Below, one piece after another: positions 1 to 64,000 of a DNA stretch of 64,000 nucleotides. A program made the translations under genes and the position numbers. Numbering within the stretch: the first letter of the stretch is position 1; every line of letters starts with the position of its first letter. The stretch lies in assembly GCF_023746595.1 (NCBI RefSeq), contig NZ_CP080572.1:1100530-1164529 (forward strand), written 5' to 3'. The notes under the pieces were generated by a model, which saw only the letters and a list, made by a program, of their open reading frames with translations, searched no databases and was not told the origin of the DNA. This DNA comes from Thermococcus argininiproducens. Lineage in GTDB: Archaea; Methanobacteriota_B; Thermococci; Thermococcales; Thermococcaceae.

Positions 1-1542
1 ATCTTTTATTGCTTGAGCTTCTTCGTCTGTAATGTCAGATCTTGGGTTTGTGATAATGAGGATATTATATTTGGAAAGAATTTCAGGTGTTATTGGTTCA
101 TGATTTACATCTACTAACCATCCCAGCTCGGTTTCCATTTTGGTTATTAGTGTTTGAAGTCTTTGGTCATTATAGTACTGTCCGTGGCTCGAGTCAACGA
201 GGACTCTAACTACTTTAATTGTTATATGTGTTTGATTTTCAGGTAGTTCTCTCACTTCATTTAGAGTAGTATTTAGGAAAGGTAGTATTTCATCTACCAT
301 TTCTGAAGTCTCTTTTGTAAGAAGAACAGCACTTCTTATGTGTACTAAAAGCGGAAGTGAATATGGGGGTCTAAAGTATGTTGACTTGAGTTCAAGATAT
401 TCTAAATAATGCTTCTCAATGGTCTCTACATTGGTACTAATGGCTTCTATTTTGTCTTCAATTGGTCCAAGATTTACTCCATATCCTTTCAGCTCTGAGA
501 GAATCTCCAAATATTGAGCATACTTTTTATCAAATGTGGGTTTGTAGTATAGCGCGTATCTAGTGTCATAGAACGTTGTAAGGCGGTCCATTATAGTTTT
601 TGGATTTTCTACTACCTTCACAATTGCATATTTGGTATCATAACCAACTATTTCGGCTTTTATTATATGTGATCCAAACCTTTCGGGAGTCCAGTTATAC
701 ATGATGATTTCTTGACCATTTTTTGTGATTTTTATAGTCTCATTAAGGACTATGGAAGCGTCTATTGAAAGTCTGAATGTTATGTTCTCATCAAAGCCTC
801 CGTCGTTTTTTAGAACTGCTTTTATTGTTACACTCTCTCCTTTTATTACGTAGGTTGGGGTTTCAAGGGAGTAAACTTTTATCAGAGGTACATATTCTTT
901 TATATCAGTAGCACTTCTTGGTTCAAGTTTAAAGTTGCCATAAGAATAATATAACACTCCAATTATGTACTCAAGCTTCTGGCCCATCGTCGGGTTATAC
1001 TGATACATGAGGTCATCAATTCTGAGAGCTCCACTACCATCGTTGACTTCCCATTCTCCATATCCAAGACTGGGGTCTGTAACTTCCACATTTTCAACTT
1101 TAATTAAAACACTTTCCCATTGTTCTTGAGAAACTTCTCCCGTCTGGAGAATGACGGGGTCTGGAATAGAAGCAGTCCCGATTTTGTTGACATAATCTCC
1201 ATAATTAGTATTTACGGAAATTTCAGTTAGGCCGTAGTATTCTTTTACGTATCCTTTCACTTCTACTAGGTCTCCAAGGTTCACACTGGGGGAGGAGCCA
1301 AGGTATATATAAATACCACTCCATGGTCCACTCCCGTTTTGGATAAAGAAGCCTTTGCTTCCAACTCCTGTTACAACACCTCTTGTAATAATCGTTTGGG
1401 ACTTATAAGGAGAATCTCCACTTGGGTCAGTTGTATACTGAATATCATGTATAGGGACATATGGAGTTGCAGCATTGACTGGAACTACTGGTAGAAGACT
1501 TAAAAATAAAATGGCAACTAAAAACAATGCTCGCTTCCCCAT
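1..1542 (-). CDS. Exported OB-fold / GATase-like protein, C-terminus outside the window
   Basis: The minus strand is open from an ATG at 1542 to base 1 (514 codons, no stop), so the 3' end lies outside the window. A signal peptide is visible (hydrophobic core after MGKR, likely cleavage after PVNA, about residue 24). Residues about 30-190 resemble the OB-fold module found beside extracellular nucleases (GVVTGV, GFFIQNG, GDLVEVKGYV). Residues about 220-300 look like a beta-sandwich of the CARDB kind. Residues 450-514 (VRVLVDSSHGQYYND, ILIITNPRSDI) look like a class-I glutamine-amidotransferase fold, as in DUF4350. A GGTGGT site lies just upstream. The role is unknown; an extracellular or surface protein is likely. 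The domain names are my inference from motif shape. Confidence 0.8.
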   Translation of the reverse strand, partial: MGKRALFLVAILFLSLLPVVPVNAATPYVPIHDIQYTTDPSGDSPYKSQTIITRGVVTGVGSKGFFIQNGSGPWSGIYIYLGSSPSVNLGDLVEVKGYVKEYYGLTEISVNTNYGDYVNKIGTASIPDPVILQTGEVSQEQWESVLIKVENVEVTDPSLGYGEWEVNDGSGALRIDDLMYQYNPTMGQKLEYIIGVLYYSYGNFKLEPRSATDIKEYVPLIKVYSLETPTYVIKGESVTIKAVLKNDGGFDENITFRLSIDASIVLNETIKITKNGQEIIMYNWTPERFGSHIIKAEIVGYDTKYAIVKVVENPKTIMDRLTTFYDTRYALYYKPTFDKKYAQYLEILSELKGYGVNLGPIEDKIEAISTNVETIEKHYLEYLELKSTYFRPPYSLPLLVHIRSAVLLTKETSEMVDEILPFLNTTLNEVRELPENQTHITIKVVRVLVDSSHGQYYNDQRLQTLITKMETELGWLVDVNHEPITPEILSKYNILIITNPRSDITDEEAQAIKD

Positions 1543-1674
1543 GGGACCACCACATAAAAAATGGTATTGAATGTTATTAATTTTTCTTTGATGAACAATA
1601 ACGTACTACATAGTCCAAAGTAGCTCTATAGCAAAATTTAATTGGGGTTAATCCCAACATCTGTTGGTGATAAC

Positions 1675-2190
1675 ATGCCAATAACAACTAAAATGGGAGA
1701 TAAAGGAACTACTGGCCTTTTTACTGGAGAAAATGTAGCTAAGTTCTCACCTATAATTGAGGCTAATGGGAGTATAGATGAGCTAAGTTCATTCTTAGGG
1801 GAAGCAAAGCATTACGTGGATGGAGAGCTTAGAATGCTCTTAGAAGAACTTCAGATTGAACTTTATTCACTCATGGCAGATATTGGAAGTAAAGGAGAAT
1901 ACAAAAAAATTGGGGAAAAAGATATTGCTCGTTTGGAAGAACTTATTAAGAAATTCGAAAGTGAAGTCAAGCTCAAGGGGTTTGTAATACCGGGTAGCAC
2001 AATTGGAAGTGCAAAGCTCGATATCTGCAGAACAATCTCAAGAAGGGCAGAGAGAAAAGTGGCAAAGCTTGTGTTAGAGTATGGAATAGGCCATGCTGTG
2101 ATGAAATACTTAAATCGGTTGAGTGACTTGCTGTTTATAATGGCTAGGTACATAGAGTGGAAAGAAGGAAAAATAAAATATGTGAAGTGA
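1675..2190 (+). CDS. ATP:cob(I)alamin adenosyltransferase (PduO type)
   Basis: Makes adenosylcobalamin by moving the adenosyl group of ATP to reduced corrinoid. The 171-residue product carries the three PduO-family signatures: the N-terminal ATP-binding stretch TKMGDKGTTGLFTGE, RTISRRAER near residue 120, and YLNRLSDLLFIMARY near the end. The ATG at 1675 is chosen over an in-frame start 33 bases upstream because GGTGAT sits just before it and homologues begin at this motif. It is followed after five bases by an aspartate/glutamate racemase gene, so the two are probably co-transcribed. Function is confident; why it pairs with the racemase is not evident. Confidence 0.93.
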   Translation: MPITTKMGDKGTTGLFTGENVAKFSPIIEANGSIDELSSFLGEAKHYVDGELRMLLEELQIELYSLMADIGSKGEYKKIGEKDIARLEELIKKFESEVKLKGFVIPGSTIGSAKLDICRTISRRAERKVAKLVLEYGIGHAVMKYLNRLSDLLFIMARYIEWKEGKIKYVK

Positions 2191-2195
2191 AAAGT

Positions 2196-2882
2196 ATGGA
2201 AAGAGTTATTGGTATATTGGGAGGTATGGGTCCACTTGCAACAGTTGAACTCTTTAGACGGATAGTTCTGAAAACTCCTGCAAAAAAAGATCAAGACCAT
2301 CCAAGGATAATAATTTATAATAATTCAAAAATTCCTGATAGGACTGCTTATATCTTGGGTAAAGGGGAGAATCCCCTTCCAGAGCTTATAGAAAGTGCTA
2401 AAAAACTCGAGGCTTGGGGAGCAGATTTTATTATAATGCCTTGCAATACGGCCCATTATTTTGCCGAAGAAATTCAAAAGGCTATTAATATTCCTTTCAT
2501 AGACATGGTAGAGGAAACAGCCGAATATATAAAAAATCTAGGACTCAAAAAGGTTGGCATCTTGGCAACAGATGGTACGATAAAGGGAATGGTTTACCAT
2601 CGGGCCCTTTTAAGTAGAGGTATTAAAATCGCGGTACCTAATGAAAAAGACCAAAAATCCCTAATGGATGCTATTTATGACGGTATAAAAGCGGGAAACA
2701 TTGAATGGGGAAGGAGTGAGATGCTCAAAGTAGCTAAAAAACTTGAAAAAAGAGTTGATGGTCTAATAGCGGGATGTACTGAAGTGAGTGTAGGCCTGAG
2801 GCAGGAAGATTTTAAGATTCCTCTTATAGACCCCATGGATGTTATAGCTGAAAAAGCTGTGAAACTTGCTTTAGACCTATAA
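2196..2882 (+). CDS. Aspartate racemase family protein
   Basis: PLP-independent amino-acid racemase of the aspartate/glutamate racemase superfamily, 228 residues. Both catalytic cysteines are present, Cys83 in MPCNTAH and Cys194 in IAGCTEVS, close to the positions known for the Pyrococcus horikoshii enzyme (Cys82/Cys194). The N-terminal GILGGMGPLAT loop is typical. It lies five bases after the cobalamin adenosyltransferase stop, and its stop overlaps the convergent corA stop by a few bases. Aspartate is the likely substrate by family; another acidic amino acid cannot be excluded. Confidence 0.9.
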   Translation: MERVIGILGGMGPLATVELFRRIVLKTPAKKDQDHPRIIIYNNSKIPDRTAYILGKGENPLPELIESAKKLEAWGADFIIMPCNTAHYFAEEIQKAINIPFIDMVEETAEYIKNLGLKKVGILATDGTIKGMVYHRALLSRGIKIAVPNEKDQKSLMDAIYDGIKAGNIEWGRSEMLKVAKKLEKRVDGLIAGCTEVSVGLRQEDFKIPLIDPMDVIAEKAVKLALDL

Positions 2883-3866
2883 CCATTCTTTTCTTTTGAA
2901 GTAGTATAACATCCCAAGGGCTATTGCAAGCATCATCAAAAGTGTAATGGGATAGCCATAGTACCAGTTGAGCTCAGGCATATTGTATGGAGAGATTTTT
3001 GAATTAAAGTTCATTCCGTATATACCTGTTATGAATGTCAAAGGAATGAAAATCGTGGAAACAACCGTTAGTATTCTTATAATGTCATTAGTTTTCATGG
3101 AGAGGGTAGAGTAATATATTTCCACCAAGCCGCTGGCCATTTCTCGTTGGTTCTCAATAATATCAAGGACTTCCATAACATGGTTGTAAAGTTCTTCTAA
3201 ATAGCCTTGTGTTTCCTCGGTGAAAAACTCTTTCCCCTCGAGTCGCAGTCTTCTAAAAACTTCTAGAAGGGGAAATATAGTGCGTCTTGCAAATAAAATC
3301 CGCCTTCGGATTCCGTGTATCTTCCGAAGAGTATCTTTATCTCCGTTTTTTAGCACTTTGTTCTCTACTACTTCCATTTGGGTGCTGATGTTTTCTAATA
3401 TAGGCACATAGTTTTCGACTATTGCATCGAGGAGGGCAAAGGTTAGGTAATCTGCACCACGCTCTCTAAAAATACCTTCACCATGTCGTATGCTTTCTCT
3501 TATCGAATTAAACACATCACCAGAGCGCTCTTGCAGAGTAATTACAAAATTGTCTTTGAGAAAAATTGCAGTTCTTTCTTTTTTCAACCCACCTTTTAAT
3601 TCATAGACCTGATGGAGGAGGATAAAAAGGTGATCCTTTAAGATCGCAACTCTTGCACGGCTTTTTGCTCTGAGTATGGCTTTAATTGCCACGTCATGGA
3701 ATCCAAAAATTCTCTTTAGCTCTTCTAAATGCTCGATGCCATCAATGTTTATCCATACTACACTATACTCTTTGTAGTTTAAGGCCTCTTCAACCTTTTT
3801 GACCCTTTTTTCTTCAAATTGGTCTTTTGAGTATGCAAATACAGTGATTTTGGAAGATTCATTCAT
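2877..3866 (-). CDS. corA: CorA-type magnesium/cobalt transporter
   Basis: Membrane channel for Mg2+ (and Co2+) uptake, 329 residues. A long charged cytoplasmic domain is followed by two C-terminal membrane helices. The CorA signature YGMN sits at the end of the first helix (ITGIYGMNF) and the protein ends in a basic cytoplasmic tail (FKRKEWL). The ATG at 3866 is preferred to a GTG 12 bases upstream because GTGGTG lies at ribosome-binding distance. The gene is convergent with the racemase gene, their ends overlapping. Family assignment is firm; the ion preference is inferred. Confidence 0.93.
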   Translation of the reverse strand: MNESSKITVFAYSKDQFEEKRVKKVEEALNYKEYSVVWINIDGIEHLEELKRIFGFHDVAIKAILRAKSRARVAILKDHLFILLHQVYELKGGLKKERTAIFLKDNFVITLQERSGDVFNSIRESIRHGEGIFRERGADYLTFALLDAIVENYVPILENISTQMEVVENKVLKNGDKDTLRKIHGIRRRILFARRTIFPLLEVFRRLRLEGKEFFTEETQGYLEELYNHVMEVLDIIENQREMASGLVEIYYSTLSMKTNDIIRILTVVSTIFIPLTFITGIYGMNFNSKISPYNMPELNWYYGYPITLLMMLAIALGMLYYFKRKEWL

Positions 3867-4010
3867 CTCAAACACCACAATGAAAGCTACTAATTGGAAT
3901 TGGAGTTAATAGTAATTATAGTTTTCTCTTCCTAGAGGTAGATTAAATTCATCCAGCAAAGCAAAGTGTTTTTAATAGTCTTCTCCTTTATTCTCTTGGG
4001 AACTGCATTG

Positions 4011-4946
4011 ATGGAATGGGAATATTATTTGGCAGAGGGCCTTAAAAAGAGATTCTTAGAGAGGTATGAAGGGAAAAGCTTAGATGAAGTATTCTCAGGG
4101 GAGGAAGTTGGGAACTGCTATTTAATAGAAAAGAAGGAAAGGATCAAAATAAGGTTCCCAGAGACTGAAAGAGCGAAGTGGAATCTTTTATCTTGTCTCT
4201 CTCTAATCCCCGGAATTGGGCCGAATAGAGAGAAGAAGCTTAAGGAAAGAGGATATTCTACTTTGAGAGATCTTGTAAATCACCCAAGGTTTAAAGACGA
4301 TGCCTCAAGGATTTTAAAATGCTTAGAGGAGCGTAGAATTTATGAGATCTTAGAACACATGGGAAGGAGATTTAAGAAGTCTCACCCTCTCATCCTCCAG
4401 TGTGCTGCTCTTCATAATTTAGAAAAGTTTTTGGTGCTTGATATAGAGACTCTAGGGCTTTTTAATGCTCCAATAATTCTCATAGGAACGGGAGAGTTTA
4501 GACAAGATGAACTCATTATAAGACAGTATTTTGCGAGAAATCTAGAAGAGGAGCAGGCGATAATTTTGAAGTTCCTTGAACTTTTTAGGGATAAGGAAGC
4601 TTTACTGACATTTAATGGAAGACGTTTTGATGTCCCCTTCATTCAGGAGAGATTGAGGTATTATGGAATTGAAGAGAGTCTTGAAATTCCAAACTATGAT
4701 GTCTTTCTCTTTTCTAGAAGCCTGATTAGAGGAGTTCCCAATTATAGGCTGCAGACCCTTGAAAGATATTTACTCGGATTTAAAAGAGGAGAAGACGTCC
4801 CAAGTGCTTTGATACCTGATTTTTACCATTATTATTTAAATACGGGGAACGTTGCCTTGGTAATCCCAATAATAAAGCACAATGCACTGGATATAGTGAC
4901 AACGGTAAAGCTCTTTGGGATGCTTCTTGAGATGATTAAAGATTAG
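4011..4946 (+). CDS. HhH plus RNase H-like (YprB-type) exonuclease domain protein
   Basis: Putative nuclease of 311 residues. An N-terminal helix-hairpin-helix (LIPGIGPNREKKLKERG, about residues 65-81) precedes an RNase H-fold 3'-5' exonuclease-like domain of the YprB/RNase_H_2 family. Acidic metal-binding residues appear in LVLDIETLG, TFNGRRFDVPF and KHNALDIVTT. It probably acts on DNA or RNA ends; the substrate is unknown. An in-frame GTG at 3966 would add a hydrophobic stretch that overlaps a TATA-like tract, so I place the start at the ATG at 4011; this choice is moderately secure. Confidence 0.8.
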   Translation: MEWEYYLAEGLKKRFLERYEGKSLDEVFSGEEVGNCYLIEKKERIKIRFPETERAKWNLLSCLSLIPGIGPNREKKLKERGYSTLRDLVNHPRFKDDASRILKCLEERRIYEILEHMGRRFKKSHPLILQCAALHNLEKFLVLDIETLGLFNAPIILIGTGEFRQDELIIRQYFARNLEEEQAIILKFLELFRDKEALLTFNGRRFDVPFIQERLRYYGIEESLEIPNYDVFLFSRSLIRGVPNYRLQTLERYLLGFKRGEDVPSALIPDFYHYYLNTGNVALVIPIIKHNALDIVTTVKLFGMLLEMIKD

Positions 4947-5019
4947 AGGTCTCAGGATCTACTATGTAATTTGTTGAAGTTGGCTTTAAAAGCGTTTTAT
5001 TCTGGGAGAAGCGTTGTTC

Positions 5020-5097
5020 TGGGGCCGGGGCCGGGATTTGAACCCGGGCTAGGGGATCCACAGTCCCCTGTGCTAACCAGGCTACACCACCCCGGCC
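5020..5097 (-). tRNA. tRNA-His (anticodon GTG), G-1 and CCA encoded
   Basis: Reading the minus strand gives a complete cloverleaf: acceptor stem GCCGGGG/CCCCGGC, anticodon stem GGGGA/TCCCC around loop CTGTGGA (GTG, histidine), and T arm CCGGG/CCCGG around TTCAAAT. Position 73 is C (base 5023), the 3' CCA is encoded (5022-5020), and a genomic G precedes the acceptor stem (base 5097) opposite C73. This G-1/C73 pair is the histidyl-tRNA synthetase identity element. No intron is seen. A strong BRE/TATA lies about 30 bases upstream. Confidence 0.95.
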
Positions 5098-5120
5098 ATG
5101 TCCACTTTAGCTATCTGGGA

Positions 5121-5139
5121 TATATTTATAAACTTTTCG
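5121..5139 (-). promoter_or_regulatory. Promoter of tRNA-His
   Basis: On the minus strand a purine-rich BRE (CGAAAAG) runs into the TATA box TTTATAAATA. Its centre is about 31 bases before the mature 5' end of tRNA-His, which fits archaeal transcription starting a few bases upstream of the tRNA. Confidence 0.75.
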
Positions 5140-5240
5140 CCAAAATACTTCCAAAAAGGGCTAATAAAGGGGCGTTAGTGGATTAATCAATTTACTTTCC
5201 TCCATATTCATCAACCTTGATTTAAGGGGGTGAATAAACG

Positions 5241-6907
<1,667 letters not shown>

Positions 6908-6982
6908 TTATATGTTCCTTGGTGTACATAAAACAATATTATAATTGTCCTTTACAAAGATAAAGGGTGTTTCCGACCAACG

Positions 6983-7000
6983 CCGAAAGCTTTATATTTA
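6983..7000 (+). promoter_or_regulatory. Promoter of the aminotransferase gene
   Basis: A BRE-like CCGAAAG leads into the TATA box TTTATATTTA. Transcription would start near 7022, leaving a leader of about 60 bases with GGAGG before the ATG at 7084. The rest of 6818-7083 is AT-rich and shows no further gene. Confidence 0.6.
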
Positions 7001-7083
7001 ATTGTCACAAAACTACCAATGCATAGGATAGGCCATGTGTTCATTTTAGTACATTAAATCAAAAAGTTTGGAGGACGAGTAAG

Positions 7084-8337
7084 ATGGAACTTGAAAAGAG
7101 ACTCAAGGAAAAATTGGAGGCTCCACCTTTGAATTATGAGGAATATTTCTCAGAAAAAGCACTTGGAATGAAGGCTTCGGAGATTAGAGAGCTTCTGAAA
7201 CTTGTAGAGAGTTCAGATGTAATTTCACTTGCAGGAGGTCTTCCAGCACCTGAAACATTCCCTGTAGAGATAATTGAGGAGATTACAAAAGAGGTTCTCA
7301 AAAACCACGCTGCTCAAGCACTCCAATACGGGACCACTAAGGGATTCACACCACTAAGACTAGCCATAGCCGAGTGGATGAGGCAGAGGTATGAGATCCC
7401 TATTTCAAAGGTAGATATAATGATCACCAGTGGTTCCCAGCAAGCGCTCGACTTGATCGGTAGGGTCTTCATAAATCCAGGAGACATTGTGATTGTTGAA
7501 GCTCCAACTTATTTGGCCACTCTTCAAGCTTTCAAGTATTATGATCCCCAGTTAGTTCAAATTCCATTAGATGACGAAGGTATGAGAATTGATCTTCTTG
7601 AAGAAAAGCTTCAGGAGTTAGAGAAAGAGGGTAAGAAGGTAAAGATAGTTTACACTATTCCAACCTTCCAGAATCCTGCTGGGGTCACTATGAATGAGAA
7701 GAGGAGGAAGAGACTTCTTGAATTAGCATCTCAATATGACTTCATAATAGTGGAGGACAATCCCTATGGCGAACTACGTTATTCTGGAGAACCAGTAAAA
7801 CCAATCAAGTCATGGGATGAGGAAGGAAGGGTACTCTATTTAGGAACCTTCTCAAAAATTCTTGCGCCTGGATTCAGGATTGGTTGGATTGCAGGGGAAC
7901 CTCACTTCATAAGGAAGCTTGAGATAGCAAAACAAAGTGTTGATTTATGTACCAACACCTTTAGCCAAGTAATAGCCTGGAAATACGTTGAGGGGGGACA
8001 TTTAGATACTCACATACCAAAGATAATTAATTTCTACAAACCCAGAAGGGACGCTATGTTAAAAGCTTTGGAAGAGTTCATGCCTGAAGGAGTCAAGTGG
8101 ACAGTACCTGAGGGAGGAATGTTCGTTTGGGTAACACTCCCAGAAGGAATAGACACAAAGGAGATGTTTGAAAAGGCCGTTAGCAAGGGCGTTGCATATG
8201 TCCCGGGAGAGGCATTCTTTGCTTACAGGGATGTGAAAAATACCATGAGACTTAACTTTACCTATGTTCCTGAGGATAAGATTATAGAAGGTGTTAAACG
8301 TCTTGCTGAGGCTATAAAAGAAGAAATGAAGGGATAG
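7084..8337 (+). CDS. PLP-dependent aminotransferase, class I/II (aromatic/2-aminoadipate type)
   Basis: Fold-type I aminotransferase of 417 residues, probably moving the amino group of aromatic or related amino acids to 2-oxoglutarate. PLP-binding features are clear: SGSQQALDL near 116, NPAGVT near 198, EDNPYGELRY near 224, the Schiff-base lysine Lys258 in GTFSKILAPG, and RLNFTY for substrate carboxylate binding near 390. It resembles the Thermococcales aromatic aminotransferases and the MocR/LysN-like group, and lacks an N-terminal HTH. A GGAGG site lies nine bases before the ATG. Substrate is inferred. Confidence 0.9.
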   Translation: MELEKRLKEKLEAPPLNYEEYFSEKALGMKASEIRELLKLVESSDVISLAGGLPAPETFPVEIIEEITKEVLKNHAAQALQYGTTKGFTPLRLAIAEWMRQRYEIPISKVDIMITSGSQQALDLIGRVFINPGDIVIVEAPTYLATLQAFKYYDPQLVQIPLDDEGMRIDLLEEKLQELEKEGKKVKIVYTIPTFQNPAGVTMNEKRRKRLLELASQYDFIIVEDNPYGELRYSGEPVKPIKSWDEEGRVLYLGTFSKILAPGFRIGWIAGEPHFIRKLEIAKQSVDLCTNTFSQVIAWKYVEGGHLDTHIPKIINFYKPRRDAMLKALEEFMPEGVKWTVPEGGMFVWVTLPEGIDTKEMFEKAVSKGVAYVPGEAFFAYRDVKNTMRLNFTYVPEDKIIEGVKRLAEAIKEEMKG

Positions 8338-8371
8338 CAAAGGTTATTAAGGAAAACTTCCAATACTTACT

Positions 8372-8425
8372 GCCCGGGGAGTACCGCCGAAGGCGGAGTC
8401 GATGAACTCGGGCGGGTTATTACCC
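8372..8425 (+). ncRNA. GC-rich double hairpin, candidate structured RNA or terminator region
   Basis: A GC-rich island stands out in AT-rich flanks. GCCC (8372-8375) pairs with GGGC (8410-8413), GAGT (8379-8382) with ACTC (8406-8409), and CCGCC (8384-8388) closes on GGCGG (8392-8396) over a GAA loop. A second hairpin, GGGT-TATT-ACCC, follows at 8414-8425. GC-rich blocks of this kind in AT-rich hyperthermophiles often mark non-coding RNAs. It starts 34 bases after the aminotransferase stop, so it could be a 3' UTR element. Neither the strand nor the RNA class is certain. Confidence 0.4.
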
Positions 8426-8434
8426 CCTTCTATA

Positions 8435-8458
8435 GGCAATTGCCGAAAAACTTATAAC
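8435..8458 (+). promoter_or_regulatory. Promoter of the HTH regulator gene with adjoining palindrome
   Basis: The perfect palindrome GGCAATTGCC (8435-8444) directly abuts the BRE (CCGAAAAA) and TATA box (CTTATAACA, 8451-8459). TATA to ATG spacing of about 27 bases implies a leaderless or near-leaderless mRNA starting at 8481. The palindrome is well placed for a regulator to block or aid TFB/TBP binding, possibly by the downstream protein itself. That last point is inference. Confidence 0.5.
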
Positions 8459-8480
8459 AAATTAATGTGAGGAATCAACT

Positions 8481-9209
8481 ATGTTGGAGAAAGAGAAGGA
8501 AGCTTTGGCCAAGAGAATTGCGGGGGAAATAACTTTATCTTCTGACCCTGGAAAAACCATGAGAAAATGGAGAGAAATATTTGGTATAAGTCAAACTGAA
8601 CTTGCAGATCATTTAGGGGTATCTTCTTCGGTAATCAGCGATTATGAAGGTGGACGAAGAAAAAGTCCTGGAGCATCAACTATTAGGAAGTTTGTTGAAG
8701 CTCTTCTAGTGATAGATGAAAAACGTGGAGGGAACGTCATAAGAGCATTCAGCCGGACTATAGGTGGTGACTTACCCACTAATGCTATTCTTGATATAAG
8801 AGAGTTTGCTTTTCCTGTCACTGTGAAAGACATACTGAATGCAGTGAAAGGAGAAGTTGTTGCTAATGAAGATTTACTTGGTAGGAAGATTTATGGATAT
8901 ACAGTGATAGATAGTATTCAAGCTATACTTGAGATGAGCAGTGATGAATTTTTGAAACTTTATGGATGGACTACAGAAAGGGCGTTAATATTCACAAAAG
9001 TTACTACTGGAAGAAGCCCAATGATAGCAATAAGGGTGCAGGGATTGAAACCAGCAGTGGTTGTATTGTACGGTGTCAAGAACCTTGATGAACTCGCAGT
9101 AAAAATAGCCGAAAGAGAAAGGGTACCATTAGTAGTCTCACACGTTAAAGATGAAAATGAACTTATTCTAAATCTAAGGGCACTTGTCGAAAAGAGTGAA
9201 AGAGGCTAA
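8481..9209 (+). CDS. Archaeal XRE-type HTH transcriptional regulator (COG1709-like)
   Basis: DNA-binding regulator of 242 residues. A Cro/C1-type helix-turn-helix spans about residues 27-75 (WREIFGISQTELADHLGVSSSVISDYEGGR shortened: key residues SQTELADHLG and SSVISDYE). It is followed by a long conserved C-terminal domain with alternating strands (IAIRVQGLKPAVVVLYG), as in the archaeal COG1709 family. Targets are not known. The promoter carries a palindrome suggesting autoregulation. The stop overlaps the end of the convergent phosphopantoate ligase gene by a few bases. Confidence 0.85.
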   Translation: MLEKEKEALAKRIAGEITLSSDPGKTMRKWREIFGISQTELADHLGVSSSVISDYEGGRRKSPGASTIRKFVEALLVIDEKRGGNVIRAFSRTIGGDLPTNAILDIREFAFPVTVKDILNAVKGEVVANEDLLGRKIYGYTVIDSIQAILEMSSDEFLKLYGWTTERALIFTKVTTGRSPMIAIRVQGLKPAVVVLYGVKNLDELAVKIAERERVPLVVSHVKDENELILNLRALVEKSERG

Positions 9210-9994
9210 GTTGAAAGTTCTTTTTTTCTCCAAACTCCTTCCTTAGATAGTTTCTCTAGTCTGGAGTTTATATGCAAGAGTACTTCATTTAAAATTTGAC
9301 CGTTATTGTATTCTTTTACTATCTTCTCAAGCTCTTCTTTCGGGAGCTTTTTCATTTCTTTAGCCAGTTCGATCATCCTTGGATATGCTCTTACAATATT
9401 GTCGACTATTGTTATGTCTGCCATTCTCGCACTCCTTGAGAGGGGATTTAGGTCGATTGTTATGATGAATTTGCCCATAGCAACTAATGCCTCTGTTCTG
9501 TCTCCATCTTCTAGTGGTACAACCACAACATCCGCTTTCCAGATACCATTCTCGTCAACTTTGCCCCTCTCGCTCTCCAAGTTTGGAATCCTTTTAGTGG
9601 GGTTTATGCCAAGAAGTTCTACATTGGGGTCATGCTTTCTCAACTCTTCTGCTATTGTCTTAACTCTGTCTTCAGTTCTGTAGAAGAGATTTATCTCCAG
9701 TTTTGCATTCAAAGCTTTTGCAAGTTCTATGGTCTCTTTGGGGACCAGAGCTGCTACATTTCCGTTTACTGATATTACTGGATATTCTGCTAAAAGAAGT
9801 TTTGCAACTGCAGCTTTCAGGGCCTTTTCTGCAGGTTCTATGGTTGTTTCTCCAATTAGATAATCGAAAGCCTCTCCCCTTCCATGGGCTATCAGCCCAG
9901 CCTTAGCAGTCATACCCTTTTCCATGCCCTCAATGATCTTCTCTCTGTAGTAAAGACTCCAATATCTCGGATGACTTTTGGGAATTTTTACCAT
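9206..9994 (-). CDS. 4-phosphopantoate--beta-alanine ligase
   Basis: Archaeal coenzyme A biosynthesis enzyme (phosphopantothenate synthetase), joining 4-phosphopantoate to beta-alanine with ATP and replacing the bacterial PanC/CoaA order. The 262-residue protein shows the family's conserved start (IPKSHPRYWSLYYREK), GLIAHGRGEAFDYLIGE, and the C-terminal TIDLNPLSRSARMADITIVDN stretch (in parts). The ATG at 9994 is chosen because GGGTGA lies five bases upstream; an in-frame GTG at 10003 falls inside that site. Function is confident from family similarity. Confidence 0.92.
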   Translation of the reverse strand: MVKIPKSHPRYWSLYYREKIIEGMEKGMTAKAGLIAHGRGEAFDYLIGETTIEPAEKALKAAVAKLLLAEYPVISVNGNVAALVPKETIELAKALNAKLEINLFYRTEDRVKTIAEELRKHDPNVELLGINPTKRIPNLESERGKVDENGIWKADVVVVPLEDGDRTEALVAMGKFIITIDLNPLSRSARMADITIVDNIVRAYPRMIELAKEMKKLPKEELEKIVKEYNNGQILNEVLLHINSRLEKLSKEGVWRKKELST

Positions 9995-10039
9995 GTTTTT
10001 CACCCAGAAAAAATTGGTAAGAGTGTATAATAAGGTTAA

Positions 10040-10501
10040 CTACCACTGTCTCCTTCTATCTCCCAGAAATATTTTCATAAATCCGGAGAACTCCTCTCCT
10101 CTGAAGTCTTCATAAAGTTGATTGGTTTCTTCTTCACTCAACCATTCCATATCTTCGGGTATTCCCTCAAAGAAGTCATAATAAATCTCATTACCCTTTC
10201 TAGCAACGTTTAGGGTGTATATTTTTTTCTTTAGTTCCTGAGCAGTTTTTATTTCTCTCACCACCAAGGAAGTAAATTTGCCCACTATGCCAATGGCAAC
10301 AAAAACCTCTGCGTCACGTATCATATGGAGGGTAGGTTTTAGCCCGTATTCAGAAGGGAGTATAAAGTTATTGGAGTTTAATCTTTCCTCTATTATCTTC
10401 AAGATGGCCCGTTCGGTTTGAGTATGATAGATAATGGTAGGTTCACCTATGTATATTGGAACTCCATATTTTTTCTTCTTTTTCCTTAAAAAGCCAAGCA
10501 T
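10040..10501 (-). CDS. Conserved hypothetical protein, possible nucleoside-deoxyribosyltransferase-like fold
   Basis: A 153-residue basic-N-terminal protein I do not recognise by name. The strand-helix pattern YGVPIYIGEP, then MIRDAEVFVAIGIVGKFTSLVVREIKTA, then KKKIYTLNV resembles the core of nucleoside 2-deoxyribosyltransferase/TIR-like folds, where an acidic residue in the E-I-x-x-A helix is often catalytic. This is inference from pattern only. It is a single gene between the phosphopantoate ligase and flavodoxin genes, with AGGTGATCC just upstream of its ATG at 10501. Confidence 0.7.
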   Translation of the reverse strand: MLGFLRKKKKKYGVPIYIGEPTIIYHTQTERAILKIIEERLNSNNFILPSEYGLKPTLHMIRDAEVFVAIGIVGKFTSLVVREIKTAQELKKKIYTLNVARKGNEIYYDFFEGIPEDMEWLSEEETNQLYEDFRGEEFSGFMKIFLGDRRRQW

Positions 10502-10645
10502 TGGATCACCTCAACTTGGATGTAACATGATCTTGACTCGATCTGATATTGGATAGGCCCTAGCTTTATTAAGGTTAACTCTAGGATGAGAGCCCGTTTC
10601 ATGTTGGGAAAAGTTGTACTTCATTGCCCGCTTTGTTTCATTAAC

Positions 10646-11122
10646 TCATTCAGGATGTTCTACCTTCTCAATAATCTTTCCAGTTTGAAATGCTTCTAGT
10701 ACTCGTAGAGCCCATTGTTTTGCATCCTCTAGGGTTTTTGGGTTCTCATTTAGTATCCAGCCATCGAAGACTTTCTTTGCTATTATTTTTCCTTTGATTG
10801 GATTGGTCATTAACCTCATATACCGCTTTTCGGTGTACTTTTTTCCAAATTCTCCGAACTTGTCAGCTATACATAGAACGAAGACAGCAACTTTTTTGCC
10901 TTCAAGCCCATTTTTTGATCGGATGAAGTTTATAACGCTCGGGAGCGGCCGTTCATAGTAAATTGGAGCTCCAATTATAATTAGATCGCAGTTTTCTACC
11001 TTGAATTTATCAGTTACCCGTTCTATTTTGATGTCTGCTTTTTCTTTAAGGGCCTCACCGATTTTAAGAGCCACTTTCTTAGTTGAGCCTCTTTTAGTGT
11101 CATAGAGGATACAGATTTTCAT
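10646..11122 (-). CDS. Flavodoxin-fold protein
   Basis: FMN-binding electron carrier or oxidoreductase of 158 residues. The N-terminal phosphate-binding loop LYDTKRGSTKKVA and the second loop IIIGAPIYYERPLPS fit the flavodoxin/HemG-like (Flavodoxin_5) family. There is no extra domain. Likely cytoplasmic redox function; partner unknown. AGGTGAAGT precedes the ATG at 11122, and a TATA-like CTATAAAATT lies about 25-30 bases farther upstream on the minus strand. Confidence 0.85.
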   Translation of the reverse strand: MKICILYDTKRGSTKKVALKIGEALKEKADIKIERVTDKFKVENCDLIIIGAPIYYERPLPSVINFIRSKNGLEGKKVAVFVLCIADKFGEFGKKYTEKRYMRLMTNPIKGKIIAKKVFDGWILNENPKTLEDAKQWALRVLEAFQTGKIIEKVEHPE

Positions 11123-11208
11123 TACTTCACCTAACTGATTAATTAGAGTTTAATTTTATAGAGGTTTCTCAGAAAGAGGTATATATCTAAATGTTCCAAA
11201 GATCAGAT

Positions 11209-11345
11209 GGTGATAATTCTATTCCTCCCCTTAAAAGGAGGGGTTTATGGTTGAGGGCACCTCAGGTGGGGATAAAACGTCGTCATCTTCCCATCGGCTG
11301 GGATGACACTCATCATCGGTTAAACTTCAAAGTTGATTTTGAAGC
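11209..11345 (+). ncRNA. Four-hairpin intergenic region, candidate non-coding RNA or mobile-element scar
   Basis: Four successive hairpins occur within 125 bases: 11224-11243 (nine pairs with one mismatch), 11258-11268 (CACC/GGTG), 11282-11307 (GTCAT and CCCA against TGGG and ATGAC with a three-base bulge) and 11325-11344 (CTTCAAA/TTTGAAG). A BRE/TATA-like AAAGAGGTATATATC at 11173-11187 would start a transcript near 11210, just ahead of the first hairpin. No convincing protein is encoded. Similar G/C-rich hairpins occur at IS200/IS605 ends, so a decayed element is an alternative. The remaining 11346-11499 shows nothing I recognise. Confidence 0.35.
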
Positions 11346-11499
11346 AGGCTTAATAAGTTTTTGTTCTAGGAATAAAGCAAAATAACTCCAAACTTTGTTT
11401 TTGTCATCCGTTAATGTCCAAGGTTCAAAACAATCCTCACTCATGAAAATGCCCGTAAAAGCAGATATACGGGCGTTCTGGATAGTGTTAGTTTAGGAA

Positions 11500-11911
11500 A
11501 TGAAGCAAGTACTTGTGAAGATTCTTAAGAACAGAAACTAGGAAAAAGTGTAATACTACCAGCGTAACTTGCTATAACAAAGTCCAGGAAATGGTTGAGA
11601 ATGGTGTCATTAAAAGATTTACAATAGATGTGGACCATAAACAGCTCGGATATGAACTGGAGGTTCTTTTGGAGCTTAAGGTTAAGCGAGGCCTCCCTCG
11701 CCCGGTGGCACTAAAGCTGTATAAATTACCTCATGTAGAGGATGTATGGGAGATTACAGGAGATACGGACTTAATTGTGAGAGCATACTTCAAAAATGTA
11801 GATGAACTAAACGACTTCCTTCATATGTTGGGTAATAATTACCCAGAAATAGAAAACGTGATAACTCATGTAGTTCTTGGAAGTTATAAGAATCCAGAGG
11901 CTTGGTTTTAA
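11500..11911 (+). pseudogene. Lrp/AsnC-family regulator with frameshifted HTH
   Basis: From 11591 the frame encodes an intact RAM (ligand-binding) half of an Lrp/AsnC regulator: MVENGVIKRFTI, then DVWEITGDTDLIVRAYF and ENVITHVVLGSYK. The DNA-binding half is broken. Upstream in the same frame TSVTCYNKVQEMVENG is the recognition-helix end of an Lrp HTH. The preceding helix (MKQVLVKILKNRN from 11500) is in another frame and stops at 11541. About six residues also appear to be missing between the two parts. A stand-alone RAM protein from 11591 (106 residues) could still be made, but no ribosome binding site is obvious. Confidence 0.75.
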
Positions 11912-11972
11912 CCATGGCAAAACTTTTTATTCCAATCCCCACAACCTTGTCTTAGGTTAGGGGGTGAGAATA

Positions 11973-12299
11973 ATGAAATTCTGTCCAAAATGTGGGAGCA
12001 TAATGCTGCCAAACAAGAAGAAGGGAGTTTTCATTTGTAGAAAATGTGGTTATGAGGAGCCTCTTGACCCAGAAACAGCTGAGAGATATAAAATAAAACA
12101 GAACATTAAACATGAAAGAGAAGACATCCCAGTGATAGAGCAAGACGTTGCCACACTTCCAAAGGCTAAAGTTACATGTCCAAAATGTGGAAATAATGAA
12201 GCATATTGGTGGGAATTGCAGACTAGAGCAGGAGATGAGCCTTCAACGATTTTCTATAGGTGTACAAAGTGTGGGTACACTTGGAGGAGTTATGAATAA
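11973..12299 (+). CDS. tfs: Transcription factor S (TFS)
   Basis: Archaeal TFIIS-like cleavage factor, 108 residues, which restarts backtracked RNA polymerase by stimulating transcript cleavage. It has an N-terminal zinc ribbon (CPKCGS and CRKCGY) and a C-terminal zinc ribbon (CPKCGN and CTKCGYTW) whose tip carries the catalytic acidic pair Asp-Glu in RAGDEPSTIF. The ATG at 11973 follows GGGGGTGAG; an in-frame GTG at 11964 lies inside that site. It heads a cluster with a small orphan, PCNA and Gins51. Confidence 0.95.
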   Translation: MKFCPKCGSIMLPNKKKGVFICRKCGYEEPLDPETAERYKIKQNIKHEREDIPVIEQDVATLPKAKVTCPKCGNNEAYWWELQTRAGDEPSTIFYRCTKCGYTWRSYE

Positions 12300-12311
12300 C
12301 GGTGGCCATAT

Positions 12312-12482
12312 ATGGGAGAACTTGAGATAGAAGTGCTTAAACGCCTTGTAGAAAAAGCTTTAAAGGAATTAGACGAAGCTTATAAGAGGTTACCTGATGT
12401 GAATAATGGAAAAACTTATTTATTGAGAGGTAAAGAAAGAGTTAGGTTGATGGCTAAAATTCTCAATGATATGGAGGGGTGA
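12312..12482 (+). CDS. Small conserved helical protein between TFS and PCNA
   Basis: An open frame of 56 residues (MGELEIEVLKRLVEKALKE at the start, LMAKILNDMEG at the end) fills the gap between TFS and PCNA, starting 12 bases after the TFS stop and overlapping the PCNA ribosome binding site. It is predicted to be almost wholly helical and charged, which is typical coding composition here. I do not know its function. Its position suggests co-transcription with TFS and PCNA. Confidence 0.65.
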   Translation: MGELEIEVLKRLVEKALKELDEAYKRLPDVNNGKTYLLRGKERVRLMAKILNDMEG

Positions 12483-12484
12483 AG

Positions 12485-13234
12485 ATGCCATTTGAAATAG
12501 TTTTTGATGGAGCGAAAGAATTTGCAGACTTGATTGACACAGCAAGCAACTTAATCGATGAAGCTGCATTCAAAGTTACTGAAGAAGGAATCTCGATGAG
12601 GGCAATGGACCCAAGCAGAGTAGTTCTGATTGATCTCAATCTCCCTGCTGGTATATTTAGTAAGTATGATATCGATGGGGAGGAGACTGTAGGAGTCAAT
12701 ATGGATCACTTCAAGAAAATTCTCAAGAGGGGAAAGGGTAAGGACATTCTTGTTCTTAGGAAAGGAGAGGAGAACTTTCTTGAGATTACTCTTGAGGGGA
12801 CTGCAAAAAGGACTTTTAAACTCCCCTTAATTGAAGTTGAAGAACTAGAACTTGAACTGCCAGAACTCCCATTCACAGTTAGGGCTGTGGTATTAGGAGA
12901 GGTGCTCAAAGAAGCTGTAAAAGATGCTTCCCTCGTTAGTGATAGTCTCAAGTTCATTGCAAAGGAAAATGAGTTTGTTATGAAAGCAGAGGGAGAAACC
13001 CAAGAGGTCGAAATCAAGCTCACTCTTGAAGACGAGGGTTTGCTTGACTTGAATGTGGAAGAAGAAACTAAGAGTGCTTATGGTGTCAGTTATCTCGCGG
13101 ACATGGTCAAGGGAATTGGCAAAGCAGATGAGGTAATGCTCAAGTTCGGAAATGAGATGCCTCTTCAGATGGACTACCCAATAAGAGATGAAGGAAGACT
13201 CACATTCCTGTTGGCTCCTCGTGTTGAGGAATGA
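12485..13234 (+). CDS. pcn: DNA polymerase sliding clamp (PCNA)
   Basis: Ring-forming processivity clamp, 249 residues, that tethers DNA polymerase, ligase, FEN1 and repair enzymes to DNA. It begins MPFEIVFDGAKEFADLI as in other Thermococcales and contains the clamp signature ISMRAMDPSRVVLIDLNLP, plus the usual C-terminal stretch MDYPIRDEGRLTFLLAPR. GGAGGGGTGAAG before the ATG at 12485 fixes the start over a GTG six bases upstream. The EndoQ gene about 8 kb away encodes a likely client. Confidence 0.97.
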   Translation: MPFEIVFDGAKEFADLIDTASNLIDEAAFKVTEEGISMRAMDPSRVVLIDLNLPAGIFSKYDIDGEETVGVNMDHFKKILKRGKGKDILVLRKGEENFLEITLEGTAKRTFKLPLIEVEELELELPELPFTVRAVVLGEVLKEAVKDASLVSDSLKFIAKENEFVMKAEGETQEVEIKLTLEDEGLLDLNVEEETKSAYGVSYLADMVKGIGKADEVMLKFGNEMPLQMDYPIRDEGRLTFLLAPRVEE

Positions 13235-13265
13235 TTCTTTTTAATATCTTTTTTAGGTGATCAAT

Positions 13266-13826
13266 TTGGATCTAGGGAAGCTTAGAGAACTTCTAGAAAT
13301 GGAATTGTCATCAACGGAGTTGACTTTGTTAGATGATGATTTCTATGAAGAGTTTGATAGTCTTATAAAAGCATTAAAACTCAGAGCAGAATCTTCCAAG
13401 GAGAGAGGGGAAGAAGTCGATGAACAACTTTACTTGGCGGAACTAAGCGTTGCGGAGAAGTTAGTTAAAGAGATTCTCAAGATTAGACTCCATAAAATAG
13501 TTGATATGGCTTTTGAGGGACGCCCGTTTAACCTTATTAGTGATGAAAAGAAGCTTTTCTCTATTCTCATGGCCTTTATTCATAGAGAGGAAATACCAGC
13601 ATTTGAAGAAGAAGTCTCAATAGAGGAAACAAAGGAAGTGGAGGTCACGAGCGACAGAAGGATTTTCAGCGCTTATATCCTCCTCCAAGATATTCCAAAG
13701 GTCCTGGATGAACGTTTAAGAGAGTACGGCCCATTTAAGGCAGGGGATCTTGTAACCCTCCCTAGAACGGTTGGACATATATTGGTTCAGAGAGAAGCAG
13801 CTAAAAGGATATCCATATCGTACTAG
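13266..13826 (+). CDS. GINS replication complex subunit Gins51
   Basis: Component of the CMG-like replicative helicase. The helical A domain comes first (residues about 1-110) and a small beta-rich B domain last (RIFSAYILLQDIPKVLDE through LPRTVGHIL, about 125-180). This A-B order marks the Sld5/Psf1-like Gins51 rather than Gins23. The start is set at the TTG at 13266 because AGGTGATC, a near-perfect anti-16S site, lies five bases before it; the GTG at 13257 is inside that site. In T. kodakarensis Gins51 is likewise next to PCNA. Confidence 0.85.
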   Translation: MDLGKLRELLEMELSSTELTLLDDDFYEEFDSLIKALKLRAESSKERGEEVDEQLYLAELSVAEKLVKEILKIRLHKIVDMAFEGRPFNLISDEKKLFSILMAFIHREEIPAFEEEVSIEETKEVEVTSDRRIFSAYILLQDIPKVLDERLREYGPFKAGDLVTLPRTVGHILVQREAAKRISISY

Positions 13827-13835
13827 GTGGTTCGG

Positions 13836-15734
13836 ATGTTTAACGTCTGTATGCGGGACTGTTATGACACATGTTCGATAATAAGTGAGCTCCATGAAGG
13901 AAAGTTGAGAGTGAGGGGGAATCCCTCTCATCCAATAACACAGGGTTTTTTGTGTCCTAAGGGTGCATTACTCCCCAAGTGGCTTCATAGCAGGGATCGG
14001 CTTAAAACTCCTCTTATTAGGAGAGATTTGACAGATGATTTTAAAGAAACTAACTGGGAAGAGGCAATAAACCTTATCGCAAATCGTTTAATGGAAACCA
14101 TACGTAAATATGGGAGTGAAAGTGTTTTAGTATATAATTATGCTGGCGATCGTGGGGTTGTTAATTATGCATTTCCATTGCGTCTCTTTCATTATCTCAA
14201 CACTTCAATCCTTGATTATGGGATATGTGATAGGGCTGGTCAAGAGGCACTAAAAGATGTTTATGGGACGGCCGGGGGTATGGATCCAGAGGAGCTGAAA
14301 AATCAGAAGCTCATAGTTTACTGGGGAATAAATCCAGTATGGACGAACCTTCATGGCTTCATGCTTGCTAAGAAACATGGTCTTGAAAAGTGGGTTGTGG
14401 ATGTTATAAAGACCGAGACTGCGAAGAGATGTGAGAAGTTCTTTCAAATTAGGCCCAATACGGATGTGGTTTTTGCCCTTGGTGTTGCAAGGCTCATTAT
14501 AGAGAATGAATTATACGACAGGGAATTTATTAGAGAAAAAGTTTATGGATTTGAGAAGTTTGTAAAATACCTGGATCGCTTTGATATGAACTTTGTAAGC
14601 GGTGAAACAGGGATTGAGAAGGAGAGAATTGAGGAATTTGCCTTTGGCTATGCAGAGAAAAAGGGAGTTATACACATTGGTTATGGTTTCCAACGATCTT
14701 TTAGTGGTGGGGAGGCCATAAGGGCAATTGCGATACTTCCGGCCCTTGTTGGACATAAGTTTGGCTTTATCTATGACATGAAGACCATTGATAAGAGCTA
14801 TGCTGAGGGAGAATTTCTCCGTACGAAACCTGCTAGGAAAATTCCTCAAATGAGGCTCGCTGAATACATTGAAAATGGAGAAATAAAGTTCCTTTATGTG
14901 TATAATTCAAATCCATTTGCTTCTCTTCCAAATCAAAATCGCTTGAGAAAGGCTATAGAGGATAATAATGTTTTTGTTGTGGTTCATGATATATTTCTTA
15001 CTGACACTGCCCTTTATGCTCATGTTGTTCTTCCAGCGAATACGTTCTTTGAACGATACGATATTGCGGATTCTTATTACCATAGGTATGTGGCCCTTAA
15101 TGAACCAGTTATGAGGCTTTATGGAAAGAGCAACAGTGAAGTCACAAGGTTGTTGGCTAAGGCGTTAGGAATAGAGAATCCTCACCTTTATGAGACTGAT
15201 AAAAAGGTCATTAAAAAAGTTCTGGAAATCAATGGAATACGTTTCGAAGAGCTTAGAAAAGCAGGTTTTGTTAAAATTCCTATACAAGAAAGAACATACA
15301 ATACTCCAAGTGGAAAAATTGAGTTTTACTCTCAAAGAGCGCTTAATAGGGGCTTGTCTCCATTTCCAGAATACAAATCGAGGAGAGGGAGAGGACTTCA
15401 ACTCCTTAGTCCAACCTGGAAGATGACCATAACAAGTCAGTATCATAATACATACAATATAATTGACCCATACCTCCATATGAATCCAAAAGATGCCAAG
15501 GAGCGGGGTATACATGAAAATGATGAAGTGGAGATTTTTAACAAGAATGGGAGAATAAAAACAAGGGTAAAACTAAATGAAGACATTCCAGAGGGGGTTG
15601 TCCTCCTTTACAAAGCCTTCTGGACCAAGATACTTGGATGGAATGTAAACTTTCTTACAACAGATGAGACTGTAGAGGAATATGGTAATGGATCGGCTTA
15701 TCACTCAACTTGGGTTGAGGTTAGAAAAATCTAG
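13836..15734 (+). CDS. Molybdopterin (Mo/W-bisPGD) oxidoreductase, DMSO reductase family
   Basis: A 632-residue catalytic subunit with an N-terminal [4Fe-4S] motif (CMRDCYDTC, then FLCPKG), a molybdopterin domain, and the C-terminal dinucleotide-binding domain (SQYHNTYN, HMNPKDAKERGI). YGICDRAGQEAL near residue 130 offers a cysteine in the metal-ligand position, as in polysulfide/thiosulfate reductase-like and acetylene hydratase-like members. No twin-arginine signal is seen, so it is probably cytoplasmic. No electron-transfer subunit is adjacent. AGGTGG before the ATG at 13836 decides the start. The substrate is unknown. Confidence 0.88.
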   Translation: MFNVCMRDCYDTCSIISELHEGKLRVRGNPSHPITQGFLCPKGALLPKWLHSRDRLKTPLIRRDLTDDFKETNWEEAINLIANRLMETIRKYGSESVLVYNYAGDRGVVNYAFPLRLFHYLNTSILDYGICDRAGQEALKDVYGTAGGMDPEELKNQKLIVYWGINPVWTNLHGFMLAKKHGLEKWVVDVIKTETAKRCEKFFQIRPNTDVVFALGVARLIIENELYDREFIREKVYGFEKFVKYLDRFDMNFVSGETGIEKERIEEFAFGYAEKKGVIHIGYGFQRSFSGGEAIRAIAILPALVGHKFGFIYDMKTIDKSYAEGEFLRTKPARKIPQMRLAEYIENGEIKFLYVYNSNPFASLPNQNRLRKAIEDNNVFVVVHDIFLTDTALYAHVVLPANTFFERYDIADSYYHRYVALNEPVMRLYGKSNSEVTRLLAKALGIENPHLYETDKKVIKKVLEINGIRFEELRKAGFVKIPIQERTYNTPSGKIEFYSQRALNRGLSPFPEYKSRRGRGLQLLSPTWKMTITSQYHNTYNIIDPYLHMNPKDAKERGIHENDEVEIFNKNGRIKTRVKLNEDIPEGVVLLYKAFWTKILGWNVNFLTTDETVEEYGNGSAYHSTWVEVRKI

Positions 15735-15797
15735 TAGTCATATTTGTCCAAAAATGTTTTTATGTGATAGTTTCCAAACTCGAAATGGTGAATAAAA

Positions 15798-16118
15798 ATG
15801 AAAGTTTACAGAAAAGATCGAGAGTATCCAAAGGAGTATCAAGAAGTTCTCAAGGAGCTTGGCACTGTTATCGACCCCATAAGTACTATGAATCTTCTTG
15901 ATGCCGGACTCATAGCAGGGTTGAATGTAAATGAGGAAACTCTTGAGATATGGCTGGCAGTGGAAAATAACACTTACTATAATATGATAGGTGGAGCTGC
16001 AATAGCACACTCAAAAATAATAGGTGACATAATGGAGCGTTTTGCCCTTGTTAAGTTCTCAAGAGTGTATATATACGATATGGGAAATAATTTACTTGCA
16101 AAGTTTGAGAAGAAGTGA
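15798..16118 (+). CDS. MIP18-family (DUF59) protein lacking the usual cysteine
   Basis: A 106-residue protein of the iron-sulfur-assembly-linked MIP18 fold: DPISTMNLLDAGLIAGLNV followed by a LEIWLAV strand. In the region where family members have a conserved cysteine (TPxC-like) this protein reads NNTYYNMIGGAAIAHSKI, with none. GGTGAATAAAA precedes the ATG. It is followed after five bases by a second family member that keeps cysteines, so the two may form an unequal pair. A role in Fe-S or cofactor handling for the upstream molybdopterin enzyme is inference. Confidence 0.75.
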   Translation: MKVYRKDREYPKEYQEVLKELGTVIDPISTMNLLDAGLIAGLNVNEETLEIWLAVENNTYYNMIGGAAIAHSKIIGDIMERFALVKFSRVYIYDMGNNLLAKFEKK

Positions 16119-16123
16119 AAGGG

Positions 16124-16495
16124 ATGGCCTTTTTAGACTTTCTTAAAGGAAAACCCAAAGGAAAGATTAAGGAACTTCCCCCTGAAGTTAGAGAGGTAGT
16201 AGAAGAACTCAAAAAAGTAAAAGATCCTGAAACTGAGCTTAACATAGTAGATGAAGGACTGGTATATGGTATAACAGTTGAAGGTAAGAACGTTATGGTG
16301 TGGCTCTTCTTAGCGAGGAGTACCCCAGAGTGTCACTTTTGTCAGGCCATAGCTATGAATGTACAGAAGCGAATTATAAAAGATATTGTGAGCGTGTTGA
16401 GAGATAAGGGATTTAGTAGTGTAAAGGTGTATAATGAAATCGGCCTTTTACTTGAGGAGTGGAGGGAGAAAGATGAAAAGAATACGGCCTTTTAA
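16124..16495 (+). CDS. MIP18-family (DUF59) iron-sulfur assembly protein
   Basis: A 123-residue protein with the DUF59 core DPETELNIVDEGLVYGI and the cysteine-bearing loop STPECHFCQAIAMNVQKRI, as in SufT/MIP18 proteins that help Fe-S cluster insertion. A proline/lysine-rich N-terminal extension (FLKGKPKGKIKEL) precedes it. The ATG at 16124 is preferred to a GTG at 16115 that overlaps the previous stop. The 3' end overlaps the aldo/keto reductase start by 23 bases, indicating translational coupling. Confidence 0.82.
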   Translation: MAFLDFLKGKPKGKIKELPPEVREVVEELKKVKDPETELNIVDEGLVYGITVEGKNVMVWLFLARSTPECHFCQAIAMNVQKRIIKDIVSVLRDKGFSSVKVYNEIGLLLEEWREKDEKNTAF

Positions 16496-17309
16496 TGATT
16501 TAAAGAAAATAGGTGATGATAAGGTCACTGCCATAGGAATGGGGACATGGGGTGTAGGAGGTTGGGAAAGCCCGGATTATTCAAGGGATAAAGAAAACAT
16601 TGAGGCATTGAGGTATGGCCTTGAACTTGGCATGAATCTCATAGACACTGCTGAGTTTTATGCCTCTGGCCACAGTGAAGAACTTGTTGGTGAGGCGATT
16701 AAAGAGTTTGAGCGAGAAGATATTTTCATAGTAAGTAAAATCTGGCCCATACACTTTGGATATGAAAGTGCTAAAAGGGCAGCAAGAGCAAGCGCGAAGA
16801 GACTTGGTACTTACATAGATTTGTACCTCCTTCACTGGCCTATAGATGATTTTAGGAGAATAAAAGAGACACTTCATGCATTGGAGGAGCTTGTAGATAA
16901 GGGAGTAATAAGGTATATAGGTGTCAGTAATTTTGACTTGGATCTTCTTAAACGTAGCCAAGAGGTTATGAAGAAATACGAAATTGTGGTAAATCAAGTT
17001 AAATATTCTCTTAGAGACCGTAGGCCTGAACATAATGGTCTCTTGGAGTACATGAAAAGAGAGAAGATAACCCTGATGGCATATACTCCGCTTGAAAAAG
17101 GAAGTCTTGCAAGGAATAGATGCTTAAGCGAGATGGGGATTAAATACGGCAAAACTGCTGCACAAATTGCTTTAAACTGGCTCATATGGAAAGAAAATGT
17201 AGTTGCTATCCCCAAAGCTACGAATAAAGTCCATATCAAGGAAAACTTTGGTGCAATGGGATGGAGACTCAGCAGGGAGGATTATGAGACACTCCTAAAA
17301 TGTGTGTAG
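16473..17309 (+). CDS. Aldo/keto reductase
   Basis: NAD(P)H-dependent carbonyl reductase with the (beta/alpha)8 barrel, 278 residues. The catalytic tetrad is visible: Asp in LIDTAEFY, Tyr in the same motif, Lys in VSKIWP, and His in LLHWPID. The cofactor end is represented by IPKATNKVHIKEN. GGAGGGAG eight bases before the ATG at 16473 sets the start, which lies inside the previous gene. It is the last gene of the molybdopterin/MIP18 run. The natural substrate is not evident. Confidence 0.92.
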   Translation: MKRIRPFNDLKKIGDDKVTAIGMGTWGVGGWESPDYSRDKENIEALRYGLELGMNLIDTAEFYASGHSEELVGEAIKEFEREDIFIVSKIWPIHFGYESAKRAARASAKRLGTYIDLYLLHWPIDDFRRIKETLHALEELVDKGVIRYIGVSNFDLDLLKRSQEVMKKYEIVVNQVKYSLRDRRPEHNGLLEYMKREKITLMAYTPLEKGSLARNRCLSEMGIKYGKTAAQIALNWLIWKENVVAIPKATNKVHIKENFGAMGWRLSREDYETLLKCV

Positions 17310-17347
17310 CGTTAACTTTATTACTATTATGTATTTTAGGCTAAGAT

Positions 17348-17587
17348 ATGAACATTTTCATACCACTTGTAGTGGGAGTCCTAATAGGTTATTTGTTCAA
17401 AAATAAGCTTCGATTTAGTATGGACAAGCCTATGAGCATAGCCCTGCTCTTATTGATCTTCTTTATGGGGGTCGAAGCGGGGAGGGTTGAGATCGATGCA
17501 TTTAAACTTTTAATATACTCCTTAGTATTTGCTTCTTTTACGATATTGGGAAGTTTATTTGTAGCCCTTGTGGGGGTGAGGAAGTGA
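17348..17587 (+). CDS. LysO-family exporter, N-terminal part (split gene)
   Basis: A 79-residue membrane protein matching the N-terminal section of the LysO/DUF340 lysine exporter family: GVLIGYLFKN, FFMGVEAGR and a third hydrophobic helix. Its stop TGA overlaps the GTG start of the next gene, which encodes the rest of the family. In many organisms these are one polypeptide. Two coupled genes encoding a two-part transporter is the simplest reading. No RBS is strong, consistent with a short leader. Confidence 0.78.
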   Translation: MNIFIPLVVGVLIGYLFKNKLRFSMDKPMSIALLLLIFFMGVEAGRVEIDAFKLLIYSLVFASFTILGSLFVALVGVRK

Positions 17588-18171
17588 ACTTTCTTTATTT
17601 TGTCTTAGCGTCTCTGATTTTGGGTATAACTCTTGGAAAGACTACTACTTTTGATTTTGGAAACTTATATGAGATCATGCTTTACCTCTTGATATTTATC
17701 ATTGGAATGGACATAGGTAAAAGTAAAGGTCTCAGAGAGGAACTTAAGAAACTTGGTAGGATGGCACTTTTGCTTCCAATGGCCACAGTTATAGGTTCGT
17801 TACTTGGTGGCTTTTTAGCTTCATTGCTTTTGGGAATACCTTTGAAGTGGGCCTTAGGGATTTCAGCTGGTTTTGGGTGGTATTCTCTCACAGGCCCCCT
17901 TTTGGCAGCATATTCTCCAATTTATGGAGTGATAGGATTTCTAGCAAATTTGACCCGTGAAATTCTCACTATAATCTTTTATCCAGTTGTCATAAGGAAG
18001 ATCCCAAGAGAAGTTGGAATTGTGATGGGAGGGGCCACGACGATGGATACTACCCTCCCAATAATGGCAAAGTTTGGAGGCACAGAGATAACGCTTTTGG
18101 CATTTGTTCACGGGTTTATACTAACGGCCATAGCTCCCTTCCTAATCCCGCTGATACTTCAGATTCTCTAA
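17584..18171 (+). CDS. LysO-family exporter, C-terminal part (split gene)
   Basis: A 195-residue integral membrane protein with the LysO/DUF340 signatures LLIFIIGMDIGKSKG, SAGFGWYSLTGPLLA and GIVMGGATTMDTTLP, and about five to six membrane helices. It begins with a GTG inside the previous gene's TGA (GTGA overlap). By family it exports lysine or a related amino acid; substrate not provable here. The repeat of the GMxxG motif in both halves (FFMGVEAGR and IIGMDIGK) fits an internally symmetrical transporter. Confidence 0.82.
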   Translation: MNFLYFVLASLILGITLGKTTTFDFGNLYEIMLYLLIFIIGMDIGKSKGLREELKKLGRMALLLPMATVIGSLLGGFLASLLLGIPLKWALGISAGFGWYSLTGPLLAAYSPIYGVIGFLANLTREILTIIFYPVVIRKIPREVGIVMGGATTMDTTLPIMAKFGGTEITLLAFVHGFILTAIAPFLIPLILQIL

Positions 18172-18211
18172 GTTCTTTATATTCTTGTATAATCTGCCTT
18201 TGAATTACTTT

Positions 18212-18228
18212 CCAAAAACGTTTTAAAG
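18212..18228 (+). promoter_or_regulatory. Promoter of the L44e-S27e-aIF2-alpha operon
   Basis: A BRE-like CCAAAAACG precedes the TATA box GTTTTAAAG. Transcription would begin near 18250, giving a GC-rich leader of about 70 bases before the L44e ATG at 18319. Confidence 0.5.
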
Positions 18229-18240
18229 GGTTCAACATAA

Positions 18241-18310
18241 GGGTTCTCGAACTGTCATGGGTTCATGCTCGGGGGTGTCCGGGAAGGAACCTACCGGGCG
18301 TACGAGGGAG
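18241..18310 (+). promoter_or_regulatory. GC-rich structured leader of rpl44e
   Basis: The bases before the L44e ribosome binding site are strikingly GC-rich. CTCG (18268-18271) can pair with CGAG (18303-18306), and inside it GTCCGG (18277-18282) pairs with CCGGGC (18294-18299) around an 11-base loop. GAAC (18249-18252) can pair with GTTC (18261-18264). It may be a regulatory leader or a separate small RNA. No K-turn or box motif could be firmly identified. Confidence 0.4.
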
Positions 18311-18318
18311 GTGGAAAA

Positions 18319-18597
18319 ATGAAGTATCCAAAGCAAATAAGAACATACTGCCCATTTTGTAGAAAGCACACAATTCACAAAGTAGAAAAGGTCAAGAAGA
18401 GACCTAGGAGTGAGCTTAGTGCAGGTCAAAGGAGATTCAGGAGAATCCTTAAGGGTTACAAAGGTTTCCCAAGGCCAAACCCTGCTGGAAGAGAGAAACC
18501 AGTAAAGAAGCTTGACTTGAGATACAGGTGCACAGAGTGCGGAAAGGCTCACACAAGAGGAGAAGGGTTTAGAGTGAAGAAGTTTGAACTCGTGTGA
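18319..18597 (+). CDS. rpl44e: Large-subunit ribosomal protein L44e
   Basis: A 92-residue zinc-ribbon ribosomal protein of the 50S subunit E-site region. The zinc ligands are CPFC near residue 11 and CTEC near 74, and the body is rich in lysine and arginine. GGGAGGTGG before the ATG at 18319 fixes the start; upstream in-frame codons belong to the structured leader. It heads an operon-like run with S27e, aIF2-alpha and Nop10. Confidence 0.97.
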
Positions 18598-18608
18598 GGT
18601 GAGAAAAG

Positions 18609-18806
18609 ATGGCAATTCCCAAGAACCTTATCCCCATGCCAAGATCAAGATTCCTTAGGGTCAAGTGCATTGACTGTGGAAATGAACAGATAGTTTTCAG
18701 CAACCCTGCTACAAAAGTCCGCTGTTTGGTTTGTGGCTCTACTTTGGTAGAGCCTGCTGGTGGCAGAGGTATTATAAAGGCTAAAATACTTGAGGTTCTT
18801 GAGTGA
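18609..18806 (+). CDS. rps27e: Small-subunit ribosomal protein S27e
   Basis: A 65-residue zinc-finger protein of the 30S subunit: ligands CIDCGN and CLVCGS separated by about 15 residues, followed by the [10 protein letters not shown] tail. It starts 11 bases after the L44e stop with GAGGTGAG as its site. The L44e-S27e-aIF2-alpha order is conserved among archaea. Confidence 0.97.
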
Positions 18807-18891
18807 TTTCTTTTCTCAATCTTTTCTCCAAAACCTTAAAAACTTATAATAGCTACCAATTAGTGGGATAAAATTTCGGGAGATGATGAAA

Positions 18892-19719
18892 ATGCCGAGG
18901 AGAGCTAGAGAATTTCCGGAGGAAGGAGAGTTTGTTATAGCTACTGTTAAAAGTATTCACAACTACGGTGCATTCTTAACGCTTGATGAGTATCCAGGAA
19001 AAGAGGGTTTTATGCATATAAGCGAAGTTGCTCCCACTTTTGTGAGGAACATTAGAGATTACCTAAAAGAAGGGCAGAAGATTGTTGCAAAAGTTATAAG
19101 AGTTGATCCGAGCAAGGGACATATAGATCTTAGTCTCAAGAGAGTCAAACAACAGGAGAGAAAAGCAAAGCTTCAAGAATTCAAGAGGGGTCAAAAAGCA
19201 GAGAATCTCTTAAAAATAGCAGCTGAAAAATTAGGTAAAGATTTTGACAGTGCATGGAGAGAAGTGTGGGTTCCCTTGGAAGAGGAATATGGGGAGGTTT
19301 ACGCCGCTTTTGAAGATGCTGCTCAGAATGGTATAGAAGTTCTTAAAGATATCATTCTAGACGAGTGGCTTCCTGTTTTAGAAGAGATTATAACGAATTA
19401 TGTTGAGATTCCTACTGTTACGATAGATGCGGAGTTTGAAATCACAGTGGCAACATCAAATGGAGTTGAGGTTATTAGGGAGGCTTTGATAAAAGCAAGA
19501 GATCGAGCAAATGAGGAAGAAGGAATTGAAGTTAAATTCAGTTATCTTGGAGCTCCGAGATATAGAATAGATATCACAGCTCCGGACTATTACAAAGCCG
19601 AAGGAGTATTAGAGAAAATAGCCTCTGAGATATTAAATGTTATAAAACAAGCTGGTGGAGAGGCTTCTTTAATAAGAAAAGAGAAGAAGATTCGTAAGAT
19701 AAAGAGGAGAGAGGCATGA
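18892..19719 (+). CDS. eif2a: Translation initiation factor aIF2 subunit alpha
   Basis: Alpha subunit of the heterotrimeric factor that delivers initiator Met-tRNA to the small ribosomal subunit, 275 residues. It has an N-terminal S1/OB domain (EFVIATVKSIHNYGAFLTL and GHIDLSLKRV), a helical middle, and a C-terminal alpha/beta domain (APRYRIDITAPDYYKAEGV). GGAGATGAT precedes the ATG at 18892, matching the MPRRAREFPEEGEF start of Pyrococcus proteins; two earlier ATG codons are less likely. The stop overlaps the Nop10 start (ATGA). Confidence 0.95.
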   Translation: MPRRAREFPEEGEFVIATVKSIHNYGAFLTLDEYPGKEGFMHISEVAPTFVRNIRDYLKEGQKIVAKVIRVDPSKGHIDLSLKRVKQQERKAKLQEFKRGQKAENLLKIAAEKLGKDFDSAWREVWVPLEEEYGEVYAAFEDAAQNGIEVLKDIILDEWLPVLEEIITNYVEIPTVTIDAEFEITVATSNGVEVIREALIKARDRANEEEGIEVKFSYLGAPRYRIDITAPDYYKAEGVLEKIASEILNVIKQAGGEASLIRKEKKIRKIKRREA

Positions 19720-19895
19720 GGTTTAGAATTAAGAAATGTCCAAAGTGTGGACGGTACACTTTAAAAGAGACTTGTCCAGTTTGTGGTGAAAAGACAAAGC
19801 TAGCTCATCCTCCAAAGTTTTCCCCTGAAGATCCATATGGGGAGTACAGGAGGAAACTGAAAAAAGAAGTACTTGGTATAGGGGTGAAAAAATGA
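19716..19895 (+). CDS. nop10: H/ACA ribonucleoprotein subunit Nop10
   Basis: A 59-residue protein too short to stand out on length alone. It opens MRFRIKKCPKCGRYTLKETC and has PVCGEKTKLAHPPKFSPEDPY (in parts), the Nop10 zinc ribbon plus the conserved proline-rich linker. Nop10 binds Cbf5 in the H/ACA RNP that makes pseudouridine in rRNA. It overlaps both neighbours by ATGA junctions (aIF2-alpha stop and PbaB start), so translation is coupled. Identification is confident. Confidence 0.95.
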   Translation: MRFRIKKCPKCGRYTLKETCPVCGEKTKLAHPPKFSPEDPYGEYRRKLKKEVLGIGVKK

Positions 19896-20677
19896 AAGAG
19901 AGTATTATAGTTGTCTATGAAAGACCAGAAATATATGATCCAGTCTTTATAGAAGGGCTTCCCGGTATAGGATTAGTTGGTAAACTTGCTGCAGAACATC
20001 TGATTCAAGAACTCAATGCAAAGAAGTTTGCTGAACTTTATTCTCCTCACTTCATGCATCAGGTTATAGTAAAAAAAGACTCAACGGTAGATCTAATGAG
20101 GAATGAGTTTTACTACTGGAAAAGTCCAGATGACGAGCATAGAGACTTGATAATTATTACTGGGGATACTCAAGTTCCTCCAACCGACAGTTATGGGCAT
20201 TTTGAGGTTGTAGGGAAAATGCTTGACTTTGTTGAGCAGTTTGGCACAAGGGAAATAATCACAATGGGGGGTTATCAAGTCCCTGAACTTGAGGGAGAAC
20301 CGAAAGTTCTTGCTTCCTTCACTGATCTGGAAACAAAGGAAAAGTACAAAGGACTCCCAGTGATTTTCAGAGAGGACGAAGGAGGAGCAATCGTTGGAGC
20401 TGCAGGTCTTCTCTTGGGGATCGGAAAACTCAGAGGAATGAAGGGAGTATGTTTCCTTGGGGAGAGCCTTGGCTACATTGTGGATGCAAAGGCTGCAAAG
20501 GCAGTTTTAAGTGTTGTGGCTAAAGTGCTTAACCTAGAATTAGACATGAGCGCACTTGATGAGAGGGCCAAAGAAACTGAAGAAATCCTCAGGAAAGTAC
20601 AGGAAATGCAGAGAGCAATGTTTGAGCAACAAGTTCCACAGCCAACCCACGAAGAGGAGGATAGAGGATACCTCTGA
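19892..20677 (+). CDS. pbaB: PAC2-family proteasome assembly chaperone homologue PbaB
   Basis: Cytoplasmic chaperone-like protein of the PAC2 superfamily, 261 residues. The family core is GLPGIGLVGKLAAEHLI near residue 22, the TGDTQVPP loop, and GAAGLLLGIGKLRGMKGVCFLGES. A helical C-terminal tail (EETEEILRKVQEMQRAMF-like) follows, and the protein ends in Gly-Tyr-Leu, a penultimate tyrosine reminiscent of the HbYX tail that docks on proteasomes. It starts inside the Nop10 stop. In Pyrococcus furiosus the homologue is PbaB; precise duty in cells is still unsettled. Confidence 0.88.
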   Translation: MKESIIVVYERPEIYDPVFIEGLPGIGLVGKLAAEHLIQELNAKKFAELYSPHFMHQVIVKKDSTVDLMRNEFYYWKSPDDEHRDLIIITGDTQVPPTDSYGHFEVVGKMLDFVEQFGTREIITMGGYQVPELEGEPKVLASFTDLETKEKYKGLPVIFREDEGGAIVGAAGLLLGIGKLRGMKGVCFLGESLGYIVDAKAAKAVLSVVAKVLNLELDMSALDERAKETEEILRKVQEMQRAMFEQQVPQPTHEEEDRGYL

Positions 20678-20705
20678 CTTATTTTTCCCTTTTTGAGGTG
20701 TCTTT

Positions 20706-21974
20706 ATGTTTGTTGATGCAGATCTTCATATCCATTCACGATATTCTAAGGCTGTTTCAAAGCTTATGACTTTTCCAATTTTAGCTGAGAATGCAAAGCT
20801 TAAAGGATTAGGGATTGTAGGTACTGGAGATATTTTAAACCCAAAATGGGAAGAGGAACTCCTCAAACATGCTCAAAAAGTTGATGAGGGTACTTATGAA
20901 ATAAAGGGAATAAAGTTTCTTCTTACAGCAGAGGTAGAAGATAATAAAAGGGTACATCATCTTCTTCTCTTTCCTAATATTGAAGCAGTAAAAGAAATGC
21001 GAGAAAGACTTGGGCGCTATTCTAACGACATTAATAGTGAGGGTAGGCCCCATTTAACAATAAACGCTGCTGCAATAGCGGATTTAGCAAACGAGGTGGG
21101 AGCCCTAATTGGCCCAAGTCATGCCTTTACCCCATGGACTGCATTATATAAAGAGTACGACAGCTTAAAAGAGGCATATGATAACGTAAAAATTCATTTT
21201 CTTGAATTAGGGCTTTCTGCTGATTCATACATGGCTGATAAGATTAAAGCTCATCATAAGCTCGTATATTTATCAAATTCTGATGCTCATTCTCCACAAC
21301 CACATCGCCTTGGAAGAGAGTTTAACCGTTTTGAGATCAAGGAAGCAACTTTTGAAGAAGTTAAAAAAGCTATCTTGAAACGGGCTGGAAGAAAAATTAT
21401 TCTTAATGCTGGTTTGGATCCAAGACTGGGAAAATATCATTTGACTGCATGTTCAAGGTGTTACACCAAATACCGACTTGAAGATGCAAAAAGACTAGGA
21501 TGGAGATGTGAACTCTGCGGGGGGATTATAAAGAAGGGCGTTTACGATAGGATTCTTGAGCTTGCAGATACGGATGAAAAGCCCAAGGATAGGCCTCCTT
21601 ACCTCCACCTTGCCCCTCTAGCTGAAATAATCGCAATGGTTCTTAACAAAGGAGTTGAAACCAAGTCTGTAAAGAGTATATGGGAACGTCTTCTGAAAGA
21701 ATTTGGAAGTGAGATCAGGATTCTTGTCGATGCTCCTATAGAGGCTATAGCAGAGCTTATTGGGAACGACATAGCGAAAGCAATCTGGGCTTTCAGGAAT
21801 GAGAAACTTATTGTTGTTCCTGGTGGAGGAGGAAAATACGGGGAGATAAAACTACCTGAGGAAGTTAAAAAAGCAAAACTTGAGGATCTCGAGAACATTG
21901 AGGTTCGGGGAGAAGACGTGTATTATAAGCCTAAACAAAGTTCAATCTTAAGCTTTTTGAAAAAAACTGATTAA
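20706..21974 (+). CDS. Endonuclease Q (EndoQ), deaminated-base repair enzyme
   Basis: PHP-family DNA repair nuclease of 422 residues that nicks 5' of uracil, hypoxanthine, xanthine and abasic sites. Residues 1-220 form the PHP metal centre (DADLHIHSRYS, GTGD, HHLLLFP, PSHAFTPW, NSDAHS). A zinc finger (CSRC and CELCGG) lies near residues 245-275, then a HhH-like helical part (IAELIGNDIAKAIWAF). The C-terminus QSSILSFL matches a PCNA-interacting peptide. A hairpin with a T tract follows the gene. Assignment rests on recognised similarity to the Pyrococcus furiosus enzyme. Confidence 0.88.
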   Translation: MFVDADLHIHSRYSKAVSKLMTFPILAENAKLKGLGIVGTGDILNPKWEEELLKHAQKVDEGTYEIKGIKFLLTAEVEDNKRVHHLLLFPNIEAVKEMRERLGRYSNDINSEGRPHLTINAAAIADLANEVGALIGPSHAFTPWTALYKEYDSLKEAYDNVKIHFLELGLSADSYMADKIKAHHKLVYLSNSDAHSPQPHRLGREFNRFEIKEATFEEVKKAILKRAGRKIILNAGLDPRLGKYHLTACSRCYTKYRLEDAKRLGWRCELCGGIIKKGVYDRILELADTDEKPKDRPPYLHLAPLAEIIAMVLNKGVETKSVKSIWERLLKEFGSEIRILVDAPIEAIAELIGNDIAKAIWAFRNEKLIVVPGGGGKYGEIKLPEEVKKAKLEDLENIEVRGEDVYYKPKQSSILSFLKKTD

Positions 21975-21990
21975 ATTTTCTCTCATTGAA

Positions 21991-22010
21991 ACTTCTTCTG
22001 AAGTCTTTTT
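21991..22010 (+). terminator. Possible terminator after EndoQ
   Basis: ACTTC-TTCT-GAAGT hairpin followed by CTTTTT, starting 17 bases after the EndoQ stop. The stem is short, but T-rich tracts alone suffice for archaeal termination. The rest of 22011-22185 is AT-rich with a TATA-like ACTATATTAAAA near 22138 that may serve the next gene. Confidence 0.45.
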
Positions 22011-22185
22011 GATATAGAATGTTTACTCTAGGAATGAAGGTAGCATAATTGATTTAACTTCTGAAAGCAAATAGAAAATTGATAATCAAATTACTTGGTT
22101 AATTGCAACATTAAACAAATCTTGAGATTTACGTTGACTATATTAAAATCTTGGAGGAACTATCAAAGATCTGGGATGACAAAAT

Positions 22186-23409
22186 ATGAAATGGGGGATA
22201 TTTCATAGAGTGATAGGACTCTTTCCCCAAAGGTTTAAATTTTTCGTTGTTTTTGTGGGATCTCATCTCCTAGCCGTAATAAGTATTCTTATCCCGAAAG
22301 ACTCTAAGAGAATAATGCTTATTTCATACCCCTCTTTTGCTGGCAATATGAGGTACATTTATGAACGAATGAAAGAGCTGGAACAGTTTAGGGATTATAA
22401 GTTCATATGGCCGGTTGAAAATAAAGGGGTGTTTGGAAAGCGTGAAAATACAAAGTTTGTTATGTATGGAACAGTTGAATATCTGTGGCAATTATTGAGG
22501 TCAAAATACATATTTTCTTCTCAAAGAATTCCTTACTGGAAGGCTAAAAATCAAATTGGAGTCATGATCTGGCATGCAGTTCCAGGAAAAAGAGGTTTTT
22601 GGTTTGACAAACGATACCAGAGCTGGGTTGGGAGACTTATTTTAAAAAGTACTCTAAGAAAAATAGACTATGTTGTTGCAACTTCTGAGTTTACAAAGGT
22701 GTTATTTTCTGCAATTTTCCACATACATCCAGAAAAGATCTTAGTTTTGGGCATGCCCAGATGTGACGCACTCTTCAAAGAAAAAGGGGAGGCACTAAAA
22801 AGGCTAGAGAGTCTCTTAGGCTCGAAGATTAAAAACAGAAGGATCGTATTTTACTTGCCAACTTTCAGAGATTATGATAGGAGGGTTACACAAGAGCTGT
22901 TTACTAACCTTGTAAAAGACCAGAAATTTAGAGAATACTTAGAACAGAGAAAGGCACTTTTTATTTTCAAACCTCATCCGCATGATGAGGTATTTGTTAA
23001 AAAGTATTCTGATGAGTACATTAGGGTAATAACTAATCACGAGTTGATGGAAGCAGGGTTGACACTTTATGATATTCTTCCTGCAGCAGATATTTTGGTG
23101 ACAGATTATTCTTCCGTATTTAGAGATTACCTTCTTTTGAATAGGCCGGTGATATTCTATATTCCGGATAAGAAAAAATATTGTGAAACAAGAGGATTAG
23201 TTTTGGAGCCATTTGAACTTTGGACCCCAGGAGATAAAGCAAAGACTGTTGAGGAATTACTGAAAGCTTTGGACGAAGCTTTTGAGAATCCTAAAAAATG
23301 GGAAAAGGAACGGCTTTGGCTTAGAGATTTGTTCTTTAAATACAAAGACGATAGATCCAGTGACAGAGTTATAGAGTACTTCTGGCCGCTAAGCTCCGTT
23401 AAGAAGTAA
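22186..23409 (+). CDS. CDP-glycerol/polyol glycerophosphotransferase-like protein (TagB/TagF family)
   Basis: A 407-residue membrane-associated glycosyl/polyol-phosphate transferase. The N-terminus has an amphipathic hydrophobic stretch, and the GT-B-like core shows the TagF-type signatures WHAVPGKRG (near 128), FYLPTFRDYD, IFKPHPHD and the acidic DILVTDYSSVFRDYLLLNRPVIFY. These bind the CDP-linked donor in wall-teichoic-acid polymerases. Its last 21 bases overlap a convergent cytidylyltransferase gene. A surface polyol-phosphate polymer in this archaeon is inference. No clear ribosome binding site precedes the ATG. Confidence 0.85.
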   Translation: MKWGIFHRVIGLFPQRFKFFVVFVGSHLLAVISILIPKDSKRIMLISYPSFAGNMRYIYERMKELEQFRDYKFIWPVENKGVFGKRENTKFVMYGTVEYLWQLLRSKYIFSSQRIPYWKAKNQIGVMIWHAVPGKRGFWFDKRYQSWVGRLILKSTLRKIDYVVATSEFTKVLFSAIFHIHPEKILVLGMPRCDALFKEKGEALKRLESLLGSKIKNRRIVFYLPTFRDYDRRVTQELFTNLVKDQKFREYLEQRKALFIFKPHPHDEVFVKKYSDEYIRVITNHELMEAGLTLYDILPAADILVTDYSSVFRDYLLLNRPVIFYIPDKKKYCETRGLVLEPFELWTPGDKAKTVEELLKALDEAFENPKKWEKERLWLRDLFFKYKDDRSSDRVIEYFWPLSSVKK

Positions 23410-24078
23410 GAGAGAAGTAACTCGAAGGTCATCTTTATACGTTATCTTGAAGTTGAAACTTGTTGATTCATAGGCATAAATCTTTACCTCTGGTAGATAT
23501 TTGCGGAGAAGCTCTATGTCACTTTCAATATTCAAAAATTCTGAGTTTGGGACCATATTTATTAAGGTTTTAAGAATCTCACTTCTGTAAGCGACAGGTG
23601 ATTTACAAAGCCTTAATTCCTGTCTATTCAGGACTTTGGATACAAATTCTCCATTAACCCTTACCACATAACTCGGAATTTTTGAACAGAAACTTATCAC
23701 ATCATATCTGTTCAAGAGTTTTATCATCTCGCTAAGTACATACGAAGATACAAAAGGTCGGTCTGCAATGTGGATTATTACTCTCTCCACGTCTTCATCT
23801 AGTGCTAAGACACCGTCTTTGAGAGATTCGTTTTTTGTTCTGCCCCCATCAATAATTTTTGTGAGCTTGGAATATCTATTTTTAAGATGTTCAATTATTT
23901 TGCTGTATTGAGAATCGCTAACGACATATATCTCATCAATTTCTTCTGTTTTCTCTAGCTTTTCAATTGAATACTCAATCAGCATCTTGTTCCCGACATA
24001 TAAGAACTGTTTTGGTATAGGGCTGCCGATTCTTTCTCCTTTGCCACCCGCGAGGAGAATCCCAACTGTTTTCCCCAT
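23389..24078 (-). CDS. IspD/TarI-like cytidylyltransferase
   Basis: A 229-residue nucleotidyltransferase using CTP: N-terminal GILLAGGKGERIGSPIPKQF with the glycine-rich loop and conserved Lys/Gln, RVIIHIADRPFVS carrying the metal-binding Asp, and RLCKSPVAYRSEIL. It resembles both IspD and TarI (ribitol-5-phosphate). Because archaea make isoprenoids by the mevalonate route (hmgA is in this window), a polyol-phosphate substrate is more plausible, matching the convergent TagF-like neighbour. GAGGAAGG precedes the ATG at 24078; a TATA-like CTTATATAG lies near 24113-24121. Confidence 0.82.
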   Translation of the reverse strand: MGKTVGILLAGGKGERIGSPIPKQFLYVGNKMLIEYSIEKLEKTEEIDEIYVVSDSQYSKIIEHLKNRYSKLTKIIDGGRTKNESLKDGVLALDEDVERVIIHIADRPFVSSYVLSEMIKLLNRYDVISFCSKIPSYVVRVNGEFVSKVLNRQELRLCKSPVAYRSEILKTLINMVPNSEFLNIESDIELLRKYLPEVKIYAYESTSFNFKITYKDDLRVTSLLLLNGA

Positions 24079-24187
24079 GTTCCTTCCTCAAGTACCCTTT
24101 GACCTCTTAACTATATAAGTAATTATTGCTTACTCCTCGAAAATTTTGTCTTCAAGAATATTAATGAGATTACTCCCATTGGATACG

Positions 24188-24206
24188 AAAGAGGTCCAAC
24201 CTCTTT
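24188..24206. other. Perfect hairpin between galT and the cytidylyltransferase gene
   Basis: AAAGAGGT-CCA-ACCTCTTT forms an eight-pair stem with a three-base loop, followed on the plus strand by TT. It lies 57 bases beyond the galT stop. It may be a 3' end signal for galT mRNA or a protein site; the sequence does not decide. Confidence 0.35.
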
Positions 24207-24262
24207 TTAAATCAACGGACGAGGCTTTCAGTGTAAAGCAAATTCTAAGCATTTTAAAGACA

Positions 24263-25243
24263 CTAAATGCATTTTCCTCTCATATCTATTTTGTCTTTGA
24301 TCTTTTTGCAAGTCTCTTTGAGTTTTTGGGCGTTTTCTTCTGGGATTCCGTCGTAGGTGAACTCCCATGTGCTCATTTCTATTCCAGCAGCATATTTTAG
24401 TTTATCTTTTTCTCTGAGAAGTGGATAAAACTCAATATGCAGATGATAGAAGGGGTACTCCCCTTTAAAGGGGGCTTGATATACACTCATCACGTATGGC
24501 ATTTGCCTTTCAAAAAGAGAATTAAGGATGCCTGTAGTCACTCTTAGGATATCCGCTAAGTTGAGGGTTTCTCCTTGGGTTAGCTGAGTAAGCCATTGGA
24601 CGTGCCTTTTTGGATAAATGTGTACTTCAAAAGGCCAGTTCGCAAAGAAAGGTAGGAAGAGAATAAAGTCATTATTTTCATAGATCAGCCGTTCTCCGTT
24701 TAATTCTTCATCTAATATCTTGCAGAATAGACATTTCTTAAATTGATTATAGTACCTTCTAGAATTCTCAATCTTTAATCGAACCTTCAATGGTATGAAA
24801 GGCAGAGCATACAATTGCCCATGGGGGTGGGCTAAACTCACGCCTATTTCTTCACCCTTATTTCGAAAAATTGATAGATATGCAATATGAGGGTTGTTTT
24901 TTAATTCTCCTGTGATCTGCCTCCACAGCTGGACAACTTTAGTCATTTGGTCTATGGAGAGTTCCTCCAAGTCTTTCAATTCATGCTCTGGGGTCTCCAC
25001 TATAACACTGCATTGGCCAAGAGCGCGAGCTTTTTTATAAAACCCTTTACTTTCAGGTTTAGGAGTGTTGAAAGAAAGCATTGGGAAACGATTAGGAAGT
25101 GAGAGCACTTCCCACCCATAACCAGTCTCTTCACCACCTGGGCAGAAAGGACAAAAATCTTTTGGCCTCCAAGGCCGTTTTTCTCTCTCCGCAGATACCA
25201 TGATCCACTGGCCGAGCAAGGGATTATAACGGAGTTCTCTCAT
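24263..25243 (-). CDS. galT: Galactose-1-phosphate uridylyltransferase
   Basis: Leloir-pathway enzyme exchanging UDP-glucose and galactose-1-phosphate, 326 residues. It has the N-terminal zinc motif CPFCPGG, a second KCLFCKIL zinc site, the catalytic AHPHGQ (His-Pro-His) loop, and the C-terminal HLHIEFYP histidines. The start ATG at 25243 follows GGTGGTAAG, which sits in the loop of an inverted repeat (25244-25257). It is divergent from a GH1 glycosidase gene and 3 kb from galK, forming a galactoside island. Confidence 0.95.
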   Translation of the reverse strand: MRELRYNPLLGQWIMVSAEREKRPWRPKDFCPFCPGGEETGYGWEVLSLPNRFPMLSFNTPKPESKGFYKKARALGQCSVIVETPEHELKDLEELSIDQMTKVVQLWRQITGELKNNPHIAYLSIFRNKGEEIGVSLAHPHGQLYALPFIPLKVRLKIENSRRYYNQFKKCLFCKILDEELNGERLIYENNDFILFLPFFANWPFEVHIYPKRHVQWLTQLTQGETLNLADILRVTTGILNSLFERQMPYVMSVYQAPFKGEYPFYHLHIEFYPLLREKDKLKYAAGIEMSTWEFTYDGIPEENAQKLKETCKKIKDKIDMRGKCI

Positions 25244-25257
25244 CTTACCACCGTAAG
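25244..25257. promoter_or_regulatory. Inverted repeat over the galT ribosome binding site
   Basis: CTTAC-CACC-GTAAG is a perfect 5+4+5 inverted repeat immediately upstream of the galT start. On the galT mRNA the loop reads GGTG, i.e. the ribosome binding site. It lies in the 56-base divergent promoter shared with the GH1 gene, so it may act either as RNA hairpin or as a DNA operator. Chance occurrence is possible. Confidence 0.35.
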
Positions 25258-25299
25258 ACTAATTAGATTTGGAAGAGTATTAATTTTTTGGTGGAGTTA

Positions 25300-26565
25300 A
25301 TGGGAATAAAATTTTTTGATGAGTTCATTTTTGGGACTGCTACCTCTTCCCATCAGATTGAGGGGAATAACAAATGGAACGATTGGTGGTATTATGAACA
25401 GATGGGGAAGCTTCCATATAAGTCCAACAAAGCTTGCAATCACTGGGAACTTTATAAAGAAGATATAGTACTGATGCATTCCCTTGGATATGATGGCTAT
25501 CGATTTTCTATAGAGTGGAGTCGCATCTTTCCAGAGGAGGAGAAAATAAACGAAAATGCATTAGACAGATATCGGGAGATTATTGAGCTTCTACTTAAGA
25601 GTGGCATGACTCCAAATGTAACATTGCATCATTTTACTTCTCCCCACTGGTTTATGCGAAAAGGAGGATTTGCAAAAGAAGAAAACCTAAAATACTGGGG
25701 GCAATATGTTGAGACAGTTGTTGAGATTTTGAAGGGTGTTAAACTTGTTGCAACTTTTAATGAGCCAATGGTCTATGTTATGATGGGTTACTTGACCGCC
25801 TATTGGCCTCCTTTTGTGAAGAGTCCATTCAAAGCATTTAGAGTTGCTGCAAACCTTCTCAAGGCACATGCATTGGCGTATGAAATTCTTAGTAGCAGGC
25901 TTAAAGTTGGAATAGTAAAGAACATACCCATAATGCTCGCAGCAAGTGATACGGAAAGAGACAAAAAAGCGGCAGAAAAGGCCGATAATCTTTTTAATTG
26001 GAATTTCCTCGATGCAATATGGAGTGGTAAGTTTAAAGGTGTTTTTAGCACGTATACTGTCCCTGAGAGTGATGTTGATTTTGTAGGAGTGAACTATTAC
26101 ACAGCGAGTGAAGTGAAGTATAGCTGGAACCCTCTCAAGTTCTTTTTTGATGCAAGGTTGGCTGAGCTAAGTGAAAGGAAAACTCAGATGGGATGGAGTG
26201 TGTATCCAAGGGGAATACATGAAGCAATAGTTAAAGTTTCACGATATGAAAAACCGATATATGTTACCGAGAATGGCATAGCAACGCTGGACGATGAATG
26301 GAGGAAAGAATTTATTGTTCAGCATCTTCAATATGTACACAAGGCTATCGAGGAAGGTTACAATGTAAAAGGGTACTTTTACTGGTCTCTAATGGATAAC
26401 TACGAGTGGAAAGAAGGGTTTAAGCCAAGATTTGGGCTGATAGAAGTTGATTATACAACCTTTAAACGAAAACCAAGGGAAAGTGCATACATGTATGGAG
26501 AAATATCGCAGAAAAAAGAGATAAGCGATGAGTTAATTCGAAAATATGGATTAAAAGCCCCTTGA
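25300..26565 (+). CDS. Family GH1 beta-glycosidase
   Basis: Retaining beta-glucosidase/galactosidase of 421 residues, shorter than the about 480-510 residue archaeal LacS/CelB types and close in length to the P. horikoshii BGPh enzyme. Acid/base Glu is in ATFNEPMVYV, nucleophile Glu in IYVTENGIA, and the substrate-binding NHWELY and WSLMDNYEW motifs are present. No signal peptide, so it is cytoplasmic or membrane-associated. The ATG at 25300 follows GGTGGAG. With galT, galK and the alpha-galactosidase it likely handles imported galactosides. Confidence 0.92.
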   Translation: MGIKFFDEFIFGTATSSHQIEGNNKWNDWWYYEQMGKLPYKSNKACNHWELYKEDIVLMHSLGYDGYRFSIEWSRIFPEEEKINENALDRYREIIELLLKSGMTPNVTLHHFTSPHWFMRKGGFAKEENLKYWGQYVETVVEILKGVKLVATFNEPMVYVMMGYLTAYWPPFVKSPFKAFRVAANLLKAHALAYEILSSRLKVGIVKNIPIMLAASDTERDKKAAEKADNLFNWNFLDAIWSGKFKGVFSTYTVPESDVDFVGVNYYTASEVKYSWNPLKFFFDARLAELSERKTQMGWSVYPRGIHEAIVKVSRYEKPIYVTENGIATLDDEWRKEFIVQHLQYVHKAIEEGYNVKGYFYWSLMDNYEWKEGFKPRFGLIEVDYTTFKRKPRESAYMYGEISQKKEISDELIRKYGLKAP

Positions 26566-27879
26566 GAGCTCCTCGGCTCTTTTCTTAAGTATTTCTTTTA
26601 CAGCATCCCTATCTTTTGGGTAGCTTTTCTTTATCCACAGCCACACTGCTGCACACGGAATCCAGAAGAGACTTCCTATTAAGAGTGTATATTTGTAAGC
26701 TAGTGCATCGGAGTATCCTATCTCTCTTAAGGCCTCAATTAAAAATCCACCGAACAAGGGTCCTGTAGCTTTACCTACATTGTCAAGGATGTTAAAGAGA
26801 CCAAATACTGTTCCTCTATCCTCGGGAAGATTAACTTGTGACACTATGGCCCTTACGTTTGGTCCCGCATATGAGACAAATTGGATTAAGAGGAATGAAT
26901 ATATTGCAAGTCCAACCCAGTGAATCAAGCTTAATTTGCTGGGGAGGGGATACAGAATTATGCCTATGGCAGCTATCATTCCAAAGAATATTGCAAGCCC
27001 GGTAATTACGGCCCGTCCACCCTTCTGCCGTGCTTCAAAGTAGTCGCCTGCAAATCCTCCTAAAAGGCTACCTATAACTGTTGAGACCCCAACCAGCAGA
27101 AGTACAAAAGTGGCGGTGCTTTTGTCCATACCTCTCGTAACTATAAAGAACGAGACAAGCCAGTACATTATAACTCCCCATGGGACGGTGCCTATTATTC
27201 CCTGGATGAATATGAGGATATTAGTCCTCGTTTTAAGGGATTTTTTGATGACTTCTTTATTCAGTCGGTACGTGTACTCATAACCCTTCTCCAAAACCTC
27301 CTTAAGTTCTTTTTCTCCTTCTCCTCGTTTGGGCTCTTCTGCTATTATATAAAATAGTGGTGCTAGAACAAAGTTTGGTACGGCTGCAATTATAAAAGGT
27401 GGTCTCCAGCTGGCTATAAGTCCCGCTACTATCATACCGAAGAGAGTACCGAATCCAAAGGCGGTTTCGATATATGCATATCCTCTTCCTCTCTTTTCTT
27501 CTTCAAACATGTCTGCTATTAAGGAGTACCCTATGGGAATTATAGAACCTATTCCGATACCAGTTAAAAATCGCATTGCTAGTAACTGATAGTAGTTTTG
27601 AACATAGGCGGTTAGAAAGCATGGAATCTCCCCGAGAAGTACTCCAATAACAAGGAGCTTTTTTCTCTGTCCTATGTCAGATAAGAAACCCCAAACTATT
27701 GTTATCAGGGCACTTGTAGCTACAAAAATTGTTGAAACAAGGCCCATTTGTGTTTCAGTAATTCCAAATTCTTCCATTATTTGTTGGTAATTTGGAGGCA
27801 GAAGATTCTGATCGGCCATCAAAAAAGCTGCCATCAGTACGAGCAATACAATTGAGATCTTCCTTCTAAGATTTCTCAT
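26551..27879 (-). CDS. MFS transporter, probable sugar/galactoside permease
   Basis: Major facilitator of 442 residues with about 12 membrane helices. The loop 2-3 motif is GFLSDIGQRKKLL, repeated in the second half as GGFAGDYFEARQKGGR. Helix 4 reads RFLTGIGIGSIIPIGYSLIADMF. The ATG at 27879 follows GGAGGGGTAAGG and overlaps the end of the GH57 gene by 14 bases. It is the last gene of the galK-galA-transporter operon, so galactosides are the probable cargo. The end overlaps the convergent GH1 gene. Confidence 0.88.
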   Translation of the reverse strand: MRNLRRKISIVLLVLMAAFLMADQNLLPPNYQQIMEEFGITETQMGLVSTIFVATSALITIVWGFLSDIGQRKKLLVIGVLLGEIPCFLTAYVQNYYQLLAMRFLTGIGIGSIIPIGYSLIADMFEEEKRGRGYAYIETAFGFGTLFGMIVAGLIASWRPPFIIAAVPNFVLAPLFYIIAEEPKRGEGEKELKEVLEKGYEYTYRLNKEVIKKSLKTRTNILIFIQGIIGTVPWGVIMYWLVSFFIVTRGMDKSTATFVLLLVGVSTVIGSLLGGFAGDYFEARQKGGRAVITGLAIFFGMIAAIGIILYPLPSKLSLIHWVGLAIYSFLLIQFVSYAGPNVRAIVSQVNLPEDRGTVFGLFNILDNVGKATGPLFGGFLIEALREIGYSDALAYKYTLLIGSLFWIPCAAVWLWIKKSYPKDRDAVKEILKKRAEELSRGF

Positions 27880-28960
27880 CCTTACCCCTCCAAGACTCAT
27901 AAATTGCTTTAAATGCATCTAGCCTTCTTTCGACAAGAGGTTCCCATCCTCTGGCATCACTGTTCTCCGCAAAGAATGCTAATTCTCCCTTTAATCCTGC
28001 AGAGAGCATATTTAATCGTGCATTGCCTTCATCTTTGGTCCATATGTCAAAACTCTTGTCTGGGGCCCAGCTGGAAGTTCTTAGGTAGACTCTTCTTCCA
28101 CTGTGCTTAAGCTCCGAAGGTAGGCATATCCTACCATTGAGATGACCAAGGAGCATTAAGAGGTCATCAATATCCATTTTATAGCCTGCAATATCGCGAT
28201 AGCCAAGAAATTCTATGTCTGTGCCATACAGAAGTATTTCATCTTTTTCCTTTATCCACGAGGCTGCTTTCTTTGGATTCATTAATGGGAACTTTCCGAT
28301 TCCAAGCATTATGGTGGTATTTATGGCTACCCATACTGGAACTGCATAGATTTCTTTAACTGCTTCAAGAGTCACTTTACCACTAAAAGCTAATTTAACT
28401 GCTCTTTTCAGCTCCCGGAGACCAAGGAGATAATTGAGATATACAAACCCTTCTCCCCTTTGGGCTCGGATAAGGTGGGGATAAAGTGGTTTTATGGGCC
28501 TTATTGCAGAATTTAGATGGTTTGAGAATAATATTGCTTCACCATCTGCAAATAAATATTCATATTGATGGTCTTTTAGTATTGCAGGAATTATTGGATC
28601 ATAGGCTAGCTCTGGAAGCCAGAAACCTTTTGGGCAAGTGTCTAGGAGTTCCTCCTTAACTTCTTTATCTTTCTGTACCTGTGCTTCAACTCGGTTAAGT
28701 GGAAGAAGAGGCAAAATTGCGTGGGTGTAACTGGTTCCGAGGATTTCAATCAAGCCAAGTTCAATTCCTTCTTTGATTAGAGAAATTATTTCACTGGGAA
28801 GAATTTCAAGAGTGTAACCAGTTATATTAAGACCAAAGGGGATTTCAGCTTTAATTAACTTTGAGATAACGGGAAAATATGCTTTCTCAATAACTGTTGG
28901 AATTTCATTTTTTGGAATCTCCGCATATTGTAAATTTCCATGGAAAACCAATGCTCTCAC
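27866..28960 (-). CDS. galA: GH57 alpha-galactosidase
   Basis: A 364-residue family 57 glycoside hydrolase like the Pyrococcus furiosus alpha-galactosidase, which has the same length and is likewise encoded with galactokinase and galT. Recognisable GH57 features are the N-terminal FHGNLQYAEIP, GTSYTHAILPLLP, FWLPELAYDP (nucleophile-region glutamate) and LYGTDIEFLG (acid/base-region aspartate). It has no signal peptide. It starts directly after galK and overlaps the transporter gene, so the three are one transcription unit. Confidence 0.9.
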   Translation of the reverse strand: MRALVFHGNLQYAEIPKNEIPTVIEKAYFPVISKLIKAEIPFGLNITGYTLEILPSEIISLIKEGIELGLIEILGTSYTHAILPLLPLNRVEAQVQKDKEVKEELLDTCPKGFWLPELAYDPIIPAILKDHQYEYLFADGEAILFSNHLNSAIRPIKPLYPHLIRAQRGEGFVYLNYLLGLRELKRAVKLAFSGKVTLEAVKEIYAVPVWVAINTTIMLGIGKFPLMNPKKAASWIKEKDEILLYGTDIEFLGYRDIAGYKMDIDDLLMLLGHLNGRICLPSELKHSGRRVYLRTSSWAPDKSFDIWTKDEGNARLNMLSAGLKGELAFFAENSDARGWEPLVERRLDAFKAIYESWRGKDEKS

Positions 28961-30037
<1,077 letters not shown>

Positions 30038-30053
30038 CTATAAATCTCTTTCT
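30038..30053 (-). promoter_or_regulatory. Promoter of the galK operon
   Basis: On the minus strand GAGAAAGA (BRE-like) leads into ATTTATAG (TATA, 30038-30045). The expected start near 30015 would yield an almost leaderless galK mRNA, matching the absence of a ribosome binding site. Confidence 0.65.
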
Positions 30054-30100
30054 CCGAAGGTTTTTAATGAGGATAGAACGTACTATCAAGGGGGATCGTT

Positions 30101-31036
30101 GTGGAGCGTGAGATAATAGAACTCTTCATGAGACACCTTAAACTTCAGGGAGATCTACCTTTAGGAGACGATGCTGGTGCGATAAAATGGGAAAGCGGAT
30201 GGTTAGTTGTCACAAATGACATGTTGGTAAAAGCTACGGATGTTCCGGATATAATGACACCTGAACAGGTAGGATTTAAGGTCTTCACAATGAATGTTAG
30301 TGATGTTGCAGCTATGGGTGCAACACCAATAGGATTTCTGTTTTCCATTGGAGTCCCAAAAGATTTTGAGATGGAGTACTTGGAAGGGATTTCAAAGGGA
30401 ATTGCTAGGGCATCTGAGTTTTATAGAACGCCAATAATAAGTGCTGATACAAATGAAGCCTGTGATCTGATAATTGATGGAATAGCTCTTGGAAAGACTA
30501 AGAGATTACTTACGAGAAGTAGTGCAAAAATTGGGGACTTGGTCTGTGTTACTGGAGATATCGGGAGACCTCTGGCTGGGCTTAAAGTATATTTTGAGAA
30601 CCTTGAAGTAGGAGAGAGGACAAGAAAAGTGCTTTACGAGAAGCTTTTGGGGCCAACAGCGAGAGTTAGAGAGGGAGTTGTTTTAGGGAGGTATGCAAAC
30701 TCCGCTATAGACATAAGCGATGGCATGAGTAAGGAATTGCACTTGATAGCAGATATGAGCGGCGTTAAAATTTTAGTTGATTCAGAAAAACTGCCCATAA
30801 GGGAAGAGGTATTTGAAGCCGCTGAGCTCTTGGGTCTAGACCCAATTGAGATTGCCTTAGCGTCTGGAGAAGAGTTTGAGCTCATCTTTACAATTCCTGA
30901 GGAGCACTTGGATAAGCTTGACTTTGATTTCACTGTGATTGGGAAGGTCGAAAAAGGAGATGGGGTTTATTTAAGGAGAGATGGGAAAATCAAAAAGATG
31001 CCGATTCTAGGATGGGAGCATCTAACGAAACCCTAA
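30101..31036 (+). CDS. thiL: Thiamine-monophosphate kinase
   Basis: ATP-dependent enzyme for the last step of thiamine diphosphate synthesis, 311 residues, PurM-like fold. N-terminal LPLGDDAGAIKW and NDMLVKATDVP hold the Mg-ATP aspartates; NVSDVAAMGATPIGFLFSIG and AIDISDGMSKELHLIAD complete the ThiL signatures. GGGGGATC precedes a GTG start at 30101. It is divergent from galK and followed by an HTH regulator; the association looks incidental. Confidence 0.93.
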   Translation: MEREIIELFMRHLKLQGDLPLGDDAGAIKWESGWLVVTNDMLVKATDVPDIMTPEQVGFKVFTMNVSDVAAMGATPIGFLFSIGVPKDFEMEYLEGISKGIARASEFYRTPIISADTNEACDLIIDGIALGKTKRLLTRSSAKIGDLVCVTGDIGRPLAGLKVYFENLEVGERTRKVLYEKLLGPTARVREGVVLGRYANSAIDISDGMSKELHLIADMSGVKILVDSEKLPIREEVFEAAELLGLDPIEIALASGEEFELIFTIPEEHLDKLDFDFTVIGKVEKGDGVYLRRDGKIKKMPILGWEHLTKP

Positions 31037-31068
31037 TAACTTTCTTGCCAAATTCTTTTTGATGCCCT

Positions 31069-31737
31069 ATGAAAAGAATAAAGTTCAAAGTTCCACTCCA
31101 CCAGGAAATGTTTGAGATGTTTAAAGAATTTCTTAAGGCTATAGAGTGGGGTTATGGAGATACCTACTTTATACTTGACGATGAGGTCGTTAAAATAACA
31201 GAAGTAAAGTTCAAAGAAGGGGTTAACCCGGAAGAGATTATTGGAAGCCTTAAAAAACTTCCTTATATGAAAGAGCTTAAATTGCTCCCAAAAAATGATC
31301 ATCATATAATTTACAGCAGGATTGACGTGAAGAGCACTCCCTTCCCAACGGAGCAAGCTGATAAAATTCTTGACCTTCAAAGGAAAGGGCTTGTGGTATT
31401 TGAAAAGGGAACTTTTGATGGGAATTCAATTATCCTCTATGTTATCTGTGAAGATCCTCTTTTAAGTGAAGTTATTTCTACAGTCAGGGAAGTTTATAAT
31501 GGGAGTATCCTAAGCATCGAAGATTATGTCCCTGAAGATAACCCTCTCTTAAAACTAAGCAAACGACAGCGAGAGATTTTATTATTGGCATATAAGAGCG
31601 GTTACTTTGACAATCCCCGTAAGGTAACGCTCAAAGATTTGGCTGAGATGCTTGGTTTAAGTGTATCAACAGTCAAGGAGCATTTAAGGAAGGCGCAGAA
31701 GAAGATTTTGGGAGAGATTATTGGAGAGCCCACATAG
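31069..31737 (+). CDS. HTH_10 (bacterio-opsin-activator type) regulator
   Basis: A 222-residue transcription regulator with a C-terminal helix-turn-helix of the HTH_10 class: LSKRQREILLLAYKSGYFD, then VTLKDLAEMLGLSVSTVKEHLRKAQKKI (in parts). The N-terminal 150 residues form two alpha/beta repeats without a known ligand pocket. Starts 32 bases after thiL with GCCCT only, so the start is inferred from ATG and alignment. Target genes are unknown. Confidence 0.85.
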   Translation: MKRIKFKVPLHQEMFEMFKEFLKAIEWGYGDTYFILDDEVVKITEVKFKEGVNPEEIIGSLKKLPYMKELKLLPKNDHHIIYSRIDVKSTPFPTEQADKILDLQRKGLVVFEKGTFDGNSIILYVICEDPLLSEVISTVREVYNGSILSIEDYVPEDNPLLKLSKRQREILLLAYKSGYFDNPRKVTLKDLAEMLGLSVSTVKEHLRKAQKKILGEIIGEPT

Positions 31738-31783
31738 ATCCTGCATTTACCTCCTGAAACGTTTCGCTCTCAGGAGAGGAGGA

Positions 31784-32338
31784 TTAGTTTTGATCTTCTA
31801 GACTAACGGATATTAAAATTTTATAGAGCTTTGCAATTGTATTTCTACTAGATATTTCGTTTATTTTTTCTTCTCTTTGATATTTGAGTCGAAGTGTTCT
31901 AAGAAACTCTTCAGGAGTCACAGTATAGATTCTATTTTTCTCAAGTTCTTTGTTTTGGTAGTCTTTTAGATTCCATGTGAGAAGAATCACATGTTCATAA
32001 GATTCTCTAATGGCAAGAGCACATGCAACAAATACTGCATCATCTTTATCATTTGTGTATCTCTGGGCCTGAGAAATGTGTTTTTTCAGTTTATCGAGGC
32101 TTATTGGTGTCATCGGTTCGAGAATTGCTTTTAGAGCAATCATTATTTCTTTAGCACTCAGGCTTGTCTTTGCGGTGATTTCTCTGATATGTTTTATAAT
32201 CTCTTCTCTTAATCCAGAAGGATAAAAGAACGGGAATATCTCTGGAAATATGGCAACAACATAACGATTTAGACCTTGCTCCCTCACAAGAGCTGCAAAA
32301 ATAACATTAGAACCAACTACTACTGCAATTTTGTCCAT
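31784..32338 (-). CDS. PIN-domain protein (toxin-like) with altered first catalytic residue
   Basis: A 184-residue PIN-fold protein, the nuclease family of VapC toxins. The first catalytic Asp, normally in a D-S/T-N motif, is replaced by Gly in VVVGSNVIFAAL. Later acidic positions remain: REEIIKH and NDKDDAVFVACALA. The C-terminal TWNLKDYQN is also typical. The codon GGT differs from Asp GAT by one base. It overlaps the upstream small gene by 19 bases, as toxin-antitoxin pairs do. Activity is doubtful if the change is real. Confidence 0.8.
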   Translation of the reverse strand: MDKIAVVVGSNVIFAALVREQGLNRYVVAIFPEIFPFFYPSGLREEIIKHIREITAKTSLSAKEIMIALKAILEPMTPISLDKLKKHISQAQRYTNDKDDAVFVACALAIRESYEHVILLTWNLKDYQNKELEKNRIYTVTPEEFLRTLRLKYQREEKINEISSRNTIAKLYKILISVSLEDQN

Positions 32339-32547
32339 AATCCTCTGCCCACCTGCTTTCCGAGTTTTAGGGCTTCATCCATTTCCATTTTGGAATTCAT
32401 TGCTACGGCCTCAAGGATTAGTAATCTTTGGAGTGAACGTATTAACTTCTCCTCAGAGACGCCTCTTTCATGTGCTATTTCTCCTATCTCTGCAGGTATA
32501 GGAACTTCGATGGCACTAAGTTTTTTAACTTTAGCATTTTCTTTCAT
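32320..32547 (-). CDS. Antitoxin-like small protein (UPF0175-type) paired with the PIN protein
   Basis: A 75-residue charged protein with helical pattern: VEVPIPAEIGEIAHERG-like N-terminus (IEVPIPAEIGEIAHERGVS) and a second half MEMDEALKLGKQVGRGLW, similar to short archaeal UPF0175/antitoxin proteins. Its 3' end overlaps the PIN gene. GGGAGAT before the ATG at 32547 fixes the start. Role as antitoxin is inferred from size, order and overlap. Confidence 0.72.
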   Translation of the reverse strand: MKENAKVKKLSAIEVPIPAEIGEIAHERGVSEEKLIRSLQRLLILEAVAMNSKMEMDEALKLGKQVGRGLWTKLQ

Positions 32548-32608
32548 GGTATCTCCCACTTCTCTGTAAGTCTGGAAAGCTATTAATCTTTTCGGTTATG
32601 CGTATCGC

Positions 32609-32637
32609 CCGCATATGTGCGGCATCAGTTATAAGTA
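32609..32637 (+). promoter_or_regulatory. Promoter of the ABC exporter operon with inverted repeat
   Basis: CCGCA-TATG-TGCGG (32609-32622), a perfect 5+4+5 inverted repeat, lies directly before the TATA-like GTTATAAGTAC (32628-32637). The ABC ATG at 32670 is 37 bases on. The position, covering or touching the BRE, suits a repressor of this exporter. No regulator gene is adjacent on the same strand. Confidence 0.5.
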
Positions 32638-32669
32638 CATCAAAAGCTTATTTCTACTTGGGTGAAGTT

Positions 32670-33521
32670 ATGGCTGTTATTGAGGTTAAAAATGTCAAAA
32701 AGTATTATGGCGATGTCAGAGGTGTAGAGAATCTAAGCTTTGAAGTTGAGGAAGGGGAAATCTACGGGTTTTTAGGCCCTAACGCCGCTGGAAAAACTAC
32801 AACAGTCAAAATCTTGGTGAAAATTATCAAAGATTACAGTGGAAATGTTAAAGTTTTTGGAAAAGACTTAAGAGAGTGGGGCAAAGACTACTACCAGAAG
32901 ATAGGTGTTTCCTTTGAGTTTCCCGCAGTTTATTCAAAGCTCACTGCACTAGAAAACCTTGAATTTTTTGCATCCTTTTACAAGAAGCACCTTGACCCTG
33001 TGGATGTCCTTAAGATGGTAGGTCTAGATAAGGAAGCAGATCAACTTGTTTCGGGCTTTTCAAAGGGTATGAAGAAAAAACTCGATCTTGCGAGGGCATT
33101 GCTCCCGGATCCAGAAATACTATTTCTTGATGAACCCCTCGAAGGCCTCGATCCGAGCAGTGCAAGAAAAATTAAGGATTTGCTCCTTGAAATGCGTGAG
33201 AATGGAAAGACGATCTTCCTCACGACGCACAATATGTATGTTGCAGATGAGCTGTGTGACAGAGTAGGGTTCATAGTAGAGGGAGCTATAAGACTTGTCG
33301 ATGATCCAAAGGAGCTTAAGGTCAAGATGGGCAAGAGACTAGTTAAGGTTGAATATGCTACCGGTGGAAACGTTGAAGTTAAGGAATTTCCACTGGAGGA
33401 ACTTGGCAAAAACGAGGAGTTCCTTAGTATAATCAAAAATTATGAGATAAGGCGCATAAACACTGAAGAGCCGACACTGGAAGAGATATTCCTCAAAGTG
33501 ACGGGGAGGAGACTTGTATGA
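32670..33521 (+). CDS. ABC transporter ATP-binding protein
   Basis: A 283-residue ATPase of the exporter (CcmA/DRA) type. Walker A is GPNAAGKTTT, signature SGFSKGMKKKL, Walker B EILFLDEPLEGLDP, and the H-loop TTHNM. It has a C-terminal extension of about 60 residues. GGGTGAAGTT before the ATG at 32670 fixes the start. It overlaps the first permease gene by four bases, forming a three-gene exporter operon. Substrate unknown; drug or lipid export is typical for the family. Confidence 0.93.
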   Translation: MAVIEVKNVKKYYGDVRGVENLSFEVEEGEIYGFLGPNAAGKTTTVKILVKIIKDYSGNVKVFGKDLREWGKDYYQKIGVSFEFPAVYSKLTALENLEFFASFYKKHLDPVDVLKMVGLDKEADQLVSGFSKGMKKKLDLARALLPDPEILFLDEPLEGLDPSSARKIKDLLLEMRENGKTIFLTTHNMYVADELCDRVGFIVEGAIRLVDDPKELKVKMGKRLVKVEYATGGNVEVKEFPLEELGKNEEFLSIIKNYEIRRINTEEPTLEEIFLKVTGRRLV

Positions 33522-34222
33522 GTGTTGGGCGATTAGTGATGTTAGACTTGAAAGTAGGCGTGAGAGGTTATGTTTATCCAATATATCTCCTTGTAGCATT
33601 AGCATATGGCCTTATGGTAAAGGCCTTTCCGGAGAGTTATCACTCCGTTGTAATACCCCTTTTCATATTCTTTGAGCCAGGTCTTGTGGGTTTTATGTTC
33701 GTTGGGACTTCAATATTTGCGGAAAAGAAAGATGGGACAATTGGGGCCCTATCCGTTACGCCAATAGAGTGGAGGAGTTATATTTTTGCAAAAACCCTGC
33801 TCATGTTAGTGGTATCTCTAATAGCGGCAACTTTAATAATGCTGATAGGAACAGGTTCGCTTGAAGGTCTTTCCTATGTGCTTATTGGAACGTTTTTAGT
33901 TTCGATTGTCTATACATTACTAGGAATAGCCATATCTTCCAAGTACTACGACCTAGACGATTACTTTGTGGCAATTCTTGGTGTAATGGTGCTTTCACTC
34001 CTTCCGTATGCACATTACCATGGCTATCTCACTAACAAAATCTGGAAAGTCCTCTATGCCGTTCCAAGTTATCCGGGCCTGTATTTCTTTAAAGCAGCTT
34101 TTGAAGAAATTTCAACGGATATACTGATGCGCTCTGGGATTGGCTTAATAATTTGGAGTGTTGTGGCCTACTATTTTGCCAGAATAAGGTTTTATAAGTA
34201 TGCAGTGGAGGGATTGAGATGA
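33518..34222 (+). CDS. ABC-2 type permease (subunit 1)
   Basis: A 234-residue integral membrane protein with six predicted helices, N-terminal part MLDLKVGVRGYVYPIYLLVAL. The EKKDGTIGALSVTPIEWRSYI stretch is the cytoplasmic loop typical of ABC-2 permeases that contacts the ATPase. It overlaps the ATPase gene (ATGA) and the second permease gene (ATGA). The paired 234-residue permeases resemble the fluoroquinolone-exporter subfamily, but cargo cannot be told from sequence. Confidence 0.88.
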   Translation: MSVGRLVMLDLKVGVRGYVYPIYLLVALAYGLMVKAFPESYHSVVIPLFIFFEPGLVGFMFVGTSIFAEKKDGTIGALSVTPIEWRSYIFAKTLLMLVVSLIAATLIMLIGTGSLEGLSYVLIGTFLVSIVYTLLGIAISSKYYDLDDYFVAILGVMVLSLLPYAHYHGYLTNKIWKVLYAVPSYPGLYFFKAAFEEISTDILMRSGIGLIIWSVVAYYFARIRFYKYAVEGLR

Positions 34223-34923
34223 GTTTCGTAAAGAAGTTCATGAGTATTTACAAAACTGATCTGAAGTTGTTAAGAAGGGACCCTATGCTCCTCTACAGCG
34301 TGGCCATGACTCTTGTCCTGCTTCTTGTTGTCCGCTACTTCAAAGGAAGAATGGGAATGCTCTATCCCTTAGTAGCTCTTCTTATGTTGATCTTCATCCC
34401 CATGATCTTTGGCATGATACCAGGTTTTATGATGGCAGATGAGAAAGAGGATAAAACAATACAGGCTCTGCAAGTGATACCCATATCAAGTGAGGCCTTC
34501 TTAACCTACCGGTTAACGTGGGCATCTTTGATAACGGTGGTTCTCACAGCAATTGCTCCAAAAATACTTGACATTGAGGTTCCTCAAAAGGGAATACTGG
34601 TTCTTACGGCTCTTTTCGTTCTTGAGGTCTGGATTTATGGATTACTCATAGTAGTTTTTGCCGAGTCAAGAATGCAAGCCTTGACGATCTCTAAGATTCT
34701 AGGCTGGTTTCTTATGCTTCCACCAGTCATTAAGCTTGTTGTTCTCTGGAGAAACCTTTCGACAGATTGGAGCAAGTTTACTGCCTTTTTACCGACTTAT
34801 TGGCTGTACAAAGTATTTGAGGGGATTCCCTTCAATGATTACAACGACTTTCCAATGGCCCTTGCAGTTCACTTAGCTTGGCTCCTTCCGTTAGTTCTGT
34901 TGTTTAAAAGGAAGGTTCTCTGA
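34219..34923 (+). CDS. ABC-2 type permease (subunit 2)
   Basis: A 234-residue membrane protein with six helices. DLKLLRRDPMLLYSVAMTLVLLL and the loop ADEKEDKTIQALQVIPISSEAFLTYRL (in parts) match the ABC-2 permease pattern seen in subunit 1 (E-K-x-D-x-T-I-x-A-L-x-V-x-P-I), so the two are paralogues. It ends the exporter operon, followed by CTTTTTTTCTTTTT, a likely T-rich terminator. Confidence 0.88.
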   Translation: MSFVKKFMSIYKTDLKLLRRDPMLLYSVAMTLVLLLVVRYFKGRMGMLYPLVALLMLIFIPMIFGMIPGFMMADEKEDKTIQALQVIPISSEAFLTYRLTWASLITVVLTAIAPKILDIEVPQKGILVLTALFVLEVWIYGLLIVVFAESRMQALTISKILGWFLMLPPVIKLVVLWRNLSTDWSKFTAFLPTYWLYKVFEGIPFNDYNDFPMALAVHLAWLLPLVLLFKRKVL

Positions 34924-34938
34924 CTTTTTTTCTTTTTA
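34924..34938 (+). terminator. T-rich terminator after the ABC exporter operon
   Basis: Right after the last permease stop the plus strand reads CTTTTTTTCTTTTT, the kind of oligo-T tract that ends archaeal transcripts. No hairpin is needed or seen. Confidence 0.5.
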
Positions 34939-34985
34939 ACCAAAAGCTTAAACTACTATGAGTGCTATTTTCTTATGGTGAGATT

Positions 34986-36032
34986 ATGAGAGAAGCGATG
35001 TATTGGGAACCCCTTGAGGGGAATAGGGTGAGATGTCATTTGTGTCCTTTGAATTGTATTGTTAGTGAAGGGCAAAGGGGATCATGTAGGATTAGAAAAA
35101 ATATTAATGGGAAACTCTATACACTCAATTATGGGAAAGTTTCTTCCATGGCTGCGGATCCAATAGAGAAAAAACCTCTTTATCATTTTCATCCCGGTTC
35201 GTGCGCTTTCTCGATAGGTACAGTTGGGTGCAATATGCATTGTATCCATTGTCAAAACTGGGAGATAAGTCAAGCTGATGAGAGATTTCCGTATTTGGAA
35301 AATGCTACTTCTGAAGCTATAGTTCGATTAGCTAAACACTATAACTGTGAAAGCGTAGCTTATACTTATAATGAGCCGACGATATGGTATGAGTTTGTTC
35401 TTGATACAGCAAAGTTGGCTAAGAACGAAGGATTGAACAATATTCTAGTGACAAATGGCTACATTAATGAGGATCCTTTTAGAGAATTAGCTCCATATAT
35501 AAATGCAATGAACATAGATATCAAGGCATTTAGTGATGAATTTTATAGAAAAGTGGCAAAGGTTCCAAGTATTGAGCCAAGCAAGAGAACAGCAATTATA
35601 GCAAAGAGAGAATTTGGAATTCATGTAGAACTTACTTACCTCATTATTCCAACACTTAACGATAAAGAGGAAGAAATTAGAAGTTTTGTGAGATGGGTAA
35701 TCAAAGAACTTGGGGATGACACGCCCGTCCACTTCTCTCGCTTCTTTCCTCATTATGAGCTTCTATCTTTACCCCCAACCCCAGTAAGAACAATTGAGAA
35801 GGCTTATCGTGTAGCAAGAGAGGAGGGACTAAAATTTGTATATACAGGCAATGTCCCGGGCCATGAAGGCGAGCATACATATTGTCCAAAATGTGGAAAA
35901 CCTTTAATAGTTCGGTGGGGCTTTACCATAGAAGAGTATCACATAAAAGATGGGAAATGTGAATACTGTGGTGAACCAATACCAATAATTGGAGGACACA
36001 AAAAAAGACATTACAGAGGAATGTGGTGGTAA
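34986..36032 (+). CDS. amrS: AmmeMemoRadiSam system radical SAM enzyme AmrS
   Basis: Radical SAM protein of 348 residues belonging to the widely conserved but poorly understood AmmeMemoRadiSam trio. An N-terminal cysteine pair CHLCPLNC precedes the [4Fe-4S] motif GCNMHCIHCQNWEIS (CX3CX2C). A C-terminal zinc-ribbon-like tail has YCPKCG and KCEYCGEP. GGTGAGATT before the ATG at 34986 sets the start. The Memo and AMMECR1 partners are not in the window. The next gene starts one base after its stop. Confidence 0.9.
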   Translation: MREAMYWEPLEGNRVRCHLCPLNCIVSEGQRGSCRIRKNINGKLYTLNYGKVSSMAADPIEKKPLYHFHPGSCAFSIGTVGCNMHCIHCQNWEISQADERFPYLENATSEAIVRLAKHYNCESVAYTYNEPTIWYEFVLDTAKLAKNEGLNNILVTNGYINEDPFRELAPYINAMNIDIKAFSDEFYRKVAKVPSIEPSKRTAIIAKREFGIHVELTYLIIPTLNDKEEEIRSFVRWVIKELGDDTPVHFSRFFPHYELLSLPPTPVRTIEKAYRVAREEGLKFVYTGNVPGHEGEHTYCPKCGKPLIVRWGFTIEEYHIKDGKCEYCGEPIPIIGGHKKRHYRGMWW

Positions 36033-36033
36033 T

Positions 36034-36858
36034 ATGGAGACGATGAAAGTTAGATTTTATATTGAAGGTCTTTCTAATAATAAGAAAGCTTTGGAAAGGG
36101 CTGTTGAGGAGATAGTAAAATCACTCAAAAACGAGGACACTCTTAAAGTTGAAAATATAAGGGCTGAGGAGATTCTAGAAAATCCTGATGATGACATGTT
36201 AAAATACTCAATGATGGTAGAAGTAGATCTCGAGGGCCCTTTTAAGGGGATAGTAAAAGCAACAATGAAATATGCTCCAGTGGTTGTTGAAGTGATATCT
36301 CCAGCAAAAATGGAGATAGAAGGGAAAGAATTAATGAAAATTCTAGGAGAGGTCTCTCTTTTTATGGGAGAGCTCATGAAGAATTTTGGCACTCTGGCAG
36401 TTTATCCTGGACTTGCAGAACTCCCAGAACCAAAACTCGGTTATAGCAGAGAGGAGATAGAAGACTTTATAATAGATGGCAGGGAAATTCTCTACCGCTT
36501 TGTTGTTGAGGTATTTGGAGAAGACCAAAAGGCTATTGAAGATGTTTTGAAGAAAGCATTTGACTATGAAGGCGCTAAAATAAACAAAATCGTCAGTAAA
36601 GTTCAAGAAGAAAAGAATGGAAAGCTTCGTATATTAGCTGCTGCAGAGTTGATCTCTTCATTTGAGACTCTTTTTCAGCTTACAGGAAAATTTGCTCCTG
36701 TTGCAATCTCCATAACGGAACCAGAAATAATTGATGTAAGTGCAGCAGAGCTTCAGAATGTCTTAACGGACTTGGCGAATTTTGTTTATGAGCTCATTCA
36801 TAGACCCATCAAAAAGAAGCTTGTTGAGCATGACACGTTTAAAATCAAACTTTCTTGA
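36034..36858 (+). CDS. Unknown archaeal protein with internal duplication
   Basis: A 274-residue soluble, acidic protein of unknown function. It contains two related halves: residues about 55-118 (GIVKATMKYAPVVVEVISP, then EGKELMKILGEVSLFMGEL) and about 195-256 (ETLFQLTGKFAPVAISITEP, then SAAELQNVLTDLANFVYEL). The KYAPV and KFAPV motifs are exactly 140 residues apart. Each half looks like beta strands followed by helices. GGTGGTAAT precedes the ATG at 36034, one base after amrS, so coupling with AmrS is likely. Confidence 0.8.
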   Translation: METMKVRFYIEGLSNNKKALERAVEEIVKSLKNEDTLKVENIRAEEILENPDDDMLKYSMMVEVDLEGPFKGIVKATMKYAPVVVEVISPAKMEIEGKELMKILGEVSLFMGELMKNFGTLAVYPGLAELPEPKLGYSREEIEDFIIDGREILYRFVVEVFGEDQKAIEDVLKKAFDYEGAKINKIVSKVQEEKNGKLRILAAAELISSFETLFQLTGKFAPVAISITEPEIIDVSAAELQNVLTDLANFVYELIHRPIKKKLVEHDTFKIKLS

Positions 36859-36918
36859 TTTTTAGATCTTTTATTTTAAAAGCAGAAATGTTTATAAGTT
36901 CTTTTACATAGCAGGGGA

Positions 36919-36999
36919 TTAATGAGTCATTAACATTTAATTTTTGGTTAAGATATTATCGGCAAAAGGCGAATTAGGTGTAGGCATTAAGTAAATGCC
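36919..36999. promoter_or_regulatory. Palindrome and hairpin upstream of the S-layer gene
   Basis: Within the 291-base gap before the S-layer gene lie TTAATGA-G-TCATTAA (36919-36933), a near-perfect inverted repeat with a one-base centre, and GGCATT-AAGTA-AATGCC (36983-36999) followed by ATTTTT. The first could be an operator; the second looks like a hairpin with T tract that may insulate the promoter from the upstream genes. Confidence 0.4.
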
Positions 37000-37057
37000 A
37001 TTTTTGGTCATTACGGCAATGAGCGAGCTCTTTTAATCGTTAGAAAGGGTCTGAAAG

Positions 37058-37072
37058 CGAAAAGTATATAAA
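37058..37072 (+). promoter_or_regulatory. Promoter of the S-layer gene
   Basis: CGAAAAG (BRE) followed directly by TATATAAA is a near-consensus archaeal promoter. Expected start near 37096 gives a leader of about 55 bases, in which TAGGGG-TTTAG-CCCCTA (37110-37126) forms a perfect six-pair hairpin ahead of the strong site GGAGGTG (37137-37143). Confidence 0.75.
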
Positions 37073-37149
37073 CCCCAAGGCACCTATAGGTAATGAAGAA
37101 TACCATAGTTAGGGGTTTAGCCCCTACGAGGTATTGGAGGTGTGAAGAT

Positions 37150-38637
37150 ATGAAAGCAAGAAAAATAATTGCATTGGGTGTCGGCGCCCTTGTAGCAGGG
37201 GGCCTTGGAGCAGTAGCAGCTCAAACCGAGAATGTATATGCTGGCCTTAATATTGAAAAAGCCGTAATTGCCTTCCCAACAACCGCAGAGGTTGATGGAC
37301 AAGTTGTCCACGTTAAAGAAGACGGATTAGCAGCTGCAAGGCTTGCCTTGGCACTCTTCCAAGACTCAATTACATCAACAGAGGTAGAAGTAAAAGCTAC
37401 TGACACACACAGGACATTGGCATTTGAAGATGATGACAGTGCACCATGGTGGTTTAACACATCAATGTATGTTCCAGACTTTGAGACATTCCCATACTCA
37501 ATAGAGGTTCCAAACACTACAACACCAGCCGGAGAGAACATAACAATTTGGTTTGACTGGTCTAGAATAAGTGCCAACACAACTGAAGAGACATTTATGA
37601 TCAACAGTACCACAGCTAACCCAGCTATAAAGATCTACTTTGGTCCAGACATAAGCCCATTCCCCGAATTCCCAGGTACTCCTATCTACTTGGATGGTGA
37701 AGCTTACTTCTATGACTCAGAGTCCTCAGAACCACTTCAAACCTATGAAGTTGGTGTCCCAGTTGCTGACATTACAGGTTGGGAGATAACCTTTGTTGAT
37801 TATGAACTCACAACCCCACCAAGAGCCCTTGTCCAAATTAAGGGTCCAGGTGCTGACCAAGCAGACCTTGTTATCATGAACAGAAGTGTTAACTACATCT
37901 TGTACGTCGATGATGATGGCAACAATGTAATTGAAGCAGAGGGAGTAGACTTTACAAACGTTGACGACAGAATACAAGAACTCAAAGAAGCTGGTGTAGA
38001 ACACATCCTTAAGATGAACATTGGTGACACATTCTTCGGTGTCCTTGGAAGCCAATACATCTACGTTGACTGGACTCACTACTGGTTCACAGGAAGTGTA
38101 GAGAAGGGAGAAGTTGTAGTAGACAACTGGTTGCTTAACTGGACAGCAAACGGTACTCAAGTTTGGGTCTACTTCAACGGTACAGCAACACTTGGCTTTG
38201 GTGAGGACTTCGAACTCGCTGACCTTGGTGTATTTCTCACAACCGACGACGGAACTGACTACCGCCTTGTTTGGTACACAGAGAGAGTTGTTGACACCTA
38301 CACCCAATACATGATCCCATCAATCGACCCATATGCAGTTGCAGTCCCAGACTACGAAGTTGACTTGGCAGAGTTCAACGTTGCTGACAACACCAAGGAT
38401 GTTTACATCATTGGTGGATGGGTAAGCAACAAGGTCTGGGCACAACTCGAGGAGATCTTCGGCGAAGAGAAAGTTGCAGAGTGGAAAGAGGACGTCATGG
38501 ACGAAGACGGCTACGCATTAATCGTTGAGCCACTTCCAAACGACCCAGACAACTACGTCATAATTGCTGCAGGACAAGACTACACTAAGACTGCAGAGGC
38601 AATTGACGAACTTATAAACCTAATAGAGTCAAACTGA
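37150..38637 (+). CDS. S-layer protein
   Basis: Major cell-surface lattice protein of the Thermococcales type, 495 residues, acidic and rich in N-glycosylation sequons (many N-x-T/S, for example NTS, NTT, NIT, NST, NWT). It has a signal peptide (basic MKARK, then hydrophobic stretch, cut near AVAAQ). The start TENVYAGLNIEKAVIAFP and the end IIGGWVSNKVWAQLEEIFG to AIDELINLIESN fit the S-layer N- and C-terminal domains. Strong promoter, strong ribosome binding site, leader hairpin and a tight terminator all point to high expression. Codons look more GC-rich at third positions than in neighbours. Confidence 0.9.
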   Translation: MKARKIIALGVGALVAGGLGAVAAQTENVYAGLNIEKAVIAFPTTAEVDGQVVHVKEDGLAAARLALALFQDSITSTEVEVKATDTHRTLAFEDDDSAPWWFNTSMYVPDFETFPYSIEVPNTTTPAGENITIWFDWSRISANTTEETFMINSTTANPAIKIYFGPDISPFPEFPGTPIYLDGEAYFYDSESSEPLQTYEVGVPVADITGWEITFVDYELTTPPRALVQIKGPGADQADLVIMNRSVNYILYVDDDGNNVIEAEGVDFTNVDDRIQELKEAGVEHILKMNIGDTFFGVLGSQYIYVDWTHYWFTGSVEKGEVVVDNWLLNWTANGTQVWVYFNGTATLGFGEDFELADLGVFLTTDDGTDYRLVWYTERVVDTYTQYMIPSIDPYAVAVPDYEVDLAEFNVADNTKDVYIIGGWVSNKVWAQLEEIFGEEKVAEWKEDVMDEDGYALIVEPLPNDPDNYVIIAAGQDYTKTAEAIDELINLIESN

Positions 38638-38676
38638 AGGCTTTAGCCTTTTCTTAACTTCTTTTTAACTTTGTAT
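38637..38676 (+). terminator. Terminator of the S-layer gene
   Basis: AAGGC-TTTA-GCCTT (38637-38650) begins at the last base of the stop codon and is followed by TTCTTAACTTCTTTTT. This hairpin plus T-rich tail is the clearest terminator in the window and fits a strongly expressed single gene. Confidence 0.7.
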
Positions 38677-38708
38677 TTTGTTATAAAAACTCTGGTTCAA
38701 ATTTAATT

Positions 38709-40454
38709 TTAGGTTTTTGTGATCTTCTCGTAGAATTCCCTTTCTCTGGGGTCTAACATTTTTAGAAATTCTTCTTTGCTTTTAAAGGGTCTTTGTGCGA
38801 GGATCCTAATTATTCTCTTCTTGCCGAGCCCTGGAAGATAACTGAGCACTTTGGAGCTTTCGTTATTGATATTCACTGGAATCGGAATTCCCGTTATGCT
38901 TCTAAATCCATGACCAACTATTACCACATTATAGAGCTTATTGAGTTCTATCTCCTTTGGAATTCCTACTATAAGAGGATAACTTCCTATCTGTCTGCCA
39001 TAAGTTAGACCATTATCAAAAACTTCTGCCCTAACTTCTTTCAAAATCGTGCCCACAGGAACCAAGCGTTTGAGCATTGGATAGTCTATCTCATGTCTTA
39101 TTTTATATTTATAGTGCTGAATTAGCTTTTTATGCTTTTCAATCTTAACTTTTTCTCGCATATGCCAGAGGGGAGTACCGGGGAAGACAACTACTTGTCT
39201 GATGTTAATTCTTCTTACCAAGAGGTCGTCATCAAGTATTCTTTTCAAAAATTCATATGTAAGCTCGTATGTTTTTTTAGTCTCTCCTGGCAATCCAAAT
39301 AGGATGTTTATTCCAGGTAAAAGCCATGGCATTCCATTATAGCCTCTCTTTGCCCCGACATCATTTAAGATTTTAACGGCTTCATAAGCTTCATCTGGCG
39401 TGGAATTTAGATTATTAAGTTTTGCCACTTTTGGATCAGCAGTTTCAAGTCCAAAGGCAACAACGTTCCCGGGAGTTCCATATTTTATGAGGGCCTTTGC
39501 TATCTTAATACCTTCCTGGGGGTAGTTTGCTATTATAGCAGGATTTGCATTATCCACATGGAGAGTCTTTATCAGGGGTGCTGCATCTCTAATTCCCCTA
39601 AATAAATCTTCAAGTGCCTTAGGGTTCGGGATGGGCACTCTATCATTTGGTTTTGCCATATAGGAAAATATACAGCTTTGTCTCCCAATCCTAAAGTGTC
39701 TCACTCCCAGATCATAGAGGATTTGAATCTCCTTTATAATGTCTTTAATGGGCCTGTCTTCAATTGTTTTGTATCTCACAGGCTCAGTACAGAAACTACA
39801 TCCTCCAATACCTGCAGCTTTTGGGCATCCCCTTTGGGTCTCAATTTCGACTATCACAAAATGGGGATAGTCTGGAAATTGTTTCACAACCTCAGCTCCT
39901 AGAAGAGCGTAGTCTTTAAGCTCTTCATAAGTTCTGAATCTAAGTGGGTCAGCTTCTTTAGGGTTTTTAAAGAAGTCGTAAAGAAAAGCTTCCAGATCAC
40001 CATAGACTATGTGATCAAAAACCGTCTGGGCAAGCATAAGTTCTTTTGAGCTTATTTTTGTTCCTCCTCCATGAGCAGAGCCCATAAAAGCTGGGCCACC
40101 AAGTATTTTAGTACCTTTAAGGTGCTTTATGAATTTTGCAACTTCTTCTACTTGGGATGGGACTGCAGACAAGTACTTGCCTGGAGTATGGAGACCACCG
40201 ATGTAAATAATAATATCGGCTTTTTCTAGGATTTCCTTAGCTTTTAATACATTGGGGGTCTTGTTTCGTGTTTTTATCCCTTGCTCTCCTTCATATGTAA
40301 ACCGAAGATCATCTATAGTGAGGTAGAAAACTTGGGCATTTTTATTAGCCTTTTTTATAGCTCCATAAGCATATCGGGGGTAGATTCCTAGATAAGGAGG
40401 TACACCAAGGCCAGCTGGCTCATCTGTATAACCGTCAATTATGGTAATTATCAT
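38709..40454 (-). CDS. Radical SAM protein with C-terminal HhH domain (COG1031-like)
   Basis: A 581-residue archaeal radical SAM enzyme of unknown reaction. The N-terminal region (IIDGYTDEPAGLGVPPYLG, IIYIGGLHTPGKYL) resembles a B12-binding-like Rossmann part. The cluster motif is spaced unusually: GCPKAAGIGGCSFC, i.e. CX8CX2C. The C-terminus has a helix-hairpin-helix (LSYLPGLGKKRIIRIL). The ATG at 40454 is chosen because the family starts there and a TATA-like TTTTTAAA about 25 bases upstream implies a leaderless mRNA; no upstream ATG has a site. Confidence 0.85.
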   Translation of the reverse strand: MIITIIDGYTDEPAGLGVPPYLGIYPRYAYGAIKKANKNAQVFYLTIDDLRFTYEGEQGIKTRNKTPNVLKAKEILEKADIIIYIGGLHTPGKYLSAVPSQVEEVAKFIKHLKGTKILGGPAFMGSAHGGGTKISSKELMLAQTVFDHIVYGDLEAFLYDFFKNPKEADPLRFRTYEELKDYALLGAEVVKQFPDYPHFVIVEIETQRGCPKAAGIGGCSFCTEPVRYKTIEDRPIKDIIKEIQILYDLGVRHFRIGRQSCIFSYMAKPNDRVPIPNPKALEDLFRGIRDAAPLIKTLHVDNANPAIIANYPQEGIKIAKALIKYGTPGNVVAFGLETADPKVAKLNNLNSTPDEAYEAVKILNDVGAKRGYNGMPWLLPGINILFGLPGETKKTYELTYEFLKRILDDDLLVRRINIRQVVVFPGTPLWHMREKVKIEKHKKLIQHYKYKIRHEIDYPMLKRLVPVGTILKEVRAEVFDNGLTYGRQIGSYPLIVGIPKEIELNKLYNVVIVGHGFRSITGIPIPVNINNESSKVLSYLPGLGKKRIIRILAQRPFKSKEEFLKMLDPREREFYEKITKT

Positions 40455-40535
40455 GTTTAAAAGTTCGGAGGGGGGTTTAAAAATTAAGCGCCATATTTTT
40501 AAATTTTGGAGTCCCATATTAAGAAAGGGAATAAC

Positions 40536-41075
40536 ATGTCTGATTTGGGTCTTAGTGTTAAGGAGGACCTGAAGAAAATAGTCCAAGCTCTTCCTCAGCT
40601 AGCTCCCAAGGAACTTCTTTCTTATTGGATAAATACTGAAGCCGAAGAAGCAGAGATATATTATAAGTTGTATAAGCTAAGTAAGGAACTTGAATTGGAA
40701 GTAGAAATTTCAGAGGTTTTTTATTATCTTTATGAAGACAGTCTTAAACATGCAGAGAAGCTTCTTAAGGTTTACAAAGGGCTGTTTCCTGAGGAGGAAA
40801 TTCCTAAAGTCAATCTTCCATCTTTGAAAATAGTGTGGGATGTTGATAAACTTAGTTCTCTTATGCGGAGAGGCGACTTAGAGGAGCTCTTTGACATTCT
40901 TCTTGAAAACAAGAAGATAATTGTAGACATCTATGAGTATCTTCTCACAGTATCTGAGGAACCAGAGATGAAAGAAATATTTCAATGGCTTGCAGGTGTC
41001 GAGAATGGACATTATGCCAAGTTAAAAACTATCAGGGAGCGGTATTTAAAGGGGAAAACTCAGACCAGGACTTAG
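40536..41075 (+). CDS. Ferritin-like/rubrerythrin-like helical protein
   Basis: A 179-residue all-helical protein with four-helix-bundle pattern. TEAEEAEIYYKLYKLSKELE gives helix 1 with Glu-rich iron-ligand positions, SLKHAEKLLKVY helix 2, and a C-terminal GVENGHYAKLK has the ExxH ligand motif. The ExxH of helix 2 is not exact, so the metal site may be partial. There is no rubredoxin domain. It is divergent from the radical SAM gene with 81 bases between starts and ends on the convergent ksgA. Oxidative-stress function is inferred by family only. Confidence 0.72.
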   Translation: MSDLGLSVKEDLKKIVQALPQLAPKELLSYWINTEAEEAEIYYKLYKLSKELELEVEISEVFYYLYEDSLKHAEKLLKVYKGLFPEEEIPKVNLPSLKIVWDVDKLSSLMRRGDLEELFDILLENKKIIVDIYEYLLTVSEEPEMKEIFQWLAGVENGHYAKLKTIRERYLKGKTQTRT

Positions 41076-41896
41076 AGAAGCAAGTTGTTTTCTCTAAGGT
41101 ACTCTTCTATTTCCTTTATTTCATTTATCCCTAGTTGAAATACTCTCTTTTGGGCATGAGGGATATTGTCAAAGAGGGTTTTAACTTTCTTGAACTCTTC
41201 CTTGCTGAGGTTTAGCATGTGGTAAGAATTTTTTAAAGCTTTACTGGCTTTTTTTCTCCGATGTTGAAAGAGGGCTTTGACCAAGTCTTCATTAAGAGGT
41301 ATTTGCTCGAGTTTTGTTTTTGGCTCTAGAATCACAACGGCAGAGTCCACTTTTGGTCTTGGATAAAAGGCCCCTTTGCCAATTTTTTCCACAAGTTCAA
41401 CATCGGCTTTACTCTGTACCATAACGGAGAGTCGAGAATAGTTTTTATCTCCGGGTTTTGCTATCATTCGTTCAGCAAATTCTAATTGATATATTAACAC
41501 GGCCCTTTTGAAGTTGTATTTCAAAAATTTGAAAGTTATGGGAGAAGATATCTGGTATGGGAGGTTTGAGACTATTCTATCGAATTCTGGGAAGTCTATT
41601 TTAAGGGCGTCCCCTTCTAAGATTTCTACGTTGTCCCAGTTATATTCGTTTTTCAATATTTTGACTATCCTAGGGTCTTTTTCAATAGTGTATACTTTTT
41701 TTGCTTTTTTGGATAATTCATCCGTCAAAACCCCTAATCCGGGTCCTATCTCAAGGACAGTTTCGTTCTTAGCTATTTCAGCTCGTTCAACCTCCCTTTT
41801 AATAACATCCTCTACTATTAGAAAATTTTGTCCAAGATCTGAATTTGGCTTCAGGTTATATTTAGAAATTAAAGAAAAGATTCTAGAACTTAGCAT
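41072..41896 (-). CDS. rsmA: 16S rRNA dimethyladenosine transferase (KsgA/Dim1)
   Basis: SAM-dependent methyltransferase modifying two adjacent adenosines near the 3' end of 16S rRNA, 274 residues. It shows GQNFLIVEDVI, the SAM loop LEIGPGLGVLT, the IEKDPRI acidic loop, and the catalytic NLPYQISSP. The C-terminal domain FQHRRKKASKAL is typical. It starts two bases after the DUF655 gene stop and ends the L21e-rpo4-DUF655-ksgA operon, a conserved archaeal order. Confidence 0.95.
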   Translation of the reverse strand: MLSSRIFSLISKYNLKPNSDLGQNFLIVEDVIKREVERAEIAKNETVLEIGPGLGVLTDELSKKAKKVYTIEKDPRIVKILKNEYNWDNVEILEGDALKIDFPEFDRIVSNLPYQISSPITFKFLKYNFKRAVLIYQLEFAERMIAKPGDKNYSRLSVMVQSKADVELVEKIGKGAFYPRPKVDSAVVILEPKTKLEQIPLNEDLVKALFQHRRKKASKALKNSYHMLNLSKEEFKKVKTLFDNIPHAQKRVFQLGINEIKEIEEYLRENNLLL

Positions 41897-41898
41897 TT

Positions 41899-42525
41899 TT
41901 ATTCCCTGAATATTCTTCTTGAACCGACAAATAGTCTATACCTGTCCTTGTTTTCGAGTTCATCTAGGATCCTCTTTGCTATCATTTTCACAGGATCGGG
42001 AAGACCTTTTACTCGGTGCTTTAGATCATCAAAGCTTTTGAAGGGTTCTCTTTCTCTTTCCTCGAGAATCTCCCACATGTGCTTTTTCCCTATTCCTGGA
42101 AGTAATTCTAGGCTGTGGAGTCTATTAGTGATGGGTGGAGCTAGGTTAAAGAATTTGATAAAACGTTCCTCATTATTTTTCACTATTTCTTCAAGTACGT
42201 ATGGTACCTCAGCTTTTGCAGTTGGGGTTAGGTCATCATAGTTGAGTTTTTTGGTTATCATGAGGATCTTATCCCTCTCACCTTTTCCAACAAATACCCT
42301 CTCGTAGAGCATGAGATCAGTTTTGGGAATAACTTCCAGAAGTGTAAATGCCTTCTCTCCTATTACTTGCCCGATGGGCCTTTTTTCTCTAAAGTTCCTG
42401 TGTTCTAGGTCAAGATAACCCGTGGGAAGATAATCTAACACATATGCATACTCTTCATACTCAATATTATGTCTCTTTTTATTAACACTTTGAGCATAGG
42501 AATGCCTTCTACGGTAATAATCCAT
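41899..42525 (-). CDS. DUF655 RNA-binding-like protein
   Basis: A 208-residue conserved archaeal protein with OB-fold-like N-terminal region (YAYVLDYLPTGY, RPIGQVIGEKAFTLLEV) and a C-terminal helix-hairpin-helix (LELLPGIGKKHMWEILEERE). It always sits near rpo4/L21e/ksgA in archaea; a role in RNA or ribosome biology is inferred from context. GGGGGGAGAG precedes the ATG at 42525. Confidence 0.88.
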   Translation of the reverse strand: MDYYRRRHSYAQSVNKKRHNIEYEEYAYVLDYLPTGYLDLEHRNFREKRPIGQVIGEKAFTLLEVIPKTDLMLYERVFVGKGERDKILMITKKLNYDDLTPTAKAEVPYVLEEIVKNNEERFIKFFNLAPPITNRLHSLELLPGIGKKHMWEILEEREREPFKSFDDLKHRVKGLPDPVKMIAKRILDELENKDRYRLFVGSRRIFRE

Positions 42526-42603
42526 TGTCTCTCCCCCCAAGAATATACGCTCTAAGGGTTTTTAATACTTTTTGAGAAAGTTATGAAAAAAGAGAGAAAA
42601 GGC

Positions 42604-42966
42604 CTATTCTCTATATTCGTCTAGAATTTCGAGTATTTTTTCTGCCTCTTCTTTTGTAGGCATGTGTTCCTCTTTGGCAAAAATTATTTTCATATCAAAG
42701 TAATCATTGGGCATTATGTCAATGAGCTTCGTAGCTATTCGTTCGTCAAGCCATTCGAATAGTTCCATGAGCTTGCTTTTCAGCTCTTTTGCTTTGTCTG
42801 CTGTGATCTTTGAAAATCTTTCCGCATGTTCTAGGCTGGTTCTTGCTTCGTAAAATATGGGCTCTTCTGGGTTTTCTTTAGCACCTTCCTCTTTTCTTTT
42901 GAGTAATAACTCTTTTGCTTCTGGAATTGAAATGTATTCTTCCTTTATCTTTTTGCGCCCTATCAT
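42604..42966 (-). CDS. rpo4: DNA-directed RNA polymerase subunit Rpo4 (RpoF)
   Basis: Stalk subunit of archaeal RNA polymerase, pairing with Rpo7, 120 residues. It begins IGRKKIKEEYISIPEAKELL and has the HRDC-like helical C-terminus LIDIMPNDYFDMKIIFAKEE. GTGAGG before the ATG at 42966 sets the start, six bases after the L21e stop. The stalk binds RNA and helps open the promoter. Confidence 0.95.
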   Translation of the reverse strand: MIGRKKIKEEYISIPEAKELLLKRKEEGAKENPEEPIFYEARTSLEHAERFSKITADKAKELKSKLMELFEWLDERIATKLIDIMPNDYFDMKIIFAKEEHMPTKEEAEKILEILDEYRE

Positions 42967-42971
42967 ATTCC

Positions 42972-43265
42972 TCACTTCTGGGGCCTTAGATGAACTGGGT
43001 GAATGAAGAATGTTTTTACCTTACCACCATCTGTGAGCTGAACTACGTAGGCATCTCCTCTTTTGCCAACTACTGTCCCTGTTCTTCCGTGGAATCTTGG
43101 GTCTGGCATACCTTTGTGGTAACTTGGCTCAATAACTATGTGAACTTTTTGTCCAACTTCAAACTCTTGAAGGAATCTTGTGAGCGGAGGGAGTCCTCTC
43201 CTCCTTGGTGATTTGCTAAGCTTACCTCTAGTTTTCCTTCTAATAGTATGGGCTTTTTGAACCAT
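42972..43265 (-). CDS. rpl21e: Large-subunit ribosomal protein L21e
   Basis: A 97-residue SH3-like ribosomal protein: basic N-terminus [20 protein letters not shown], then [23 protein letters not shown] and [21 protein letters not shown] before the ATG at 43265 fixes the start over a GTG nine bases upstream. It heads the operon L21e-rpo4-DUF655-ksgA with a promoter near 43380. Confidence 0.97.
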
Positions 43266-43374
43266 TCTAATCACCTCTTAAACCTTATTTAGGAGTTTTA
43301 ACAAATCACGCGCTTAGGAACGATCTTTTTTCAACTTAGGGTCTTTCCCAATACCATAAGCTCATGTGTGCTAC

Positions 43375-43390
43375 CATTTATAAAGTTTTC
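43375..43390 (-). promoter_or_regulatory. Promoter of the L21e-rpo4-DUF655-ksgA operon
   Basis: On the minus strand GAAAACTTTATAAATG carries a BRE and TATA box. The expected start near 43350 leaves a leader of about 85 bases. The BRE overlaps the end of the pus10 gene. Confidence 0.65.
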
Positions 43391-44561
43391 ACTCTTCATC
43401 GAGGATATTCAGAACGTCAAGCTTTTCACACCATGCTTTCTTTCCTAATATTTCCGTTACTGAGGGACTTGTTCTTCCATCATCTCCTGAAATTAATTCC
43501 TTTATGTAAAGTCCTCCGTCGGTTATTAAGCGAAGCTTAAAGTGTTTTTCATCTATGAGGTTGCCAGTGATTTCATGAACTTTTCTTACTCTCACAATAT
43601 CTGCCCTTCTACCCAAAACTCTTTTTGGAGTTCGCTGGTGAATAATAGTATCTTTAAGTGCTTTAACTACTTTTTCTACTTCCTTTTCACTGACACTCTC
43701 TTCAACGTACACTAGAGCTTCATATTCTTTTTTGTGGTTAGATGTGAGAATTTTTTCGGCTTCTTCCCTATTTATGAACCTTAAATCTAAAACTTCCACT
43801 TTTCCACTCTTATTAATTTCCTTGGCAATTTCTTGAAGATTTATTCTTCTTTTCACAGCTTTTTTAATTTCAACAACAAAAGGTCGTCCATTTCCGAGCA
43901 TTCTAACGTCGACATCTTCTCTTCCTGCCCCATGAAAGATAGATTTCCCTTTTGCAGCGTTAGAAAACGGTTTGCATATTATCGAAGCAACACTCTCTTT
44001 AAAACCCTTTAATGGTGTCTGTGGGATTCCTCTTACAAGCTTTCTATACCTTCCATAAATGTAGAGAGGTTTTATCTGAAGTTCCACTGTTTCGTTGTAT
44101 GGATCAACAATAAAAACCACATCAGGGTTGTTCTTATTCACGGTTTTTTGAAGAATAACTTCAAGAATTTTTCCAAGCTCTCGGTTTAATTCCCTGTTGA
44201 TAGGTTCAGCATATTTTAGCTCAAAGTTCTCAACTATCTCATTCTCTTTCCCCAAAATTTCTCTAGGGATTCTTGAGCCCACAAGAAAAGTGTCAAATTC
44301 TAATCCCAATTTTGAAACTTTACTATAACACAATCTTGCCAAGTCCTTGACTTTTTTAAAGATATCATTACAGAGCTCACACTCTTGAGGTTCTAGAAGA
44401 GGGTCTTCTCCTCTAATTTCTCGTTCCATATTTAGAATCAGTCTTATAGATTCCCCCCTGATATAGTTATCTCCTTTTCCAAGAAGCCCAAATGCTCTTC
44501 CAAGGCAGTGGTTGCAGAGCTTGTACTTTTCAAGAATTTTTTCAGCTTTTTCGATTATCAC
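43389..44561 (-). CDS. pus10: tRNA pseudouridine synthase Pus10
   Basis: Forms pseudouridine 54 and/or 55 in archaeal tRNA, 390 residues. The N-terminal zinc site has CNHCLGR and CELCND; a THUMP-like region follows; the catalytic domain has the Asp motif GAGREDVDVRMLGNGRPF. The start is put at GTG 44561: AGGGTGG lies just upstream, and a TATA box centred near 44584 would begin mRNA close to this codon. A TTG at 44597 is the alternative but lies inside the promoter. Confidence 0.9.
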   Translation of the reverse strand: MIIEKAEKILEKYKLCNHCLGRAFGLLGKGDNYIRGESIRLILNMEREIRGEDPLLEPQECELCNDIFKKVKDLARLCYSKVSKLGLEFDTFLVGSRIPREILGKENEIVENFELKYAEPINRELNRELGKILEVILQKTVNKNNPDVVFIVDPYNETVELQIKPLYIYGRYRKLVRGIPQTPLKGFKESVASIICKPFSNAAKGKSIFHGAGREDVDVRMLGNGRPFVVEIKKAVKRRINLQEIAKEINKSGKVEVLDLRFINREEAEKILTSNHKKEYEALVYVEESVSEKEVEKVVKALKDTIIHQRTPKRVLGRRADIVRVRKVHEITGNLIDEKHFKLRLITDGGLYIKELISGDDGRTSPSVTEILGKKAWCEKLDVLNILDEE

Positions 44562-44573
44562 TTTGGCCACCCT

Positions 44574-44596
44574 TAACCTTTTTAATTTCTTTTCCA
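44574..44596. promoter_or_regulatory. Overlapping divergent promoters of pus10 and the HTH/zinc-ribbon gene
   Basis: One AT tract offers TATA boxes in both directions: CTTTTTAAT on the plus strand (about 24 bases before ATG 44607) and ATTAAAAAGG on the minus strand (about 23 bases before GTG 44561). Both spacings suggest leaderless or near-leaderless mRNAs. Only one complex could bind at a time. Confidence 0.5.
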
Positions 44597-44606
44597 ACTC
44601 CCCATC

Positions 44607-44900
44607 ATGATGACGAGAAGACAGAAGATAATAAAGCTTTTGGAAGAGAGAGATTACAGTGTAAGTGAACTGGCACTGATGCTTGAAATGAGAGGAAGAG
44701 GAACCAAGAAAATTATACTAGAAGACCTAAAAGTTATCTCCAATATTGTAAAGCGTGAGGGAAAGGTGCTTTTAATCCAACCAGCTCAGTGTAGAAAATG
44801 TGGTTTTGTGTTTAAAGCGGAAATAAAAGCTCCGGGAAAGTGTCCAAAGTGCAGATCAGAGTGGATAGAGGAACCAAGGTTTAAAATTGAACTCCGGTAA
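44607..44900 (+). CDS. HTH-zinc ribbon regulator (COG3357-like)
   Basis: A 97-residue small archaeal protein: N-terminal winged HTH (RRQKIIKLLEERDYSVSEL, GRGTKKIILEDL) fused to a zinc ribbon (CRKCGFVF and CPKCRSEW). This arrangement is a known archaeal family of predicted regulators. Two consecutive ATG codons could start it; the promoter spacing fits leaderless initiation at either. Targets unknown. Confidence 0.88.
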   Translation: MMTRRQKIIKLLEERDYSVSELALMLEMRGRGTKKIILEDLKVISNIVKREGKVLLIQPAQCRKCGFVFKAEIKAPGKCPKCRSEWIEEPRFKIELR

Positions 44901-44962
44901 CAAGGTTTATATCTCGTATTCCAAACATTCTTTAGCTAACATTCATCAAAGGGGGTTTAACC

Positions 44963-46282
44963 ATGAGGAAAGTTGAAGTTTTTATGGAAGAGAAAGGGAT
45001 AGCAATTGGCGATTATATTGAAGTTGTTGAGAAAGAGGACAACAGAATGATCACACACAAGGGCATTGTGATGCCTCCATATGAACTTTCAAAAGGAGAA
45101 ACACTTACAATAAAGCTAGATAATGGATATAATATTGGTGTTCTCATTGACCAGATATTTGAAGTAAGAATTCTTGAAAAAGCCAAACCAAGAGAAGAAA
45201 TCTCTTTTAAAGAAGTTCTTCCCAAGAAGCCAGAGCTTCCAAATGTTACCATAATAGGAACCGGTGGAACAATAGCTAGTAAGATTGACTACAAAACTGG
45301 AGCAGTACACGCGGCGTTTACTGCCGAAGAACTTGCAAAAGCAGTGCCCGAGATTTTTGAAATAGCTAACATAACTCCAAAACTTCTTTTCAATATAATG
45401 AGTGAAGACATGAAACCCGAATATTGGAAAAAAATAGCCTATGAAGTTGCTAAAGCATTGAATAGTGGGGAGGATGGAGTTATAATAGGTCATGGAACGG
45501 ATACTATGGGTTATTCTTCAGCAGCTTTAAGTTTCATGCTTAGGAATTTGGGCAAGCCCGTGATCTTTGTAGGCTCTCAGAGAAGCAGTGATAGGCCTTC
45601 AAGCGACGCCGCAATGAATTTAATTTGCTCCACGAGGATGGCTGTGGAAGATTTTGGCGAAGTTGCGGTGGTAATGCACGGTGAAACAGGTGATACTTAT
45701 TGCTTGGCCCATAGGGGGACAAAAGTACGAAAAATGCACACTTCCAGAAGAGATGCTTTTAGAAGTATAAATGATGTTCCAATAGCAAGGATATGGAGTA
45801 ATGGAAAGGTAGAATACCTAAGGGATGATTATAGAAAAAGGAGTGAAAATGAGGTTTGGGTAGATGACAAAATTGAAGAAAAGGTAGCACTAATAAAGGT
45901 CTATCCTGGAATAACCGGGGAAATCATAGAGTTCCTTGTTGACAAGGGCTACAGGGGGATTGTAATAGAAGGTACAGGACTTGGCCACACTCCCAATGAT
46001 ATGATACCAAGCATAAAACGAGCAACTGAAGAAGGAATTGTTGTCTGCATGACAAGCCAATGTCTGTATGGAAGGACTAACCTTAATGTTTATTCGACAG
46101 GAAGAAAGCTTCTAAAGGCTAAAGTTATCCCATGTGAGGATATGCTACCAGAGACAGCCTATGTCAAGCTCATGTGGGTCCTTGGACATACACAAGATCT
46201 TGAAGAGGTTAGGAGAATGATGCTGACAAACTATAGTGGAGAAATAACACCATACACAAGGTTTGACACTTACCTGAGGTGA
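44963..46282 (+). CDS. gatD: Glu-tRNA(Gln) amidotransferase subunit D
   Basis: Archaeal-specific subunit that releases ammonia from the amide donor for Gln-tRNA synthesis, 439 residues. It has an N-terminal beta domain (residues about 1-80) and an asparaginase-like domain with [11 protein letters not shown] and the second threonine motif [20 protein letters not shown]-type site and TATA (GGTTTATATC near 44904) precede it. The gatE start follows five bases after the stop. Confidence 0.95.
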
Positions 46283-46287
46283 TGAAA

Positions 46288-48171
46288 ATGGAGTTCGACT
46301 ACAAAGAGCTTGGTCTTAAAGTTGGTCTTGAGATTCACAGGCAACTTGCTACAAAAAAACTCTTTTCGCCTGTGCCAAGTGAGCTTCATGAGGATGTTAG
46401 TTTCACGTTTGAACGTCGCTTGAGACCAACTATGAGTGAACTTGGAGAAATCGATCAAGCTGCGTTAGAGGAATTTAAGAAAGGTAGGGTCTTTGTTTAT
46501 GAGGGCAATTATAAATACAGCGATTTGGTGTACATGGATGAAGAACCTCCTCATTTGCCAGATGAAGATGCCCTCAAGGTGGCGATCCAGATAACATATC
46601 TTTTGAATGCTATTCCAGTAGACGAAGTTCATTTCATGAGGAAAATAGTCATTGATGGTTCCAACGTTTCTGGTTTCCAAAGGACTGCAATAGTGGGGAT
46701 GAACGGTAGAGTAGATACTCCTTGGGGAAGCGTTGGCATCCCTACTATCTGTCTTGAGGAAGACGCATGTAGAATAATAGAACAGAGGGATAAGAGGGCA
46801 GTTTATAGGCTTGATCGTTTGGGAATTCCTCTAATTGAGATTGCGACTACTCCAGACATCCACCATCCGGAGCAGGCAAAAGTGGTGGCTAAGTTTATAG
46901 GGGATGCTCTCAGGGCCACAAGAAAAGTTAAGAGAGGTCTTGGGACTATAAGACAGGATCTCAATGTTTCTATTAAGGGTGGGGCTAGGATAGAGATAAA
47001 GGGTGTGCAAGAGTTAGATATGATTCCAATAATCATAGAGCGCGAGGTGCAGAGGCAGATCAATCTCCTAAAAATTAGGGATGAGCTTCAAAAGAGGGGA
47101 GCAAATGAAGAAGAGATAAAAGAAGAGTTCTACGATGTAAGTTATGTTTTCAAAAACACTGGATCAAAGATAATTGCAAAAGCCTTGAAGAAGGGAGGTA
47201 AAGTCGTAGCAGTTAAGCTTCCTAAATTCAGGGGTCTTATAGGATTTGAAGTTCAACCAGGGAGAAGATTGGGTACGGAAATGGCAGATAGGGCTAAAAA
47301 ATATGTAAAGGGGATCTTCCACATAGATGAGCTTCCTAACTATGGTATAAGCCAAGAAGAAGTAAATAAAATCATTGAAACCCTTGGTCTTGAAGAACAA
47401 GATGCATTCGTTTTAGTAGCTGCGGAGGAAGAGACTGCTAAGAAAGCTCTTAAAGAAGTTCTTAAGAGGGCCAGAGAAGCCATAATAGGAGTCCCAGAAG
47501 AGACGAGGAGAGCATTGCCTGATGGAAATACGCAATACATGCGCCCACTTCCTGGAAAGGCAAGAATGTATCCAGAGACAGATATACCACCAATATTTAT
47601 TGGTGAGGATATCAAGAGGGAAATCCTTGAAAATCTTCCTGAGTACCCACAGGCAAAAGTAGGACGCTATGTTAAGGAGTATGGCATCGATAAGAGCCTA
47701 GCACAGACATTAGTTGATGATGAAAGAGATGAGCTCTTTGAGGAGTTAATAGGAATGGGAGTTAAACCATCTCTGGCAGCATCAACCCTTGTGGTAGTCC
47801 TTAAAGGCCTTAAGAAAGAAGTGCCCATTGAAAACATAAGCGATAAGCACATAAAAGATGCATTCAAGTTGTTACTTGAGAATAAGATTGCGAAGGAGGC
47901 TTTTGAGGAAATATTCAAAGAACTTGCCCTACACCCAGAAAAAACAGCTCTCCAAGTTGCTGAGGAGAAGGGACTGACTCTCTTAAGCGAGGAAGAGGTC
48001 GAAAAGATAATCGAAGAAATAGTCAAGGAGAATCTTAATGTCGTAAAGGCCAAGGGCATGGGGGCTATGGGAATGCTCATGGGAAGAGCAATGGCAAAAC
48101 TTAGGGGCAAAGCTGATGGAAAGTTGGTGAATCAGCTTGTGAGAAAGAAGATTCAAGAATTTAGCTCTTAA
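46288..48171 (+). CDS. gatE: Glu-tRNA(Gln) amidotransferase subunit E
   Basis: GatB-like kinase/transamidase partner of GatD, 627 residues. [19 protein letters not shown] opens the protein, with VYMDEEPPH and [16 protein letters not shown] in the catalytic cradle, an inserted AspRS-like GAD domain, and a C-terminal YqeY-like tail ([18 protein letters not shown]). GAGGTGATGAAA before the ATG at 46288 fixes the start over GTG 46279 and ATG 46282. Confidence 0.95.
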
Positions 48172-48219
48172 TCTTTTCTCAATAACTTTTTAAGAATTGG
48201 TGCATTAAACTAATTGGGA

Positions 48220-48849
48220 ATGCTTATGCCGTTTACGCCAGGCCCGATTATAATTCCTAGAAGATCCAGAAGAAAAGAGCCTCAGAAAAGAAAAGAAGTT
48301 AGAAAGCCTAAGAAAGAAAAGAAGATAGTATACGTGCTTATTAAAGTAAAGCAAGATCAACTTATAAGCGAAAAGGCCAGAGAACTTGAGGAGCTCTTTA
48401 AAGGAAAGACATTTAATAGAGTGGTAAATCCTGATGAATATACCCTACTAATGAATGCCAAGAATCTCTTTGCAAAGTCATATAAGCTTTATGTGGTTGA
48501 GCTCACTGATGAGATGAACCGATGGTTTTATTTCGTTCCAAGTGAAGAGAGGATTAGCTTCAAGAATAAGGATAAGTTTCTAGTCCTGCAGGTTAAAAAG
48601 GAGGAAGCTCTGGAAGAAATCTTTAGGAAAATGGTTGAGGGTAAACTTGCTAAAAGAAGCACCTTTGAGGTGGTCTTAAGTGCAATTCAAGTGGGTCTTG
48701 GGCTTCTAAGTTTTATAGCTGGGTATTTGGCATTTGAGAATGTTATTGACATTTCTCAACTCAGCAACATTATAACTTTTGCTATCTTCTTCATTGTGGC
48801 TCTTCAGAGTATTAAAAAAGGCTACAAACGGAGGGCTTGGGAAGATTAA
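48220..48849 (+). CDS. Membrane protein, tandem paralogue A
   Basis: A 209-residue protein of unknown function. A basic N-terminus (RRSRRKEPQKRKE) precedes a soluble alpha/beta domain (IVYVLIKVKQDQLI, KGKTFNRVVNPDEYTLL, LYVVELTDEMNRWFYF), then two C-terminal membrane helices (QVGLGLLSFIAGYLAF, IITFAIFFIVALQSI). The next gene encodes a diverged copy with the same layout. A TATA-like CTTTTTAAG about 28 bases upstream suggests leaderless start at ATG 48220; TTG 48214 and ATG 48226 are alternatives. Confidence 0.78.
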   Translation: MLMPFTPGPIIIPRRSRRKEPQKRKEVRKPKKEKKIVYVLIKVKQDQLISEKARELEELFKGKTFNRVVNPDEYTLLMNAKNLFAKSYKLYVVELTDEMNRWFYFVPSEERISFKNKDKFLVLQVKKEEALEEIFRKMVEGKLAKRSTFEVVLSAIQVGLGLLSFIAGYLAFENVIDISQLSNIITFAIFFIVALQSIKKGYKRRAWED

Positions 48850-48904
48850 TTTTATCTCAAATCTAGACATAATATTTTTAAACTTCAAAAAGTAACTTAG
48901 CAAC

Positions 48905-49561
48905 ATGTGGGATTTATTTCGTAGGTATTTTTCTGGATACTTCAGTGCAAAATCAAAAGACATTAAGAGATGTATTTATATAAAGATTAAAGGTGAATCA
49001 ATTGCTAATCTCTCAAAGGATCTTGAAGGATATCTCTCTTCAAAAAATATTCGGCCTTTGCGATTTGTTGAGCCGGAATGTTATATCGTAACAGAACTTG
49101 GTAACTATCTCTATGGGTCAGACCCTGTGATTCAGGTGATTGAACTCGAAGGAGAGCTGAGTCGTATGCTATACTTATTTTCTGGAAAGGAAGAATTGGA
49201 TTTTAAGCTAGAGAACAGTAAAATTACTAAATTCATTTTTGAAATAATGAAAGAAGAAGGCTTGGCATACTTGCTCAAACTAATATGTCAGAGAAAGATA
49301 GGTGTGAAAAGACATGAACATCGTTCGGGAATAACCTTTTTGTTTTCGTTAATTATTGGGCTGATTTCTTCGTGGTTTTTCAAGGCGGATGAGTATTTAG
49401 ATTATCTTCTTTTGACTTTAGCAATTACTACGTTTGTGGTCTTGGTAACTCTAGTTATAGATTATCCCTTTTCGCTTTTAAAGTTCAGGGGAATCCGTGT
49501 TGTGGAAGACTCAGAGATAACGAAAGTATTGAGAGATAAAATTAAGAAAATAAAACGATGA
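48905..49561 (+). CDS. Membrane protein, tandem paralogue B
   Basis: A 218-residue protein with the same order as its neighbour: soluble domain (CIYIKIKGESIANL, IRPLRFVEPECYIV, VIQVIELEGELSRMLYLF) then two membrane helices (ITFLFSLIIGLISSWFF, LLTLAITTFVVLVTLVI). The R-x-V-x-P-x-x-Y/C and V-x-E-L-x-x-E-x-x-R motifs line up with paralogue A. The copies look old. Function unknown. TATA-like ATATTTTTAAAC about 30 bases upstream gives it its own promoter. Confidence 0.78.
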   Translation: MWDLFRRYFSGYFSAKSKDIKRCIYIKIKGESIANLSKDLEGYLSSKNIRPLRFVEPECYIVTELGNYLYGSDPVIQVIELEGELSRMLYLFSGKEELDFKLENSKITKFIFEIMKEEGLAYLLKLICQRKIGVKRHEHRSGITFLFSLIIGLISSWFFKADEYLDYLLLTLAITTFVVLVTLVIDYPFSLLKFRGIRVVEDSEITKVLRDKIKKIKR

Positions 49562-49569
49562 GTTAACTC

Positions 49570-50793
49570 TTAACGTCCGAGCTCTTTGTGGGCTTTAGCT
49601 AAATGTTTCGCAGCTATTGCTGCTAAAAGTGAAAGTTCTCCAGCCAAAACAGCTCCAGCTATGATCTCTGCAAATTTTTTGGCATTCGTTCCTGGGGGTT
49701 CACCACCACCTGCGACTCCCATTATAGTCAGGGCTTCTCGTTGTGTTGGTACTCTGGTTCCTCCACCTACGGTTCCGATCTCGAGGCTAGGCATTGTTAT
49801 ACTGATGTATAAGTCTCCCTTTGGAGTAACTTCGGCCAGAGTTATTCCATGTGAACCTTCAGTTATTTGTGCTTCGTCTTGACCAGTTGCAAGGAAAATT
49901 GCTCCCACAATGTTTCCAAAGTGAGCGTTAAATCCGTAGCTCCCTGCTTGTGCGGATCCCACAAGGTTTTTACGATAGTTTACCTCTGCTATAAGTTCGG
50001 GGGTTGTCTTAAGTTTTTTCTCTACAATTTCACGCGGTATTATGGCCTCAGCAATCACGCTTTTTCCTCTGCCATTAATGAAATTCATCGCATTAGGCTT
50101 TTTGTCAACACACACATTACCTGAAAGGGCCAGATATTTAACTTCTGGAAATCTGCTTTCAATTACTTTCATGAGCTCTTCACTTGCTATTGTCACCATA
50201 TTCATTCCCATAGCATCGCCAGTTTCAAATTCAAAACGAAGATAGAGATTGTTACCAACTATATATGGTTTAATATTCCTAAGCTTTCCATGTCTAGTAA
50301 CTTTGCTTACGGCCTCTTCTTGAAGGTACTCAATGTTTCCTTTGACCCACTCTGCAACTTCCCTTGCTTTTCTGGCATCGGGACACTTGAGAAGAGGTGC
50401 ACGTGTCATTTTGTCACCAATTATAGTGGTTTTGACACCACCTGCAGCTGTTAGAGTTGAACACCCCCTGTTCACAGAGGCTACCAATGCACCCTCAGTT
50501 GTGGCAAGAGGGATGTAGAAGTCTCCTTTGGCATACTCTCCATTTATCTTGAGAGGTCCTGCTACGCCCATAGGAATTTGAACGACTCCAATCATGTTTT
50601 CAATATTTTTGCTGATGACTTGGTTTGGATCTATAGAGTAGTGGCCAATGTTGTCTAATGTTATCCCAAGTTTTCTTTCAAGTGCCTTTCTTCTTATCTC
50701 TGTGGCAAGACGCTTGTCATTTGTATGTTTTTCCACTTGGTGTAATTTAATTTCTCCCTTAGCAACTTTCTCAATGAGTTCTTCAATGTTCAT
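49570..50793 (-). CDS. hmgA: 3-hydroxy-3-methylglutaryl-CoA reductase
   Basis: NADPH-dependent class I enzyme making mevalonate for archaeal isoprenoid lipids, 407 residues, soluble. Catalytic elements are ATTEGALVASVNRG, DAMGMNMV, KKPNAMNFINGRGKSV (in parts), GSHGITLAEV and GGGTRVPTQ, with the C-terminal histidine in AAIAAKHLAKAH. TTGGGGGTT precedes the ATG at 50793; an in-frame codon at 50823 is inside the previous gene's end. It probably shares an operon with the MinD-like gene upstream. Confidence 0.96.
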   Translation of the reverse strand: MNIEELIEKVAKGEIKLHQVEKHTNDKRLATEIRRKALERKLGITLDNIGHYSIDPNQVISKNIENMIGVVQIPMGVAGPLKINGEYAKGDFYIPLATTEGALVASVNRGCSTLTAAGGVKTTIIGDKMTRAPLLKCPDARKAREVAEWVKGNIEYLQEEAVSKVTRHGKLRNIKPYIVGNNLYLRFEFETGDAMGMNMVTIASEELMKVIESRFPEVKYLALSGNVCVDKKPNAMNFINGRGKSVIAEAIIPREIVEKKLKTTPELIAEVNYRKNLVGSAQAGSYGFNAHFGNIVGAIFLATGQDEAQITEGSHGITLAEVTPKGDLYISITMPSLEIGTVGGGTRVPTQREALTIMGVAGGGEPPGTNAKKFAEIIAGAVLAGELSLLAAIAAKHLAKAHKELGR

Positions 50794-50819
50794 AGTATAA
50801 CCCCCAAAAAGAGATTTTT

Positions 50820-51578
50820 TCAACTCTTTTTAACCTTTTTAAATATCCATTCTTCAAGTATTTCTCCGGCTTCATAAAATGCTATTGCAGCATCACTACG
50901 GGGTTTATATCCAAGAATTGGAATTCCTACGTTAATAGATTCTGGCACGCTCTCGTCAAAGGGAATGATACCTATAACAGGTAAACCAACATTCTGATCA
51001 ATCTCATCTACTATATGCTCGATCACATCTTCTGACTCTCTAACTTTGTTTAGAATAACTCCAATCTTTAATCCATACTCTTCTCCAATTACCCTGAGTT
51101 TATTAATCTCGTTCTCAACCATAGTTTCAAAAGAATAAATTGGAGATCTCTCAATTTCAACGACTATTATTTGATAGTCTGCAACTTCAAAAGTTGGTAA
51201 TGTATCGAAAGGTATTCCAGTGGGGGAATCAACAAACACTAGAGGGAACTTATATTTCATTAGCTCCACGACGTCCCTTAATCGTTTAGGGGAAATTCCT
51301 ACGACATCTTGGAGTCTGGTACTTCCTGGTATCACATTCACCGCAGTTTTTGCATGCTTATATATTGCCCATTCTGGTTCTACATCAGGGTTTTTGAGAA
51401 TAGAGTGGAGTGTGTAACTGACATTTTCTAAAGCAAAGTGAAATCCAAGATTGGGTAAGAAAAGGTCACCATCTATTGCAAGAGTTCTATATTCTTGTTG
51501 GGCGAAATATACACTTAAATTTGCAGTAGTAGTGGTTTTACCGGCTCCTCCTCTCCCAGTGACGATTATAACTGGCAT
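50820..51578 (-). CDS. MinD/ParA-like ATPase with variant Walker A
   Basis: A 252-residue P-loop ATPase of the MinD/ParA/Mrp group. The deviant Walker A of this family normally has a signature lysine (KGGxGK); here it reads GRGGAGKTTTT, so the signature position is Arg. Walker A-prime VFVDSPTG and DGDLFLPNL follow. The C-terminal helix IFKKVKKS is short and basic, possibly membrane-touching. It precedes hmgA with 26 bases between. Partner and role unknown. Confidence 0.85.
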   Translation of the reverse strand: MPVIIVTGRGGAGKTTTTANLSVYFAQQEYRTLAIDGDLFLPNLGFHFALENVSYTLHSILKNPDVEPEWAIYKHAKTAVNVIPGSTRLQDVVGISPKRLRDVVELMKYKFPLVFVDSPTGIPFDTLPTFEVADYQIIVVEIERSPIYSFETMVENEINKLRVIGEEYGLKIGVILNKVRESEDVIEHIVDEIDQNVGLPVIGIIPFDESVPESINVGIPILGYKPRSDAAIAFYEAGEILEEWIFKKVKKS

Positions 51579-51703
51579 TACTCACACTCCCATTATAATA
51601 AATTTTGATAAAGTCAAACTTGTCCAGACCTAGTACTCACATTACCCATCTATGTAAAGTAGGAAATATAAGATTTTCCATGAAATAAGAATAAAAAGGG
51701 AAG

Positions 51704-51940
51704 TTAGCCTATGAGTTCTCCAAAAGCAAATTTTCTTTTTACACTGTTAATGACAATCTCAACTTCATCCCCAACTTTTGTGTTTGGGACGAATACTACA
51801 AACCCCTTAATCCTAGCTATACCATCTCCACTTTTTCCAAGGGCTTCAATTTTCACTTTGTATCTTTCCCCAACTTTTACAGGAGGGAGTCTTGAAGTTC
51901 TTTTATCTCTTCCTTTCTTTTCAAACTTTCTATCATCCAA
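51704..51940 (-). CDS. TRAM-domain RNA-binding protein
   Basis: A 78-residue small protein: basic N-terminus ([14 protein letters not shown]) and a TRAM beta-barrel ([29 protein letters not shown], in parts; [10 protein letters not shown]). Archaeal TRAM proteins of this size act as RNA chaperones, the archaeal counterpart to cold-shock proteins. GGTGGTG lies six bases before a TTG at 51940, which I take as start; upstream GTG codons within that site are alternatives. Confidence 0.85.
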
Positions 51941-52171
51941 TTCAGACACCACCAAGTAAGTATCTGCAATCTTATGGTGATAGTAAATGTATTTAAGATT
52001 TTTGGTAATGGATGTGTTTTATTCAAACTTTTCGTCGCTTAGGTCTTTCTTTCACATACTAGCAAAGAAATCAAGCTTGCTTTTTAGGGGTTACATATTT
52101 TATAGAGCAAAAAGATTTATATCAGCGAAAACAGAGATAGTAATGTTAAAAGATTCATGGAGATGATACCT

Positions 52172-53224
52172 ATGAACGAGAAAATGATCGCAATAATGAA
52201 AAGTAAACCTGACTATGGCGCAGAACTCGTTGAAGTTGATGTTCCAAGGCCAAAGGAAGGAGAAGTTCTCATTAAAGTTCTTGCTACAAGTATTTGCGGC
52301 ACTGACTTACATATTTACGAATGGAACGAATGGGCCCAGAGCAGAATAAAGCCTCCTCAAATAATGGGTCATGAAGTAGCTGGGGAAGTAGTGGAGGTAG
52401 GACCGGGAGTGGATAATATTCAAATAGGGGATTATATCTCAGCAGAGACGCATATAGTTTGTGGGGAATGTTACCAGTGTAAAACTGGCAACTATCATGT
52501 GTGTCAGAACACGAAGATATTTGGTGTAGATAGTGATGGTGTTTTCGCTGAATATGCAATAGTACCTGCTCAAAATGCGTGGAAAAACCCTAAAGAGATT
52601 CCTCCGGAATATGCAACCCTTCAAGAACCGCTTGGAAATGCAGTTGACACAGTTTTAGCGGGACCTATTGCAAGTAAAACTGTTCTTATCACTGGGGCGG
52701 GTCCATTGGGTCTTCTAGGTATCACTGTTGCTAAGGCAAGCGGTGCTTCTCTTGTTATTGTAAGTGAGCCGAGTGATTTTAGAAGAGATCTTGCAAAAAA
52801 AGTTGGGGCTGATGTTGTCATAAATCCAATGGAAGAAGATGTGGTTAAGGAAGTAAAGGATTTGACTGATGGCAATGGTGTAGATGTTTTCCTTGAATTC
52901 AGTGGTGCTCCTAAGGCCCTTGAACAGGGTTTGCAAGCGGTGACTCCAGCAGGAAGGGTTAGTCTTTTAGGATTGTTCCCTAGGGAAGTAACTTTTGATA
53001 TAAACAACTTAATTATCTTCAAGTCTTTAGAGGTGCATGGAATAACCGGAAGGCACTTATGGCAAACTTGGTACACTGTCTCAAATCTTCTAAAGAGTGG
53101 AAAGCTTAACTTAGATCCGATCATCACTCATAAGTACAACGGGTTAGACAAGTTTGAAGAAGCCTTTGAGCTCATGCGTGCTGGAAAAACAGGCAAGGTT
53201 GTCTTCTTCCCACACAAGCATTAG
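52172..53224 (+). CDS. tdh: L-threonine 3-dehydrogenase
   Basis: Zinc- and NAD-dependent medium-chain dehydrogenase turning threonine into 2-amino-3-oxobutyrate, 350 residues as in T. kodakarensis. Catalytic zinc ligands lie in [10 protein letters not shown] and GHEVAGEV; the structural zinc site is [15 protein letters not shown]; the Rossmann loop is [18 protein letters not shown] before the ATG at 52172 fixes the start. A TATA-like GATTTATATC near 52111 gives a short leader. Confidence 0.95.
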
Positions 53225-53304
53225 TTTCCTCTGTATTCTTTTGTTCATTTTTCCCACCGCAATTTTTAAGTAACTCTTGTGAGAGTTCTCTCGGGGGGTT
53301 GATA

Positions 53305-54816
53305 ATGGAACTAAGCTATCAAGAAAAGTTGACTCTCATCAAGCTCAAGGATTTAAAAAAAGTGAAATTTGAAGACCTTGTTAAAGAGACCAACCTTGAT
53401 CAAGTAGCAGTCATGAGGGCTATCCTATGGCTTCAAAGTAAGGGACTCGCACGACTACATGAAAGGCAGAAAAAAATTGTGAGGATCACAGAATTAGGAA
53501 GGAAATATGGCCAAATTGGGCTTCCAGAAAAAAGAGCTTTAAAACTCCTTGTGGAGAGAGGAAAGATAACTTTGGATGATCTCAAAGATGTGCTTAGTGA
53601 AGATGAACTCAGACCAATAATTGGGATTCTTAGGAAAGAAGGATGGGCTAATATTAAGAAGGAAGAGGGAGCTCTTGTTTTAGAGGCAACGGATAAGGCA
53701 AAAGAAGCTCTTTCTAAGGAGAGGCCTATTGATGTTGTCCTTAAACTTCTTGTAGAGAAGGGTGAAGTGGAGGCAAGAAATATTGAACGGATAATCCCTC
53801 TGAAAGATGTGAAAAGCAGAAAAATTGGAGAAGAAGATATAAAGTCAGAAAGAGAAGTAGAGATAACGGAAGAGGGATTAAAACTCGTGGAAATGGGGCT
53901 TGAATTAAAGAAAGAAGTTTCAATCCTAACTCCGGAGCTTATAAAGAGTGGAGAATGGAGAAATGTTGAATTTAAACGTTTTAACATACAAGCTCCTGTT
54001 AAAAGGGTCTATCCAGGTAAGAAGCAACCATATAGGGCGTTTTTGGATAAGATAAGAAGAAAACTCATAGAAATGGGATTCATCGAGATGAGTGCAGAGA
54101 GTTTAATTGAGACTCAATTCTGGAACTTTGATGCTCTGTTCCAACCTCAGAACCATCCAGCTAGAGATTGGACAGATACTTATCAGCTTAAGTATCCCAA
54201 GCATGGATACCTCCCAAGTGAAGAACTTGTAGAGAGAGTAAAAGCCTCCCATGAGTATGGATGGACTACCGGTTCAAGAGGCTGGGGCTATAAGTGGGAT
54301 CCAAGAACTGCTATGTTGTTAATGCCAAGAGCCCATGCAACTGCTTTAAGTGCAAGACAACTTGGTAAAGGTGTTCAAATACCTGGTAAGTATTTTGCCA
54401 TTCAAAGAGTTTTCAGACCTGATGTTTTGGATAGGACTCACCTTATAGAGTTTAACCAAGTGGATGGATTCGTGGTAGGAGAAGACTTAACATTCAAACA
54501 CCTTCTTGGAATACTGAAGCGGTTTGCCGTTGAAATAGCTGGAGCAAAGAAAGTAAAGTTCCTTCCTGATTATTACCCATTCACAGAACCTAGTGTTCAG
54601 ATGAGTGCATATCATGAGGAACTTGGATGGGTAGAGTTTGGAGGAGCAGGAATATTTAGAGAGGAAATGACAAAGCCACTAGGAATTGATGCTCCAGTTA
54701 TAGCTTGGGGAATTGGAATTGATAGACTGGCCATGTTTAAACTTGGAATAGATGATATACGGTACCTCTTTAGTTATGACCTAAAATGGTTGAGAGAAGC
54801 TAAATTAGTGTGGTGA
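53305..54816 (+). CDS. pheS: Phenylalanyl-tRNA synthetase alpha subunit
   Basis: Class II synthetase catalytic subunit of the archaeal/eukaryotic type, 503 residues. The N-terminal 200 residues are winged-helix tRNA-binding repeats ([20 protein letters not shown], in parts). The catalytic part has [29 protein letters not shown] and motif 3 [29 protein letters not shown] precedes the ATG at 53305. The pheT start follows six bases after the stop. Confidence 0.96.
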
Positions 54817-54822
54817 TGGAGG

Positions 54823-56505
54823 ATGCCAAAGTTCGATGTTGCTAAGCATGACTTGGAGAGGCTGGTAGGAAAGGAGTTCACAGTTGAAGAATGGGAAGAT
54901 CTTTTCCTCTATGCTAAATGCGAACTTGATGATCTCTGGGAGCATGAAGGTAAAATATACTTTAAAGCTGATGCTAAGGATACCAATAGGCCCGACTTGT
55001 GGAGTGCTGAGGGTATAGCTAGACAAGTGCGTTGGGCCCTAGGAATGACAAAGGGCCTACCACGCTACGAAATTGAGAAAAGTGACGTGGTAGTTTACGT
55101 TGACGAGAAACTTAAGGACATAAGACCATATGGAGTTTATGCTATAGTTGAGGGCCTTAAGTTAGATGAAGAAGCGTTGAAGCAGATTATCCAGTTGCAA
55201 GAGAAAGTTGCACTGACACTTGGCAGAAGAAGAAAGGAAGTTGCCATAGGAACATTTGACTTTGATAAACTTGAGCCTCCTTTCTATTATAAAGCATTAG
55301 AGCCTGAGAAAATAAAATTCATTCCCTTAAATAGTGAAGGAGAAATGACGGCAGATGAGATATTAGAAAAGCATGAAAAAGGAAAAGAATACGGTCACCT
55401 AATTAAGGGAAAACCCTACTATCCGTTACTTGTTGATAGTGGAGGAAATGTTCTTTCCATGCCTCCTGTTATAAATTCTGAGACTCATGGAAAGGTTACG
55501 GAGAATACTAGAAACATTTTCATAGATATTACTGGTTGGCACCTTGAGAAGATAATGCTTGCTCTAAATGTTATAGTAACTGCCTTAGCAGAGAGAGGAG
55601 GAAAAATAAAGAGTGTTAAGGTTGTTTACAAAGATTTTGAAGTAGAGAGCCCCGATTTAACTCCAAAAGAATTCGAGGTTGAGTTGGATTATATTAAAAA
55701 GCTTACTGGTGTTGAACTTAGTGATGAAGAGGTAAAAGACCTTCTTGAAAGGATGTTTTACGAAGTTGAGCTTGTTAATGGTAAAGCAAAATTGAAATAC
55801 CCTGCTTTTAGGAACGATATAATGCATCCAAGGGACGTCTTGGAGGACGTGCTTATAGCTTATGGGTATAATAATATTGAACCTGAAGAGCCTAAGTTAG
55901 CAGTTCAGGGGAAAGGAGATGATTTTATTGACTTTGAAAATGCAGTGAGGGACCTTATGGTGGGCTTTGGACTTCAGGAGGTCATGACTTTTAACTTAAC
56001 AAATAGAGAGGCACAGTTTGGCAAAATGAATATCCCTGAGGAGGACATAGTCGAGATAGAGAACCCCATAAGTCAGAAGTGGAGTGCCCTTAGAAGGTGG
56101 CTTTTACCAAGTTTGATGGAGTTCCTGGGCCAGAATACGCATGAAGAATATCCTCAAAAAATCTTTGAGGTTGGAAAGGTCACTTTGATTGATGAGAACA
56201 GGGAAACTAAGACAGTGAGTGAAAGCAAACTTGGTGTAGCTATAGCACATCCGAAAGTTACTTTTACTGAAGCCAAGGAGGTTCTTGATAGTTTGATGCA
56301 TCACTTGGGGGTAAAATATGAACTTAAAGAAATAGAATATGGCTCATTTATTCCTGGTAGGGCCGGAGAAATAATAGTGGAAGGAAAGAGCATTGGTATA
56401 ATCGGTGAGGTTCACCCACAAGTCTTGGAAAACTGGGGAATAGAGATGCCAGTAGCCGCTTTTGAAGTATTTCTAAGGCCATTCTATAGAGGAAGTTTTC
56501 TTTGA
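54823..56505 (+). CDS. pheT: Phenylalanyl-tRNA synthetase beta subunit
   Basis: Structural and editing subunit of the alpha2beta2 enzyme, archaeal type, 560 residues. It shows PKFDVAKHDLERLVG at the start, B3/4-type editing region (QLQEKVALTLGRRRKEVAIG, in parts), the B5 domain (YIKKLTGVELSDEEVKDLLERM, in parts), and the class II-like core ending GIIGEVHPQVLENWGIEMPVAAFE. GGTGATGGAGG precedes the ATG. It is co-transcribed with pheS. Confidence 0.96.
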   Translation: MPKFDVAKHDLERLVGKEFTVEEWEDLFLYAKCELDDLWEHEGKIYFKADAKDTNRPDLWSAEGIARQVRWALGMTKGLPRYEIEKSDVVVYVDEKLKDIRPYGVYAIVEGLKLDEEALKQIIQLQEKVALTLGRRRKEVAIGTFDFDKLEPPFYYKALEPEKIKFIPLNSEGEMTADEILEKHEKGKEYGHLIKGKPYYPLLVDSGGNVLSMPPVINSETHGKVTENTRNIFIDITGWHLEKIMLALNVIVTALAERGGKIKSVKVVYKDFEVESPDLTPKEFEVELDYIKKLTGVELSDEEVKDLLERMFYEVELVNGKAKLKYPAFRNDIMHPRDVLEDVLIAYGYNNIEPEEPKLAVQGKGDDFIDFENAVRDLMVGFGLQEVMTFNLTNREAQFGKMNIPEEDIVEIENPISQKWSALRRWLLPSLMEFLGQNTHEEYPQKIFEVGKVTLIDENRETKTVSESKLGVAIAHPKVTFTEAKEVLDSLMHHLGVKYELKEIEYGSFIPGRAGEIIVEGKSIGIIGEVHPQVLENWGIEMPVAAFEVFLRPFYRGSFL

Positions 56506-56533
56506 TCTTTCTTTTTGTCTTTTAATATGGAAT

Positions 56534-56635
56534 TCAAAAAGGGGAACTCTTTTGTAGAAATTTCTTTGCGAATGTAAACATGATATCAAAGTTAATTAGG
56601 GACTCTTGAATCTCAATATCCAGTTCAATGGTCAT
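56534..56635 (-). CDS. Possible 33-residue protein in the pheT-truA gap
   Basis: In the 308-base gap 56506-56813 the minus strand has an ATG at 56635 preceded by a very good site, GGGGGTG with six bases spacing. It encodes MTIELDIEIQESLINF followed by DIMFTFAKKFLQKSSPF and stops at 56534. It could be a tiny helical protein or the leftover start of a truncated gene. No homology is recognised. Nothing else gene-like is seen in the gap apart from the truA promoter. Confidence 0.35.
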   Translation of the reverse strand: MTIELDIEIQESLINFDIMFTFAKKFLQKSSPF

Positions 56636-56782
56636 TTTTTACACCCCCGAATTTTCTAAGAAAAAGAGGTTTTAGCTTTTGTCCTTCGTTTGTTGTCAAA
56701 TTTTCAAAAATGATGAACTATAAGATACATCAACTGGACATATTGACCTTGCTATTTGTAAACTACACTTTATCCCAATAAT

Positions 56783-56793
56783 CCTTTTATATT
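56783..56793 (+). promoter_or_regulatory. Promoter of truA
   Basis: CCTTTTATATT centred about 26 bases before the truA ATG at 56814, with no ribosome binding site in between, indicates a leaderless mRNA. Confidence 0.6.
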
Positions 56794-56813
56794 CTCCTAA
56801 TCATCTATCCAAT

Positions 56814-57614
56814 ATGAGAATAGCGTTAAAGATAGCCTACGATGGCACTGGGTTTTATGGGTTTCAACGACAGCCTGGGCTTCGAACAGTTGAGGGAGAA
56901 GTGATCAGGGTACTAAAAAAGCTCGGGATAATTGAGGATATTCGAGAAGCCAATTTCAAGGGGGCCTCTCGCACGGATAGGGGAGTTTCGGCATTTGGTA
57001 ATGTAATTGCGTTTGATACAAATAGACCGGATCTTACTGAACCAAGGATTTTAAATCACTATCTTAATGATGTATGGGTTTTGGGGAATGCAAGTGTCCC
57101 TGAGGATTTCCATCCAAGATTTTGGGCCATGGGTAAGGTTTACCGCTACTATCTTTTTAATGAAGGAATTGATTTAGTAAAACTTAAATCGTGTGCTGAG
57201 CTCTTTATTGGAGAACATGATTTCTCAAATTTTGCTCGTCTTGAAGAGTTTAAAAATCCTGTACGGGTTATACGGAGAATTGATGTGATTCCCAGAGGGA
57301 GGATAATCATGATAGAAGTTGAAGGAGAGAGTTTTCTTTGGGAGATGGTGAGAAGAATAGTCACTGCTCTTAAATTCTGTGGAATGGGAATTTTTTCGGA
57401 AGAAGAGATAAGTTTTATGTTAAAAGAAAAAGTGGATAAAAAACTCCCTCCAGCCCCTCCGGAAAATCTTGTCTTATGGCAAATCAAGTATGAAAATATA
57501 GAGTTTAAGAAAGATAGTTATGCAATTGAAAAAGTTAAAAGAGAATTTTTTGAAAGGTTTAGGATGCACCTAACAAGAGCGGCAATCTTTGAGGACTGGA
57601 TTACTTCTTTATAA
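56814..57614 (+). CDS. truA: tRNA pseudouridine synthase A (positions 38-40)
   Basis: A 266-residue pseudouridine synthase for the anticodon stem of tRNA. IAYDGTGFYGFQRQPGLRTVEGE starts the domain (in parts), the catalytic Asp lies in KGASRTDRGVSAFGNV, and GESFLWEMVRRIV is the second conserved box. Initiation is leaderless at ATG 56814. The end overlaps the convergent helicase gene by 14 bases. Confidence 0.95.
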   Translation: MRIALKIAYDGTGFYGFQRQPGLRTVEGEVIRVLKKLGIIEDIREANFKGASRTDRGVSAFGNVIAFDTNRPDLTEPRILNHYLNDVWVLGNASVPEDFHPRFWAMGKVYRYYLFNEGIDLVKLKSCAELFIGEHDFSNFARLEEFKNPVRVIRRIDVIPRGRIIMIEVEGESFLWEMVRRIVTALKFCGMGIFSEEEISFMLKEKVDKKLPPAPPENLVLWQIKYENIEFKKDSYAIEKVKREFFERFRMHLTRAAIFEDWITSL

Positions 57615-58965
57615 TCTTTTCGAGTTCTTTGTCGTAGTATTTTCCATAATACTGCTTCAGGGCTTTTTGTCTCTCTATGAAGTGAGTAAAGAGCAGAGGG
57701 TCTTCATCTTTTATATCTACTATAATTGCATTACTGCCTCCTTTGGGCCTCAAGGCTCTTCCTATCGTCTGGATTGTCATAATATCGCTTTTTCCTCCAC
57801 CTGCAAGGATTATAGCCGAAATTTCTGGAATGTCCACACCTTCCTTTAATAATGTAGATATAAGTACATTAATTTCTCCATTTCTAAACTTTTCAAAAAT
57901 TTCCCATCTGTTTGGAGTTTGGGAGCTTAGAAATTCTGCATTTATACCTTTCTTTTTGAGCATTTCTATCAGTATTTTGCCATGTTCTATTCGTTTTACG
58001 TCGATTAGTACTCTGTGTCCTTGCTTTGCAAGCTTATATGCAGTTTTCACTATTGCCTTGTTTCTTTCTTCATTTTCCATTATTATCTCTTCATAGAGCT
58101 CTTTGTATCGTTCTGCCAGAGGGGGCATTGAAGATTCGTATCCTATTATCATGAATCTCGGCTTTGCCAAAAACTTTTCTTTAATTAGATCTTCGGCCTT
58201 TATTTCATAAATAATCGGTCCAATGGCCCCTTCTATCTTCAGTTCCTCACCCTTAATCCTTCTCCAGGGGGTTGCAGATAATCCGAATCTAAATTTTTGG
58301 GGAAGGCTAATTCCAAGCTCATAGAACTTTTCAGCGGCCGAAGTCCTGTGGCATTCGTCAAACATTAGAATTGCATACTGTTTTTTGAGTTTGTTCACTC
58401 CTCTTGAAAGCAGAGTTTGTATCATAGCTACAGTTACAGGTTTCTCATCCCAGTTATTATCTCCCACGAGTCCTGGTTCTATTCCCAAAACTTCTCTAAT
58501 ATTATCGGCCCATTGGTAAAGAAGTTCTTTTGTGTGTACCACTACCAAAGTTGATAAGTTAAGTTCATAAATAAGTCTAAGTCCTATTATGGTTTTTCCA
58601 CTTCCCACAGGAAGGGCTAAAACTCCCATGCTTGTTCTTAAAGCTTTTTTAACCGCCCTTTGTTGATATCTTCTAAGTTGATATTTGTCGTTCCAAGTTC
58701 CGTTTATCTCGACACCTGTAATTTCTCGTTCATCAATAATTCTGACTCTATATCCTTTAGAATTAAGAAGGGCCTTTACTCTTGGAATTAGCCCCACCGG
58801 AAAGGACTTTGCGTGGGGATTATAAAGACTTTCAGGTTTTTCCCATTTACCGAAACTTTTTCTATATGTTAATTCCTCATATATCATAAAGTATACTTTG
58901 GGATCTGCTTTCTCCACATATGCCAATGCAGACTTATCCGGAATTCTTAATGTTACTACCCTCAT
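57601..58965 (-). CDS. XPB/Rad25-like DNA helicase
   Basis: SF2 helicase of 454 residues resembling archaeal XPB. LRRYQQRAVKKAL leads into Walker A LPVGSGKT; motif II is MFDECH (DECH instead of DEAH); motif III SATPWRR; motif VI QTIGRALRPKG. The N-terminal about 90 residues likely form the damage-recognition domain. No Bax1 nuclease partner is adjacent. It acts in DNA opening for repair, by family. The ATG at 58965 follows CTATGA only, so translation start is by alignment. Confidence 0.9.
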   Translation of the reverse strand: MRVVTLRIPDKSALAYVEKADPKVYFMIYEELTYRKSFGKWEKPESLYNPHAKSFPVGLIPRVKALLNSKGYRVRIIDEREITGVEINGTWNDKYQLRRYQQRAVKKALRTSMGVLALPVGSGKTIIGLRLIYELNLSTLVVVHTKELLYQWADNIREVLGIEPGLVGDNNWDEKPVTVAMIQTLLSRGVNKLKKQYAILMFDECHRTSAAEKFYELGISLPQKFRFGLSATPWRRIKGEELKIEGAIGPIIYEIKAEDLIKEKFLAKPRFMIIGYESSMPPLAERYKELYEEIIMENEERNKAIVKTAYKLAKQGHRVLIDVKRIEHGKILIEMLKKKGINAEFLSSQTPNRWEIFEKFRNGEINVLISTLLKEGVDIPEISAIILAGGGKSDIMTIQTIGRALRPKGGSNAIIVDIKDEDPLLFTHFIERQKALKQYYGKYYDKELEKIIKK

Positions 58966-59112
58966 AGCAACTCAAATAGGACTTTTGGGAATTCTCCTTT
59001 ATAGGTTTTTCTCTATCTTTCTGAAAAATATTCAATAGAAATATATGAAATAAATGAAATGTTCCAAAAAGTTTATCATAAGCTCAGAGTAATTTTGAAA
59101 AGGTGATAGCAG

Positions 59113-60378
59113 ATGCTCAGAGAGATACTTACTCAATTTCAAGATGAAACGATAGTTATTGATAAACCAATTAATAAGAAATTTGAAATAACCAAATATC
59201 TCCTTCAGCACAAAGATCAGCCGATTCTTTTTAGGAATGTGGATGGATGGGAAGTTATGGGGAATCTTTGGAGTACTAGAGAAAGAATATCTAAATATCT
59301 GGGGATAAAGAGGTCAGAACTTCTTCATTTTATGATGAAGGCAATGGATACTCCCAGGCCTTATAAAGAGGTTAGTGAAGCAGAGTTCTTTAAGAATTCC
59401 ACAAAAGACTTCTCACTTAAAGACCTCCCTGTGCCTCATTATTTCCCAAAAGATGGTGGTCAGTACTTTACTTCGGCTATCTATATAGCTAAGGATGGGG
59501 ATTTTGTAAACCTCTCGTATCACAGGACAATGGTAAGAGATGAGAAAACTGCCACGGTAAGACTCGTTCCAAGACATCTTTATGCGATGTGGAAAGAAAA
59601 AGCGGAGCATGGCGAGGAGCTTGATGTAAGGATAATTGTCGGTAATCCTATCCATATATTACTCGCTGCAGCTACAAGTCCACAATATGGAGTTAGCGAG
59701 TTAAACATAGCATCAGCGATGAGAGAAATGGCCTTCGGGAAACCTTTGGAAGTTGTGGAGGTGAAGGGGATCCCTGTCCCGGTAGAGAGTGAATTTGTCT
59801 TTGAGGCAAAAATTCTTCCTGAACTTGACAAGGAGGGCCCCTTTGTCGATATAACTGGGACATATGATATAGTTAGAGAACAACCAGTAGTAGTATTTGA
59901 GAAAATGTATCATGTTGAAAAGCCGATTTTTCATGCTTTGTTTTCAAGTGGATATGAACATTACATGCTTATGGGTCTTCCTAAGGAGCCTCAGATATAC
60001 AAAACTGTCAAGCAAGTAGTTCCAAAGGTTCATGGAGTAAGACTCACAGAGGGAGGAGCAATGTGGCTCCACGCAGTTGTAAGCATCACAAAGCAGCACG
60101 ATGGCGATGGGAAAAATGCTATTTTGGCTGCGTTCTCTGGCCACCCAAGTCTAAAACATGTGGTGGTTGTGGACGAAGATATTGATATTTACGATGACAG
60201 AGACATAGAGTGGGCAATAGCTACTCGCTTCCAAGCGGATAGAGACCTCGTTGTAATCCCCAACGCTCGCGGTTCTTCCCTCGATCCCTCGGGAGAGAGG
60301 GGCTTTACTGCGAAGTGGGGCATTGATGCTACAAAGCCTTTGGATAGAAAGGAAGAGTTTGAGAGGGCAAAAATATAA
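59113..60378 (+). CDS. UbiD-family decarboxylase (likely anhydromevalonate phosphate decarboxylase)
   Basis: Prenylated-FMN-dependent decarboxylase of 421 residues. The family core is seen in [21 protein letters not shown] (in parts), [33 protein letters not shown] and [11 protein letters not shown]. In archaea, members of this size decarboxylate trans-anhydromevalonate 5-phosphate in the modified mevalonate pathway. HMG-CoA reductase in this window supports, but does not prove, that assignment. AAAGGTGATAG precedes the ATG. The dehydratase and UbiX partners are elsewhere. Confidence 0.88.
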
Positions 60379-60388
60379 CTTCCTCTCT

Positions 60389-61171
60389 TTATTTAATCTC
60401 AAGCGACAGAATCTTTGACTTCTTCGTCGCTGCGTCCACGGCTTTCATTATTGCTGTCCTAAACCTACTATCTTCAAGCTCAAAGATGCCATCTATCGTA
60501 GTTCCTCCCGGAGTTATCACCATGTCCCTTATCTGGGCTGGGTGGAGGTTGGTTTCAAGCAAAAGCTTTGCTGTACCTAAGAGTGTTTGAGCAGCCGCTA
60601 AAAGTGCAGTATCTCTTGGAAGGCCCACTTTTAGTCCCCCATATATCAACGATTCAAGGAACACTGAGACATAGGCTGGTCCAGAACCACTTAATCCGGT
60701 TATAGCATCCATATACTCTTCGTCAACTCTAACACACCTACCAAAAGCCCTAAATATTTTCTCAACAAGTTCAATTTCCTTCCTATCTAAATCATCAGCT
60801 GTATACGCGGTAAAAGACTCTTTCACAAGAACCGCTATATTTGGCATTGCTCTCACAAGTTTTGCAGCTGTCAACCTCTTAAGGAAGTTCAGCGAGAGAC
60901 CCGCAGCAAATGAAATGAGAATTTTCCCTTCAACAGCAGGATTTATCTCTTCGAGGACTTTTCTGACTTTGTTTGGCTTTACTGCGAGAATAATTACATC
61001 TGCTTTTTCAGCAGCGACTTTATTATCATTCGAGACATCAACCCCGTAATTCTCAAGCCACTCCACCTTTTCGACCTTCCTCCTTGTTGCCACCACCCCA
61101 TACCCCTCTTCAGCCAGGGCTTTTGCAACGGCGCTCCCTATAGTTCCAGCTCCTATCACAGCTATCCTCAT
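60389..61171 (-). CDS. proC: Pyrroline-5-carboxylate reductase
   Basis: Last step of proline synthesis, NAD(P)H-dependent, 260 residues. The Rossmann loop is IAVIGAGTIGSAVA, NADP-discriminating VATRRK follows, and the conserved C-terminal domain has DAITGLSGSGPAYVS and VITPGGTTIDGI. AGGTGGTGAG precedes the ATG at 61171, with TATA-like ATTATAAGTT near 61220. The gene stands beside the histidine operon. Many Thermococcales need proline or lack a clear proC, so its presence is notable. Confidence 0.95.
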   Translation of the reverse strand: MRIAVIGAGTIGSAVAKALAEEGYGVVATRRKVEKVEWLENYGVDVSNDNKVAAEKADVIILAVKPNKVRKVLEEINPAVEGKILISFAAGLSLNFLKRLTAAKLVRAMPNIAVLVKESFTAYTADDLDRKEIELVEKIFRAFGRCVRVDEEYMDAITGLSGSGPAYVSVFLESLIYGGLKVGLPRDTALLAAAQTLLGTAKLLLETNLHPAQIRDMVITPGGTTIDGIFELEDSRFRTAIMKAVDAATKKSKILSLEIK

Positions 61172-61426
61172 AACTCACCACCTGGTGTCAGCTTAGTGGT
61201 GGCATTTTGCCGTAACTTATAATATTTTTCAAAATGCTTTTGAATTTTTGACAATATTATAGAAATGTCTGTACAACATCTTGATAAAGTGCCAATTCTT
61301 TAAAACTATCAAATATTGCAATTAAAAATCTGCCTTCTCTGTTCTAAAGGGTGAGGATTTCAGATAGTAAAAATGAAAGATATTTATGCAAAAACATCAA
61401 TGAGCTGCAGCTATTGTCAAAACACT

Positions 61427-62167
61427 TTACATACGCTTCCCTAGTAGCTCTTCTATAGCCTTATTCACGTCTTTAACATCCCTGCCAATCATCATAAACT
61501 CAAAATTCTCTCCGTATTCCTTTTTGTAATTTTCCACCAAAAGGCTGTCGTTTATAGTATCACCTATGTAAACTCCGTTTTCTCCTCTAACCAGATGCCA
61601 AAGGGCTTTTGGATCTGGTTTAATATAAAGCTCTCTTGTAACTGCACTTTCAAAATGAAAGCCAATGAGTTCTTCGGCTAATTTAAGCTCAAGTCTGTTC
61701 CTTCCAGTTATAACAGCAAGCTTAAACTTTTCACTTGCTCTTTCTAGGAGCTCTCTCTTGACTATCGGTTTCTCTTTCTTCCATAGGCCATCAAAATCAA
61801 AAGCTCTCTCTTTATAGTATTCACCCAGGTAAAAGGTGTTGAAAATTCTTTCAATTTCATCCGGCTCAACAATAGTCCCAAACCTTTTCCTGACCCATTT
61901 TATTCCTTCTCCTTCAGGAAAACACTCAACGAACTCTTCTACATTACCATTTAGGGCAAATCCTATTAAAGCTTCACTGACTTTAAAATCGTCTCCAAAT
62001 GCCCCTTTTCTCCTCAGCTTCCTTATAATTTCTACGTCAATCTCTTTTTCTCTGCCGAGCTCCTTTAGGAAGTATTCCACTGTGAACTTTGTTGCTAAGT
62101 CGTAGCTCTCGCTCACGTCAATTAAAACACCGTCAACATCAAAGATTAGCCATTTTAGCTCCTTCAT
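61427..62167 (-). CDS. HAD-family phosphatase of the histidine operon (probable histidinol-phosphatase)
   Basis: A 246-residue HAD subfamily IA hydrolase. Motif I is FDVDGVLIDVS, motif II is VITGRN, lysine in KPDPKALW, and motif IV GDTINDSLL. It follows hisC by 35 bases. HAD enzymes of this type have been shown to be histidinol-phosphatases in Thermococcus onnurineus, and archaea lack the usual HisB/HisJ in many cases, so this is the likely missing step. The intergenic stretch 61172-61426 upstream of proC and past this gene holds promoter signals but no other gene I trust. Confidence 0.85.
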   Translation of the reverse strand: MKELKWLIFDVDGVLIDVSESYDLATKFTVEYFLKELGREKEIDVEIIRKLRRKGAFGDDFKVSEALIGFALNGNVEEFVECFPEGEGIKWVRKRFGTIVEPDEIERIFNTFYLGEYYKERAFDFDGLWKKEKPIVKRELLERASEKFKLAVITGRNRLELKLAEELIGFHFESAVTRELYIKPDPKALWHLVRGENGVYIGDTINDSLLVENYKKEYGENFEFMMIGRDVKDVNKAIEELLGKRM

Positions 62168-62202
62168 TAGTTAACCCCCTGAATTATAGCTCATGCAGGC
62201 AA

Positions 62203-63210
62203 TCAATAATCTTTTTCCAAAAACTCCTTCAACACTTTAATCAGCTCGTCGTTTTCCTCCTTTCTGCCTACGGTAACCCTTATGTGACCGTCCAGCCTTC
62301 CACCAAGCTTTCTCACCACGATACCTCTATCAAGAAGAAATTCATAGGCATTCAAGCACATAAGCAGAAAGTTTGCTTCGCTTGGATATGCGTGGTCTTT
62401 GAACTCTTTGTAAATCCTTTCGCGCTCTTTAATTATGTAATTGATGTTTTGTTTAACTAAATCATAATGGTCAAGCATAAGCTCTGCTATCTTCATTGAA
62501 AGAGAGTTCAGCGCAAAGGGGGTTTTGATTCGGTGAAGATAGTCTATTATCTCTTTACTTGCGACTGCATAACCAACCCTAATCCCGGCAAGCCCAAAAG
62601 CCTTTGAGAATGTTCTCAGAACTATTAAATTGTCGTAGTCATTGACCAAATCAACGTTACTGCTCTTTGCAAACTCTATATACGCTTCATCTAAAACCAC
62701 GGGGACACCGGTTTCAAGGACGCTTATTATCTTTTCCCTCTCTTGAGTGTTGCCCGTGGGGTTGTTTGGAGAGCAGATAAAGATAGTCTTGGCGTTTTCT
62801 GCATAATCCTCGATGTTCTGGAGCTTAAAGCGTTCATCCAATGGAACATCAACTAAATCAATCCCCTCCAGCTTTGCAAAGAAGTCATACATTCCAAAGG
62901 TCGGGGAACTTATGACTATGTTCTCTCCTTCAAAGAGCTTCAAAATTAGGCTTATCAGTTCGTCACTCCCGTTTCCAACTATTACGTTTTCCTTTTCAAA
63001 CCCTAAAAACTCGGCTATCCTCTCTCTTAAAGGATCAGAGGTGATGTGTGGATAGCGGTTGAAGGGGAGGTTTTTAAGCTCTTCGAAGATTTCTTCCTTA
63101 ATCTCCGCCGGAACATCAAAGGGGTTCTCGTTCTTATCGAGCCAGATTCTATAGTTTCCCTCTAAAACATTATACGGCTTAAAGTCCTTAACTACTCCAC
63201 TGACCTTCAC
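62203..63210 (-). CDS. hisC: Histidinol-phosphate aminotransferase
   Basis: PLP enzyme of 335 residues in histidine synthesis. WLDKNENPFDVP near the N-terminus, GNGSDELISLI, CSPNNPTGNTQ, VLDEAYIEF and the PLP lysine in LRTFSKAFGLAGIRVGYA are all present. It starts with GTG at 63210, overlapping the hisIE stop (GTGA), with GGAGGAGAAGG just upstream. Leftward operon hisF-hisIE-hisC-HAD. Confidence 0.96.
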   Translation of the reverse strand: MKVSGVVKDFKPYNVLEGNYRIWLDKNENPFDVPAEIKEEIFEELKNLPFNRYPHITSDPLRERIAEFLGFEKENVIVGNGSDELISLILKLFEGENIVISSPTFGMYDFFAKLEGIDLVDVPLDERFKLQNIEDYAENAKTIFICSPNNPTGNTQEREKIISVLETGVPVVLDEAYIEFAKSSNVDLVNDYDNLIVLRTFSKAFGLAGIRVGYAVASKEIIDYLHRIKTPFALNSLSMKIAELMLDHYDLVKQNINYIIKERERIYKEFKDHAYPSEANFLLMCLNAYEFLLDRGIVVRKLGGRLDGHIRVTVGRKEENDELIKVLKEFLEKDY

Positions 63211-63839
63211 CTTCTCCTCCCCCTAAGCTCCTTCATAACCTCACCTAGGCTTATCCCATTATAAGCGAGCAAAACTAAGAGGTGATAGATTAAATCAGCC
63301 GTTTCATATATTATTCTCTCTCTTTCTTCAGCGACCAAAACTTCCACTGCTTCTTCCCCGAATTTCTTGTATATCTTCTCTTTCCCCTCTTTGAAAAGTC
63401 TTGAAGTGTAGGAACCTTCTTTTGGATTTTCTTTGCGCTGCTTTATGACCTCCTCAAGCTCCCTCAAAATTGTCAACGAATAGTCAATCCCCCCAACTTC
63501 CCTCTCTGGTTCTCCTAATTTCCTGTAAAAGCAACTTCTATTGCTGGTGTGGCAGGCTACGCCAACCTGCTCAACTATTAAAAGCAAAGCATCACTGTCG
63601 CAGTCTATCTTTATCTCTTTGACTTTTTGAACGTTCCCGCTAACCTCGCCTTTCATCCTAATTCTCCTTTGACTCCTTGAATAATAATATGCATAACCAG
63701 TCTCTAATGTCTTTCTCAGCGCTTCCTCATTCATATAAGCCAGAGTCAAAACCTCTCCATCAACGCTCTGCACAATAACCGGAACTATTTCGCTCTTCTT
63801 CCAGTCAACTTGCTTTATAAGCTCATTCAAGTCTGACAT
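63207..63839 (-). CDS. hisIE: Bifunctional phosphoribosyl-AMP cyclohydrolase / phosphoribosyl-ATP pyrophosphohydrolase
   Basis: Fusion of HisI (residues about 1-115) and HisE (about 120-210), steps two and three of histidine synthesis. HisI zinc/magnesium residues are in [22 protein letters not shown] (in parts) with [11 protein letters not shown]; HisE has [23 protein letters not shown] and [13 protein letters not shown]. The ATG at 63839 lies inside hisF (17-base overlap), so translation is coupled. Such fusion is common. Confidence 0.96.
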
Positions 63840-64000
63840 TCACACCCCTCCTCGCTAAATACTTCTTAAGCTCTCTAACGGTGTACTTCCCATAGTGAAA
63901 GATTGATGCAGCCAAAGCCGCGCTAGCTCCAATTTCAAACGCTTCGTAGAAGTGCTCTGGACTTCCGGCACCTCCAGAGGCAATAACGGGAATGTCAACA
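63823..64000 (-). CDS. hisF: Imidazole glycerol phosphate synthase HisF, C-terminal end
   Basis: Only the last 58 residues are inside the window; the 5' part lies beyond base 64000. [21 protein letters not shown] and [25 protein letters not shown] (in parts) match the end of the HisF barrel, with the phosphate-binding ASGGAG loop. The stop TGA at 63823-63825 is inside hisIE. HisF with HisH forms the imidazole ring. Confidence 0.95.

Follow-up and report, generated by a model that had tools for sequence, protein, structure and literature searches.

A patchily distributed transferase and cytidylyltransferase gene pair inserted beside galactose genes in Thermococcus argininiproducens: a candidate surface-glycan decoration cassette

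Most of what is known about the surface glycans of archaea concerns N-glycans and exopolysaccharides. The closest described systems to the locus reported here are bacterial. In the TarI-TarJ-TarL system of the Firmicutes (ribitol-phosphate wall teichoic acid), the CDP-polyol maker and a PF04464 transferase are encoded together. The Acs1/Bcs1-type CDP-ribitol synthase systems (Haemophilus, Proteus and Parabacteroides capsule or O-antigen) use the same cytidylyltransferase fold and are likewise accompanied by polyol-phosphate transferases (TagF-like or LicD) or glycosyltransferases; bifunctional Bcs1 reduces ribulose-5-phosphate and makes CDP-ribitol (PMC10299916). The same two families are also neighbours in two-gene bacterial versions, as in Streptomyces NBC_01324 (locus L083). 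In the E. coli sequence LR890578.1, a conjugative plasmid, they form an unannotated co-directional PF04464 and IspD-type operon with a 4-bp overlap (L082 1847-3696), followed by an apparent gatZ-type gene. No papers on such a system in Thermococcales were found in the open literature searched, which is weak evidence of novelty.

We analysed a 64,000-nucleotide stretch of the Thermococcus argininiproducens genome (contig NZ_CP080572.1), hereafter the window; G000 denotes this genome and the other G numbers denote comparison genomes. Both open reading frames of the pair, here TF and ID, were found on the window exactly where they had originally been predicted, tail to tail and with overlapping ends (Table 1). 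The arrangement and the length of the overlap were identical in two other genomes, G079 (98% and 93% amino-acid identity to the window ID and TF respectively) and G090 (75% and 71%), the latter belonging to a different genus, so that the layout is shared by three genomes of two genera. This identical layout and the purifying selection on both genes confirm that the pair is more than a chance arrangement. Three points had escaped the original prediction: ID lacks a family-invariant aspartate, the pair was inserted, and similar pairs turn up patchily across Thermococcales.

Table 1. Coordinates of the gene pair, its insertion and the flanking host genes in the window
Feature	Coordinates	Strand	Basis
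PHP-domain protein (TIGR00375), host gene left of insert	20706..21974	+	galT-adjacent in relatives
Left copy of flanking host sequence TTAAGCTTTTTGAAAAAAACT, 3' end of PHP-domain gene	21948..21968	+	alignment to empty sites G082/G084
Inserted segment, about 2.28 kb, missing from seven relatives	21969..24245	.	locus comparison
TF, CDP-polyol phosphotransferase-family protein, 407 aa	22186..23409	+	PF04464, PDB relatives, motif alignment
Convergent 3' ends of TF and ID, 21-bp overlap	23389..23409	.	same length in G079, G090
ID, IspD/TarI-type cytidylyltransferase homologue, 229 aa	23389..24078	-	PF01128, PDB relatives, Foldseek
ID residues 103-108, H-I-A-D-R-P (family elsewhere H-D-[A/S/G/V]-x-[R/H]-P)	23755..23772	-	alignments
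Right, diverged copy of flanking host sequence TAAGCATTTTAAAGACACT	24246..24264	+	alignment to empty sites
galT (galactose-1-phosphate uridylyltransferase), host gene right of insert	24263..25243	-	profiles, relatives

TF matched PF04464 with 262.3 bits (gathering cut-off 22.1, E=8.5e-78), and its closest solved structures by sequence were TarL (8va1), Cps3D and TagF (3l7i). Alignment with TagF and other homologues demonstrated that both catalytic-type histidines are retained, His130 (WHAVPGK) and His264 (KPHPHDE), together with a TDYSS motif at residues 306-310. A hydrophobic stretch near the N-terminus (about residues 17-37) would be compatible with membrane association; the predicted structure of TF was unusable (pLDDT 39, few input sequences). 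ID matched PF01128 (IspD) with 94.9 bits (gathering cut-off 27, E=7.7e-27) as well as the general NTP_transf_3 fold, and IspD and TarI were its closest PDB relatives by sequence (1vpa, 4jis). The best Foldseek matches of the ID model were likewise all IspD/TarI, generic matches from a moderate model (pLDDT 60, C-terminal half unreliable, few input sequences). TF remained below the curated equivalog cut-offs for TarB (54/500 bits), TarF (93/550) and TarL (108/1000), and ID below those for D-ribitol-5-phosphate cytidylyltransferase (NF001183, 95.3 vs 166 bits) and the MEP enzyme ispD (TIGR00453, 123.1 vs 181.3 bits). As neither protein reached a specific NCBIfam cut-off, the families are certain, while exact functions are not given by homology. 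The original interpretation is supported in part: it stands for the TagB/TagF-type and IspD/TarI-type families, for a role outside the MEP route and for the functional pairing of the two proteins, but not at the level of any curated TarB, TarF, TarL, TarI or IspD function, nor for the proposed polymerisation into a teichoic-acid-like envelope polymer.

PF04464 was present in 18 of 94 Thermococcales genomes and a full-length ID homologue in 15 of the 94; no further ID homologues were found among 115 genomes of the phylum. PF04464 accompanies the IspD homologue in all 15 genomes (hypergeometric P 9e-15 without correction for phylogeny), and the two genes lie close together in 14/14 genomes with both on one contig. 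In the remaining genome (G067) the two genes fall on separate contigs, both close to an end of their contig. Three genomes have PF04464 only: in G064 and G085 the contig ends within the gene, and the only homologue in G083 is a distant and longer one. Full co-occurrence and proximity thus indicate that the two genes form a patchy accessory module. The cut PF04464 gene of G085 (L074 7940-9282) adjoins a gene for a 266-aa sugar-phosphate nucleotidyltransferase-type protein, with no IspD homologue beside it; the 266-aa protein is perhaps an alternative activating enzyme.

Outside the clade of the window, all 11 measured pairs are co-directional, and 10 of them overlap or are at most 11 bp apart; in G006 a FkbM methyltransferase gene lies between the two co-directional genes. 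A GT2 glycosyltransferase gene directly follows the pair in most of the larger clade, and many relatives' loci also include genes for a Wzx-type flippase, an NDP-sugar nucleotidyltransferase, an NDP-sugar epimerase or further GT2/GT4 glycosyltransferases (several of these neighbours are named from their clustering with a single annotated representative). Co-occurrence, co-directional adjacency and this glycan-gene context bear out the functional pairing. In the phylogeny, the 13 non-fused archaeal cytidylyltransferases fell into a single clade (99/99), distinct from Firmicute TarI and from the IspD of the MEP route; its outgroup was weakly supported (64/84). In both the ID and the TF tree, G000, G079 and G090 grouped in a sub-clade of their own with a long branch (1.12 changes per column in ID).

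The best supported reading, which we consider probable, is that the pair is an acquired two-gene cassette for the decoration of a surface glycan by activation and transfer of a CDP-alcohol. ID would activate a small phosphorylated polyol, or a similar alcohol phosphate, with CTP, and TagF-fold TF would move the polyol phosphate from the CDP-polyol onto an acceptor glycan, presumably lipid-linked and at the cytoplasmic face. The acceptor would thereby gain a charged substituent through a phosphodiester link; this reading allows for a short polymer but does not imply one. Assembly of the acceptor would depend on glycosyltransferases and a flippase whose genes lie elsewhere. The main glycan island of the window genome is located at 574-589 kb of the genome, with a flippase and GT4 genes as well as wecB/wecC-like and amino-sugar genes (the latter by sequence inspection only). 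The main support for CDP-polyol chemistry comes from the relatives' co-directional pairs and glycan-gene context, the reductase fusions described below and the bacterial two-gene versions, which are co-directional and keep the HD motif, whereas the window pair is convergent. Against this reading count the distance of about 530 kb between glycan island and pair, the absence of any family-specific cut-off reached and the searches of the window genome, in which no reductase partner was found. No glycosyltransferase lies beside the window pair, which sugar-salvage genes adjoin instead.

As originally noted, the pair comprises only TF and ID and includes no polyol-phosphate dehydrogenase. In two relatives, G078 and G030, IspD is fused to a short-chain dehydrogenase/reductase (SDR), so that these genomes have the whole Acs1/Bcs1-type fusion. 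In the PDB, the G078 fusion is most closely related to S. pneumoniae TarI (2vsh), which makes CDP-ribitol; the fusion also shares 47% identity, over 96%, with a Parabacteroides enzyme that is annotated as a bifunctional cytidylyltransferase/SDR and encoded in an O-antigen-type cluster with LicD. Both fused archaeal proteins cluster with bacterial fusions (96/91), and for these two relatives we infer that the polyol is ribitol. The fusions (L058 8792-10210 and L073 8603-10027) score 181.6 and 188.3 against the TIGR00453 cut-off of 181.3; being just above the ispD (MEP) cut-off, they are likely to be mis-named by automatic pipelines. Related loci were found in two viral contigs only. One of them (L124 2980-5559, IMG/VR UViG_3300032069_000005) carries an Acs1-like IspD-SDR fusion with, directly after it, genes that are GT2-like and LicD-like by inspection, as if the virus encoded its own module for CDP-ribitol synthesis and phosphopolyol transfer. 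The window ID differs from the Acs1/Bcs1 enzymes in three respects: it is without a reductase domain, it has lost the invariant Asp, and it belongs to the separate archaeal clade. The SDR domain from the G078 fusion, used as a query, had one weak match (29%) in the window genome. A TarJ search of the same genome, run with no positive control, gave none; this result and the scores far below the TarI, TarL, TarF and TarB cut-offs set the pair apart from TarI-TarJ-TarL.

Archaea make sn-glycerol-1-phosphate (Gro1P) for their lipids; with this alcohol phosphate already at hand, no dedicated reductase would be needed. A more specific form of the cassette reading is therefore that the pair activates and transfers Gro1P by way of CDP-1-glycerol. 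This would agree with the 13 of 15 archaeal loci that have no fused reductase, with the searches of the window genome and with the Gro1P-preferring CTP transferase activity, of unidentified gene, that is reported for lysates of Archaeoglobus fulgidus (PMC8262930). However, the known CDP-glycerol makers belong to cytidylyltransferase families other than IspD (PMC8262930), and no sequence feature read here fixes the substrate, so that Gro1P is a possible substrate that we propose tentatively. The residues near E. coli Thr165 (KSP vs LTP/QTP), considered for a substrate call, do not separate ribitol from MEP enzymes cleanly.

The family-invariant aspartate (E. coli IspD Asp106) is replaced by Ile in G000 and G079 (HIADRP) and by Leu in G090 (HLANRP), whereas the 12 remaining archaeal homologues keep it, as do the aligned bacterial and plant IspD/TarI sequences. 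A review counts Asp-106 with the strictly conserved residues that line the active site of IspD (PMC11770629). The flanking His, Arg and Pro are retained, indicating that the loss is not an alignment slip, and it agrees across separate assemblies from two genera. With the invariant Asp missing, the activity of ID on CTP is not assured. ID could thus be a catalytically impaired partner, a pseudo-enzyme or a CDP-polyol carrier or scaffold, with TF drawing its CDP-alcohol from another enzyme. The replacement in all three members and the long branch of their clade fit this alternative. However, the other CTP-site residues are retained in ID (G-x-G-x-R16, K23, S85, R107, R152 and K211; R16, K23, S85, R107 and K211 are Arg20, Lys27, Ser88, Arg109 and Lys213 in E. 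coli numbering) and no second full-length IspD homologue was found in the window genome.

Moreover, the dN/dS of ID was 0.06 in G000-G079 and G000-G090 and 0.08 in G079-G090, compared to 0.08-0.17 for TF and 0.035-0.135 for six neighbouring genes, with dS near saturation in the comparisons involving G090. These low values indicate that ID is under selection in spite of the Asp loss. A new Asp is present two residues downstream in G000 and G079 (ID D106), at the position where the MobA-type homologue L056 bears its Asp (SCDTPFL), and may take over the role of the lost one; the Asn at this position in G090 speaks against a strict need for a replacement Asp. Taken with the retained CTP site, we consider an impaired ID unlikely.

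In the window, galT heads a galT-GH1-MFS-GH57-galK cluster. In G074, G075, G078, G080, G082, G083 and G084, the 3' ends of galT and the PHP-domain gene face each other with few bases between them; G000 and G079 have about 2.28 kb with exactly TF and ID at this junction. The GC content of the insert is 35.7%, vs 39.4% for the window. About 20 bp of host sequence are repeated at both ends of the insert, with the right copy clearer in G079 (TTAAGCCTTTTAAAGAAATTAA), which indicates an insertion with target duplication and argues against deletion in the relatives. In the matching galactose cluster of G090 the pair separates GH4 from GH1, two genes that abut in three sisters of G090 (G086, G089 and G092). 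Within one and the same cluster, the convergent pair is thus lodged at a different convergent junction in each of the two genera. A 732-aa protein, predicted to be secreted and matching Peptidase_C13, is encoded inside the galactose cluster of G090 (L060 12563-14761); a protein with this match is also found in the galactose cluster of G086 and G092, and was not matched in G089.

The cassette reached the lineage by insertion between two convergent genes, each cassette gene following a co-oriented host gene at both junctions, so that it could be read from its neighbour's transcript. A scan for promoters and terminators gave no excess, and the sugar-regulon operator TATCAC-N5-GTGATA had one two-mismatch match in the window, at chance level. 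No transposase or recombinase was found within the insert. A bolder idea is that of a mobile two-gene cassette for phosphopolyol transfer in hyperthermophilic archaea, which would target the gaps between convergent genes and exchange surface decorations among genera, the active-site carboxylate of ID having shifted by two residues (MobA-like D-x-P) to a new metal/substrate geometry, perhaps for sn-glycerol-1-phosphate; it is speculative and we regard it as doubtful. The lower GC, the patchy distribution and the lost Asp could also be expected of a functionless passenger, a decaying fragment acquired horizontally, but the frames are intact in three genomes of two genera, dN/dS is low in both genes and two separate sites are occupied, making this very improbable.

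An isoprenoid (MEP) role for ID, suggested by the Pfam name IspD and by T. maritima IspD as best PDB match, was rejected as very improbable, since IspF was not found in the window genome and HMG-CoA reductase is present (hmgA, which the original prediction had correctly placed within the window, lies at 49573-50703, minus strand), ID scores well under the ispD cut-off and PF04464 is its constant company. What ID shares with MEP-pathway IspD is the fold and most CTP-site residues; it differs by the lost invariant Asp and the absent pathway context.

If the cassette reading is true, phosphodiester-linked polyols would add a charged component to the archaeal surface, with possible consequences in hyperthermophiles for virus attachment and for the stability of the wall. 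The loss of the Asp under strong purifying selection makes a catalytic assumption held for the whole family directly testable. The two fused relatives that reach the TIGR00453 cut-off are a warning that automatic annotation will label such archaeal genes as MEP-pathway ispD.
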